38,129 bases of DNA, from positions 1 to 38,129 of IMG/VR virus record IMGVR_UViG_3300012683_000015. The stretch is one strand, 5' to 3'. A program made the translations under genes and the position numbers. Under the pieces are notes generated by a model that made no database searches, was not told the origin of the DNA, and worked only from the letters and a program-made list of their open reading frames with translations. This DNA is from a virus. This document shows, one piece after another, positions 1 to 38,129 of this stretch. The stretch's first letter is position 1; the number at the start of each line of letters is the position of its first letter.

Positions 1-135
1 ATCGAGGGCGAAGAAGGTGCGGCGGCTCCGGCGGCCGGTGGTGTCGCTACCATCTCGAGCGATGAGGAGTACGCCAAACTGCCATCGGGCGCCGTGTTCG
101 TGGGTCCGGACGGCAAACGCAGGCGCAAACCGTAA
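1..135 (+). CDS. C-terminal 44 residues of a gene cut by the left edge (possibly the cupin gene at the right edge)
   Basis: Reading frame 1 is open from the first base and stops with TAA at 133-135, which overlaps the ATG of the next gene (TAATG). The visible part has an Ala/Gly-rich stretch, then an acidic patch and a 'LPSGAVFVGPDGKRRRKP' ending. From memory, similar short basic tails end many phage structural proteins. The gene open at the right edge of the window (from 37815) runs out exactly on a codon boundary, so joining the ends keeps this frame open and would give one 149-residue protein. Alone, this piece has no assignable function. Confidence 0.75.
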   Translation: MEGEEGAAAPAAGGVATISSDEEYAKLPSGAVFVGPDGKRRRKP

Positions 136-1931
136 TGGCTGCCTGGGAAAGAGCTCCCGTAGTAGAGGATAAAGCCGCGTCAAACTCGGGCGATGGCGGC
201 ATATTCAATGATGGAGATTCCAGCTTCAGCGCCAGTCTCGGGTTTGGCCAAGCGAGTTTGCAACAACCCACCAGTGGCAGGTCGGCCTGGCAGTCGGCTC
301 CGCTCGAGAGCGAACGGCCGATGCCGAAGCGCGCCAAGACTGCGATGGAACACGTCAAGGAAGTGGTGGGAAGTGGACCGCTCGGCGCAGCTGCAGGCGT
401 GGCTGAGACTGGTCTTTCGATGCTCACCGGCATGGGTGGGCAGATTGCTGGTGGTCTTACTGGCGCCGCAAATCTGGCTTTCGGTGGCTCTGTTGACGAG
501 GCTGCTGATGTTGTGCGCTCGGTACAGGGGGCGATGACCTACTCTCCCAGGACGGCGGCCGGACAGTCTCTTTTACGATTATCTTCGATGCCGATGAACT
601 ATGCCTCCGAGGCGACTGGAGCGGCAGGGGAGAAGATCGGTGGCGCAATCGGCGCGCCCATTGCAGGAAGGGCAATCGGAGAAATCATCCCGCCCGTTGC
701 TGCCACTTTATTCGGGGGCGTCAGGAGCATGAAAGCGGCCTCCGAGGCGGCGGTTGAAGGGGCGAAACCACGGCCGACTACTCCCAAGGAGGACGTCACC
801 AAGATCGCTCAGAGTGAGGGATACGTCATTCCTCCAAAGGATATTCCGGGTGCTGGTCCGGTCGGCAGGACCCTGCAAGCTGTGGGCGGAAAGCTCAGAA
901 CGCAACAGACCGCCGCTATCCGGAATCAGCCTATCACGAACGATCTGGTCAAACAGGATCTTGGCATAGAAAAAGGTGCATCCATCGACAAGGAGAGCCT
1001 TGCCGAGGTGACCAAGCGCGCGACTGAGCCTTACCGGCAGATCGAGGCAATCAACGTCCCATTCAAAACGACCGATGGCTTTCGAAAGTCCATCTCGGAT
1101 CTTGCCAAGCCGCTGCGCGAGTTCGGGCAAAAGTATCCGAACATCGTGAAGAACGATGAAATCCGCGGGCTGGTCGATGACTTATCCAAGGACGAGTTTT
1201 CTCCCAATGAATCCGTTTTCATCATCCGGCGCCTGCGCGAACAGGGTAATGCGAACATGGCCGCCACCAGAATCAAGCCGGATGCAATCAAGAGCGAACT
1301 GGGACGGGCTCAGCTAAAGGCTTCCGGCGCCATGGAGGACTTGGTGGAGGAGCGTCTAGGCGAGATGGGGCAGCCGAAACTGCTGGGAGATTTCCGCGCC
1401 GGCCGCCGTCTTTATGCCAAAGCGATGCAGGTCGCCAAGTCCACTGATCCGTCTGGAAATGTGAATGCGTCCGCTCTTTCCAAGGCGCTGCAGAAGGGCG
1501 TCCCGCTGGACGGCAACATGCTCAAGGTTGCAAAAATCGCATCGACCCATCCGAAAGCAACCCAGCTTGCGACCAGTCTCGGAGGTGAAGAGGGCCTGAC
1601 CGTCTTCGACACTTGGCTCGCTGGTGGAGAGCTTGCCGCCGGGCATCCGATCGGTGCAGCCGCCGTGTTGCTGCGACCGACGATCCGGGGCCGGCTGGCG
1701 CTCGGCAATCTTGGGCAGAGTCCAGCCATACGGATGCAGAATCCAGTGCCTGCGCTTGGACGCGGAGCGCCTTACGCGGCCCTGTCAGCGCCTGACACGT
1801 CACCACCGCCTATGGTCACCATGGGAGGCAATCCGGTCGCTCAGGATTCAGTCAGAGCTCGGGCTATGGCTCTTCAGCAGAGCGATCCGAGACTGTTGCC
1901 TATGTCGGCATTCGGGCAGCGGGCGCCATGA
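135..1931 (+). CDS. Probable internal virion / DNA-ejection protein (598 aa)
   Basis: A large protein with long Gly/Ala-rich segments (about residues 75-190) that look like amphipathic or membrane-interacting helices, then a charged helical part (about 215-450) and a Pro-rich end. Size, composition and position between the tail genes and the tailspike fit the ejected head proteins of P22-like phages (gp7/gp16/gp20 class), which leave the capsid with the DNA and help it cross the envelope. No lytic transglycosylase motif was seen. The ATG overlaps the preceding TAA, and the TGA overlaps the ATG of the ATP-grasp gene (ATGA). The role is inferred from context and composition, not from a recognised domain. 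Confidence 0.6.
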   Translation: MAAWERAPVVEDKAASNSGDGGIFNDGDSSFSASLGFGQASLQQPTSGRSAWQSAPLESERPMPKRAKTAMEHVKEVVGSGPLGAAAGVAETGLSMLTGMGGQIAGGLTGAANLAFGGSVDEAADVVRSVQGAMTYSPRTAAGQSLLRLSSMPMNYASEATGAAGEKIGGAIGAPIAGRAIGEIIPPVAATLFGGVRSMKAASEAAVEGAKPRPTTPKEDVTKIAQSEGYVIPPKDIPGAGPVGRTLQAVGGKLRTQQTAAIRNQPITNDLVKQDLGIEKGASIDKESLAEVTKRATEPYRQIEAINVPFKTTDGFRKSISDLAKPLREFGQKYPNIVKNDEIRGLVDDLSKDEFSPNESVFIIRRLREQGNANMAATRIKPDAIKSELGRAQLKASGAMEDLVEERLGEMGQPKLLGDFRAGRRLYAKAMQVAKSTDPSGNVNASALSKALQKGVPLDGNMLKVAKIASTHPKATQLATSLGGEEGLTVFDTWLAGGELAAGHPIGAAAVLLRPTIRGRLALGNLGQSPAIRMQNPVPALGRGAPYAALSAPDTSPPPMVTMGGNPVAQDSVRARAMALQQSDPRLLPMSAFGQRAP

Positions 1932-3244
1932 ACCTGCTACTGATCGATACCGAAGCCATGGGCCTGGACCTCGCCTACCGCGCGGCTGAGGCGGGCCACG
2001 CTGTGAAGCTCTATCGGCTGCAAGACAAACCGGTGCGCGACGGCGAAGGCTTTCCCGGTGTAACGCTGGTCGACAGCTGGAAAGAGCACATGAACTGGGC
2101 TAAATCCGGACTCGTGGTCACGACCGGAAACGTAAAGCTCACGCGCGAGCTGGACCGCTATCGCCAGTACGGCTTTCCGATCTTCGCTCCGACGCACGCG
2201 AGCGCGCAGCTGGAGATAAATCGCAAGACCGGCATGGATCTGATGTCCAAGCATGGGCTGAATATCGCGCCGTTCAAGATGTTCGACTCATTGAAAGCAG
2301 CGATCGATCACGTGGTCAAGACTGACGAGCGCTACGTGTTCAAGACCATGGGCGACGAGGAGGACAAGTCGCTGTCCTACGTGTGCCACTCGCCAGAGGA
2401 CATGATCGGATGGCTGGAGAAGCGCATCGAAGAGGGCTTCAAGCCCAAGGGGCCGGTGATGCTGCAGGAGTGCATCGACATGGTCGGAGAGGTCGGCATT
2501 GCCGCCTGGGTCGGACCGAAAGGATTCATCGACAAATGCGAACTATCGTTCGAGCACAAGAAGATGATGAGCGGAAACTTCGGCCCCAACACCGGTGAGA
2601 CCGGGACCGTTTGCAAATACGTGACCGAGGATCCGCTGGTCGATCTGATCTACGAGTTCGAGGACGATCTGATCAAGCTCGGACACATAGGAGACATCGC
2701 GATCAATGGGGGCGTCAATGCCAAGGGCTACTGGCCTTTCGAGTGGACCGCACGCTTGGGGTGGCCTGACTTCTTTATCCGCACTGCGATGCACCAGGGC
2801 GATCCGATCCAGTGGATGCGGGACCTGCTCGACGGCAAGGACACGCTGAAGATCCGCGGCGAGATCGGTATCGGCGTGCTGATGACGCAGCCGCCATTCC
2901 CGGCCAAGAACGAGGAGCCCGATAAAACGCTCGGCATCCAGGTACACGGGCTGGCCGGTGTGTGGGACAACGTGCACCCGATCCAGTTGATGATCGGTGA
3001 GGGGCCGAAGATTTCGAATGGGAAGCTGGAGCGTCAGGACACGATGCAGACGACGGGCGAATACGTGCTCGTCGCCACCAGCCTGGGCAAGACCGTCGCG
3101 GCCGCGCGAGAGAAAGTCTACGGCGCTATCAGTGAGATCAAGCTCGCCAACGCGATGGTCCGCGATGACATCGGCGAGGCTCTCGAACAGCAACTGCCGA
3201 AGCTGCACGCGCTCGGCTACTGCAAGGATGTGGAGTACTCATGA
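1928..3244 (+). CDS. ATP-grasp enzyme resembling phosphoribosylamine-glycine ligase (PurD-like, 438 aa)
   Basis: The N-terminus (MNLLLIDTEAMGLDLAYRA) looks like the nucleotide/substrate-binding start of PurD-type enzymes. An ATP-grasp core follows at about residues 100-290, with 'YVFKTMGDEEDKS', 'GPVMLQECIDMVGEVGIAAW' and a late acidic metal-binding segment around 'DIAINGGVNAKGYWPFEWTA'. PurD joins glycine to phosphoribosylamine in purine synthesis. Here no other purine gene is nearby, and the gene lies between a virion protein and the tailspike, so a host-like purine role is doubtful; peptide or amino-acid ligation to another substrate is equally possible. ATGA overlaps couple it to both neighbours. 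The family assignment is by motif reading only. Confidence 0.7.
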   Translation: MNLLLIDTEAMGLDLAYRAAEAGHAVKLYRLQDKPVRDGEGFPGVTLVDSWKEHMNWAKSGLVVTTGNVKLTRELDRYRQYGFPIFAPTHASAQLEINRKTGMDLMSKHGLNIAPFKMFDSLKAAIDHVVKTDERYVFKTMGDEEDKSLSYVCHSPEDMIGWLEKRIEEGFKPKGPVMLQECIDMVGEVGIAAWVGPKGFIDKCELSFEHKKMMSGNFGPNTGETGTVCKYVTEDPLVDLIYEFEDDLIKLGHIGDIAINGGVNAKGYWPFEWTARLGWPDFFIRTAMHQGDPIQWMRDLLDGKDTLKIRGEIGIGVLMTQPPFPAKNEEPDKTLGIQVHGLAGVWDNVHPIQLMIGEGPKISNGKLERQDTMQTTGEYVLVATSLGKTVAAAREKVYGAISEIKLANAMVRDDIGEALEQQLPKLHALGYCKDVEYS

Positions 3245-5046
3245 CGACCTCGCTTGCTCCGCTGCCCCGTCAGGCATTCGGCCCGACCTTCGCCGGCTAC
3301 AAGCTTTTCACGTACGCCGCGGGCACGCTCACCAAGCAGAATTCATATACCGATTCGACCGGGGCCACGCCGAACACGAACCCGATCATCCTGGACGCCA
3401 ACGGCAGCGCGTCGGTCTGGTTCACACCCGGGCTTCTGTACAAGGAAGTGCTGGCGCTTCCCACTGACACGGATCCGCCCACGGTTCCGATCTGGACCGC
3501 CGACAACCTGCCGGGCGCCATCGACGCCGGCACAGCGACCTACACGCCGCCCGGGTCGAATGTCGTCGTCACGACGGTTACGGGCGATCTGTCTGCCGGC
3601 TACTACAATGTGTTCCGCACGATGACCTCCGCTCAGATCGCGGCGGTGCAGGCCGGGGCTCTGGCTCAGGATGTGACGACTGCCGTGCAGAACGCATTGA
3701 ACAACTGGGGCGAGGTCTATTTCGGGCCGGGCCGCTACCCGATCGGGCTGGCGACCCTGACGCTCGCGCAGGGCATGAAGATCAGAGGAGCGGGCAAGAA
3801 CCTGACCTACTTCGTCGGCCCGGCCACGAACCTGACGCTCTTCACGATCGGCACCGGAGTCGCATTGAACGAAGTGGCGATCATGGATGCCACCATCTAC
3901 TGGACCGGGGCGCAGACCACCAGCGCCGGGATCGCCGTGTTCAACGGTCATCAGATCCATCTGCATGACCTGAGAATCAATGCCCCATTTGTCGGAGTTG
4001 ACTGGAATGGCGGCGCTCAACAAGATTCGTATCTTGCTAACAACATCGAGATTCTGAACCCGGCCATCGGCATGCGCACCGGCAACGACGGCAGCCAGGT
4101 GGCAGACCTGTATGTGGACCACTTCAGCATCGGCTCGGCTACCACGGCTGGAATTCTGCTCCAGAATAATTCTGGCTTCTATTTCAATCAGGGCTCCATC
4201 ATATCGAGCGCCTGCGGCTTCAGGATCCAGCCCCTTGCCGGCAAATCGGTAACGGCCGGCTTGTGCAGCGGAGTCCTGTGCGACGGCTCGACCGGCAACG
4301 GCTGGGAGTTTGTCAACCTCGTCGGCTCGGATATCTCGGATGCGGTGTTTAACCACTGCTGGGCCGCCAGCTGCGGCACCGCCCTGGCCAGTGCCGGCAC
4401 CGAAAACGGAATCTGGATCAGCGCATCGGGAGGGCCTATCGACGACATCACATTCAACAGCTGGTTGATCCTCTCCAACAAGGGGGCCGGCATCCAGTAC
4501 GACAGCGGCAAGCGCATCCAGATCAAGAATTGCTCGATCATAGAAAATTCCCAGGTCTCGCTCGGAACGCGCAGCGGCGTCGAGGTGGGCGCCGCCGCAT
4601 CGGACTTCCTGATCAACGACAACAACATCGGCATAGGCGGCCGGATCGGCGTGGTGACCAGTTTCGTACTGACGCAGAAATACGGCATCACCATCGCCAA
4701 CGGATGCACGAGATTTGATCTGCGCGGCAACGATGTCTTCAACAACATCACCGGTAACATCCAGGACCTGTCGGCGGCCGGAGCCACCAAGCGCATATCG
4801 CAGAACCGGGGCTACAACCCGATCGCCACAACCACCATCACGCTCGGAGCCTCGCCCGCGACCTGGACCAACAATACGGGCGACACGGCGGTGTTCATCT
4901 GCAACGGAGGCACGGTGAGCTCGATCACGCTAGCCGGGGTTCAGGTCGCTACTGGCACCACCGTTTCGATCGTCGTGCCGCAAGGCGAGGCCGTGGTAGT
5001 CACGTATTCCGGAGCACCGACGCAAGTCTTTTACAGAGGATGCTGA
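3241..5046 (+). CDS. Tailspike / receptor-binding protein with beta-helix (601 aa)
   Basis: The N-terminal ~100 residues (phrases such as 'YKLFTYAAGTLTKQNSYTDS' and 'ANGSASVWFTPGLLYKEVL') match a common short adaptor that anchors podovirus and siphovirus spikes to the tail. Residues of about 130-520 show the repeating hydrophobic/Asn/Gly pattern of a right-handed parallel beta-helix, the fold used by phage polysaccharide lyases and hydrolases. The last ~65 residues form a small beta-rich end domain. The protein probably binds and may degrade surface polysaccharide; catalytic residues cannot be picked out by eye. It overlaps the ATP-grasp gene by ATGA and is followed by a tiny ORF and the lysis genes. 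Confidence 0.8.
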   Translation: MTTSLAPLPRQAFGPTFAGYKLFTYAAGTLTKQNSYTDSTGATPNTNPIILDANGSASVWFTPGLLYKEVLALPTDTDPPTVPIWTADNLPGAIDAGTATYTPPGSNVVVTTVTGDLSAGYYNVFRTMTSAQIAAVQAGALAQDVTTAVQNALNNWGEVYFGPGRYPIGLATLTLAQGMKIRGAGKNLTYFVGPATNLTLFTIGTGVALNEVAIMDATIYWTGAQTTSAGIAVFNGHQIHLHDLRINAPFVGVDWNGGAQQDSYLANNIEILNPAIGMRTGNDGSQVADLYVDHFSIGSATTAGILLQNNSGFYFNQGSIISSACGFRIQPLAGKSVTAGLCSGVLCDGSTGNGWEFVNLVGSDISDAVFNHCWAASCGTALASAGTENGIWISASGGPIDDITFNSWLILSNKGAGIQYDSGKRIQIKNCSIIENSQVSLGTRSGVEVGAAASDFLINDNNIGIGGRIGVVTSFVLTQKYGITIANGCTRFDLRGNDVFNNITGNIQDLSAAGATKRISQNRGYNPIATTTITLGASPATWTNNTGDTAVFICNGGTVSSITLAGVQVATGTTVSIVVPQGEAVVVTYSGAPTQVFYRGC

Positions 5047-5049
5047 AAA

Positions 5050-5121
5050 ATGAGCGACTATTTTTTCTACGCAGACGCTTACGACTTTGACGATGAGTGG
5101 GACGCCGCTGGCGCGTGGTAA
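5050..5121 (+). CDS. 23-residue acidic, aromatic peptide of unknown function
   Basis: ATG at 5050 and TAA at 5119-5121 encode a peptide with six Asp, one Glu, three Tyr, three Phe and two Trp residues and no Lys or Arg. The stop overlaps the lysozyme start (TAATG), which supports translational coupling, and an AGAGGA sequence lies about 11 bases before the ATG. It has no membrane segment. It could be a real small protein or a leader that delivers ribosomes to the lysozyme gene. It is too short for any homology judgement. Confidence 0.5.
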   Translation: MSDYFFYADAYDFDDEWDAAGAW

Positions 5122-5528
5122 TGAATCTGATCGATCAGCTCAAGCGCGACGAAGGGCTTCGACTGAAGCCGTACACCGATACGGCCGGCAAGCTCACGAT
5201 CGGCGTGGGTCGCAACCTGACCGATGTCGGGATCTATGACGAAGAGGCCGATTTCCTGCTGGTCCGAGACATCGCACGAATACAGGGGCAGCTTTCTGCC
5301 TTCGCGTGGTACCAGCGGCTTGATGAGGTGCGCAAAGGCGCGATCGAGAACATGGCCTTCAACCTTGGGCTGCATGGACTGCTCGGGTTCCCGCACTTCC
5401 TGTCTGCCGTTGCCAAGCAGGACTGGATTACTGCCGCCTCGGAGCTTGCCAATTCGGTGTGGGCGAGACAAGTCGGGGACCGGGCGACGCGGCTTGAGCA
5501 GCAGATTGTCAACGGAGAGTGGGTGTGA
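5121..5528 (+). CDS. Endolysin, T4-type lysozyme (GH24 muramidase, 135 aa)
   Basis: Cleaves the MurNAc-GlcNAc bond of peptidoglycan at lysis. The catalytic triad of T4 lysozyme is present with the same numbering: Glu11 in 'RDEGLRL', Asp20 in 'YTDTAGK' and Thr26 in 'LTIGVGRN'. The C-terminal lobe carries the usual 'AFNLGLHGLLGF' and 'ARQVGDRATRLEQQ' stretches. The ATG at 5121 is preferred over an upstream in-frame start because it forms TAATG with the preceding peptide gene and gives the canonical length. No N-terminal signal-anchor is seen, so export should depend on a holin. It is followed by a GTGA-coupled gene. Confidence 0.93.
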   Translation: MNLIDQLKRDEGLRLKPYTDTAGKLTIGVGRNLTDVGIYDEEADFLLVRDIARIQGQLSAFAWYQRLDEVRKGAIENMAFNLGLHGLLGFPHFLSAVAKQDWITAASELANSVWARQVGDRATRLEQQIVNGEWV

Positions 5529-5827
5529 GCCATCGCCTGATCCGCATCGGCGACTATTCGGTATCGGTCGACCATCTGAGCTCGTTCGAGCACGAGTACA
5601 AGAATGAGGATCCTGACGTTAAGGATCCTCGCAGCCGTCGGCCCGGATATTTGTGCATTTTCACGATCAAATTCGAGAATACGTACACGGTCTACTTTCG
5701 CCACCTATCGATCGAGGAGCGCGATAAGCATCTGGGGCGGGAGGATCTGGCCCGCTATCTGATCGAGAATTTGAAAGGCGCGAGCGCGGTCCGCTCGTTC
5801 AAAATGAAGGGGGAACACGATGAGTAG
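5525..5827 (+). CDS. Unknown 100-aa protein inside the lysis cassette
   Basis: Starts with GTG overlapping the lysozyme TGA (GTGA); a second GTG two codons upstream is possible. The product is soluble and charged, with a beta-rich N-terminal half ('IRIGDYSVSVDHLSSFEHEY') and a helical end ('EERDKHLGREDLARYLIENL'). No family was recognised. It separates the lysozyme from the membrane proteins, so it may modulate lysis or simply ride in the operon. Confidence 0.75.
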   Translation: MSHRLIRIGDYSVSVDHLSSFEHEYKNEDPDVKDPRSRRPGYLCIFTIKFENTYTVYFRHLSIEERDKHLGREDLARYLIENLKGASAVRSFKMKGEHDE

Positions 5828-5969
5828 CATTCTTTCACACGCGATTGCCTTCCTCGCCGGCGCCGGGTGCGTCTCTGGTTGGTGGTGGTGGATCGGCCAT
5901 CGCGCGAAGGTGCGGGCGCTGGTGGCGGAAGCCCAGCAAGCGGCGCAGAAGGCTCAGGGCAAGGGCTGA
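5820..5969 (+). CDS. Small one-helix membrane protein (49 aa), possible lysis accessory or second holin
   Basis: The product has a single hydrophobic segment at about residues 4-26, ending in four consecutive Trp residues, followed by a basic, Ala/Gln-rich tail. This N-out/C-in type of layout is common among antiholins, class III holin-like proteins and other lysis accessory proteins. The ATG lies 8 bases inside the end of the preceding gene, and the stop forms TGATG with the next gene, so it is tightly coupled. The exact role is unknown. Confidence 0.7.
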   Translation: MSSILSHAIAFLAGAGCVSGWWWWIGHRAKVRALVAEAQQAAQKAQGKG

Positions 5970-6193
5970 TGGGTACGATCCTGCGCGAGCTGCTTACCGG
6001 TCCCGACAACCAGACGCACGAGCTCGTGAACTGGGCCGCGCTGCTCGGATTCCTCACGGGCACGGGCCTGTCGATCGCGCACTACGCCCAGCACGCAGTT
6101 TTCGACGTGCAGGGCTACATGACCGGCTTCGGTATCGGCATCGCCGCGCTCGGCGTCGCGATCCGGGCGCGCGACGGAGCTCTGCCGAAATGA
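5969..6193 (+). CDS. Probable holin (74 aa, two membrane segments)
   Basis: After a short polar start with 'ELLTGPDNQTHELVNW', two hydrophobic segments lie at about residues 23-38 and 47-65, with a short charged end. Small size, two membrane helices and position between the lysozyme and the Rz gene fit a class II holin, the protein that forms holes in the inner membrane and times lysis. The assignment is from topology and gene order; no specific holin family motif was matched. It overlaps Rz by ATGA. Confidence 0.65.
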   Translation: MGTILRELLTGPDNQTHELVNWAALLGFLTGTGLSIAHYAQHAVFDVQGYMTGFGIGIAALGVAIRARDGALPK

Positions 6194-6690
6194 ACGTTCT
6201 TGTGCTGAAGATCGGTTTAGCGCTGGCGATCGTAGCCGGAGCCTGCGGTGCGACCTGGTTCGCTGCCGACGCGAGATACAGCCGGCAGTACGCAGCCCTG
6301 AAGGCCGGCTACGAGCAGGCGTCCAAGGATCAGAAAGCCGTTGTGGACAAGACCATCGCGGACAATCAAGCCGCGGCGAAGGACATCGATGGAAAGGCCG
6401 AGCGGATCAAGAGTATGGCTGGCGTCATTTCTGACCTCAGCGTGCGCGTCGGCGCCGGTCGTGGTGCCGTCCGAGTGTGCCCCGCCGCCGCAGGCACCGT
6501 CCGCCCTTATCTCGACCCCATCGGACCAGCAGTTACAGCAGGCGATCGACCAGCTGCAGCTGCTGCTGAACCAGATATCGGCATTGCCCGTGGCGTCGTC
6601 AGCGGCGCCCTCGAAGTAGGCATCGATGCGCTGAAGGCGGAACTGTTCTGGCGGGAGTACGCGCGCCGGACCGGGCAGACTAAACCTTAA
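6190..6690 (+). CDS. Rz-like inner-membrane spanin (i-spanin, 166 aa)
   Basis: An N-terminal signal-anchor (about residues 4-25) is followed by a periplasmic helical part with the coiled-coil-like 'YAALKAGYEQASKDQKAVVD' region. This is the layout of Rz, which bridges to the outer-membrane lipoprotein Rz1 and fuses the membranes at the end of lysis. A lipoprotein-like ORF is nested in the +1 frame, as in lambda. The ATG at 6190 overlaps the holin stop. Its 3' end overlaps the last leftward gene by 11 bases, so this is the tail-to-tail boundary of the two transcription units. Confidence 0.82.
   Translation: MNVLVLKIGLALAIVAGACGATWFAADARYSRQYAALKAGYEQASKDQKAVVDKTIADNQAAAKDIDGKAERIKSMAGVISDLSVRVGAGRGAVRVCPAAAGTVRPYLDPIGPAVTAGDRPAAAAAEPDIGIARGVVSGALEVGIDALKAELFWREYARRTGQTKP
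6389..6619 (+). CDS. Rz1-like outer-membrane spanin lipoprotein nested in Rz (76 aa)
   Basis: This frame lies wholly inside Rz. The ATG at 6389 gives a short basic start, a hydrophobic stretch 'VWLASFLTSAC' ending in a lipobox-like Cys, then a Pro-rich part ('CAPPPQAPSAL') and a Gln/Leu-rich helix. Rz1 proteins are small, Pro-rich lipoproteins encoded within or overlapping Rz. The residue at -3 of the lipobox is Thr rather than Leu, which is atypical, so lipidation is likely but not certain. Confidence 0.75.
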   Translation: MERPSGSRVWLASFLTSACASAPVVVPSECAPPPQAPSALISTPSDQQLQQAIDQLQLLLNQISALPVASSAAPSK

Positions 6691-6754
6691 GGAATACCGC
6701 CAGAAACACGATGATCGCCACCGAGATGATAAGCAGCTCGGCGTCGTGGCTCAT
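6680..6754 (-). CDS. 24-residue one-helix membrane peptide, last gene of the leftward operon
   Basis: ATG at 6754 to TAG at 6680-6682. After a polar 'MSHDAE' start, nearly the whole product is hydrophobic (LLIISVAIIVFLAVFL) and ends in Lys-Val, i.e. one membrane helix. Its ATG overlaps the TGA of an upstream open frame (ATGA), as is usual in this operon. The 3' end overlaps Rz by 11 bases on the other strand. Function unknown. Confidence 0.5.
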   Translation of the reverse strand: MSHDAELLIISVAIIVFLAVFLKV

Positions 6755-6809
6755 CGCAGTGTCCAGAAACACCAGCCGAGCACGGCCGCGACGATGAGTA
6801 GGCGATCAC
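6751..6809 (-). other. Possible frame-interrupted tiny membrane-peptide gene
   Basis: A GTG at 6809 overlaps the TGA of the preceding gene, as expected here, but its frame runs on into Arg/Gly-rich sequence. One frame over, the same bases encode a hydrophobic run 'LLIVAAVLGWCFWTLR' whose TGA overlaps the ATG of the next gene, but that frame has no plausible start. A single-base shift after about four codons would join both halves into a ~20-residue membrane peptide. This may be a real frameshift, a sequencing error or chance. Confidence 0.35.
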
Positions 6810-7003
6810 GCCGGCGGTGCCCATTCGTACCCCTGCCTGATCCCAGGCCACTCGCAACCGGCTGCCTGCTTCTGGCTCAATGCCCAGCAGCACCAGTGGC
6901 CACCGGTCCAGCGCGCCCAGGTCTGCCGGTCCAGGTTTGGAACCCAGACTCGGTAGACACCGGGCTGCGCTGGCCTGATCGTGGAGTCGAACCGCAGGCT
7001 CAT
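6806..7003 (-). CDS. Unknown 65-aa Trp-rich protein
   Basis: ATG at 7003 overlaps the stop of the upstream gene (ATGA). The product is soluble and rich in Trp (six residues) and Arg, with 'STIRPAQPGVYRVWVPNLD' and 'ARWTGGHW' giving a small beta-sheet look. No family recognised. It lies near the distal end of the leftward operon, among small membrane peptides. Confidence 0.65.
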   Translation of the reverse strand: MSLRFDSTIRPAQPGVYRVWVPNLDRQTWARWTGGHWCCWALSQKQAAGCEWPGIRQGYEWAPPA

Positions 7004-7359
7004 CGCTTGCCCCCGGTGATCCAGTGCTGCGCGCGGGTGAGCAGGTCGTCTTCCTGCTTCTCGACCTTGGCGGTGACGACCTCGACGCGCCTCTGATGCA
7101 CGGCCTCCAGGATCGTGACGCGCCGGTCCAGGCTTTCCATCTTCACGTTCAGCACCTCGGCGTCACTACGGCGGTACATCTCGGTCTTGATCTCTTTAAC
7201 CGCGTCCACTACATTGTCTAGCTTATCGTCCCGGCGCCCGAACGAGACGCCCACGAACAGCGTGTTCACGACCACGATCGCGACCGAGCCCACGGGGAGA
7301 ACCAGGGCCATGATCGATTTGGTGCGCGGCGGTGTGATGTCAACGTCGTCTCGCTTCAT
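7000..7359 (-). CDS. Membrane-anchored coiled-coil protein (119 aa)
   Basis: One hydrophobic segment at about residues 15-38 (IMALVLPVGSVAIVVVNTLF) is followed by a long charged helix with heptad character ('DKLDNVVDAVKEIKTEM', 'LNVKMESLDRRVTILEAVH'). This is a common layout for small phage membrane proteins, sometimes annotated as holin-like or superinfection-related, but nothing here decides a function. About 83 bases separate it from the upstream gene, an unusually loose junction for this operon. Confidence 0.75.
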   Translation of the reverse strand: MKRDDVDITPPRTKSIMALVLPVGSVAIVVVNTLFVGVSFGRRDDKLDNVVDAVKEIKTEMYRRSDAEVLNVKMESLDRRVTILEAVHQRRVEVVTAKVEKQEDDLLTRAQHWITGGKR

Positions 7360-7442
7360 ACCGGCCAGCAGATGTACCCATGCCTGGATGCTGGCACGGG
7401 ATCACCTACCGCAATCGCGGGATTTACGGCTGGACAGCCGCC

Positions 7443-7670
7443 CTATTTCTTGCTCGCCATCCGCGCCGACCACCGACTGCCGCCGTCCGTCTTATGCATC
7501 CCAAGCCCCCTCATCTCGGCCTCGGTGCGACACCGCCGCGGAGCGCCGACCGGAGCGCGCCGTGAACCTGTCGCGTGCAGGTCGAACGCCTCGCTCGAGG
7601 AGAACTCCAGGCCGCAGCCGACGCAGCGCAGGGGGCGGTGCATGCCGATCATTCGATAGTGCCCTTCCAT
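7443..7670 (-). CDS. Small zinc-binding protein of the FDXHR type (75 aa)
   Basis: A start at 7670 (MEGHYRM...) is preferred over upstream Met codons because the upstream part of the frame lies inside the preceding gene. The product has 'RCVGCGLEFSSSEAFDLHATG', a CxxC pair followed by an FDxH motif. This matches a family of small phage proteins with a putative zinc-binding FDXHR-type domain, of unknown role and usually found in early operons. It overlaps the upstream gene by 22 bases. Confidence 0.75.
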   Translation of the reverse strand: MEGHYRMIGMHRPLRCVGCGLEFSSSEAFDLHATGSRRAPVGAPRRCRTEAEMRGLGMHKTDGGSRWSARMASKK

Positions 7671-8032
7671 GTTGTCCCACAGATAGAGCAACGACGACCG
7701 AAACTGTGTACATCGCAGAAGTGAGGCGGTGATACTTTTACTTCTGCCTTGTGTTCGAACCCAGGCGTAAATTTTCGTGGCTTCGGCCGCTGTGCGAGCC
7801 ACTCGCCTTTTGCGTACGGATTCGACGATAGGAATATGCAATTATGAAATGCTTCTCGCACGGACTTGTCGTACTCGCAGTTTTCAAAATAACAATCGAC
7901 AAAAACAGGGACTCTGGCCTTGTCAACGAAAAGGCGCGCGTCGCGGAACCAGCATAGTTCAAATCTCTCCCGCTCTTGATCTACATAAATATTGCCGCCA
8001 GAAATATCCGCGTACTTGAAGATTATGCTCAT
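7649..8032 (-). CDS. Unknown 127-aa protein with C-terminal CxxC
   Basis: Starts 2 bases after the preceding stop. The N-terminal half has alternating aromatic/hydrophobic and polar residues ('FELCWFRDARLFVDKARV', 'FVDCYFENCEYDK'), which suggests a beta-solenoid or pentapeptide-like fold. The C-terminus has 'HFCDVHSFGRRCSICGTTW', a possible zinc ribbon. No family recognised. Base composition is slightly AT-richer than its neighbours. Confidence 0.7.
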   Translation of the reverse strand: MSIIFKYADISGGNIYVDQERERFELCWFRDARLFVDKARVPVFVDCYFENCEYDKSVREAFHNCIFLSSNPYAKGEWLAQRPKPRKFTPGFEHKAEVKVSPPHFCDVHSFGRRCSICGTTWKGTIE

Positions 8033-8033
8033 C

Positions 8034-8126
8034 TCAATTCCACCACCCGATCGCAGCGCCCGCCGTGTAGCCGAACAGGAACGCGAGCAGCAGGATCACG
8101 GCGTAGGGGAGCCAGCGCAGGGTCAT
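8034..8126 (-). CDS. 30-residue one-helix membrane peptide
   Basis: ATG at 8126 overlaps the upstream TGA (ATGA); TGA at 8034-8036 lies one base before the next ATG. The product is a single hydrophobic helix ('AVILLLAFLFGYTAGAAIGW') after a short 'MTLRWLPY' start. It is supported by the tight spacing on both sides; function unknown. Confidence 0.65.
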   Translation of the reverse strand: MTLRWLPYAVILLLAFLFGYTAGAAIGWWN

Positions 8127-8437
8127 GGGGTCTCGGCCAGCAGTGCGTCGATGCGATTGATCAGCGTCCAGGTTCGCTCATATTCTGGGTTCTCGGCCCA
8201 GAGCATGTGCTGCACGCGCCATGGTCCTATGCCACTTGACCAATTGCCAGCCGTGTTCATGATGGTTCGATATCCGGCCGATTCACCAGCCTTGGGTATT
8301 CCACCGATTGTGCCGGACAACCCCATCGGACCGGGAGTGAAGATCTCGCCGTCTGGTACTTGAATAAGCTTGCTTGGAACGCGCGCATAGATTTCTTCAC
8401 GAGCCTGCTGCAAAAGTGATCTCAAGTGCTCGTTCAT
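8123..8437 (-). CDS. Unknown 104-aa modular early protein
   Basis: Begins 'NEHLRSLLQQAREEI' and ends 'LINRIDALLAETP'. The same two half-motifs (LRxLLxxARE and RIDxxLAE) occur in the protein encoded at 9785-10246, with different sequence between them. The middle is Gly/Pro-rich ('GEIFTPGPMGLSGTIGGIP'). Function unknown. The start ATG overlaps the stop of the double-glycine peptide gene (ATGA). Confidence 0.75.
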   Translation of the reverse strand: MNEHLRSLLQQAREEIYARVPSKLIQVPDGEIFTPGPMGLSGTIGGIPKAGESAGYRTIMNTAGNWSSGIGPWRVQHMLWAENPEYERTWTLINRIDALLAETP

Positions 8438-8559
8438 CTGTTGAATGTCCTGTGGTTAAAGATGATGGGGTCTGGCTGAGTAGTGCCGCCCGTGACCTCG
8501 GAAAGCTGGTCCGATGTAAGTTCGACCAGTTCCACCACCTCAACGACTTTCTCGTCCAT
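8434..8559 (-). CDS. 41-residue peptide with double-glycine (bacteriocin-type) leader
   Basis: ATG at 8559 is preceded by AAGGAG six bases upstream, one of the best ribosome sites of the operon. The TGA at 8434-8436 overlaps the next ATG (ATGA). The first 25 residues end in 'ELTSDQLSEVTGG', matching the class II bacteriocin/microcin leader consensus LSxxELxxIxGG at every key position (Leu-12, Leu-7, Val-4, Gly-2, Gly-1). The remaining 16-residue 'core' (TTQPDPIIFNHRTFNR) is hydrophilic, unlike a classic membrane-active bacteriocin. No transporter/peptidase gene is present. Whether it is processed is unknown. Confidence 0.6.
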   Translation of the reverse strand: MDEKVVEVVELVELTSDQLSEVTGGTTQPDPIIFNHRTFNR

Positions 8560-8938
8560 GTGGTTCTCCTTCAACGCCCTGAATACCCGGCACTGGGTCG
8601 GGCGTTTCCGGTGCCGGTACTAATTCCTCTTCCTGCTCTGGATGTTGTTCGTAGTACCGCTCGCGTACGTATTCTTGCTCAATGTCAATTTGCTCGGCGC
8701 GTCTGCGTTCAGCCATGTGTTGCTGATGCACTTCCTCCTGCCGTTCTTGTTCGCGTTCTTCTTCTCGGCGCTCAATGTTTCTGCGCTCGCGGTCATAAGT
8801 TTCGGTATAGGCTTCCTTGCAGGGATCCGACGTGTGACGGTCGTACATTTCGTAGTCGCGACGATCATACTGTGCGTCTCTGCGAGCTTGGTCTTCGTGC
8901 TCGCGTTCGTTCCAGCAGAAACCGTAATATCGGCTCAT
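8540..8938 (-). CDS. Highly charged Arg/Glu-rich helical protein (132 aa)
   Basis: ATG at 8938 overlaps the upstream TGA. From about residue 10 to 95 the protein is dominated by Arg, Glu, Asp, Gln, His and Tyr ('RDAQYDRRDYEMYDRH', 'ERRNIERREEEREQERQEEV'), predicting a long, possibly single or coiled helix. The acidic, Pro-rich end follows. No known domain. The stop lies 20 bases inside the next gene. Low complexity makes homology unreliable. Confidence 0.72.
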   Translation of the reverse strand: MSRYYGFCWNEREHEDQARRDAQYDRRDYEMYDRHTSDPCKEAYTETYDRERRNIERREEEREQERQEEVHQQHMAERRRAEQIDIEQEYVRERYYEQHPEQEEELVPAPETPDPVPGIQGVEGEPHGRESR

Positions 8939-9201
8939 GTTTCCTCCTTCAGCGTCTCCGGGGCGGGCGGGTCCGGCGACGGTACAAAAGCTATTACGAG
9001 ACGTGCGCATTCCTGAACTATCTGCCAGTCGATGTCGTACTCCATATCCTGTGCGTAGCGGTAACGCTTGTATCCTGCGGCCCACGCTTCGGCGCTTGGC
9101 TCGACTGTCGCTGGCTCGGCTCCATTTATCTTTATTTGCATTACACACATCACCATCAGCCGTTCTTCCAGTTCGGCGACGCGCGTTTCACGGTCATGCA
9201 A
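8935..9201 (-). CDS. Coiled-coil protein (88 aa), possibly the second half of a split gene
   Basis: The only usable start is a TTG at 9201 with no good ribosome site. The frame continues upstream with coiled-coil-like residues ('DDKSVEGRLRQRLHDRETRV') back to the TGA that ends the previous gene, which is in the same frame. So this ORF and 9250-9501 may be one gene divided by a single stop. The C-terminal part ('AWAAGYKRYRYAQDMEYDID') is unassigned. Confidence 0.6.
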   Translation of the reverse strand: MHDRETRVAELEERLMVMCVMQIKINGAEPATVEPSAEAWAAGYKRYRYAQDMEYDIDWQIVQECARLVIAFVPSPDPPAPETLKEET

Positions 9202-9249
9202 GCGCTGACGTAAGCGACCTTCAACGGACTTGTCATCTAAACCAGCAGG

Positions 9250-9501
9250 TCAGACATAAACCAGATCTTCGCCGCGAATCCTTTCGTTTTCTGCATTCAG
9301 CCTCTCAATGTCTTGACAAGCGGCGTTCCAATTCGCGTGCATGTTGGCAAGATCGCCCTGAACAAGTTTCAACTTAGCGTTTAGCTCGGCGCGGGCGGCA
9401 AGGGCGTAGGCGGTGGCCCACTGCTTTAGACGCAGCGTCACCATGTCGGAGGCTTGGAGCGGACACTCTGGCATCGGCGGCAGATCGTCGGCAGGGGTCA
9501 T
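9250..9501 (-). CDS. Small coiled-coil protein (83 aa)
   Basis: ATG at 9501 overlaps the upstream stop. The second half is a clear coiled coil ('ELNAKLKLVQGDLANMHANW', 'DIERLNAENERIRGEDL'). It ends at a TGA followed by C; the same frame then stays open into the next ORF, which resumes coiled-coil sequence within a few codons. Function unknown. Confidence 0.65.
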   Translation of the reverse strand: MTPADDLPPMPECPLQASDMVTLRLKQWATAYALAARAELNAKLKLVQGDLANMHANWNAACQDIERLNAENERIRGEDLVYV

Positions 9502-9788
9502 GGCTTCTCCGGAGGCTTCGGTGCTGCGGCGACCACAACGGATTCGCGCGGGTCGCCTAGAACGTACTGTTGCAGCCGCGCTATCTGCGTTTGGTGCTCT
9601 CTGATCATGTGCAAGGCTTCTGACACATTGCGCGGCTCCTTCGGCACTAGCACGAATCGGTCGCGCTGGGCGAGGGCGGCATCTAGAGTGTTGAGGTCAG
9701 GCTCGTCGCTATGGACATACTTACGCAGCTTTTGCAGCAGCCCCCAAATGTCTGGCACGTTCTGCACATCGGGTTGGGAGGTCATCAC
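9498..9788 (-). CDS. Unknown modular early protein (96 aa)
   Basis: GTG at 9788 overlaps the upstream TGA; an ATG follows directly. It shares 'PDIWGLLQ' and '(F/W)xLVPxEP' with the protein at 12024-12323, so the two are partial paralogues. Proteins with this LVPxEP motif are frequent in phage early operons and have no known function. The C-terminus is Pro/Ala-rich. Confidence 0.7.
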   Translation of the reverse strand: MMTSQPDVQNVPDIWGLLQKLRKYVHSDEPDLNTLDAALAQRDRFVLVPKEPRNVSEALHMIREHQTQIARLQQYVLGDPRESVVVAAAPKPPEKP

Positions 9789-10246
9789 ACTCTCCCATCC
9801 TCAAAGCGACCTTCTTGCGTGTCAATCTCAGGTTCCCCCTTCCGCTCGATGGCAGCGTCGATGGCTGCATCCCAGGTGGTCCCGTAATTTCCTGTGATGG
9901 TGTAAATGTGCTTGCCGTCTGCTTGATCACGTAACCACCGATACCTCGCCGCGTCCCTCGCCTCAGACGGGCTGGCCGGGGGCGGGGCGATGGCGTAGAG
10001 CGGTACGAGGATAGGCAAGTCTTTATCGATATCGTGCTGCTGTGTTGACCAGACTTCAGCCGGCTCGTTCACATGTAAGGTCTCCAGATCATCTGGATGA
10101 ATCCACGCCACTGGCTCCGGCGCGGGCTCGGCCAGGGCGGTGTCGATGCGATTACGCAGAGAGTCCGGCTTTTCGGTAATCGAAAGCGGAGGATCCGCCA
10201 TCCACTCGCGCGCCTCCCGCAGCAACTCCCTCAAGTCCTCGCTCAC
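9785..10246 (-). CDS. Unknown modular early protein (153 aa)
   Basis: GTG at 10246 overlaps the preceding stop (GTGA); upstream in-frame Met codons lie inside the neighbouring gene. Visible modules in order: 'LRELLREAREW...RIDTALAEP' (residues ~5-45), 'EPVAWIHPDDLE...LVPLYAIAPPP' (~47-95) and 'DAARYRWLRDQADGK...WDAAIDAAIE' (~100-140). All three are recurring phage modules of unknown function; the first also occurs at 8123-8437 and the third at 12727-13101. Confidence 0.72.
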   Translation of the reverse strand: MSEDLRELLREAREWMADPPLSITEKPDSLRNRIDTALAEPAPEPVAWIHPDDLETLHVNEPAEVWSTQQHDIDKDLPILVPLYAIAPPPASPSEARDAARYRWLRDQADGKHIYTITGNYGTTWDAAIDAAIERKGEPEIDTQEGRFEDGRV

Positions 10247-10449
10247 CCCGCCGCCCTCCACCGATACGATTCCGTCCAGGTCGCGCCCAGCTCGTTGAAC
10301 GTGCTCTTCGCGATCGTGAAGCTCTTGGTCACGCGATGCCATTCCTCCGACCGCTCGGTCCGGACGAACTGGTACTCGGCCCCGATCTTCGCCAGCGGCG
10401 TGTTGCGCAGCGGGTGCTCGGGTGGCAGGGCGGAGAGGGAAGTGGTCAC
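10243..10449 (-). CDS. Unknown 68-aa protein downstream of the NinB-like gene
   Basis: GTG at 10449 overlaps the ninB-like TGA (GTGA) and the stop overlaps the next GTG. The protein is compact and soluble ('GAEYQFVRTERSEEWHRVTK'), with an Arg/Trp-rich end. No family recognised. Its position suggests a link to recombination or replication, but this is only context. Confidence 0.65.
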   Translation of the reverse strand: MTTSLSALPPEHPLRNTPLAKIGAEYQFVRTERSEEWHRVTKSFTIAKSTFNELGATWTESYRWRAAG

Positions 10450-10838
10450 GTCAGTTCTATTCCGAGCTCGCTCGTTGCATACGCCTCGATTTTCTCGATG
10501 TAGCGCGAGAACTCGGCCACCGTCAGGCTCTTCGTTGACGCCGGATACGGCCCCGACGGGCTCTCGATCTTCGGCAGGTACAGCGCCCGGAAGTGCTCGT
10601 GCCATGCGTCGCGGCTGAACTGCCTGCCGTCCAGCCATGCGTTGTCGCTGATGTCCGACAGCAGCGCCCAGTAGAGGCGGTTCTGATCCAGCGAGCGCTT
10701 GTCGGACTCCGCGCCTAACTGGCACGTCATCGGGTGGCCGCTCTGAGCCATGGCACGCCAGTTGCCGCGGATCACGGCCAGCACGCGCTCCAGGATCAGC
10801 GGATCGCGGATCACGTAGCTCTGTGCGAACTGGCTCAT
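10446..10838 (-). CDS. ninB: NinB-like recombination protein (130 aa)
   Basis: Contains the NinB signature 'KRSLDQNRLYWALLSDIS' near residues 47-64 and the family's later 'HEHFRALYLP' and 'LTVAEFSRYIEKIEAYA' segments. Lambda NinB (Orf) is a DNA-binding recombination mediator that acts with single-strand annealing systems. The ATG at 10838 overlaps the recT TGA (ATGA), which also supports a joint recombination function; longer in-frame extensions upstream lie inside recT and are rejected. Confidence 0.85.
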   Translation of the reverse strand: MSQFAQSYVIRDPLILERVLAVIRGNWRAMAQSGHPMTCQLGAESDKRSLDQNRLYWALLSDISDNAWLDGRQFSRDAWHEHFRALYLPKIESPSGPYPASTKSLTVAEFSRYIEKIEAYATSELGIELT

Positions 10839-11620
10839 TCGGCTTGAGCCTGAACGTCCGTGACTACGCCGTTCTGTCGGCGTTTTTCGCCTTCCTTTTT
10901 CAAGGCGCTGCGCGTCTTGCTGTTGGGCGAGAGCACGTTCCACAGCGCCAGGCGCTGTTCCTGGTCCAGGTTCTGGTCCTCCATGTGCTCGTAAGCGCCG
11001 AATGGATTGTTATCGACCTCGACCATCTGCACGAGGTTTGCCGCCAGCTCGCGCAACGAAACCATCTGGTCCGGGTTCTCTTCTGCCCAGTCGCCGAGCG
11101 CGTTCTTGACCGGGTTGATGGCCTTTTCCTCCTTCGGAGTCTCGAACTGCTGCACCTCCTCAGGAACGTAAAAACCGCCCGTAGCGCCCGGGAAACAGGC
11201 CCGCACGCCCTCGCTGATTACCCTGGCCCTGAGCATCTGCCTCGGATATTTGGCCCACATGCTGCCTTCCTTGCCGGTCAGCTGGGCAGCCTTGGCGCGG
11301 CGCATGTCCCAGTCGATTTCGACCGAGCCGCCTTGCGGATGCGTGAACACTGCCGATACTTTCTCGTCCGTCATGCTCGTCCATCTGACGGAACCGCCGG
11401 CGCTCTGAAAACGCGCCAGGATGGCATCGGCCTTCAGGGCAGGGCGTCCCTGGATGATGTTGAAGTCCATGGCGACCGAAGCCGGATGCCTTCCTTCGGC
11501 CTGGGCCACGAGCATCAACGCGAGCGCCTGCTCCGAAGTTTTTATACCGAAGAGGCCGGACTTGGCGACGGCCGCGGCCATCGTCTGGATATCGGTTACT
11601 GGAATCAGATCGGTTGCCAT
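10835..11620 (-). CDS. recT: RecT-family single-strand DNA annealing protein (261 aa)
   Basis: Promotes annealing of complementary single strands during phage recombination. Family features seen: 'QALALMLVAQAEGRHPASVA' with 'FNIIQGRPALKADAILARFQ' (residues ~31-71), a central beta region, and 'MWAKYPRQMLRARVISEGVR' (~120-140) as in RecT/Bet-type proteins. The start has a near-perfect ribosome site (GGAGGTGAGAA-ATG). No partner exonuclease (RecE, Exo or YqaJ type) was recognised in the window. It lies downstream of a folded RNA with its own promoter, which may control its expression. Confidence 0.87.
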   Translation of the reverse strand: MATDLIPVTDIQTMAAAVAKSGLFGIKTSEQALALMLVAQAEGRHPASVAMDFNIIQGRPALKADAILARFQSAGGSVRWTSMTDEKVSAVFTHPQGGSVEIDWDMRRAKAAQLTGKEGSMWAKYPRQMLRARVISEGVRACFPGATGGFYVPEEVQQFETPKEEKAINPVKNALGDWAEENPDQMVSLRELAANLVQMVEVDNNPFGAYEHMEDQNLDQEQRLALWNVLSPNSKTRSALKKEGEKRRQNGVVTDVQAQAE

Positions 11621-11623
11621 TTC

Positions 11624-11824
11624 TCACCTCCACGAAGTCATAGATCTACCCGGGGTGAGGGGGTTTGCCCTTGCCCTTGGCAGTGCATCGGATCTGACGG
11701 TCGATTGTTCGTCATGGCTGCCGGTCTTGGTCACTTTCAGCCGAGACGCCGTGCGCAGGAACCACCGCACACGGAACAGGCGATTGGGTGGATCGCCCCG
11801 GCGACTCTTCTGACGGCGGCTCAT
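11624..11824 (-). CDS. Doubtful Arg-rich ORF between the structured RNA and recT (66 aa)
   Basis: An ATG at 11824 opens a 66-codon frame ending 3 bases before the recT ATG, with its last codons forming the recT ribosome site. The product is strongly basic and Ser/Thr-rich. There is no good ribosome site and no recognisable domain. It could be a leader peptide that couples recT translation, or just untranslated leader. The remainder of the 11621-12023 gap holds the folded RNA described separately. Confidence 0.3.
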   Translation of the reverse strand: MSRRQKSRRGDPPNRLFRVRWFLRTASRLKVTKTGSHDEQSTVRSDALPRARANPLTPGRSMTSWR

Positions 11825-11865
11825 CGCTGGCCCGTTACCTGACGTGTGTCGGACGGCCGAAAATG

Positions 11866-11993
11866 AAAAAGCCCGGGAGAGCGGCGTGCTGAAGAGTCAC
11901 CTTCAGCGCACTCGACATGGCGCTAGGGGCATGTCGACTGCTTGCCGCCCTTCCGGGCTTTCCTAGCGTCTTTTGCCGAGTGACAAATTCGGC
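11866..11993 (-). ncRNA. Folded small RNA upstream of recT, C4-antisense-like
   Basis: On the minus strand the predicted RNA has an 18-pair outer helix (11944-11961 with 11868-11885; 16 Watson-Crick pairs, one G-U, one mismatch) enclosing two hairpins: 8 perfect pairs (11930-11937/11912-11919, loop CCCCTAGCGC) and 9 pairs (11901-11909/11886-11894, loop GTGACT). Both loops are complementary to the 5' leader: CCTAGCG with CGCTAGG (11962-11968) and GTGAC with GTCAC (11980-11984). The 3' side ends in CCCGGGCTTTTT, a terminator-like U tract. C4 RNAs of phages P1/P7 likewise present loop sequences complementary to leader sites. Identity as C4 is inference. Confidence 0.65.
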
Positions 11994-11999
11994 GCACTG

Positions 12000-12027
12000 A
12001 TTATCCACTTTCCTATCCTCCCGTCAA
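12000..12027 (-). promoter_or_regulatory. Sigma70-type promoter for the folded RNA and recT operon
   Basis: On the minus strand TTGACG (12022-12027), 16 bases, then GATAAT (12000-12005); each hexamer matches consensus at 5 of 6 bases. The expected start is near 11993, just before the folded RNA. The -35 box overlaps the stop codon of the upstream gene (TGTTGACGG), so it sits exactly at the gene boundary. Confidence 0.7.
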
Positions 12028-12323
12028 CACGATTTCTTCGGCGTAGGCGCCGCGGCTAGCATGGCTCGATAGCAAGCATCAGCGATTGCTTTCCGACTTC
12101 CTTCCGCCGGAAACTGCATGATGGCTCTGTCCATTGAAGCCAGTCCATTGGCACGCATCACGTCGTCGGGCTCCCGCGGCACCAACTGCCAGCGATATTG
12201 ATCCGCGACGGCGTTCGACAGTGCCATCGAGAGCGGTCCGCCGTTCGATGAATCAACCCATTCGTCGATGAACTGCTTGGCCTCTTGCAGCAGTCCCCAA
12301 ATGTCAGGCGGTTTTTCGCTCAT
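12024..12323 (-). CDS. Unknown modular early protein (99 aa)
   Basis: ATG at 12323 overlaps the upstream TGA. It has 'PPDIWGLLQEAKQFIDEW' followed by 'YRWQLVPREPDDVMRANGLA' and 'CYRAMLAAAPTP'. The LVPREP...YRAMLAAAP pattern recurs in many phage early proteins of unknown role. The N-terminal half is paralogous to the protein at 9498-9788. The end of this gene carries the -35 box of the internal promoter. Confidence 0.72.
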   Translation of the reverse strand: MSEKPPDIWGLLQEAKQFIDEWVDSSNGGPLSMALSNAVADQYRWQLVPREPDDVMRANGLASMDRAIMQFPAEGSRKAIADACYRAMLAAAPTPKKSC

Positions 12324-12730
12324 TCCGCCGCCTCGCAAGCCGCTTCGGGCGCCGACAGGTTGACAGATTCGATATCTTGCAAGATCTCGCGGTTGACAGA
12401 TTCCCGCTTCTGCAAGGTTGCCAGCGGACTCACAGCGCTGCGCCTGAACTCGATGCCCTTGCGCTCGCCCTTCCTGCGGTCGTTCAGCCAGATCGGGTCG
12501 AGGATCAGGCAGGGCTTGAACGTGCCGTCATCGCGCTCGCTCATTGTGATGCCGGCGCGGATCGACGGCTCATTGCGGGCTAGGCGACGCATGATCTGCG
12601 CGTCGAAACCGTCGATGCATTGCCGATAGTCGACATGGAACCCGTGAGCGGTGCCTTTTCGCACGTACATGTACCAGAACTCGTCTGAGCCTTCGTTGAT
12701 CGCACGGGTGACAGATTCGACGATGGTCAC
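12320..12730 (-). CDS. Unknown 136-aa protein
   Basis: ATG at 12730 overlaps the upstream stop (ATGA). The product is soluble, with 'DEFWYMYVRKGTAHGFHVDY' at the start, a central Arg-rich part ('PIWLNDRRKGERKGIEFRR') and a Ser/Ala/Glu-rich end. No domain recognised. Placed between modular early proteins. Confidence 0.7.
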   Translation of the reverse strand: MTIVESVTRAINEGSDEFWYMYVRKGTAHGFHVDYRQCIDGFDAQIMRRLARNEPSIRAGITMSERDDGTFKPCLILDPIWLNDRRKGERKGIEFRRSAVSPLATLQKRESVNREILQDIESVNLSAPEAACEAAE

Positions 12731-13101
12731 GTTCCCTCCTTGATGGCGGCGTCGTTTCTTGACTTCATGATGCGATCCATCATCGTGTCAAGCGATTTAG
12801 CGGTTCCCTTTCCATCTGCAAGAAGCCGCCACAGGTGCGCCATTCCTTGGGGATCTGTGAGTCCATAGCGCCACCTCGCCGCATCCTTCGCATCTTGTTC
12901 ACTCGGCGCGGCCGTTTCGATCTTTGTCGCTTCGTCTTCGTCATGAGTCATCAATATCAGTTTGACCTGCACAGGATCCATGCTGAAGTTCTGCGCGAGT
13001 TGTGCGTCGCTGTAACCAAACTCGTCACGACTCCACGCAAGTGCTTTCATACGAGCTTGCAAGAATGCTTCCCACGGATGCACTGACGGCCTGCTCGTCA
13101 T
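12727..13101 (-). CDS. Unknown modular early protein (124 aa)
   Basis: ATG at 13101 overlaps the stop of the TIM-barrel gene (ATGA). The first half contains 'EFGYSDAQLAQNFSMDPVQV', which could be a helix-turn-helix-like or simply helical segment. The second half has 'DAKDAARWRYGL', a variant of the DAARYRWLR module also present at 9785-10246. Function unknown. Confidence 0.7.
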   Translation of the reverse strand: MTSRPSVHPWEAFLQARMKALAWSRDEFGYSDAQLAQNFSMDPVQVKLILMTHDEDEATKIETAAPSEQDAKDAARWRYGLTDPQGMAHLWRLLADGKGTAKSLDTMMDRIMKSRNDAAIKEGT

Positions 13102-13784
13102 TCGAATATCCTCGACTGCGTTTCGATCAATTTCCATGTGCGCGGCGCCTGCGCAGCATCGATACGCTTCGCCTTGCAATTGGCGCAGCCGGTGTCTCGC
13201 TTGAAGTTCTGTCCGACGTTCGTCGAATCCGCCGATGCAAGCGGCCACGGGCCTTCGACCTGCCCAAGCATGCGAAGACCGTGCATCCACGGAAGGCGAA
13301 TCCTTCTGCGACTTAGCGCATTGAACGCCTCGTCCATGCGCGCGCACCAGTTCGGTGAGCCAATTTCCCAGTAAGCTCCGCTTGATCCCAAGCAGACGCG
13401 CGGCCAGTGATCGGACAGTTCGAGCAGCCAATCGATCGATAGGCCAAGGTGCCAGACCGGTGCGCCGAGCAGCTGCCAGAATGGCCACGTATGAGTGAAG
13501 ACGCGTTGCCGTCCAATGTCGCCGTCGATCACGTCCGGAATTACAGCCCAATGCGGATGCTGAAGAATCGGTTCGAGCCAGCGGTAATAGTTCATCACGT
13601 CGAGCTGACCGCCGCCGCGCTTGAACAAAGAGAAGGCGCCGTTATCGAACAGTACTGATTGCCCAATGCGCAGCACTACATCGAGGTCGTCTGGACGCGC
13701 GAAGGACACGCAGAAATGACAGCCGGCCATCGCGAGTAGTTCAACCCGCGGAGTGATCGGAGTGCCGTGATAATGGATCGTCAT
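13098..13784 (-). CDS. Candidate TGT/DpdA-like TIM-barrel protein (228 aa)
   Basis: Starts 1 base after the preceding stop. The motif 'VLFDNGAFS' (about residues 44-52) resembles the DSGGFQ/DSGAFS segment that carries the catalytic Asp of tRNA-guanine transglycosylases and of DpdA, the phage/bacterial enzyme inserting 7-deazaguanine into DNA. 'HWAVIPDVIDGD', 'GAPVWHLG' and 'PRVCLGSSGAYWEIGSPNW' follow in barrel-like order, and Cys200/Cys203 near the end may bind metal. The second acidic catalytic residue could not be assigned. No preQ0-synthesis genes are in the window. The family link is tentative; an unrelated TIM barrel is possible. Confidence 0.5.
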   Translation of the reverse strand: MTIHYHGTPITPRVELLAMAGCHFCVSFARPDDLDVVLRIGQSVLFDNGAFSLFKRGGGQLDVMNYYRWLEPILQHPHWAVIPDVIDGDIGRQRVFTHTWPFWQLLGAPVWHLGLSIDWLLELSDHWPRVCLGSSGAYWEIGSPNWCARMDEAFNALSRRRIRLPWMHGLRMLGQVEGPWPLASADSTNVGQNFKRDTGCANCKAKRIDAAQAPRTWKLIETQSRIFE

Positions 13785-13785
13785 C

Positions 13786-13995
13786 TCACCGTGTCCCGTG
13801 TACGACCCTTAGCCGCTTCTTGACCTGCTCGACCGCGCTCGCGAACGACGGCCGCATCCTTGAGCGGACTCGTACGCAGGTGGCTCGCACGTCGACCAGG
13901 GCGAACACTGAATGGTGCGGGCGCTTCTCCAGCCGATAGTCGGCGTGGAAGACGTAGCCGACGCCGAGGTAGGATTTGGCTTGATCGATGTTCAC
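13786..13995 (-). CDS. Unknown 69-aa basic protein
   Basis: GTG at 13995 overlaps the upstream TGA (GTGA), which decides the start; upstream codons of the same frame lie inside the neighbouring gene. The protein has 'YLGVGYVFHADYRLEKRPHH' and a very basic end ('RVRSRMRPSFASAVEQVKKR'). The high charge suggests nucleic-acid contact, but no domain is recognised. Confidence 0.65.
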   Translation of the reverse strand: MNIDQAKSYLGVGYVFHADYRLEKRPHHSVFALVDVRATCVRVRSRMRPSFASAVEQVKKRLRVVHGTR

Positions 13996-14198
13996 TCGTC
14001 GCTCCAGCCGATGACGCTCAACTCGGATAGCTTCCATTTGATCTTGGGACCTTCGCCCCCTGGCGGTTGCCATAGATTCTTTTTTACCTTCTCAATAGCC
14101 TGCTCGCCGTCAGTGGCTAATATGTTGTGCGTTTCCGCGCCCATCCCATCTTCGCCGGCCGCATCGAAGAACGTCACTTTGAACAGACCAGTGTTCAT
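13992..14198 (-). CDS. Unknown 68-aa protein
   Basis: The ATG at 14198 is chosen because GGAG lies about 8 bases upstream; an earlier in-frame Met would overlap the preceding gene deeply. 'FKVTFFDAAGEDGMGAETHN' and 'DGEQAIEKVKKNLW' give a small alpha/beta look. No family recognised. Confidence 0.65.
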   Translation of the reverse strand: MNTGLFKVTFFDAAGEDGMGAETHNILATDGEQAIEKVKKNLWQPPGGEGPKIKWKLSELSVIGWSDE

Positions 14199-14209
14199 CT
14201 CCTCAACTC

Positions 14210-14458
14210 CTAAAGTTTCTTCAACGCACGGATGCCAACCGCGCATTGTTTGTATCCCCAGTTCCATTTGGCATGCGCTTCACACTCCTTCGCCGCAGCT
14301 TCTAGACCGGCACGGTAGGCTGCTATGCGAAGTTCTGTGGCATCCTTTTCGCCGCATACCTTTCCTTCATAGCCAGCCTGGATCGCACCCAGAGGGCCTA
14401 CCCATTGAGCCATGAAGAACTCTGGCAATGGGCACTCGGTATCGAGATCTACGCTCAC
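14210..14458 (-). CDS. Unknown 82-aa Cys-containing protein
   Basis: GTG at 14458 overlaps the stop of the DUF1660-like gene (GTGA). It contains 'ELRIAAYRAGLEAAAKECEA' and 'NWGYKQCAVGIRALKK'; the 'AYRAGLEAAAxxC' pattern is common in phage early proteins (DUF-type) without known function. It ends 11 bases before the next ATG. Confidence 0.68.
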   Translation of the reverse strand: MSVDLDTECPLPEFFMAQWVGPLGAIQAGYEGKVCGEKDATELRIAAYRAGLEAAAKECEAHAKWNWGYKQCAVGIRALKKL

Positions 14459-14592
14459 AGTTTCTCTCCGCACCGCGCGCATCGCTCATTCGGTACGAGC
14501 CAGCGTTGATCCTGAGGCGTGCGTCGATCGATCGTAGTGGTCCACACGTGCCCGAACAGAAGGCAGAGCAGGCGGGCGGCGAGGGGGCGCAT
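14455..14592 (-). CDS. DUF1660-like small zinc-binding protein (45 aa)
   Basis: ATG at 14592 overlaps the upstream stop by one base (TGATG). The N-terminal 'RLLCLLFGHVW' and C-terminal 'ERCARCGEKL' match the layout of DUF1660 prophage proteins, in which an N-terminal Cys/His and a C-terminal CxxC probably bind zinc. Role unknown. Length is typical for the family. Confidence 0.6.
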   Translation of the reverse strand: MRPLAARLLCLLFGHVWTTTIDRRTPQDQRWLVPNERCARCGEKL

Positions 14593-14768
14593 CAACAATT
14601 TGTCCCAAGAAAATGCATTGCTGTCACGACCCAAGCGGCTGGCGGCAGCAGTACGCAAACAATGGTGATCCACGCAGTTTTTGCTACAGCGATGCCGATG
14701 ACCCAAGGCACTACTAGGCACAAATACAGAAACACGCTGGACCAGTTGGATGGCAATTCAACTTTCAT
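14592..14768 (-). CDS. Two-helix membrane protein (58 aa)
   Basis: ATG at 14768 overlaps the upstream TGA (ATGA). After a short polar start, two hydrophobic segments lie at about residues 12-30 ('VFLYLCLVVPWVIGIAVA') and 33-52 ('AWITIVCVLLPPAAWVV'). Both ends are likely on the same side of the inner membrane. Early-expressed phage membrane proteins often affect host envelope or superinfection, but there is no specific evidence here. Confidence 0.68.
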   Translation of the reverse strand: MKVELPSNWSSVFLYLCLVVPWVIGIAVAKTAWITIVCVLLPPAAWVVTAMHFLGTNC

Positions 14769-15193
14769 CGCTGCGCGTCAAATCGGTCGTAGTCGAACGG
14801 TTCGTTCCAATCCACCCTCCGATCCGCCTTCTCCTGCGCCGCCACGTCGGCCTGATTGCCGACCCACATGCGCTCAAGCGAGCCGATCAGGTCCCACACC
14901 GTCGTGTTGAGCGCTTCCTGATCGCTGGCCGAGCGCTGCGACAGATGCGAGGCGGCGTCGAAGTCGACGCCATTGATGTCGAGCAGGGTGACGGTGACCA
15001 GCGACATGTCCTGATTCGAGGGCAGCGCGCCGTCGGGCATTGCGCGGACACTGACGCGGTACAGCTCGTCGTCCCACTTGATGATCTGGCCGTCAACGAT
15101 CGGGCCATCGTGGCGGAAGGGCTTCGAGGCGGGAGCGGAGTCTGGCTCCTGGTGATCGTAGGCGCGTTGGGCACGGTCGAAGTTGGAGGTCAT
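14765..15193 (-). CDS. Unknown 142-aa protein
   Basis: ATG at 15193 overlaps the upstream stop. It has an acidic, His/Asp-rich start, a beta-rich middle ('DGQIIKWDDELYRVSVRAMP', 'MSLVTVTLLDINGVDFDAAS') and a helical end. No domain recognised. Third gene of the leftward operon. Confidence 0.72.
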   Translation of the reverse strand: MTSNFDRAQRAYDHQEPDSAPASKPFRHDGPIVDGQIIKWDDELYRVSVRAMPDGALPSNQDMSLVTVTLLDINGVDFDAASHLSQRSASDQEALNTTVWDLIGSLERMWVGNQADVAAQEKADRRVDWNEPFDYDRFDAQR

Positions 15194-15366
15194 GACTCAA
15201 TCTCGGTGATTGTGATTGTATCGCCAGCGTCAAGGATCATGTCGCCAATCCACGCGCACAACTCCTCGCGAATCTCATGGCCACCCTCCGGCTCCTCGAC
15301 GTTGAAAGTGTGCGATTCTAGTTCGCCACCCTGACCGCTTAGCGTGAATTGGATCTTCACGCTCAC
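15190..15366 (-). CDS. Unknown 58-aa acidic beta protein
   Basis: GTG at 15366 overlaps the stop of the first operon gene (GTGA), and the stop overlaps the next ATG. The product is acidic with alternating beta pattern ('SVKIQFTLSGQGGELESHTF', 'DAGDTITITEIES'). No family recognised. Confidence 0.68.
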   Translation of the reverse strand: MSVKIQFTLSGQGGELESHTFNVEEPEGGHEIREELCAWIGDMILDAGDTITITEIES

Positions 15367-15536
15367 ACTCCCAGCAGAATCGCCCGCGCCACGGACAGCG
15401 GCGCCCCGAGACTGCGCAGATAGTTCGCCGCCTCCAGGACCGAGCAGCTCGCCATCAGCAGCCCGGCGAAGTAGGCCGCTTCTGACCAGGACGACAGGGC
15501 GGTGATGTTCCAGAGGCGTTCGATCGAGGATTTCAT
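15363..15536 (-). CDS. First gene of the leftward operon, unknown 56-aa protein
   Basis: ATG at 15536 lies about 30 bases after the predicted transcription start, with GGAG about 10 bases upstream. The protein is Ala/Leu/Ser-rich, with a moderately hydrophobic stretch 'AAYFAGLLMASCSVLEAANY' that may be an amphipathic helix rather than a membrane span. No family recognised. Confidence 0.6.
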   Translation of the reverse strand: MKSSIERLWNITALSSWSEAAYFAGLLMASCSVLEAANYLRSLGAPLSVARAILLGV

Positions 15537-15571
15537 GGGGCGGGGCTCCGGTTGCGTGTTCGACAGAACGC

Positions 15572-15600
15572 ACAGTAAAGCAATTGGACCATGGTGTCAA
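15572..15600 (-). promoter_or_regulatory. Leftward early promoter
   Basis: On the minus strand a perfect -35 TTGACA (15595-15600), 17 bases, then TACTGT (15572-15577). The start is expected near 15565, ahead of the first leftward gene. The -10 is weak, which leaves room for activation; the -35 is shared with a palindrome. Confidence 0.65.
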
Positions 15601-15610
15601 GGCCCTTGAC
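15596..15610. promoter_or_regulatory. Palindromic probable operator between divergent promoters
   Basis: GTCAAGG-C-CCTTGAC is a perfect 15-base palindrome with 7-base arms. Its two arms contain most of the two back-to-back -35 boxes, so a dimeric repressor bound here would block both promoters. The natural candidate is the Cro-like protein encoded just to the right. Confidence 0.6.
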
Positions 15611-15634
15611 GACGGCCATTTTACGGGCTATTCT
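15606..15634 (+). promoter_or_regulatory. Rightward early promoter, probably giving a leaderless mRNA
   Basis: TTGACG (15606-15611), 17 bases, TATTCT (15629-15634). A start 7 bases after the -10 falls at 15641, the A of the ATG of the Cro-like gene, and no ribosome site precedes that ATG. This resembles the leaderless cI message of lambda. Confidence 0.68.
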
Positions 15635-15640
15635 GCGTTT

Positions 15641-15856
15641 ATGGATCCTCAGCGCGCCGTCGAGCTGGCCGGAGGCACCCGTGCCGATCTGATCCGGGTG
15701 TTCACCTCGCGCGGCCTGAGAATGACCAAGCAGGCCGTGAGCCAGTGGTTCCAGGCGGGCCGGATTCCGCGCGATCGCGTGGACCAGCTACGGGTGCTGC
15801 GGCCCGACTGGTTCAAGGGACGAAACGGCGCTCTCGCGCACAGGGTTGAGCGGTAA
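15641..15856 (+). CDS. Cro-like helix-turn-helix regulator (71 aa)
   Basis: The helix-turn-helix is at about residues 14-42: 'LIRVFTSRGLRMTKQAVSQW' with the recognition helix 'TKQAVSQWFQAG', typical of Cro/YdaS-type phage regulators. Its ATG coincides with the predicted transcription start. It is the first rightward gene and faces a palindrome at both early promoters, so it probably represses them. No CI-type partner gene is found on the other side, where Cro/CI pairs would place it. The C-terminal 15 residues are basic. Confidence 0.78.
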   Translation: MDPQRAVELAGGTRADLIRVFTSRGLRMTKQAVSQWFQAGRIPRDRVDQLRVLRPDWFKGRNGALAHRVER

Positions 15857-15872
15857 TCACAGGAAATCACCG

Positions 15873-16214
15873 ATGTTCAATCGCAAAAAGCAGGAACTAT
15901 GCACATGCATACGTTGTGGCTTAGCTTACGACGGCCGCTACGTGGAGGAGCGCTATCGGCAATGGTGCCCGGAACACAGGAAAGAGCCGATGGAGAGCGA
16001 TCGTAAAAAGGCTGAGGTCCGATGCTGGGCGGAGCGCAATTGGGAAAAGCTGTATGAGCAGGCTAAGAGTGAGAACGCGGCGCTGGCACAGTCCTATGCC
16101 GCGTATTCGGCGGGCACCGAAACCCTGCAGGCACAAATGATGGCCGGCAATCCGTTTCAAGCAATGTCACAAGGGCTCGGTCAGGTTCTCTTTGGAAACC
16201 TAACAAGTGGATAG
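15873..16214 (+). CDS. Small protein with Cys-rich zinc-binding-like N-terminus (113 aa)
   Basis: AGGAAA lies about 8 bases before the ATG at 15873. 'CTCIRCGLAYDGRYVEERYR' followed by 'WCPEH' gives CxxC...C..H, a likely zinc site. The rest is helical and Gln/Ala-rich with a Gly/Met-rich end. Function unknown; expressed with the early rightward genes. Confidence 0.68.
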   Translation: MFNRKKQELCTCIRCGLAYDGRYVEERYRQWCPEHRKEPMESDRKKAEVRCWAERNWEKLYEQAKSENAALAQSYAAYSAGTETLQAQMMAGNPFQAMSQGLGQVLFGNLTSG

Positions 16215-16244
16215 CTGTTCGTACCGCTTCCCCGCCGCAAAATT

Positions 16245-16433
16245 ATGATCGGCCTCTCGAAAGCATTGATGGCGGTGCTGCGCGATAGCACTGCCAAGCG
16301 CGAAGTGGGAAAAGTTCATGCCAGGATTCGGAAAGCGGCCGCCCCCAATGCGTGCCCGCTATGCCATGCCCAATACGGCGAACCGTGTAGGAGTCCGATC
16401 GCTCAGCACAAAATTCAGGGCCACGTCCGATAG
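16245..16433 (+). CDS. Small zinc-finger-like protein (62 aa)
   Basis: The C-terminal half has 'ACPLCHAQYGEPCRSP' followed by a His ('QGHVR'), a CxxCxAxxGxxC...H zinc-binding pattern seen in small phage and actinobacterial proteins. The N-terminus is a basic helix. No clear ribosome site. The 139 bases that follow, up to the replication gene, hold no ORF; a GGGAG ribosome site precedes the next start. Confidence 0.6.
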   Translation: MIGLSKALMAVLRDSTAKREVGKVHARIRKAAAPNACPLCHAQYGEPCRSPIAQHKIQGHVR

Positions 16434-16572
16434 CAATCGACCCGGCATCGACTCGGGCGTATAAAAGTCGCACAATCCTAGGCAAGGGTGTGGGACATGC
16501 GGCCGGCCGCCGCCGCACTGCCCTCACAGTGCTTACCCACCCGATTTCTTTTCGACTTGAGGGAGTCGTCCA

Positions 16573-17403
16573 ATGCCGAATCGGTATCTGCGCGAAGCCG
16601 TTCTCGATAGCACTCGTTACCATTCAGTCGGTCCGCTCGAACGTCTGGCATTTCTGGAATTGCTGCTGAACGCTGATGACTGGGGCCTGGTTCCGGTCCA
16701 CGCCGTTTTCCTTGCCCGTAAAACAACAGCATTCGCAGGGTTAACAGCCGAAGCGCTCGCAACCAAGCTCGCGGCACTGGATCAAGCGGACCTTGTCAGG
16801 CTATATGTGTCTTTCCCCGGAGCCAATCCGTTCGCTTACATTCCGCGGAACGGTTTTTTCATCCGAAGTCGGCGTCCCAAGTACCCATTCCCCGATTTTG
16901 AAGCCGTTCAGAACGTAGGGAGATTCAATGAACTCAAGGACTTAGCCGAAAACTGCATTGCAGATGCAGTCGGATGCATTGCGGATGCGCAGCACATCCG
17001 GGACCCGACAGCGACAGCGACTGCGACTATTACTTCGACTACGACAACGCCATCTGGCGATCGCGCCGCGATCCCTTGCCCGCAGCAGGAGATTGTCGCC
17101 CTTTGGACCAAAATCCTTCCAGGCCTGCGACCGCCTCGCAGCTGGGGATCGGAACGCCAGCGGCACCTGGCTTCGCGATGGCGCGAACTCATGGCTGATG
17201 ACGAGTTCGAGGATCGAGAATCCGGATTGCAATGGTTCGCGTGGCTGTTCGATTTCATCGGTAAATCCGCATTTCTGACGGGTCGCATTGCCGGTACCAA
17301 CGGTAAGCCACCGTTCATGGCGAGCCTTGACTGGGTCGTTTTGCCGACCAACTTCGCCAAGATCATCGATCGCAAGTACCACGATCAGAGGACTCGTGTA
17401 TGA
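16573..17403 (+). CDS. Replication protein, O/DnaT-like (276 aa)
   Basis: The N-terminal ~115 residues ('MPNRYLREAVLDSTRYHSVG', 'FLELLLNADDWGLVPVHAVF') look like the winged-helix start of phage replication initiators. A Thr/Ala-rich linker ('DPTATATATITSTTTTP', about 143-160) follows, then a C-terminal domain with 'RSWGSERQRHLASRWRELM', 'GLQWFAWLFDFIGKSAFLTG' and 'PPFMASLDWVVLPTNFAKII'. This end domain is shared by many phage O-like and DnaT-like primosomal proteins. It probably marks the origin and/or recruits a host helicase. The next gene overlaps by ATGA. Confidence 0.72.
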   Translation: MPNRYLREAVLDSTRYHSVGPLERLAFLELLLNADDWGLVPVHAVFLARKTTAFAGLTAEALATKLAALDQADLVRLYVSFPGANPFAYIPRNGFFIRSRRPKYPFPDFEAVQNVGRFNELKDLAENCIADAVGCIADAQHIRDPTATATATITSTTTTPSGDRAAIPCPQQEIVALWTKILPGLRPPRSWGSERQRHLASRWRELMADDEFEDRESGLQWFAWLFDFIGKSAFLTGRIAGTNGKPPFMASLDWVVLPTNFAKIIDRKYHDQRTRV

Positions 17404-17846
17404 GCAATCGCCAGACTCCGCATAACCCGTTCATCAAACCGCCTTCGCAGTACGCCTGCGCAGTGCCCGATTGCAACGAGCACGGCGTCTGGTCGCCGAT
17501 GGTCAACGGCTCGACGTGGTACTGCCGAAAGCACGCCGAATTGCCAGAGCCTGTGCCGCGCTGGCAACCGAAACCGCCGCCGTATACGCCGCAGGAGATC
17601 GGCCGCGCCAAACGCCACGTCAAGAGTTTCATCGCCAACGGAAAACTTGTCCTACAGCTCGAACCACCCTCGGATTTCTGGTGGCAAGCGCTGATTACCC
17701 GCTGGCGCAATGGCGACAAATTGTTGCTGATCCAGCAGAAGATGGCCACCGATGCATGGGTCAACGCCCACCGCCCCGCCGACTGGACCCCGCCCGACGA
17801 AGAAGCGCGCCTCGAGCGCGAGGCAATCCAGGGCGAGGGAGCCTGA
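17400..17846 (+). CDS. Unknown 148-aa protein with Cys/His motif
   Basis: 'YACAVPDCNEHGVWSP' and 'WYCRKHAEL' supply C..C.H...C..H residues for a probable zinc site in the first 45 residues. The middle is Pro-rich, and the end has 'FWWQALITRWRNGDKLLLIQ'. ATGA coupling to the replication gene suggests a related role such as helicase loading, but no domain is recognised. Confidence 0.7.
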   Translation: MSNRQTPHNPFIKPPSQYACAVPDCNEHGVWSPMVNGSTWYCRKHAELPEPVPRWQPKPPPYTPQEIGRAKRHVKSFIANGKLVLQLEPPSDFWWQALITRWRNGDKLLLIQQKMATDAWVNAHRPADWTPPDEEARLEREAIQGEGA

Positions 17847-17881
17847 TCCTGACCCCAGGAGCCGCGATCGGCCTCGAGCCC

Positions 17882-18004
17882 TTGTCGCAGTACCTAGAAC
17901 AGTGTCCCCCGTTTTTAAAGCCGTTCTGGAGGCTCCCAGGGGTAGACAATTCCCGCGTTAAGGTCTACGTTCCGCCTCAGCCACCTCGCCGGAGTCGCCC
18001 GTGA
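17882..18004 (+). CDS. Small ORF with unresolved start
   Basis: This frame is open across the 17847-18000 gap, and its TGA overlaps the GTG of the next gene (GTGA), the usual junction in this genome, so the 3' end is probably real. No ATG or GTG lies near the expected start; a TTG at 17882 would give 40 residues, and a rarer codon nearer 17847 a longer product ('PLSQYLEQCPPFLKPFWRLP' in its body). No family recognised. Confidence 0.42.
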   Translation: MSQYLEQCPPFLKPFWRLPGVDNSRVKVYVPPQPPRRSRP

Positions 18005-18162
18005 AGAAAACCCACTCGATGAGCAAGATGACCAGCGCCCGGCAGAACACCGCCACCGGATCCGGCAGCAGACCCACCGGCGGCAAATTCCCGATCGCAT
18101 CGACCGCGCCGAAAAACGCACGGCACCTGGACACGCGCGCCGCCAAGGGCTACCTGAAGTAG
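18001..18162 (+). CDS. Unknown 53-aa basic Ser/Thr-rich protein
   Basis: GTG at 18001 overlaps the stop of the preceding frame. The product is basic, rich in Thr, Ser and Gly ('QNTATGSGSRPTGGKFP'), with 'ARHLDTRAAKGYLK' at the end. Likely disordered; function unknown. Confidence 0.55.
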   Translation: MKKTHSMSKMTSARQNTATGSGSRPTGGKFPIASTAPKNARHLDTRAAKGYLK

Positions 18163-18167
18163 CCCCG

Positions 18168-18359
18168 GTGGCCACCAGAGGGAAAAAGATCGTCGCCGGC
18201 GTGCGCGCCAAATCCACCCGACCTCGCGCCCTGTCAAGTCCGCCCAAGCTCCTCGACGGCGAAGCGATCAACCCGAAAACTTCTCAACATCGTCAAGCTC
18301 AACGCCGCTCAATGCAGATGCAGAAGCAGACCAATCGCGTCAGAGGCGGGCTGAGATGA
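18168..18359 (+). CDS. Unknown 63-aa basic protein
   Basis: GTG at 18168, TGA at 18357-18359 overlapping the next ATG (ATGA). The product is very rich in Arg, Lys and Gln with little hydrophobic content, so it is probably disordered and may bind nucleic acid. No family recognised. Confidence 0.5.
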   Translation: MATRGKKIVAGVRAKSTRPRALSSPPKLLDGEAINPKTSQHRQAQRRSMQMQKQTNRVRGGLR

Positions 18360-18544
18360 AGCCAGTGCATCTGACACCCAGAGTAGTCGCAGAACTGAAG
18401 AAGCTCGGCTTCAGCCATATCGGGCAGCTATCGCCGATGGAGCTCGCAATTGCGTTGGTGGCGAGCAAGATCGAAACCGAGAATTACAAGCCAATAGACG
18501 GAATGCATTGGAGACGCATTCCGAACTACAAATTGCAGGCATAG
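18356..18544 (+). CDS. Unknown 62-aa protein
   Basis: ATG at 18356 overlaps the preceding TGA. 'TPRVVAELKKLGFSHIGQLS' and 'MELAIALVASKIETENYKPI' suggest a small helical domain. No family recognised. It lies just upstream of the terminase genes. Confidence 0.6.
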   Translation: MKPVHLTPRVVAELKKLGFSHIGQLSPMELAIALVASKIETENYKPIDGMHWRRIPNYKLQA

Positions 18545-18568
18545 GACGCCGCAAAATGCGGCAAAGTT

Positions 18569-18850
18569 ATGGCGCGCAGCAGCACCTCGGGTCAGGGTCG
18601 CCCGAAGGGCGCGAAGAACAAGAAGACGCAAGCTCAAGTCAAGGCCATCGAAGAGTCTGGTGTCACGCCGCTCGAGTACATGCTCGACGTGATGCGGGAT
18701 CCGAAGGCTGAGAAGCCCAGGCGCGACGACATGGCACGCGCTGCCGCCCCCTACGTCCACCCGAAGCTCGGTCAAGTCGATATCGCGCACGGCACCAAGG
18801 ACGGCAAGCCGTTCGAGATCACGCTGGTGCAGAAGGACGATGGCCTGTGA
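18569..18850 (+). CDS. Probable small terminase subunit (93 aa)
   Basis: The product begins with a basic 'GQGRPKGAKNKKTQ' motif typical of small terminase-like phage proteins, then 'GVTPLEYMLDVMRDPKAEKP' and 'RRDDMARAAAPYVHPKLGQV', a pattern repeatedly found directly upstream of large terminases. The small subunit recognises phage DNA and regulates the packaging motor. The protein is shorter than most TerS, so the assignment rests on motifs and position. Confidence 0.65.
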   Translation: MARSSTSGQGRPKGAKNKKTQAQVKAIEESGVTPLEYMLDVMRDPKAEKPRRDDMARAAAPYVHPKLGQVDIAHGTKDGKPFEITLVQKDDGL

Positions 18851-19137
18851 CTGATCGCAGAGGATTCCTAGCTCAAATGCTCGCGTTGAGTATGGCGCCT
18901 GCGATTGTCAGGGCGTCCTCAATCATGCGTGTGGTGGCGCCTAGCATCATCATTGTTCGGTCGAATACGATTTTGACTCCAGCGATGATTACGCGTGAAG
19001 CGCTTCGCATTCTGGAACAGGAACTTACTGCGTTCAGTACATTGCCGTACGAAGAGTCAGACTATTTCTGGGGTGAGCCCTTCAAGGCTCATATCAACAT
19101 CAGAAGGCCAGTGCGATTTGCTGGACTACCGACGTGA
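18847..19137 (+). CDS. Tat-like signal fused to a coat-protein N-arm-like segment (96 aa)
   Basis: GTG at 18847 overlaps the TerS stop (GTGA). Residues 3-23 look like a twin-arginine signal (DRRGFLAQ, then a hydrophobic MLALSMAPAIV, then RA-SS as a possible cleavage site). Residues 39-91 align with residues 3-53 of the major coat protein in this window: 'LTPAMITREALRIL' against 'LTPAIISKESLVIL', and 'NIRRPVRF' against 'TVRKPNRF', about 18 identities over the stretch with one short gap. The protein ends where the coat's N-arm ends. Function unknown; export is inferred only from the motif. Confidence 0.72.
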   Translation: MTDRRGFLAQMLALSMAPAIVRASSIMRVVAPSIIIVRSNTILTPAMITREALRILEQELTAFSTLPYEESDYFWGEPFKAHINIRRPVRFAGLPT

Positions 19138-19140
19138 CAT

Positions 19141-20505
19141 ATGACGTTTAAGTTCACCGTCAAGCAGGACGAGGCGATGACGCTGTTGAGCGGCGACTCA
19201 ACTCACATCCTGCTGGACGGTGGATCACGCAGCGGCAAGACGTTCCTGCTCACACGTGCCGTCGTTGTGCGAGGACTCAAGGCGCCCGAGTCTCGCCATG
19301 CGATTGTGCGATTCCGATTCAACCACGTGATGGCGTCCATCGTGCAGGACACATTTCCGAAGATGATGGGGCTGTGCTTTCCGGAGTTGAATTACAAGAT
19401 CGACAAGCGCGACTGGTTCGCGTGGCTGCCCAACGATTCTCAGATCTGGTTCGCGGGCCTGGACGACAAGGAACGCACGGAAAAAGTACTAGGGCTTGAG
19501 TTCTCAACGCTGTTTCTCAACGAGATATCGCAGATCCCGTACTCATCGCGCAACATCGCCGTCACGCGCTTGGCGCAGAAGGTGATGCAGAAGGTCAACG
19601 GCCGGCCGGATCAGTTACTCAAGCTGCGCATGCTGTACGACTGCAATCCACCTCCGAAAGGCCACTGGTCGTATCTGCTGTTCCACAAGAAGATCGATCC
19701 TGAGACAAAGCAGCAGTTGCCCAATCCTGCCGATTACGCTGCGATGCAGATGAACCCGCAGGACAACGTCGAGAACCAGGCGCCCGGCTACATCGACACC
19801 CTGAAGTCGCTCTCCACGCGCCTGCAGAAGCGCTTCCTGCTGGGCGAGTACGCCGACGCGACACCGAACGCCCTGTTCGCCGACGAGGTGATCGAGAAGT
19901 GGCGCCACTTGGGCGGCGAACTGCCCGACATGGTGCGCATCGTGATCGGCGTGGACCCGTCCGGCTCGGGCGATGTGGACAACGCCGACAACGATGAGAT
20001 CGGCATCGTGGCCGGCGGCCTGGGCACCGACGGCAACGCGTATTTGCTGGAGGACTGCTCGGTCAAGGCGGGTCCTGCCACGTGGGGCAGCGTGGCAACG
20101 AGCGCCTTCGAGCGCCACGAGGCCGACTGCGTAGTGGGGGAGGTGAACTACGGCGGCGCGATGGTAGAGCACGTGATCCAGACGGCTCGGCCCAGGACTC
20201 CCTACAGGGCCGTCACAGCGTCCAGAGGCAAGGCAGTGCGGGCCGAGCCGTTCTCCTCACTCTACGAGGCCGGCAAGGTACGCCACGTGGGCAATTTCAG
20301 GGATTTGGAGGACGAGCTGGCGGGCTTCTCGACGGTCGGCTATCTCGGAAACGGGTCGCCCAACCGCGCCGATGCGTGGATCTGGGTGCTGGCGGAGCTG
20401 TTTCCGGCCCTGGTGAAGAAGAAGATGGCGGCCGAGCCTGCGAAGACCGAGTTCGTGCAGATGCGCGGCAGCGAGGAGGCGACGACCGACTGGCTTGGCG
20501 CATGA
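19141..20505 (+). CDS. Large terminase subunit (454 aa)
   Basis: The ATP-driven DNA packaging motor and headful/terminal nuclease. Walker A is 'GGSRSGKT' at residues 27-34; Walker B is 'TLFLNEIS' at 123-130 with catalytic Glu128; the coupling motif region includes 'DCNPPPKGHW'. The nuclease domain starts at 'VDPSG' (271-275) with further acidic residues 'GEVNYGG' and, late, 'NRADAWIWVLAELF'. Length and order are normal for the Terminase_6/P22-like groups. The HNH gene that follows overlaps by ATGA. Confidence 0.92.
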   Translation: MTFKFTVKQDEAMTLLSGDSTHILLDGGSRSGKTFLLTRAVVVRGLKAPESRHAIVRFRFNHVMASIVQDTFPKMMGLCFPELNYKIDKRDWFAWLPNDSQIWFAGLDDKERTEKVLGLEFSTLFLNEISQIPYSSRNIAVTRLAQKVMQKVNGRPDQLLKLRMLYDCNPPPKGHWSYLLFHKKIDPETKQQLPNPADYAAMQMNPQDNVENQAPGYIDTLKSLSTRLQKRFLLGEYADATPNALFADEVIEKWRHLGGELPDMVRIVIGVDPSGSGDVDNADNDEIGIVAGGLGTDGNAYLLEDCSVKAGPATWGSVATSAFERHEADCVVGEVNYGGAMVEHVIQTARPRTPYRAVTASRGKAVRAEPFSSLYEAGKVRHVGNFRDLEDELAGFSTVGYLGNGSPNRADAWIWVLAELFPALVKKKMAAEPAKTEFVQMRGSEEATTDWLGA

Positions 20506-20927
20506 ACACACTTCAGAGAATCGAAAGCCGGATCGAGCGCGTGCCGTTCTCCACGTGCTGGCTGTACACGGGACCATTAACGCATGACGGTTATGCGCGC
20601 GTCACCGTTTCATTGACGAAGAAGAAACAGATCTCGGTATACGGTCATCGCGCCTTATTCGAGCATTACCGAGGGCCGATCCCAGCTGGCCTAACTCTCG
20701 ATCATCTGTGCCGGGTGCGCTGCTGTGTCAATCCTGTGCATCTTGAGCCGGTTCCGCTTCAGGTGAACATTGCACGCGGTAACTATGGCTGGCGAGGCCA
20801 GCAAACGCATTGCAAGTACGGTCACTTATTTGACGAGGAAAACACACGCAAGTGGAGTGGTCGACGCGTGTGCAGGAAGTGTGAAGCTAAATCTCAGCGC
20901 GCGTATCAGCTTCGGAAGAAGTCGTGA
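20502..20927 (+). CDS. HNH endonuclease (141 aa)
   Basis: 'VYGHRALFEHYRGPIPAGLT' followed by 'LDHLCRVRCCVNPVHLEPV' is the HNH_3-type core: His before the beta turn, the DHLC motif and NPxHLE. A second Cys-rich part ('THCKYGHLF', 'RRVCRKCEAKSQRAYQLRK') probably binds zinc or DNA. Such genes are usually free-standing homing-type nucleases, but HNH proteins next to terminase can also help packaging in cos phages. Its base composition is AT-richer than its neighbours, which favours insertion as a mobile gene. Confidence 0.85.
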   Translation: MNTLQRIESRIERVPFSTCWLYTGPLTHDGYARVTVSLTKKKQISVYGHRALFEHYRGPIPAGLTLDHLCRVRCCVNPVHLEPVPLQVNIARGNYGWRGQQTHCKYGHLFDEENTRKWSGRRVCRKCEAKSQRAYQLRKKS

Positions 20928-21178
20928 GACTGACCTACAGCGAATTCCAGCAGTACTCGCCGCTCGAAGACGAGCAGATGATCCGCCTGTCGGTCGTCTA
21001 CAACGGGCGCGAGTTCTTCGCGCTGCTGGCGGCCGAGCCGCGCTGGCGCGACCGGCGCAACCGGGCGCTGGAGTGCCTGGCTGCGATCGTCGCAGATGGC
21101 GGCGAGCCGGGCGACTACACGGGCGAGGTGCGCACGGAGCTGGGAGAAAAGCTCTGCGAGGCGGTGTGCGATGGGTAG
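20924..21178 (+). CDS. Unknown 84-aa protein
   Basis: GTG at 20924 overlaps the HNH stop (GTGA). The product is soluble and helical ('MIRLSVVYNGREFFALLAAE', 'RRNRALECLAAIVADGGEPG'). It overlaps the next ATG by 8 bases. No family recognised; it lies between packaging and portal genes. Confidence 0.65.
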   Translation: MRLTYSEFQQYSPLEDEQMIRLSVVYNGREFFALLAAEPRWRDRRNRALECLAAIVADGGEPGDYTGEVRTELGEKLCEAVCDG

Positions 21179-21419
21179 GCACTACGATGCGAGCGCCGAT
21201 GAGTGGGTCGATAACTCGTGGCGGCGCGGGGAACTTGCGCTGCGCTCTCGCTTTCGCCCGCGCATCGGGCAGTTCGGCATGGGTGTTGCGTGGCACATCG
21301 AGGGCTTTTCTGCCATAGGGCTCACAGTGCGCCTTCGCTGGGGCCAGAACACTTCTCTGTGGGCCAATGCGCACGTCGGGCGGCTGTGCCTCTCGGCGAG
21401 CGCGTGGAGAATGCGATGA
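21171..21419 (+). CDS. Unknown 82-aa protein
   Basis: ATG at 21171 lies inside the end of the preceding gene; the stop overlaps the next ATG (ATGA). The protein is Trp/Arg-rich with beta-like 'VAWHIEGFSAIGLTVRLRWG' and 'TSLWANAHVGRLCLS'. No family recognised. Confidence 0.58.
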   Translation: MGRHYDASADEWVDNSWRRGELALRSRFRPRIGQFGMGVAWHIEGFSAIGLTVRLRWGQNTSLWANAHVGRLCLSASAWRMR

Positions 21420-21514
21420 CAGATCCAGATGATGATGACGACGAAGACGCGGGCCCATCGCCCTCGCCGTGGGAGTTCGACGGATCCTCGGAAGACGGAG
21501 AATGGGTACAGTGA
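21416..21514 (+). CDS. 32-residue Asp/Glu-rich peptide
   Basis: ATG at 21416 overlaps the upstream stop, and its TGA shares a base with the co-chaperonin ATG (TGATG). Thirteen of 32 residues are Asp or Glu (a DDDDDEDA run near the start), with Trp, Ser and Pro. Spacing on both sides supports translation; function unknown. Confidence 0.55.
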   Translation: MTDPDDDDDEDAGPSPSPWEFDGSSEDGEWVQ

Positions 21515-21957
21515 TGAAAATACGCATGATCGACGATTTGCTGCTGATACGGCGCTCGCAGGCTGCGACGCGGATCGGCTCCATCGAGCTCGCCCCGGGT
21601 GCGGTGGAGGAGCTGCAGGAGGGCGTGGTGATCGCGGCGGGCCCGGGCAAGCGCTTCGAGCGGCGCGTGCTGCCAAAGACCGATGGGGGCCTGACCATGC
21701 AGGACACCGCCCACTGGATTGCCAGACCCATGGATGTGGCCGTGGGCGACCGGGTGCTTTTCTCGCAGCACGGACACCAGCGCGTAAAACTACGCGGGCA
21801 GGAGTACGTGACGCTGCACGAGGAATCCGTGGTGGCGGTGATCCCGGAGCCGGAGCCTGGACAAGAACCAGCGCCGGAGCAGCCGGTGCCAGAGCCTGCG
21901 CCAGTCGAGCAAGACGACGAGACAGCCTTCCTGGACGAGTCGGTGCTGGCTTCATAG
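21514..21957 (+). CDS. GroES-like co-chaperonin (147 aa)
   Basis: Residues ~5-110 read as a Cpn10 fold: 'DDLLLIRRSQA' (first strand), a mobile-loop region around residues 15-32 with 'IGSIELAPGA' in place of GroES 'AGGIVLTGSA', 'QEGVVIAAGPGKR' and the hallmark 'VAVGDRVLFSQHGHQRVKLR' with 'GQEYVTLHEESVVAVI'. GroES caps GroEL; T4 gp31 is a phage version needed to fold its capsid protein. Here it sits directly before portal, scaffold and coat, so a capsid-folding role is likely. A Pro/Glu-rich 37-residue tail is unusual. No GroEL gene is present, so it would work with host GroEL. Confidence 0.78.
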   Translation: MKIRMIDDLLLIRRSQAATRIGSIELAPGAVEELQEGVVIAAGPGKRFERRVLPKTDGGLTMQDTAHWIARPMDVAVGDRVLFSQHGHQRVKLRGQEYVTLHEESVVAVIPEPEPGQEPAPEQPVPEPAPVEQDDETAFLDESVLAS

Positions 21958-21977
21958 TCCTATACAAACTCTAGACA

Positions 21978-24188
21978 ATGGCAGCCGACGCCGACAACCT
22001 ACAGGAAAAGCTCGAAGAGGGCATCAAGCTCCCGCGGGTTGATGGCGCGATGGAGAAGAAGCCGCCGATCGCCACAGCGGGCACGGCAGCGACCAAGGGG
22101 ACGGAAAAGGACGACGACACCCTGACGCGCGCGCAGGAGCAAAAGCTGCTAGCGCGCATGCGCAAGCGCTTCACCCGCTGCATGGAATCCGAGGCCAAGA
22201 ACCGCGCCGAGGCGCTCGATGATCTGAAGTTCAAGGCGGGCCAGCAGTGGCCGGCGGATATCGCCGCCCAGCGCAACTTCGACAAGCGCCCCTGCCTGAC
22301 CATCAACAAGATCCCGACCTTCACGCGCCAGATCACCAACGATGGGCGCATGAACCGGCCGACCATCAACGTGTCCCCTGTCGGCGGCAAGGGCGATCAG
22401 GAAGCCGCTCTGATGTACACCGGCATGATCCGCGCCATCGAGCACGACTGCGCTGCGGACATCGCCTACGACACCGCGTTCGAGTCGGCCGTGGACATAG
22501 GATTCGGCTACGTGCGGCTGCTGACCGAGCACGAGAGCGAGGACACCTTCAACCAGGTGATCGTGATCCGGCGCATCAGGAACTCCTTCACGGTGAGCCT
22601 GGATCCGGACCGGCAGGAGCCGGACGGGTCGGACTCGAAGTTCGGCTTTGTCTCGGATCTTCTGACGCGCGAGGACTTCGAGGACGATTATCCGGACGCG
22701 CAGCCGGTGCCGTGGGTGGCGGGCGGCGTGGGCGAGGACATGAAGCTGTGGAACACGCAGACACACATTCGCATCGTGGAGTACTTCGAAATCAGTTCGC
22801 GCACGCGCACGCTGATCGCCCTGGCCAACGGGCACACCGGCTATGAGGACGAGCTGCACGAGGATGTGAAGACCGCCATCGCCAACGGCTGGGTCGAGGT
22901 GCTCAAGCGCCGCACGGTGCAGGTGCCGCAGTGGTACTGGATCAAGGCCACGGCCGTGGAGGTCCTGAAGCGCAAGAAGTGGATGGGCAAGTGGATCCCG
23001 ATCGTGGAGTGGGTCGGCAACGAGATCGACCTCGAAGGCAAGGTAGTTCGAAAGGGCGTGATCCGCGACGCCAAGGATCCGCAGCGCATGTACAACTACG
23101 CCAAGACGAGCGAGACGGAGCTGTGGGCGCTGATGCCCAAGGCCCCGTACATCATGGAAGAGGGCCAGGTCGAGGGCCACCAAGCGCAGTGGAAGCAGGC
23201 CAACACGAAGAGCTATCCGTACCTGCTCTACAAGGGCACGGATGTGAACGGCAAGCCGGCCCCGCCGCCGCAGCGCAACCAGCCGATGGGCCCGCCCGCG
23301 GCGATCCTGGCGAGCGTGCAGGGCGCGGCCGAGGACATGCAGGCCGTCACCGGCATCCGGTTCGATGCGACCAAGGGCGAGCGCCTGTTCGACGAGTCGG
23401 GCCGGGCGCTGCGCGAGCTCAAACGCGTCACCGACATCGGCTCGTTTCACTATATAGACAACGATCAGCGCTCCAAGCGCCAGGTCGGCCGCATCCTGGT
23501 GGACCTGATCCCGAAGATCTACGACACGCCGCGCACCATCACGATCCTGCGCGAGGACGGAAAAGACGAGACGGTCGGCATCCACCCGACGATGGGCACG
23601 GCCTACGCCGAGCAGCGCGATGCCAAGGGGATGACGCGCAAGATTTTCAACCCGACCGTGGGCAAGTACGGCGTGACCGTCACCATCGGCCCGTCCTACG
23701 CCTCCAAGCGCATCGAGGCGGCCGATTCGATGATGCAGTTCGTCAAGGCCCTACCGCAGACCGCCACGCTCATCGCGGATCTGATCGCCAAGAACCAGGA
23801 CTGGCCCGGAGCCGAGGAAATGGCTACGCGGCTTGCCAAGGCGCTGCCGCCGAACCTGCTCACGCCGGATCAGAAGGACGTGCCGCCGCAGATCCAGGCG
23901 CTGCTGCAGTCGATGGACGCGCAAATAAAACAGTTAGGGCAGGAGCGGCAGCAGCTGGTCGCGCAGCTGACGAACCAGGACAAGGATCGTCAGATCATGA
24001 TGGACAAGATAAACAGGGATTTCGAAGCGAAGGTGCTCAAGATCGCCGCGGACAGCCAGCAGCAGTTCGAGGCGGCCGTGACGCAGATGGAACGCATGCT
24101 GGAGCGGTTCGAACACTCGCAGCAGATTTCCGCGATGCAAACGCAGCTGCAGCGGCAGCAACCCGCCGGCGGGGACAAGCCCGGATAG
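21978..24188 (+). CDS. Portal protein, P22 gp1-like (736 aa)
   Basis: The dodecameric ring at one capsid vertex through which DNA enters and leaves. Size (P22 gp1 is 725 residues), position after the terminase, and segments such as 'NRAEALDDLKFKAGQQWP', 'RPCLTINKIPTFTRQITNDG', 'RMNRPTINVSPVGG' and 'GFGYVRLLTEHESEDTFNQV' fit the P22 portal family. The C-terminus (~615-730) is a long Gln-rich helix ('MDAQIKQLGQERQQLVAQLT'), consistent with the P22 barrel. The ATG at 21978 is the first in frame. A long antisense frame over this gene is treated as an artefact of GC-rich codons. Confidence 0.92.
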   Translation: MAADADNLQEKLEEGIKLPRVDGAMEKKPPIATAGTAATKGTEKDDDTLTRAQEQKLLARMRKRFTRCMESEAKNRAEALDDLKFKAGQQWPADIAAQRNFDKRPCLTINKIPTFTRQITNDGRMNRPTINVSPVGGKGDQEAALMYTGMIRAIEHDCAADIAYDTAFESAVDIGFGYVRLLTEHESEDTFNQVIVIRRIRNSFTVSLDPDRQEPDGSDSKFGFVSDLLTREDFEDDYPDAQPVPWVAGGVGEDMKLWNTQTHIRIVEYFEISSRTRTLIALANGHTGYEDELHEDVKTAIANGWVEVLKRRTVQVPQWYWIKATAVEVLKRKKWMGKWIPIVEWVGNEIDLEGKVVRKGVIRDAKDPQRMYNYAKTSETELWALMPKAPYIMEEGQVEGHQAQWKQANTKSYPYLLYKGTDVNGKPAPPPQRNQPMGPPAAILASVQGAAEDMQAVTGIRFDATKGERLFDESGRALRELKRVTDIGSFHYIDNDQRSKRQVGRILVDLIPKIYDTPRTITILREDGKDETVGIHPTMGTAYAEQRDAKGMTRKIFNPTVGKYGVTVTIGPSYASKRIEAADSMMQFVKALPQTATLIADLIAKNQDWPGAEEMATRLAKALPPNLLTPDQKDVPPQIQALLQSMDAQIKQLGQERQQLVAQLTNQDKDRQIMMDKINRDFEAKVLKIAADSQQQFEAAVTQMERMLERFEHSQQISAMQTQLQRQQPAGGDKPG

Positions 24189-24198
24189 GAATGCCCGC

Positions 24199-25245
24199 AT
24201 GGGAACAGGACCCGACATACTGACCATTGCTCCATCACGGCAGCCGCCGGCGTTGAACGCCACCTCGGATATGCCGGTGATCGAAGCCAAATCCGACGCT
24301 GCGAAAGCAGCCGACGATGCCGCTGCGGCAGCAGCAAAGAAAGCAGAGACAGCAGATCGCCCGGCGGTGCAGCCCGGTGCGCCTGCGTCTGACGCAAAAC
24401 CTGCGGAGCCTGCACAGCCCGCCGACCCGAAAGACGAACAGGCCGAAGAGGCCGCGGTCATCAAAAAGCCGTGGTTCATCAAGAAGATCGATGCGGCCAA
24501 CGAAAAGGCGCGTGTAGCGGAAGCCAAAGCCCAGGCAGAAGTCGCGGAAAGGCAGCGGCTCGAGCAGGAGCTCGCTGCCCGCACGCAGGCGCCCGAGGTC
24601 AAACCCGAGGACGATCCCGAGCCTGCCAAGGCGGATTTCCCGGATCCTGATGCCTACACCGACGCGCGAGCGCGCTGGGCGGCCCGGGACGAGTTCCGCA
24701 AAGAGCAGAAAACCGCCCGTGAAGAAGTCGACAAGCGGCGTGCCACCGAGAACGAGGCGCGCGCCCGCAGCACCATCGAGGCTATGCATAGCGCGCACAA
24801 CGCGCGCATCGAAAAGGCCAAGGCGGATCTGCCCGACTTCGACAAGGTGGCCCTGCGTGACGACGTGCGCATCCCGATCCCGGCCTTTGCGGAGATCGAG
24901 CGCTCGGAGATGGGGCCGCAGGTGATGTATGCCATCGGAAAAGATCCGTCCCTGGCGACGGCGCTGACCGAGGCGTACGGCGCGCCGAAAGATCTGTACG
25001 AGCATCAGCTGGGTTTGACTCGCGTGGTTCGTAAACTGGTCGATATCGAAGGCGCCATCCGCGCCGAACGCTCCAGAACCGTGACGAAGGCAGCAGAACC
25101 GATCGAGCCGCTTGCCAAGGGCGGAGGTGGAAGCACGCCGAAGGCTCCCGAGGACATGTCCATGGAGGAGTACGACGCGTGGTTAACGCCTCAGCTCAAT
25201 GCCGGCCGGCGCCCGTTCGCCCCTGCGCCCCGTCGCAAAACGTAA
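24199..25245 (+). CDS. Scaffolding protein (348 aa)
   Basis: Between portal and coat, as in P22. The N-terminal ~100 residues are Ala/Pro/Lys-rich and disordered; the middle is charged and helical ('KARVAEAKAQAEVAERQRLE', 'EQKTAREEVDKRRATENEAR'); the end is basic ('RRPFAPAPRRKT'), matching scaffolds whose C-terminal helix-turn-helix binds coat. It directs procapsid assembly and is released or degraded. A nearby ATG at 24190 stops after 10 codons and is not the start. Confidence 0.82.
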   Translation: MGTGPDILTIAPSRQPPALNATSDMPVIEAKSDAAKAADDAAAAAAKKAETADRPAVQPGAPASDAKPAEPAQPADPKDEQAEEAAVIKKPWFIKKIDAANEKARVAEAKAQAEVAERQRLEQELAARTQAPEVKPEDDPEPAKADFPDPDAYTDARARWAARDEFRKEQKTAREEVDKRRATENEARARSTIEAMHSAHNARIEKAKADLPDFDKVALRDDVRIPIPAFAEIERSEMGPQVMYAIGKDPSLATALTEAYGAPKDLYEHQLGLTRVVRKLVDIEGAIRAERSRTVTKAAEPIEPLAKGGGGSTPKAPEDMSMEEYDAWLTPQLNAGRRPFAPAPRRKT

Positions 25246-25295
25246 CCATGCGGGTGAGTTCTTTATGAGCGCCTGCATCGACATAGGAGAAGACT

Positions 25296-26495
25296 GTGTC
25301 TTCGCAGACGCTACTCACCCCAGCAATCATAAGCAAGGAATCGCTTGTGATTCTCCAGAACAATCTCGTCGCGGCGGGGAAAGTCAACCGCCAGTTTGAG
25401 AACCAGTTCGTCAAGATCGGCACCACGCTCACGGTGCGCAAGCCGAACCGCTTCATCGTGGCCTCCGGCCCGGCGCTGCAGATCCAGAACATCGCGGAGC
25501 CTTCGACTTCCATCGCGATCAACCTGCAAAAGCACGTCGACTGGCAGTTCACCAGCCAGGATTTGACGCTCACGGTCGAAGAGTTTCGCGAACGGTATGT
25601 GAAGCCCGGCATGGAGGAGATGGCCTCGGCGCTGGACTTCGACGTCATCACCAACTTCAACCAGATCTATAACGAGGTCGGCACTCCGGGCACGGTACCG
25701 AACGCCTTCTCGTTTCTGGCCTCGGTCGGACAACGCGCCGACGAGGAGGCCTGGCCGCAGGACGGCCGCGTGCTGATCCTGAACCCGGCGGCGTACTGGT
25801 CGATGGCTAATGGCCTGTCCGGTTTGTTCGTGGTGTCGGTGGCCGAGCCGGCCTTGAAGGGGTTCCTGGCCGCCATCGCCAACTTCGAGATCTACGAGGA
25901 CCAGAACATCCAGAGCCAGACGGTCGGAGCCTACGCCGGCACGGGCGTGGTCAACGGGGCCTCGCAGACCGGATCGAACCTGGTGACCAACGGCTGGACC
26001 GCCTCGATCACCGGGCTGCTCAATGTGGGCGACGTGATCACGGTGGCCGGGGTGAACGCGATCAACCCGAAAAACCGCCAGTCGACCGGCTCACTGCGCA
26101 ACTTCGTGGTGACGGCGGCGGTGAACTCGGATACGGGCGGCAATGCGACGATTCCGATCTATCCGGCGATCACGCCCAGCCCGATCGCAACGCCCGTGGC
26201 CTACGGCACCGTGACCGCCTCGCCGGCCAGCGGCGCAGCCATCAGCGTCAAGGGCAGCGCCAGCAACAGCTACGCGCAGAACCTCGGGTTCGTCCGCGAC
26301 TGCTTCGGCCTGGTGATGGTGCCGATGGAGATTCCGAGCGGCGTGGACTTCGCGGCGCGGCAGGAGCATCGCAACCTGTCGCTGCGGGTGATTCGCGCCT
26401 ACGATATCTTCAACGATGTGTTTCCGACTAGAGTGGACATGCTTTATGGTACCGCGACCTTCTACCCTGAGCTTGGTTCACGGTTAACCAACTGA
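25296..26495 (+). CDS. Major coat protein, P22 gp5-like (399 aa)
   Basis: Builds the icosahedral shell. It starts with GTG, with AGGAG six bases before. The N-arm 'TLLTPAIISKESLVILQNNL' and 'IGTTLTVRKPNRFI' are typical of P22-type coat proteins, as are 'AINLQKHVDWQFTSQDLTLT' and the end 'SLRVIRAYDIFNDVFPTRVD' with 'LYGTATFYPEL'. An insertion-like beta-rich stretch (about 225-325) corresponds in place to the P22 I-domain. Length is close to the P22 protein (430). The N-arm is echoed in the small protein at 18847-19137. Confidence 0.9.
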   Translation: MSSQTLLTPAIISKESLVILQNNLVAAGKVNRQFENQFVKIGTTLTVRKPNRFIVASGPALQIQNIAEPSTSIAINLQKHVDWQFTSQDLTLTVEEFRERYVKPGMEEMASALDFDVITNFNQIYNEVGTPGTVPNAFSFLASVGQRADEEAWPQDGRVLILNPAAYWSMANGLSGLFVVSVAEPALKGFLAAIANFEIYEDQNIQSQTVGAYAGTGVVNGASQTGSNLVTNGWTASITGLLNVGDVITVAGVNAINPKNRQSTGSLRNFVVTAAVNSDTGGNATIPIYPAITPSPIATPVAYGTVTASPASGAAISVKGSASNSYAQNLGFVRDCFGLVMVPMEIPSGVDFAARQEHRNLSLRVIRAYDIFNDVFPTRVDMLYGTATFYPELGSRLTN

Positions 26496-26508
26496 GAGGA
26501 GCCGAGAC

Positions 26509-27942
26509 ATGCCAACGACAGCGTCTGTGGCCGTCCGTCAACTTTCGGATGCCAATTCCGTAGGAACCGTACTCGGTCAATCCACGACCGACAAGATCGC
26601 CTTTTACACCAGCTCGACCTCGGCGCCGATCGTGCAGCCGGGCTTCGCGCTGACCGGCAGCCAGAACATCGGCATCTTCACCGGGGCCGGGCAGGCCTCG
26701 ACCGGCGTGCTGACCAAGTATCAGGCCAACATCACCAGCAATTCGGTGGCAGCGACCACCGCAGTCACGGCCACGGCGACGGTGAGCTCCGGCGTGATGG
26801 CGGGCCTTGCGACCAGCTCGGTCGTGTTTGGCAACAAGCCGGACCAGCAGGCCGGTCTTGGGGTCGCCGGATATGTGGCCTCCTCGGCCAACACGATGAC
26901 GTTCAACTATGTCAACGTGTCCAGCGCCGCGATCATCCCGACCGTGACCGATATCTGGGACATCGTTGAGATCAAGGGACCCAGCCCGATCGTGACGACC
27001 GCCGTGCTGTCGCCCGCGGCCGTTCCGATCAACACCTCCACCGAGCAGATCTTCACCGTGACCGGCAATGCGTGCCTGCCGGGGACCGTGGCGATCGTGA
27101 ACAAGCCGACCAACCAGACGGCGCTGGGCTACTCGCCGTTTGCCCGCGTGGTGGGACCGAACCAGGTCGGCATCACGTTCTTTGCCGTGACGAGCGGTGC
27201 GGTCACCACCGCCGTGACGCCGACGGCTTCGGAGACCTACCAGTTCGCCTTCCTGCCGCAGCTCAATGCATTCAACCCGACCTACATCTACACGATATCC
27301 GGCACGCAGAACGCGACCACGGCCTCGACCACGACCGAAGCGACCACCACGGTTGGGGGCATCCTGCTCACCGACCAGGTGGCCGGCATCTCCAAACCTA
27401 CGGTGAACGCGTCCACTGCCGTGACCACCGGGCGCGTCACCGCGGCGGGCGTGATCGGCATCACCTACGTGACGCAGTCGGCGGCCTCGACGCCCTCCTC
27501 GAGCGAGATCCTGACGGTGGCGGTGAACCGGCAGGTGCCTTTGAATCCGGTGGCGATCTACACCACCACGTGTGCGGCCACCACGTGCGCGGCTACGACC
27601 TCGGTGGAGGCGACCACCACCGTCACGGGCCTGCTGGTGTCGACCTCGGTGGCGGTTAACAAGCCGACCCTGACGCCGGGCCTCGCCGTGGTCAACGCTC
27701 GCGTCTCGGCGGCCAACACGCTGGCGATCCAGTACATGAACTTCACCACGACCTCGATCAGCGTGCCATCCGAGACGTACACGATCGCCAACGTGCAGCT
27801 GCAGGGCCCAAGCACCGCGGCGTCGGTGTCCAGCGCCCAGTCCGTCTCGCAGTCCTACTACCCAGGGGTGCAGCAGACGCTGCAGGTGGCCGCTGCGACC
27901 CGCACCGCGCTGGTCGCGCTCGGATTGCTGGCCGGCATTTAA
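26509..27942 (+). CDS. Probable head decoration / Ig-like repeat protein (477 aa)
   Basis: Starts 13 bases after the coat gene with GAGGAG upstream. The protein is very rich in Thr, Ala, Val and Ser. After an N-terminal ~75-residue part, four copies of a ~75-85-residue beta module follow at about 82-156, 164-247, 268-342 and 357-431, each with a 'TVTG'-like strand, an (N/S)KP anchor (residues 109-111, 198-200, 295-297, 384-386) and a '(PS)SETYxIAxVQ'-like end. A short helical end ('RTALVALGLLAGI') closes it. Ig-like repeats next to coat genes often decorate capsids and bind host surface or mucus. No enzyme motif. Confidence 0.65.
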   Translation: MPTTASVAVRQLSDANSVGTVLGQSTTDKIAFYTSSTSAPIVQPGFALTGSQNIGIFTGAGQASTGVLTKYQANITSNSVAATTAVTATATVSSGVMAGLATSSVVFGNKPDQQAGLGVAGYVASSANTMTFNYVNVSSAAIIPTVTDIWDIVEIKGPSPIVTTAVLSPAAVPINTSTEQIFTVTGNACLPGTVAIVNKPTNQTALGYSPFARVVGPNQVGITFFAVTSGAVTTAVTPTASETYQFAFLPQLNAFNPTYIYTISGTQNATTASTTTEATTTVGGILLTDQVAGISKPTVNASTAVTTGRVTAAGVIGITYVTQSAASTPSSSEILTVAVNRQVPLNPVAIYTTTCAATTCAATTSVEATTTVTGLLVSTSVAVNKPTLTPGLAVVNARVSAANTLAIQYMNFTTTSISVPSETYTIANVQLQGPSTAASVSSAQSVSQSYYPGVQQTLQVAAATRTALVALGLLAGI

Positions 27943-27955
27943 CCAAAGGAAAATC

Positions 27956-29482
27956 ATGCGAGTTTCGATCGTCATCCCGGCATTCAATGGCCGTAAATGG
28001 ATCCGGGCAGCCGTCGACAGCGCCCTGGCGCAAGTCCTGATCGACAGCGACGGGCTGCCGGAGCTTTACGACGTTTGGGTGCGGGATGACGGATCGACCG
28101 ATGGGACCCTGGATGCCTTAGACGGCATCCAGGACCACCGGCTGCACATCGTGCGCGACCCGGAGAACCTGGGCCTTGCGCACTCCTTCCAGCGCGCCTT
28201 CGACTTGGCCACTACGCCATACGTATGCGTGCTGGGCCAGGACGACCTGATCGATCCGGATTACCTGGCCAGCGTGCTGAAGGTGTTCGGCGAGCGCGAT
28301 CTCGCCATGGTGTCGTGCCATCCGCGCTTCATCGATGGCGAGTTCGCCCCGTTCACGAACCTGGAGGACGCGCGCCTGAAGGTGCCGTTCCCGCAAAACG
28401 GTAACCGCGAGGAGATCCTGGCGCGCCTGTCCTACGGCAACTACTACTTCGGCATCAACACGTACCTGCGCCGCGCCGTGATCGATGCCGGCGGGTTCGA
28501 TCCGAAGGCCGGGTGGCTGATCGACTGGGACCTGTACTGCCGGCTGCTCAAAACGCACGAAATCCACATCATCGAGCGGCCCCTGTGCAGCATGATGCTG
28601 CGCGCCGAGTCCACCAGCTTCATCCGGCGCGACCAGATCCCGCAGCAGCACGCCTATTTTCGATACGTGCGCGAGCGCCACTTCCGACCCGATCCGACCC
28701 GCATGAAGGTGATCCTGGCGACGCCCTTTTACATGCAGCAAGAAAACTCGATGTTCGGCCAGTCGATGATCGCCACCTGCACCATGCTCACGCAAGCCGG
28801 CATCCCGTGGGACCTGATCCGTGTCGAGGGCGACTCGTACGTGGACCGGGCCAAGAACACGATCGTCGCAAACTTCCTGGAGTCCGACGGCACGGACCTA
28901 ATCATGATCGACTCCGATGAGTCCTGGAGCCCGATTGCGATCGCGCGCCTGCTGCAGCATCCGGAGGAGATCGTCGCGGGCGCCTACCCCTTCAAGAACC
29001 GCTGGGGCCAGTTCGCCGGCAACCCGTTGATGAGCGAGAAAAACGGCCAGCTCGAGTACTCTGGCCGCGAGCTTTCAGACGGATCGTGCCTGCTGGAGGC
29101 ATACAGCATCGCGGGCGGGTTTTTGCGGGTGAAGCGCTCGGCCTTCGAAAAGTTTGCGGACTTCTATCCGAACGACGTGTATCAGGACGACTACGCCTGG
29201 CCAGGTCGGTCGGGGCGCATCTACACGGCGTTTTTCGAGTGCGGCGTGCACGAATATTTCCGCTACGGGGAGGATTCGAACTTCTCGCGCAAGATGCGCG
29301 CGGCCGGCATCAGGATCTGGATCGATCCGAACATCACGATCCGCCACCACGGCATGCACAGCTGGGAAGGGAATCTCCATGAGCAGCTGCTGCGGCCGCT
29401 GCCGGAGCGCGAGCGCATGCGCCTGGAGATGGAGGCGCAGCAGCAAGTGGCCGCAACCCTGGTGAAGGTGGCGGCGACATGA
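27956..29482 (+). CDS. Two-domain glycosyltransferase (508 aa)
   Basis: Residues 1-~240 are a GT2-type (GT-A fold) domain: 'VSIVIPAFNGRKWIRAAVDS', 'VWVRDDGSTDGT', the metal-binding 'LGQDDLID' (93-100) and a late 'GWLIDWDLYCRLL'. A second unit starts at 'MKVILATPFYMQQENSMFGQ' (~250), with 'AKNTIVANFLESDGTDLIMI' and the DxD-like 'IDSDES' (318-323). Each half could transfer a sugar, and together they may build a short glycan. It sits between the decoration protein and a methyltransferase, so virion protein glycosylation or host-surface modification are both possible. ATGA overlap follows. Confidence 0.85.
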   Translation: MRVSIVIPAFNGRKWIRAAVDSALAQVLIDSDGLPELYDVWVRDDGSTDGTLDALDGIQDHRLHIVRDPENLGLAHSFQRAFDLATTPYVCVLGQDDLIDPDYLASVLKVFGERDLAMVSCHPRFIDGEFAPFTNLEDARLKVPFPQNGNREEILARLSYGNYYFGINTYLRRAVIDAGGFDPKAGWLIDWDLYCRLLKTHEIHIIERPLCSMMLRAESTSFIRRDQIPQQHAYFRYVRERHFRPDPTRMKVILATPFYMQQENSMFGQSMIATCTMLTQAGIPWDLIRVEGDSYVDRAKNTIVANFLESDGTDLIMIDSDESWSPIAIARLLQHPEEIVAGAYPFKNRWGQFAGNPLMSEKNGQLEYSGRELSDGSCLLEAYSIAGGFLRVKRSAFEKFADFYPNDVYQDDYAWPGRSGRIYTAFFECGVHEYFRYGEDSNFSRKMRAAGIRIWIDPNITIRHHGMHSWEGNLHEQLLRPLPERERMRLEMEAQQQVAATLVKVAAT

Positions 29483-30675
29483 ACTGCCGGGCCTGCGGCT
29501 CTCATTTGTCGGTCAAGATGATCGACCTCGGAGCCGCGCCCCCCTCGAACGCGTTCAACGCGAGCCAGGATGTGCTCGAAGAGCACTACCCGCTGCGGGT
29601 GTGGGTGTGCTTGGCGTGCGGACTGGCGCAGACCGACATCACGATGTTCAAGCTCAACCACGATCAGCTTTTCGTCGAGGATTATCCGTACTACTCAAGT
29701 ACATCGACGCAATGTGTTGAGCACGCGCGCCGCTACGTTGAGCAGATGACCTATACGCTCAACCTGAATCAATCCTCGCTCACGGTGGAGGTCGGCTGCA
29801 ACGACGGGTACCTGCTGCAGTGGATGACCACCCCCTGCTACGGCATCGAGCCCACCGGCACCGCAGCCGCCGCGCGCGAGCACGGCCTCACGGTCCTGTC
29901 GGAGTTCTTCGGTGAAGCCTGTGGGCGTGCGCTGGCTCGCAGCCGCAAGGCGGACCTGATGGTGTGCAACAACGTGCTGGCGCATGTGCCGGACGTGAAT
30001 GACTTCGTGCGAGGCTTTGCGGCGCTGCTCGCCCCGCAAGGAGTTGCGACCTTCGAGTTTCCGCACCTGCTGAACCTGATACGCGGCTCGCAGTTCGACA
30101 CCATCTATCACGAGCACTACTCGTACCTGTCCCTGACGGCGGTGGTGAACCTTTTAAAGCGCGCACACCTGACGGTCTTCGGAGTCGAAAAGCTCTCGAC
30201 TCACGGCGGCAGCCTCCGCGTGCACGCCCAGCACGAGGGCGGGCCGCACCGGCTGGACGAGAGCGTCGTGCTGGTCCTGGCCGAGGAAAAGTGCCTGGCC
30301 GAGCCGGCCTTCTACGACGCCTTCCAGGCCAACGCCGACCGCGTGAAAAACGATCTGCTGTTCTTCCTGCTGCAGGCCCGCTCGCTAAGTCAAACCGTGG
30401 TCGGATTCGGAGCCGCGGCCAAGGCCAATACGCTGCTGAATTACGCCGGCATCCGTGCGGATCTGATCCCGTACGTGGTGGACGAGACGCCGGCCAAGCA
30501 CGGCAAGTTCATGCCCGGCTCGCGCATCCCGGTGGTTCCGGAGTTCGGCGATCGGCCCGACTACGTGGTCGTGTTTCCGTGGAATTACCGCGAGGAGATC
30601 AGTGCCAAGCTGGGGCTGATGCGCGCGGCTGGCACGCGTCTGGTGTTCGCGATCCCGCACCTGGAGATCGTCTAG
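29479..30675 (+). CDS. Class I SAM methyltransferase of the sugar C-methyltransferase family (398 aa)
   Basis: Three parts as in NDP-hexose C-methyltransferases. There is an N-terminal zinc domain (Cys3, Cys6, Cys44, Cys47; 'NCRACGSHL', 'VCLACGLAQ'). A Rossmann core follows with SAM motif I 'VEVGCNDGYLL' (103-113), 'YGIEPTGTAAAAREHGL' and 'DLMVCNNVLAHVPDVNDFVR'. The C-terminal domain has 'VVGFGAAAKANTLLNYAGIR' and 'YVVDETPAKHGKFMPGSRIP'. Known members methylate nucleotide-linked deoxysugars. Here it overlaps the glycosyltransferase gene (ATGA), so a glycan substrate is likely. Confidence 0.85.
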   Translation: MNCRACGSHLSVKMIDLGAAPPSNAFNASQDVLEEHYPLRVWVCLACGLAQTDITMFKLNHDQLFVEDYPYYSSTSTQCVEHARRYVEQMTYTLNLNQSSLTVEVGCNDGYLLQWMTTPCYGIEPTGTAAAAREHGLTVLSEFFGEACGRALARSRKADLMVCNNVLAHVPDVNDFVRGFAALLAPQGVATFEFPHLLNLIRGSQFDTIYHEHYSYLSLTAVVNLLKRAHLTVFGVEKLSTHGGSLRVHAQHEGGPHRLDESVVLVLAEEKCLAEPAFYDAFQANADRVKNDLLFFLLQARSLSQTVVGFGAAAKANTLLNYAGIRADLIPYVVDETPAKHGKFMPGSRIPVVPEFGDRPDYVVVFPWNYREEISAKLGLMRAAGTRLVFAIPHLEIV

Positions 30676-31254
30676 ATGCGCACTGCTGCCTGCAGAATTT
30701 GTGGGTCACACGAACGGAATAGGTTCGATCAGTGCTTTCCTTGCAAGCGCTTGGCTAATGCCAAGCATCGTGCAAAGACAAGAAAGGACGCGGTAGCTCG
30801 AACGAAACGTTGGCAAATGGAACATCCAGAACAAAGAAAGCAACAAGCGGCTTTGTACAGGAGTCGCCATTTGGATCAAGTCAAGGCGTCCGTGAGAAAA
30901 GCAACGGCTGCTTGGAGAAAGAAACATCCGGATAAAGTCAAGGCAGACAATGCAAAGTGGTATGCAGATCATCCGCAAGCCATTCGAGTGAAAAATAGCA
31001 AGCGATATGGGAGAACGAAAGGAACGCTCTCGAAAGACGTAATTCAGAAACTATGGACCCTGCAACAAGGAAAATGCATTGTTTGCCGCAGAGCTTTAAG
31101 TGAAACCGGCTATCACTTGGATCACATTCTTGCTTTATCCACTGGAGGATTGAACGAAGATTACAACGTTCAACTGTTGTGTCCTGGGTGCAATCTTCAA
31201 AAACATGCGACTCACCCTATCGAGTTCATGCAATCAAGAGGATTTTTGCTGTGA
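30676..31254 (+). CDS. HNH endonuclease, probably mobile (192 aa)
   Basis: The C-terminal part has a zinc-dependent HNH core: 'GKCIVCRRAL', 'GYHLDHILALSTGGLNEDYN' and 'LLCPGCNLQKHA', with CxxC pairs and the LDH motif. The N-terminus has another CxxC pair set ('CRICG', 'CFPCKRL') and a Lys/His-rich helical region with repeated 'HPxxxK' units that may bind DNA. It starts right after the methyltransferase TAG. The gene is clearly AT-richer and uses different codons from its neighbours, a sign of recent insertion. Confidence 0.87.
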   Translation: MRTAACRICGSHERNRFDQCFPCKRLANAKHRAKTRKDAVARTKRWQMEHPEQRKQQAALYRSRHLDQVKASVRKATAAWRKKHPDKVKADNAKWYADHPQAIRVKNSKRYGRTKGTLSKDVIQKLWTLQQGKCIVCRRALSETGYHLDHILALSTGGLNEDYNVQLLCPGCNLQKHATHPIEFMQSRGFLL

Positions 31255-31988
31255 AAATAGAGATCGACACCGACTTGAAAAAGTTGAACGGTGAGGATCT
31301 TTACTCAAAAGATTCGTTTGAACTTATATCGGATCTTTGGATGTCCGTCGGTTGGCAATTGAAATATGTGTACAGCTTTACATGGATGGGTCTTCCGATT
31401 CTTCAATTGCCCGAGGACATGGTGCGGATGCAAGAGGTGATTTTCCGGCTGCAGCCAGACATCATCGTGGAAACGGGCGTGGCGCACGGCGGCTCTCTGG
31501 CCTACTACGCGAGCCTGTGCAAGGCCATCGGGCACGGTCGCGTGATCGGCATCGAAAAGGGGCTGCGCTGCCGGGTGGCGATCCAGGCCCACGAGATGGC
31601 GCCCTACATCACGCTGATCGAAGGCGACTCGGTCGCGCCCGATGTGGTCGATGCGGTTCATCATCAGTGCGACGGACAAAAAGTGCTGGTGATACTGGAC
31701 TCGGACCATTCTCGCTCCCACGTGGCCAAGGAGCTGGCGGCCTACCATGCGCTGATCCGGCCCGGCTTTTACATCGTGGCCTGCGACGGCAACATGCGCG
31801 ACCTCGCGGAGGTGCCGCGCGGCAAGCGCGCCTGGCGGTTCGATAATCCGCAGGAGGCGGCGCGCGAATTCGCGCAGGCCAACCGCCAGTTCGTGATCGA
31901 GGATCCGCCCTGGCCCTTCAACGAGAGCCAGCTGTCCAAGCCGGTCACCTACTGGCCCAGCGCCTGGCTGCGGCGCCTCGGAGCGTAG
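31251..31988 (+). CDS. CmcI / cephalosporin-hydroxylase-like or rhamnosyl O-methyltransferase-like protein (245 aa)
   Basis: GTG at 31251 overlaps the HNH stop (GTGA). The SAM-binding motif is 'IIVETGVAHGGSL' (71-83), followed by 'RVIGIEKGL', 'LIEGDSV' and the metal-binding 'VILDSDHSRSHV' (147-158), all typical of the CmcI family. Family members methylate or hydroxylate sugars and antibiotics; phage and polysaccharide-cluster members mostly modify sugars. It completes a transferase-methyltransferase block. The first ~180 bases are AT-rich like the HNH gene, while the rest is GC-rich, so its 5' end may have been exchanged with the nuclease. Confidence 0.82.
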   Translation: MKIEIDTDLKKLNGEDLYSKDSFELISDLWMSVGWQLKYVYSFTWMGLPILQLPEDMVRMQEVIFRLQPDIIVETGVAHGGSLAYYASLCKAIGHGRVIGIEKGLRCRVAIQAHEMAPYITLIEGDSVAPDVVDAVHHQCDGQKVLVILDSDHSRSHVAKELAAYHALIRPGFYIVACDGNMRDLAEVPRGKRAWRFDNPQEAAREFAQANRQFVIEDPPWPFNESQLSKPVTYWPSAWLRRLGA

Positions 31989-32453
31989 ATGACGACGCCC
32001 CTGTCCGCCGGCATCGTGGTCACGGATGTGCCGTGGATCATCGACCCGCTCACGGGCCTAGTGATCGGGCAGAAGTTGAACGGCTCATCTCAAGGCGCGG
32101 TGTTGGGCGCGGCCGATCAGCCGGTTGCGATCTACCCAGGCCAGCAGGGGGCGCTGAGTTCCTTTGCGCTGCAGTCGTTCACCGCGGCCGCAGTCCTGAC
32201 AGCGGGCACGATCTCGTTTTTCGACTGCTCCAGCGGCTCGATCGTGGCCACCTTTCCGAAACTCGTGCTGCCAGGAGCGACCGGGTTGCTGCTCGTCGTG
32301 CGCGTCGATGGAACAGCCAACAATGCGGCTTCCGTGACCTTCGCCGTGGCCTCGGGCAGCGGCCAGTCGATCGCGGACTCATCGCCAAAGCTCGCCAACG
32401 GGCAGTCGCTGTGGTGGGTCTTCAGCGGCAATTTCTGGAAGACGCTGCGGTGA
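31989..32453 (+). CDS. Unknown probable structural protein (154 aa)
   Basis: Follows the CmcI-like gene without a gap. It is rich in Ser, Ala, Gly and Val with beta pattern ('LQSFTAAAVLTAGTISFFDC', 'GLLLVVRVDGTANNAASVTF'). It has the look of a small beta-sandwich virion protein, but no family was recognised. GTGA overlap follows. Confidence 0.68.
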   Translation: MTTPLSAGIVVTDVPWIIDPLTGLVIGQKLNGSSQGAVLGAADQPVAIYPGQQGALSSFALQSFTAAAVLTAGTISFFDCSSGSIVATFPKLVLPGATGLLLVVRVDGTANNAASVTFAVASGSGQSIADSSPKLANGQSLWWVFSGNFWKTLR

Positions 32454-32650
32454 ACCTGCCGACCGACTACAACTCGTACTGCGGCCCGCCGATAGGCTCC
32501 GGGGATGGACTTCCGATCCAGAGCGGCTATCCGCTGTGGATGTACCACCCGGTGCTTGCGGCCCAGATCGTGAACGATGGCAACGCGCAGGCGGCCCTGG
32601 TCGCGTCGGACCCGCGCTGGCAGATGACAGACCCGAACGCGACCACATGA
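32450..32650 (+). CDS. Unknown 66-aa protein
   Basis: GTG at 32450 overlaps the previous stop and its stop overlaps the next ATG. 'CGPPIGSGDGLPIQSGYPLW' and 'HPVLAAQIVNDGNAQAALVA' are visible; Pro/Gly-rich start and helical end. Small proteins of this type often sit among head-completion genes. Function unknown. Confidence 0.62.
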   Translation: MNLPTDYNSYCGPPIGSGDGLPIQSGYPLWMYHPVLAAQIVNDGNAQAALVASDPRWQMTDPNATT

Positions 32651-32838
32651 AAGACCATCTGATGTACCAGGTGCACGTCGTGACCTCGAAGGGCAACCAG
32701 ATCCCGATCGGGCCGAAGTTCTCGACCAAGCCGGCCGCCGAGCAGCTCTGCTACATGACGCGCCACGCCATCGCCACCGACCGGCTGCACGGCTGGCACG
32801 AACCGACCGTCGTCACATTGATCGCCGTGGAGAACTGA
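32647..32838 (+). CDS. Unknown 63-aa protein
   Basis: ATG at 32647 overlaps the preceding stop. The product has 'YQVHVVTSKGNQIPIGPKFS' (beta hairpin-like) and 'AAEQLCYMTRHAIATDRLHG' (helix). No family recognised. Confidence 0.62.
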   Translation: MKDHLMYQVHVVTSKGNQIPIGPKFSTKPAAEQLCYMTRHAIATDRLHGWHEPTVVTLIAVEN

Positions 32839-32839
32839 C

Positions 32840-33469
32840 ATGGGCGCTTTGATCCAGCAGCAGGCGTTTTCTGAATACCCGCTGGTGATGCACCACCCGC
32901 ATCACCGCAGCGCCACCATGAAGCTGGTGCCGCGCACCAAGGCCGGCACCGATCCGGCCGGCACCGTGATGCACGACTCGATCGCCACGCCGGAATATCT
33001 GCCGGATGTGACGGTGCGCGACCTCGATGAAGAATTGCAATATGCGGCCAAAGGCTTCATGCGGGCCGGCGTCTCCGATCCGGCCGCCTATGCCGCGGCC
33101 CTGTCCGGTGCCCCGCCGCCGGACCATGACTTTCACGCCTATCCGAAGTGGAAGTACCACGCGACTCACGAGGCGCGCATCGTGGCCTCGCCCAAAGATG
33201 AATCCGACCTGGGTCCGGGCTGGGCCGACCGCCCGGATCTGGTGGCACCGGTTGCCGCGCCGGCCGCTCCAGTTGCCAGCGTCCCGAGCGCTGGTGCGGA
33301 CCGCCTCCCGTCCGCCGCCGCCGGCGCGGCGCCGAAGATTGCCAAGCGCACCGTCAAGGCTCGCAAGAAGAAAAAGAAGCACAACCAGATGTCGCCTGAA
33401 GCGCGCGAGCGGGCGAGCGCGCGCATGAAGGCATTTAACGCGGCCCGGTATCAGAAGCCGCCGGAGTAG
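32840..33469 (+). CDS. Unknown 209-aa protein with basic C-terminus
   Basis: ATG one base after the previous gene. The N-terminal ~110 residues are His/Tyr-rich ('YPLVMHHPHHRSATMKLVPR', 'DHDFHAYPKWKYHATHEARI'); a Pro/Ala linker follows; the end is strongly basic ('RTVKARKKKKKHNQMSPEAR'), likely nucleic-acid binding. Possibly a minor head protein. No family recognised. Confidence 0.68.
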   Translation: MGALIQQQAFSEYPLVMHHPHHRSATMKLVPRTKAGTDPAGTVMHDSIATPEYLPDVTVRDLDEELQYAAKGFMRAGVSDPAAYAAALSGAPPPDHDFHAYPKWKYHATHEARIVASPKDESDLGPGWADRPDLVAPVAAPAAPVASVPSAGADRLPSAAAGAAPKIAKRTVKARKKKKKHNQMSPEARERASARMKAFNAARYQKPPE

Positions 33470-33472
33470 CCG

Positions 33473-33739
33473 ATGGCCGTCGCGAGCCAGGTGCTACAGG
33501 CGTTAAGCAGCCCGATCCCGCTGGCGGTCGACGCCACCACGTTCGTGCTGCCCCGGACCGCGGTGCTGCGCTCCAGCGCCACCAACCGATCGATCCAGCT
33601 CTCGGTCGACGGCGGCATCGAGTTTTTCCAGCCGCAATACGACGCCTCCAGCGGGACCTTGCTGGCCGTGTCGATCATCTCGCCGGTCACCACCGTGCGG
33701 TTCAACGGTGCCAGCGGCGACCTGTGGGGCATCCAGTAA
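33473..33739 (+). CDS. Unknown small structural-like protein (88 aa)
   Basis: A beta-rich protein with 'PLAVDATTFVLPRTAVLRSS' and 'LLAVSIISPVTTVRFNGASG'. The composition resembles small head-tail or decoration proteins. Its stop abuts the next ATG directly. Function unknown. Confidence 0.65.
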   Translation: MAVASQVLQALSSPIPLAVDATTFVLPRTAVLRSSATNRSIQLSVDGGIEFFQPQYDASSGTLLAVSIISPVTTVRFNGASGDLWGIQ

Positions 33740-34465
33740 ATGTGGCCTGCCAAGATTCTGCAGGTCGAGCAGGTCTTCCAGTCGGCGATCCCGATGATCG
33801 ACGGCCCCAGCGGCACGATGGGAAACAATGGAGCGTTCACGCTGGGCACGGCGCTGGTGTCGGCGGTGGCCTACGCCAACGCCTACATCCAAATGCCGGC
33901 CGGCGCGATCGCAACCGGAATTCCAGCGGCTGCGACCTGGTTCTTCTGCCAGATGTCGAGCGCCACGGTCGGGGTCGTGTTCAACAACACGTACACAAGC
34001 GGCGTGCCGGCCATTCCGACGGTGCTCTCCCCGTTCGCAACCACCGGCCCGGGTGCCTACACCGGCGTCACCGGGGCCGTGAACGCCTACACGATCGCGG
34101 TCCCGGGCAACACGCTGGGGCCGAACGGCACCCTCCATTACGAGGGCGGAGCGACGGTCAACAGCAGCGGCAACAACAAGATCGTGGCGTTCCTGTTCGG
34201 CGGCACCACGTTTCACAGCCGCACCGACACCGCCGTGAATACCGAGGGCTTTTCCAAGCGCTTCCAGAATCGCGGTGTCAACAACATCCAGATCAGCAAC
34301 GAGCCGCAGGGCCAGGCGGTGCCGGTCAATGCAGGCGGCGGCTTCGTGGTCAGCGCGATCGACACCACGGTCAGCCAAAACGCCGTCTGGCAGGCCAACG
34401 TGGCCACAGCCACGGACTGGATCGTGTACGAGCGGTTCTTCCTGGGCATTTTCCCGGGGTCGTGA
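33740..34465 (+). CDS. Probable virion structural protein (241 aa)
   Basis: Begins directly after the preceding stop. Gly/Ala/Thr/Val-rich beta composition throughout ('NNGAFTLGTALVSAVAYANA', 'GAYTGVTGAVNAYTIAVPGN'), ending 'TDWIVYERFFLGIFPGS'. It looks like a minor head/tail or fibre component; no family recognised. Confidence 0.65.
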   Translation: MWPAKILQVEQVFQSAIPMIDGPSGTMGNNGAFTLGTALVSAVAYANAYIQMPAGAIATGIPAAATWFFCQMSSATVGVVFNNTYTSGVPAIPTVLSPFATTGPGAYTGVTGAVNAYTIAVPGNTLGPNGTLHYEGGATVNSSGNNKIVAFLFGGTTFHSRTDTAVNTEGFSKRFQNRGVNNIQISNEPQGQAVPVNAGGGFVVSAIDTTVSQNAVWQANVATATDWIVYERFFLGIFPGS

Positions 34466-34466
34466 C

Positions 34467-35198
34467 ATGACCGTTGCCCAGGACCTGTGCCAGTCCTCGC
34501 TCGAGATGATCAACGTCGTGGGTGTGGGCCAGACCGTGAACATTGCGCATTTGAACCGCGCCCTCGCCGTGCTGAACCGCATGCTCGATTCCTGGTCGAC
34601 CGAGCCACATGCGTGCTTTGCAATGCGCACAATCAGCTACCCCCTGGTGGTGAACCAGGGCACCTATACGATCGGCGCGGGTGGCCAGGTGAACGTATCG
34701 CGCCCGCAGGACCTGCGCGTCGGTCCGGGAGCCGCGTACCTCACGGACACGACCAACAACCGCTATCCGGTCGAGGTCGTGCCGCAGGACAAGTGGCAGA
34801 TGATCGGCAACATCCAGATCAACTCCCAGGTGCCCGACACCGCCTGGTACGACCCGCAGTTTCCGCTGGGGATCATCAACATCTTTCCGCTGCCGGCCCT
34901 TCCCTACACAATCACCTTCAACACGATCCTGGAGCTGGTGAGCTTCGCCACGTTGCAGACCGCCTACTCGATGCCGCAGGGCTACCAGGAGGCGATCGAG
35001 GCCAACCTGGCTGTGGCCCTGAAACCCTATTTTCCAGCCGGCGGGCCTCTGAATCCGGTCGTGGCCAAGCTCGCCATGGAGGGCAAGGGCAACATCAAGC
35101 GGGCCAATCTGAAGGAGGTCGTGGCCGTCTATGACGATGAGATCGTCTCGCGCGGTACGCCCACCTACAACATCTACCGCGATTCGAGCAACAAGTGA
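34467..35198 (+). CDS. Tail-accessory / head-completion protein, P22 gp4-like (243 aa)
   Basis: The N-terminal 'AQDLCQSSLEMINVVGVGQT' and 'NRALAVLNRMLDSWSTEPHA' match the start of P22 gp4-type (packaged DNA stabilisation) proteins, which bind under the portal after packaging. Then 'GTYTIGAGGQVNVSRPQDLR' and 'PQGYQEAIEANLAVALKPYF' follow the pattern common in podophages. It is longer than P22 gp4 (166 residues). The next gene overlaps by GTGA. Confidence 0.78.
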   Translation: MTVAQDLCQSSLEMINVVGVGQTVNIAHLNRALAVLNRMLDSWSTEPHACFAMRTISYPLVVNQGTYTIGAGGQVNVSRPQDLRVGPGAAYLTDTTNNRYPVEVVPQDKWQMIGNIQINSQVPDTAWYDPQFPLGIINIFPLPALPYTITFNTILELVSFATLQTAYSMPQGYQEAIEANLAVALKPYFPAGGPLNPVVAKLAMEGKGNIKRANLKEVVAVYDDEIVSRGTPTYNIYRDSSNK

Positions 35199-36628
35199 AG
35201 ACGCCGTTCCTGGGCCCGGCCTACACCGCGCGCTCGACCAACCTGGCGGCCAACAGCGCGATCAATCTGTTTCCGGAGTTCGTCGATTCCAAGGACGGCC
35301 GCGAGGTCGCCGGCTTCTTCGGCTGCCCGGGTGCCGATCTGCTCGCCACCATCGGCACCGGTCCGCACCGCGGCGCCCGCGTGGCCCAGGCCAACACGGG
35401 TCTGTACGTGGTATCCGGCAATGCGCTGTACGGCGTCGGCTCCAATTTCGGCTCGAACCTGATCGGCACTCTGACGACCAACGCCGGCCAGGTGTCGATG
35501 ATCGACGGGGCGACCCAGTTGCTGATCGCCGACGGCACCACCAGCGTGTATGTGCGCGACTTCTCGGCGCTGACCTTCGTCACCGTGACGTTGCCGTTCA
35601 ATGTGACGACGTTGTTCTATCAGGACGGCTTTTTCCTTGCCAACGAAGCAGGTACCAAGCAGTGGGCGCAGTCGAATCTTAACGATGGTTCCACGTGGAA
35701 CGCTCTTAACTTCTCCGCCGCAGACGGCCAGCCGGACCCGATCGTGGGCGGCATCGATGTCAACCGCGAGGCCTGGCTGATGAAGGGCAACGGCATCGAG
35801 GTCTGGTACAACGCCGGCAACCCGGGCTTCTCGTTCGCCCGCATCCCGGGCGTGTACGTGGAGCAGGGCTGCGCGGCGGCCTTTTCGATCGTCAAATACC
35901 TGGCCGGCCCGATCTGGCTCGGCTCCGGCGAGCGAGGCGCCGGCATCGTCTGGATGGCCACCGGCTACAAGGTCGACCGGATCTCCACCCATGCGATCGA
36001 AACAGCCATTGCCGGCTACTCGATCATTTCGGATGCCACCGGCTGGATCTACGAGGACAGCGGGCACACGTTCTACGTGCTCACCTTTCCGACCGGCAAT
36101 GCGACCTGGGTGTGCGACCTCACCGAGCCATCGCGGCCGTGGCATCAGCGGGCCTATTTCAGCAACGGGGCCTTTTCCCGCCACCGGATGGCCTCGTATG
36201 CGTTTGCCTACGGGCGCGAGGTGTTCGGGGACTACCAGAACGGGAACCTCTACGCCTTCGACCTGAACACTTACTCGGATGCTGGTCAGACGCGCAAGTG
36301 GTTGCGATCCTGGCGCGCGCTGCCGCCCAACAAGGCGTCCGACAAGCCGCTGGCATTCGACCGACTGGCGATCCGCGGCGAGACCGGGATCTCGACGCCG
36401 CCGGCCACGAATCCTCAGTTCACATTGCGATATTCGGACGACGGCGCGCACACGTGGAGTCCTGAGCTGTACCAGCCGGCCGGGCTGACCGGACAGACGG
36501 CCCTGGAGGTGCAGTTCGTGAGCCTGGGGTCGACCAACCGCGAGACCGGGCTGGACCGCACGTTCGAGCTGTCCGGTTCGGACGCCATCAAGATCGCGCT
36601 GCTCGGCGCGGATCTGGACGTGCGATGA
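35195..36628 (+). CDS. Head-closure / DNA-stabilisation protein, P22 gp10-like (477 aa)
   Basis: GTG at 35195 overlaps the gp4-like stop. 'GPAYTARSTNLAANSAINLF' near the start is the hallmark of gp10-type proteins; repeated beta strands with Gly-rich turns (e.g. 'GLYVVSGNALYGVGSNFGSN', 'MIDGATQLLIADGTTSVYVR') suggest a beta-propeller, and 'CAAAFSIVKYLAGPIWLGSG' and 'RHRMASYAFAYGREVFGDYQ' are also typical. In P22, gp10 (472 residues) closes the tail channel and docks the spikes, so length and place fit. Confidence 0.85.
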   Translation: MKTPFLGPAYTARSTNLAANSAINLFPEFVDSKDGREVAGFFGCPGADLLATIGTGPHRGARVAQANTGLYVVSGNALYGVGSNFGSNLIGTLTTNAGQVSMIDGATQLLIADGTTSVYVRDFSALTFVTVTLPFNVTTLFYQDGFFLANEAGTKQWAQSNLNDGSTWNALNFSAADGQPDPIVGGIDVNREAWLMKGNGIEVWYNAGNPGFSFARIPGVYVEQGCAAAFSIVKYLAGPIWLGSGERGAGIVWMATGYKVDRISTHAIETAIAGYSIISDATGWIYEDSGHTFYVLTFPTGNATWVCDLTEPSRPWHQRAYFSNGAFSRHRMASYAFAYGREVFGDYQNGNLYAFDLNTYSDAGQTRKWLRSWRALPPNKASDKPLAFDRLAIRGETGISTPPATNPQFTLRYSDDGAHTWSPELYQPAGLTGQTALEVQFVSLGSTNRETGLDRTFELSGSDAIKIALLGADLDVR

Positions 36629-37806
36629 CCGACGTCGCGCTACCCAAGCAGCGCGTGGCCTTCGTGGATCCGAAGGACGGCACCGTCACGCGCGAATGGT
36701 GGCAGTGGATCCTGAACCCGCAGATTTCGACTCTGGCCGTGGTGAACAACATCACAGTTCCCAACGGCTCTATCTCGGCCAAGCAACTGCATGCCACGCA
36801 GCCGATCACGGTACCCAGCGGGGGCCTGGGCATCGCCAGCGGCACATCGGGCGGCGTGCTCGGGTTCACTGCTTCGACGACGCTCGCCTCATCGGCGCTG
36901 CTAGGTGCCAATCAGATATTGCTAGGCGGGGGGGCTGGCGCCACGCCGTCGACCCCTGTTGGTCTTGGCACAACTACCACGGTGTTGCATGGGAACGTAG
37001 CGGGATCCCCGAGCTTTGCTGCAGTGAGCCTGACTACCGACGTATCAGGCATCTTGCCTGTGGCCAATGGCGGAACCAATGCAGCCGCGCCAGGAGCTAC
37101 TGCCGCGAACAACATCGGCGCGCTCGCCATTGCCAGCAATCTGTCGGATCTGAACAGTGCGACGACGGCGCGCACGAATCTGGGACTTGGCAGCATGGCG
37201 GTGGAAAACTCGACCGCAATTACTGTTACGGGCGGCTCTATCGACGGCACAACCATCGGAGGCGTTACTCCTGCGGCAGGGTCCTTCACGACGCTCACAG
37301 CGTCAGGAGTTGTCGGCGCAGCCGGATCGCCTCTGATCAAGACCGCGACGCGGGCGGTGACAGCGATTTCCGGCGTAAAAGCGTCGACCACGCAAGCGGT
37401 CAGCAATGCGCTCACGGCGGATTCGGATCTGACGCTAACATTTAATGAAAACGGCACTTATGCGCTCGATGGCTACCTGTCCTTCTACGAGAGCACGGTG
37501 GGCACAGGTGGCTTTCAGTTTGACTTCAACTCCGGCACGGCAACGGTCGGAGCGATCAACTTTGGAGTTGAGGGCTTCGTCACTGCTGCCGTCGCCAATG
37601 CGGCTGTAACTTCGGTTGCGACCGCGACCTCCTTCGGCACCATTGTCACATCCAGCAGTGCGCCATCGTGGGTTCGAATCGCCGGCTATCTGACCATAAC
37701 CGGTACAGGAACACTGGCGCTGCGCTGGGCGCAAGCGTCAACGCTCGCGATCGATCCGACCAATTTTCTTGCCGGCTCAAGGCTCATGGCAACCAAAATC
37801 GGATAG
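36625..37806 (+). CDS. Tail fibre / tail needle-type protein (393 aa)
   Basis: ATG overlaps the gp10-like stop. A short N-terminal docking part ('FVDPKDGTVTREWWQWILNP') leads to Gly/Thr/Ala-rich repeats with the phage tail-fibre signatures 'SDLNSATTARTNLGLGSMA' and 'GTTIGGVTPAAGSFTTLTAS'. The C-terminal ~130 residues ('NENGTYALDGYLSFYE' and later 'ITGTGTLALRWAQAST') are a C1q/TNF-like beta domain. Such fibres are trimeric and bind the host; next to gp10 it may be the tail knob or needle. Confidence 0.78.
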   Translation: MTDVALPKQRVAFVDPKDGTVTREWWQWILNPQISTLAVVNNITVPNGSISAKQLHATQPITVPSGGLGIASGTSGGVLGFTASTTLASSALLGANQILLGGGAGATPSTPVGLGTTTTVLHGNVAGSPSFAAVSLTTDVSGILPVANGGTNAAAPGATAANNIGALAIASNLSDLNSATTARTNLGLGSMAVENSTAITVTGGSIDGTTIGGVTPAAGSFTTLTASGVVGAAGSPLIKTATRAVTAISGVKASTTQAVSNALTADSDLTLTFNENGTYALDGYLSFYESTVGTGGFQFDFNSGTATVGAINFGVEGFVTAAVANAAVTSVATATSFGTIVTSSSAPSWVRIAGYLTITGTGTLALRWAQASTLAIDPTNFLAGSRLMATKIG

Positions 37807-37814
37807 AGATTTCA

Positions 37815-38129
37815 ATGACCGAGGTCGACCTCAAGGATCTGGATGTGTCGCACCACTTCGGAGGTGGCGTCTACGCGAAGCAGACGCAGATTCCGGCCGG
37901 CCACGTGCTGGTGCAGCACAAGCATGCACATGCCCACCTGTCGATCCTGGCATCGGGACAGGCATTGGTTTCGATGGGAGGGGGCTGCGCCAATATCACC
38001 GGACCGCGGGTGCTGAACATCGTTGCCAACGAGCTGCATCGCGTGCAGGCACTGACCGATTGCGTGTGGTACTGCATTCACGCTACCGACGAAATCGATG
38101 AGGCCAAGGTCGAGAGCACATTGATCCTG
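37815..38129 (+). CDS. Cupin-like protein, 3' end beyond the window (105+ residues)
   Basis: ATG at 37815; open to the last base. 'IPAGHVLVQHKHAHAHLSIL' followed by a Gly-rich turn and 'GPRVLNIVANELHRVQALTD' forms a cupin barrel with metal-binding His residues (HKHAHAH, then LHRV). Cupins bind small ligands or sugars, and short ones are found near tail genes in several phages. The last complete codon ends at the final base, and the frame is open if joined to base 1, which would add 44 residues. Confidence 0.72.
   Translation, partial: MTEVDLKDLDVSHHFGGGVYAKQTQIPAGHVLVQHKHAHAHLSILASGQALVSMGGGCANITGPRVLNIVANELHRVQALTDCVWYCIHATDEIDEAKVESTLIL

Follow-up and report, generated by a model that had tools for sequence, protein, structure and literature searches.

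A phage-encoded peptide with a double-glycine leader of the C39 type and a short predicted core in a P22-like podovirus

Main finding

The window (the whole stretch of DNA that was analysed, 38,129 bases, being the full length of the IMG/VR phage record) encodes on its minus strand a 41-residue peptide with a double-glycine leader. We favour, with some reservation, the reading that this peptide is a phage-encoded precursor of the C39 type that borrows a host exporter, its core acting outside the cell. The leader, which is acidic, would fold into a short helix and present a face (L-15, L-12, L-7 and V-4) that docks into the groove of a C39 peptidase domain belonging to the host, either in a PCAT or in a C39-type ABC protein of type I secretion. 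The host enzyme would then cleave after Gly25 and export the 16-residue core, which would act extracellularly as a short peptide. The host is predicted to belong to the Burkholderiales, and it is likewise a prediction that the gene is expressed, that the precursor is cleaved and exported, and that the core is active. Short cores in both phage and host speak against a pore-forming bacteriocin and in favour of a signal or of interference; the core would most likely take part in host peptide signalling or act against it, instead of forming pores.

The peptide gene

The peptide gene, its signals and its neighbours are as follows:

8034..8126, minus strand: 30-residue membrane microprotein (hydrophobic by eye), MTLRWLPYAVILLLAFLFGYTAGAAIGWWN, coupled to or overlapping the 104-residue gene and lying two genes after the peptide
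8123..8437, minus strand: downstream gene of 104 residues with no family match, ATGA-coupled to the stop of the peptide gene
8434..8559, minus strand: gene for the double-glycine leader peptide, 41 codons, ATG at 8559, stop TGA at 8434-8436; homologue in contig L131 (E 3.8e-8)
8437..8484, minus strand: predicted core of 16 residues, TTQPDPIIFNHRTFNR, deduced from presumed cleavage after the double glycine
8485..8559, minus strand: leader, residues 1-25, MDEKVVEVVELVELTSDQLSEVTGG, with anchors at -15, -12, -7, -4, -2 and -1
8540..8938, minus strand: upstream gene of 132 residues, overlapping the start of the peptide gene by 20 nt; L131 has an unrelated 97-residue gene instead
8566..8571, minus strand: Shine-Dalgarno sequence AAGGAG, 6 nt ahead of the peptide ATG, identical in L131
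8935..10342, minus strand: four small genes (88, 83, 96 and 185 residues), with homologues in the same order in contig L141

The reading frame translates to MDEKVVEVVELVELTSDQLSEVTGGTTQPDPIIFNHRTFNR. The precursor is predicted to split as MDEKVVEVVELVELTSDQLSEVTGG^TTQPDPIIFNHRTFNR, and the length of 16 residues for the core follows from placing cleavage after the double glycine. A first, sequence-only reading of this DNA had described a 41-residue gene with a strong ribosome site and ATGA coupling, and the translation, the AAGGAG motif and the ATGA overlap all bear this out. Judged by its sequence, the peptide gene is real. AlphaFold gave the 41-residue peptide a short helix at residues 16-22 only, with low confidence.

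A syntenic homologue in a second phage

A scan of IMG/VR for a Shine-Dalgarno sequence, an ATG and the leader pattern returned 15 stretches, L131 among them. The L131 peptide, MSDETEVVEVVEMVELTPDELLEVSGGMHPDPFI, is 67% identical to that of the window (E 3.8e-8), and the likeness extends past the search pattern to VVEVVE and PDP. Within the core, PDP-[IF]-I is partly retained in L131, which is cut by the contig end. Upstream of this peptide, L141 carries homologues of the window's 185-, 96-, 83- and 88-residue genes with their order kept, while the gene directly before the peptide differs (132 residues in the window versus 97 in L131). The P22-type capsid protein of the L131/L141 phage is just 32% identical to that of the window, so the small-gene module is common to distant phages. 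Within this module, positions 9143-9186 of the window are identical over 44 bp to L141:14228-14271, inside a gene whose proteins are 41% identical, which suggests a recent exchange or a constrained site.

The 21 leader codons that could be aligned between the window and L131 hold 8 synonymous and 6 non-synonymous differences, giving a dN/dS of about 0.19 in what is a small sample; on the same small sample, 5 amino-acid changes were observed where 8.8 would be expected under random mutation (P 0.009). L-12, L-7, V-4 and the double glycine are unchanged, and the exchanges include L/M at -15 and Q/E at -8. Relatives that had lost the double glycine and kept the rest would speak against a leader function; the sole syntenic relative retains both the double glycine and the anchors, with mostly synonymous drift, so that retention of the anchors is seen in one syntenic homologue. 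A chance reading frame is extremely improbable: the frame is short and a search of 50,697 phage records gave no relative, but it has a syntenic homologue under purifying selection in which the Shine-Dalgarno sequence is also retained.

The phage and its leftward operon

The record has a P22-like portal and head gene set and belongs to a P22-like podovirus. The genes that place the peptide within it are:

10446..10943, minus strand: NinB recombination protein (Pfam PF05772, 40.9 bits)
10835..11620, minus strand: RecT-like annealing protein (Pfam PF03837, 26.0 bits)
13098..13784, minus strand: queuine tRNA-ribosyltransferase, DpdA-like, in the leftward operon (phrog_887, E 4.5e-41)
15584..15856, plus strand: Cro-like regulator (PF14549 P22_Cro, E 0.0023, a weak match below the cut-off)

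The long leftward operon on the minus strand, of early type, contains the queuine-transferase-like gene, RecT and NinB, followed by the small-gene module with the peptide. It appears to start at a divergent switch with the Cro-like gene, which on the plus strand (15584) is followed by a replication gene. By analogy with lambdoid early operons, the distal early operon in which the peptide lies would be the usual place for host-interaction genes.

Elsewhere in the operon, the DpdA-like gene at 13098-13784 suggests DNA base modification. At 1928-3244, a gene resembling phosphoribosylglycinamide synthetase (ATP-grasp) stands directly ahead of a tailspike-like gene and is retained in the relatives L106 and L089. 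After the capsid genes, 27956-30675 holds a gene that by eye looks like a glycosyltransferase, relatives of which occur in several phages, and one that by eye resembles a methyltransferase.

The first reading had noted that the window has no peptidase-transporter, and our search agreed: a C39 peptidase was absent from this record and from the seven further phage records searched (0 of 8). A transporter in the same genome is usual, not universal, for C39 substrates, and the phage record has none.

Leader anchors and the likelihood of a chance match

Substrates of C39 peptidases are defined by hydrophobic residues at -12, -7 and -4, often also at -15, before Gly-Gly, Gly-Ala or Gly-Ser, and anchors of this kind are required for cleavage or export (PMC6363468, PMC7018657). 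In this numbering, the window peptide has L-15, L-12, T-11, Q-8, L-7, V-4, G-2 and G-1, and so carries each of the hydrophobic anchors and the double glycine. The claim of a match at all key positions therefore stands for these residues and fails at -8, where the peptide has Gln and the consensus Glu (PMC6363468). Gln at -8 is also found in the L164 host peptide, which adjoins a C39 exporter.

A leader matrix built from 35 leaders was used to scan 1.14 Mb made up of the window, phage and related DNA, in which the window peptide scored 18.7 bits and no other start among 38,927 possible reached 12 bits. Shuffling the peptide 200,000 times equalled its score twice, and among 300,000 random proteins one did so. 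Such rarity is insufficient alone, because the feature was picked out of many windows; it is homology that settles the matter.

Similar peptides in unrelated phages

Peptides with this type of leader, followed by cores of 6-7 residues, are encoded on two further phage contigs, both unrelated to the window. In L150, a different phage, the peptide MSETTEVTDSVEPVELVELTPEQLEAVSGG^WIGAVSW is encoded at L150:3548-3661, and its gene begins a few nucleotides after an SU10-type major capsid gene stops. In L132, the peptide MEQKAPEVEVVELSLDELDLVGGG^QGMTVL precedes two genes, one HNH-like and one for a lysozyme. Both peptides were found with the leader pattern, and finding the anchors at -12, -7 and -4 in them was therefore partly built into the search. 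The residue at -15 lay outside that pattern and does count as independent evidence: it is hydrophobic in all four phage peptides. The three complete peptides stop soon after the double glycine.

Other matches were set aside. L123 and L127 matched the leader pattern within longer phage proteins, and in L154 a Sec-like signal precedes the leader-like string; L087 and L088, found with a strict leader pattern, were judged chance matches, and L153, L155, L157 and L167 were not accepted as double-glycine precursors. A VEL pattern mostly matched inside one large, unrelated protein family. On the minus strand of L134, a match at 5573-5637 belongs to a protein of at least 500 residues, nucleotidyltransferase-like by eye, that starts with the leader-like MPRIDGELSEEELEQVVGGSK.

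Searches by similarity found no further relatives. The window, L131 and L150 peptides gave no tblastn match in the 50,697 phage records, and searches of viral contigs with the neighbouring genes and RecT were likewise negative. No peptide was present in 23 portal-related records, where the minus-strand module was absent from the stretches examined, and a 14-bit match in one of them fell within a long frame and was judged to be chance. RecT relatives from Manatee Spring were without the peptide. Profile A3 matched 61 stretches of viral contigs, of which none was confirmed; further relatives may exist. A single-peptide search of 369 genomes of the class of G029 gave no match.

These comparisons bear on whether the peptide is secreted at all. 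It could instead be a small phage protein that stays inside the cell and resembles a leader in its helix and Gly-Gly, a reading that we consider unlikely though by no means negligible: the same string occurs in the non-substrates L123, L127 and L154, the family scores lie under their cut-offs and the phage lacks an exporter. Against this, the anchors and the double glycine are retained under synonymous drift, the complete peptides end shortly after the double glycine, a hydrophobic -15 recurs in four of four peptides without having been searched for, and matching host peptides lie beside C39 exporters.

A second, distinctly unlikely possibility is a decoy, in which an abundant leader would occupy the host C39 peptidase and block export of host double-glycine peptides (signals or bacteriocins), leaving the core as a dispensable tail. 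The retention of the leader while cores are short and variable among phages would fit such a role, as would the position of the L150 gene just after the stop of a major capsid gene, a place of high expression. However, the cleavable double glycine is retained throughout, whereas a blocker would benefit from its loss, and PDP is common to the cores of the window and L131, which a useless tail does not need. A secreted precursor with an active core remains the preferred reading.

Class assignment

Class II bacteriocins have a membrane-active core that is commonly about 30-60 residues long. The window core is polar and has 16 residues, with neither a Gly-zipper nor cysteines. The search with double-glycine leader models that had been proposed gave no score above a curated cut-off: Pfam Bacteriocin_IIc (PF10439) matched the leader only, at 13.5 bits against a cut-off of 27.1, and TIGR03949 did not match the window peptide, while its relatives matched in the leader part, below the cut-off. 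The same held for the NCBIfam double-glycine leader models, which matched leader portions alone and below cut-off. The neighbours match no immunity family, the 30-residue membrane microprotein being two genes on. That the peptide is a class II bacteriocin or microcin, carried by the phage to kill competitors of the host, is very unlikely. The leader matches to Bacteriocin_IIc and TIGR03949 point that way, but every score falls below its curated cut-off, no immunity candidate was recognised, the relatives have cores of 6-7 residues, and the short-core relatives in hosts stand beside regulators. A bacteriocin role was accordingly not sustained, and by score, core size and core type the window peptide is not a class II bacteriocin.

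The peptide does fit the sequence definition of a C39 substrate and is a predicted one, but it has no transporter in the same genome. It shares leader length, the anchors at -15, -12, -7 and -4, Gly-Gly and a small precursor with C39/PCAT substrates such as ComC-type signals and colicin V-type microcins (PMC6363468, PMC7018657). It differs from them in being encoded by a phage that lacks a C39 transporter and in which no gene for immunity or modification was recognised, and in its core of 16 residues (6-7 in the phage analogues). With class IIb/IIc bacteriocins (PF10439, TIGR03949) it shares a leader segment that matches the models below their cut-offs, and the core does not match. Arbitrium/RRNPP phage peptides (PMC10075063) are likewise phage-encoded and short and would need host export and processing; they belong to Firmicutes and have an adjacent receptor, whereas the window peptide has a C39-type leader and no identified receptor. 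The neighbours of the peptide matched no receptor family, and the Cro-like gene lies 7 kb off. A literature search, mostly outside subscription papers, found no description of phage-encoded double-glycine leader peptides of Gram-negative phages. The known kind is the double-glycine peptide, and what is new is the phage setting without an exporter and the minimal cores.

C39 exporters and short-core peptides on the host side

Relatives of the portal and coat proteins occur in MAGs called Betaproteobacteria and Alphaproteobacteria, the coat being 74-77% identical in L090 and L093. Because of these relatives, the host may be a betaproteobacterium, an assignment resting on MAG bins, which can be wrong. 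Candidate hosts were to be checked for C39 transporters, and in the host-candidate order Burkholderiales PF03412 scored above cut-off in 77 of 150 genomes, where the weak matches may be of the inactive C39-like kind. The betaproteobacterial MAG G027, which contains the phage relative L093, has a C39 ABC exporter (122.6 bits) with an HlyD-like partner. Dependence on a host machine, as first suggested, is therefore plausible, given a phage that lacks C39 and an order in which it is common.

A profile built from the four phage peptides found five matches in 369 Burkholderiales genomes, picking out chromosomal double-glycine peptides, some of them with very short cores. Two of the five lie at most 4 kb from strong C39 exporters, in G864 (L170) and G813 (L171). 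The G813 locus (L171:5400-11700) encodes three precursors, one ending GGG^DVTVVIG and two GGG^DVTVVIA, which are flanked by two TPR-HD proteins and have a C39 exporter and HlyD nearby; the locus looks like an undescribed peptide-signalling locus. One of these precursors has LTSDQL exactly as in the window peptide. In G914 (L172:5881-7030), the peptide MQVEAKVGQENEVVELSLEQIDIVAGG^FPVVPPLGGGG comes directly after a regulator of LuxR type that has an autoinducer-binding domain, a position at which LuxI might be expected. The L171 and L172 peptides thus have the leader type of the window peptide and very short cores, but are chromosomal, stand beside TPR-HD or LuxR-type genes and have cores unlike that of the window. 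As the profile descended from the leader pattern, what it shows is that phage leaders resemble genuine C39 leaders and that hosts, too, have very short cores; joint action of the phage and host peptides does not follow from it.

Implications

Phage peptide communication is known from Firmicutes. A wider possibility, of rather low probability, is that short peptides exported by C39 proteins are carried by phages of Proteobacteria and join or jam a little-known form of host signalling, in which short-core double-glycine peptides would be exported by C39 proteins and received by TPR-HD or LuxR-type proteins; this would be either a Gram-negative counterpart of that communication or sabotage of host signalling. 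With a conserved phage gene for a C39-type leader, interaction between phage and host by means of peptides would reach into the Proteobacteria, and host C39 exporters would be something that phages exploit or block. The short-core double-glycine loci of the hosts are concrete candidates for the system that the phage peptide would touch.
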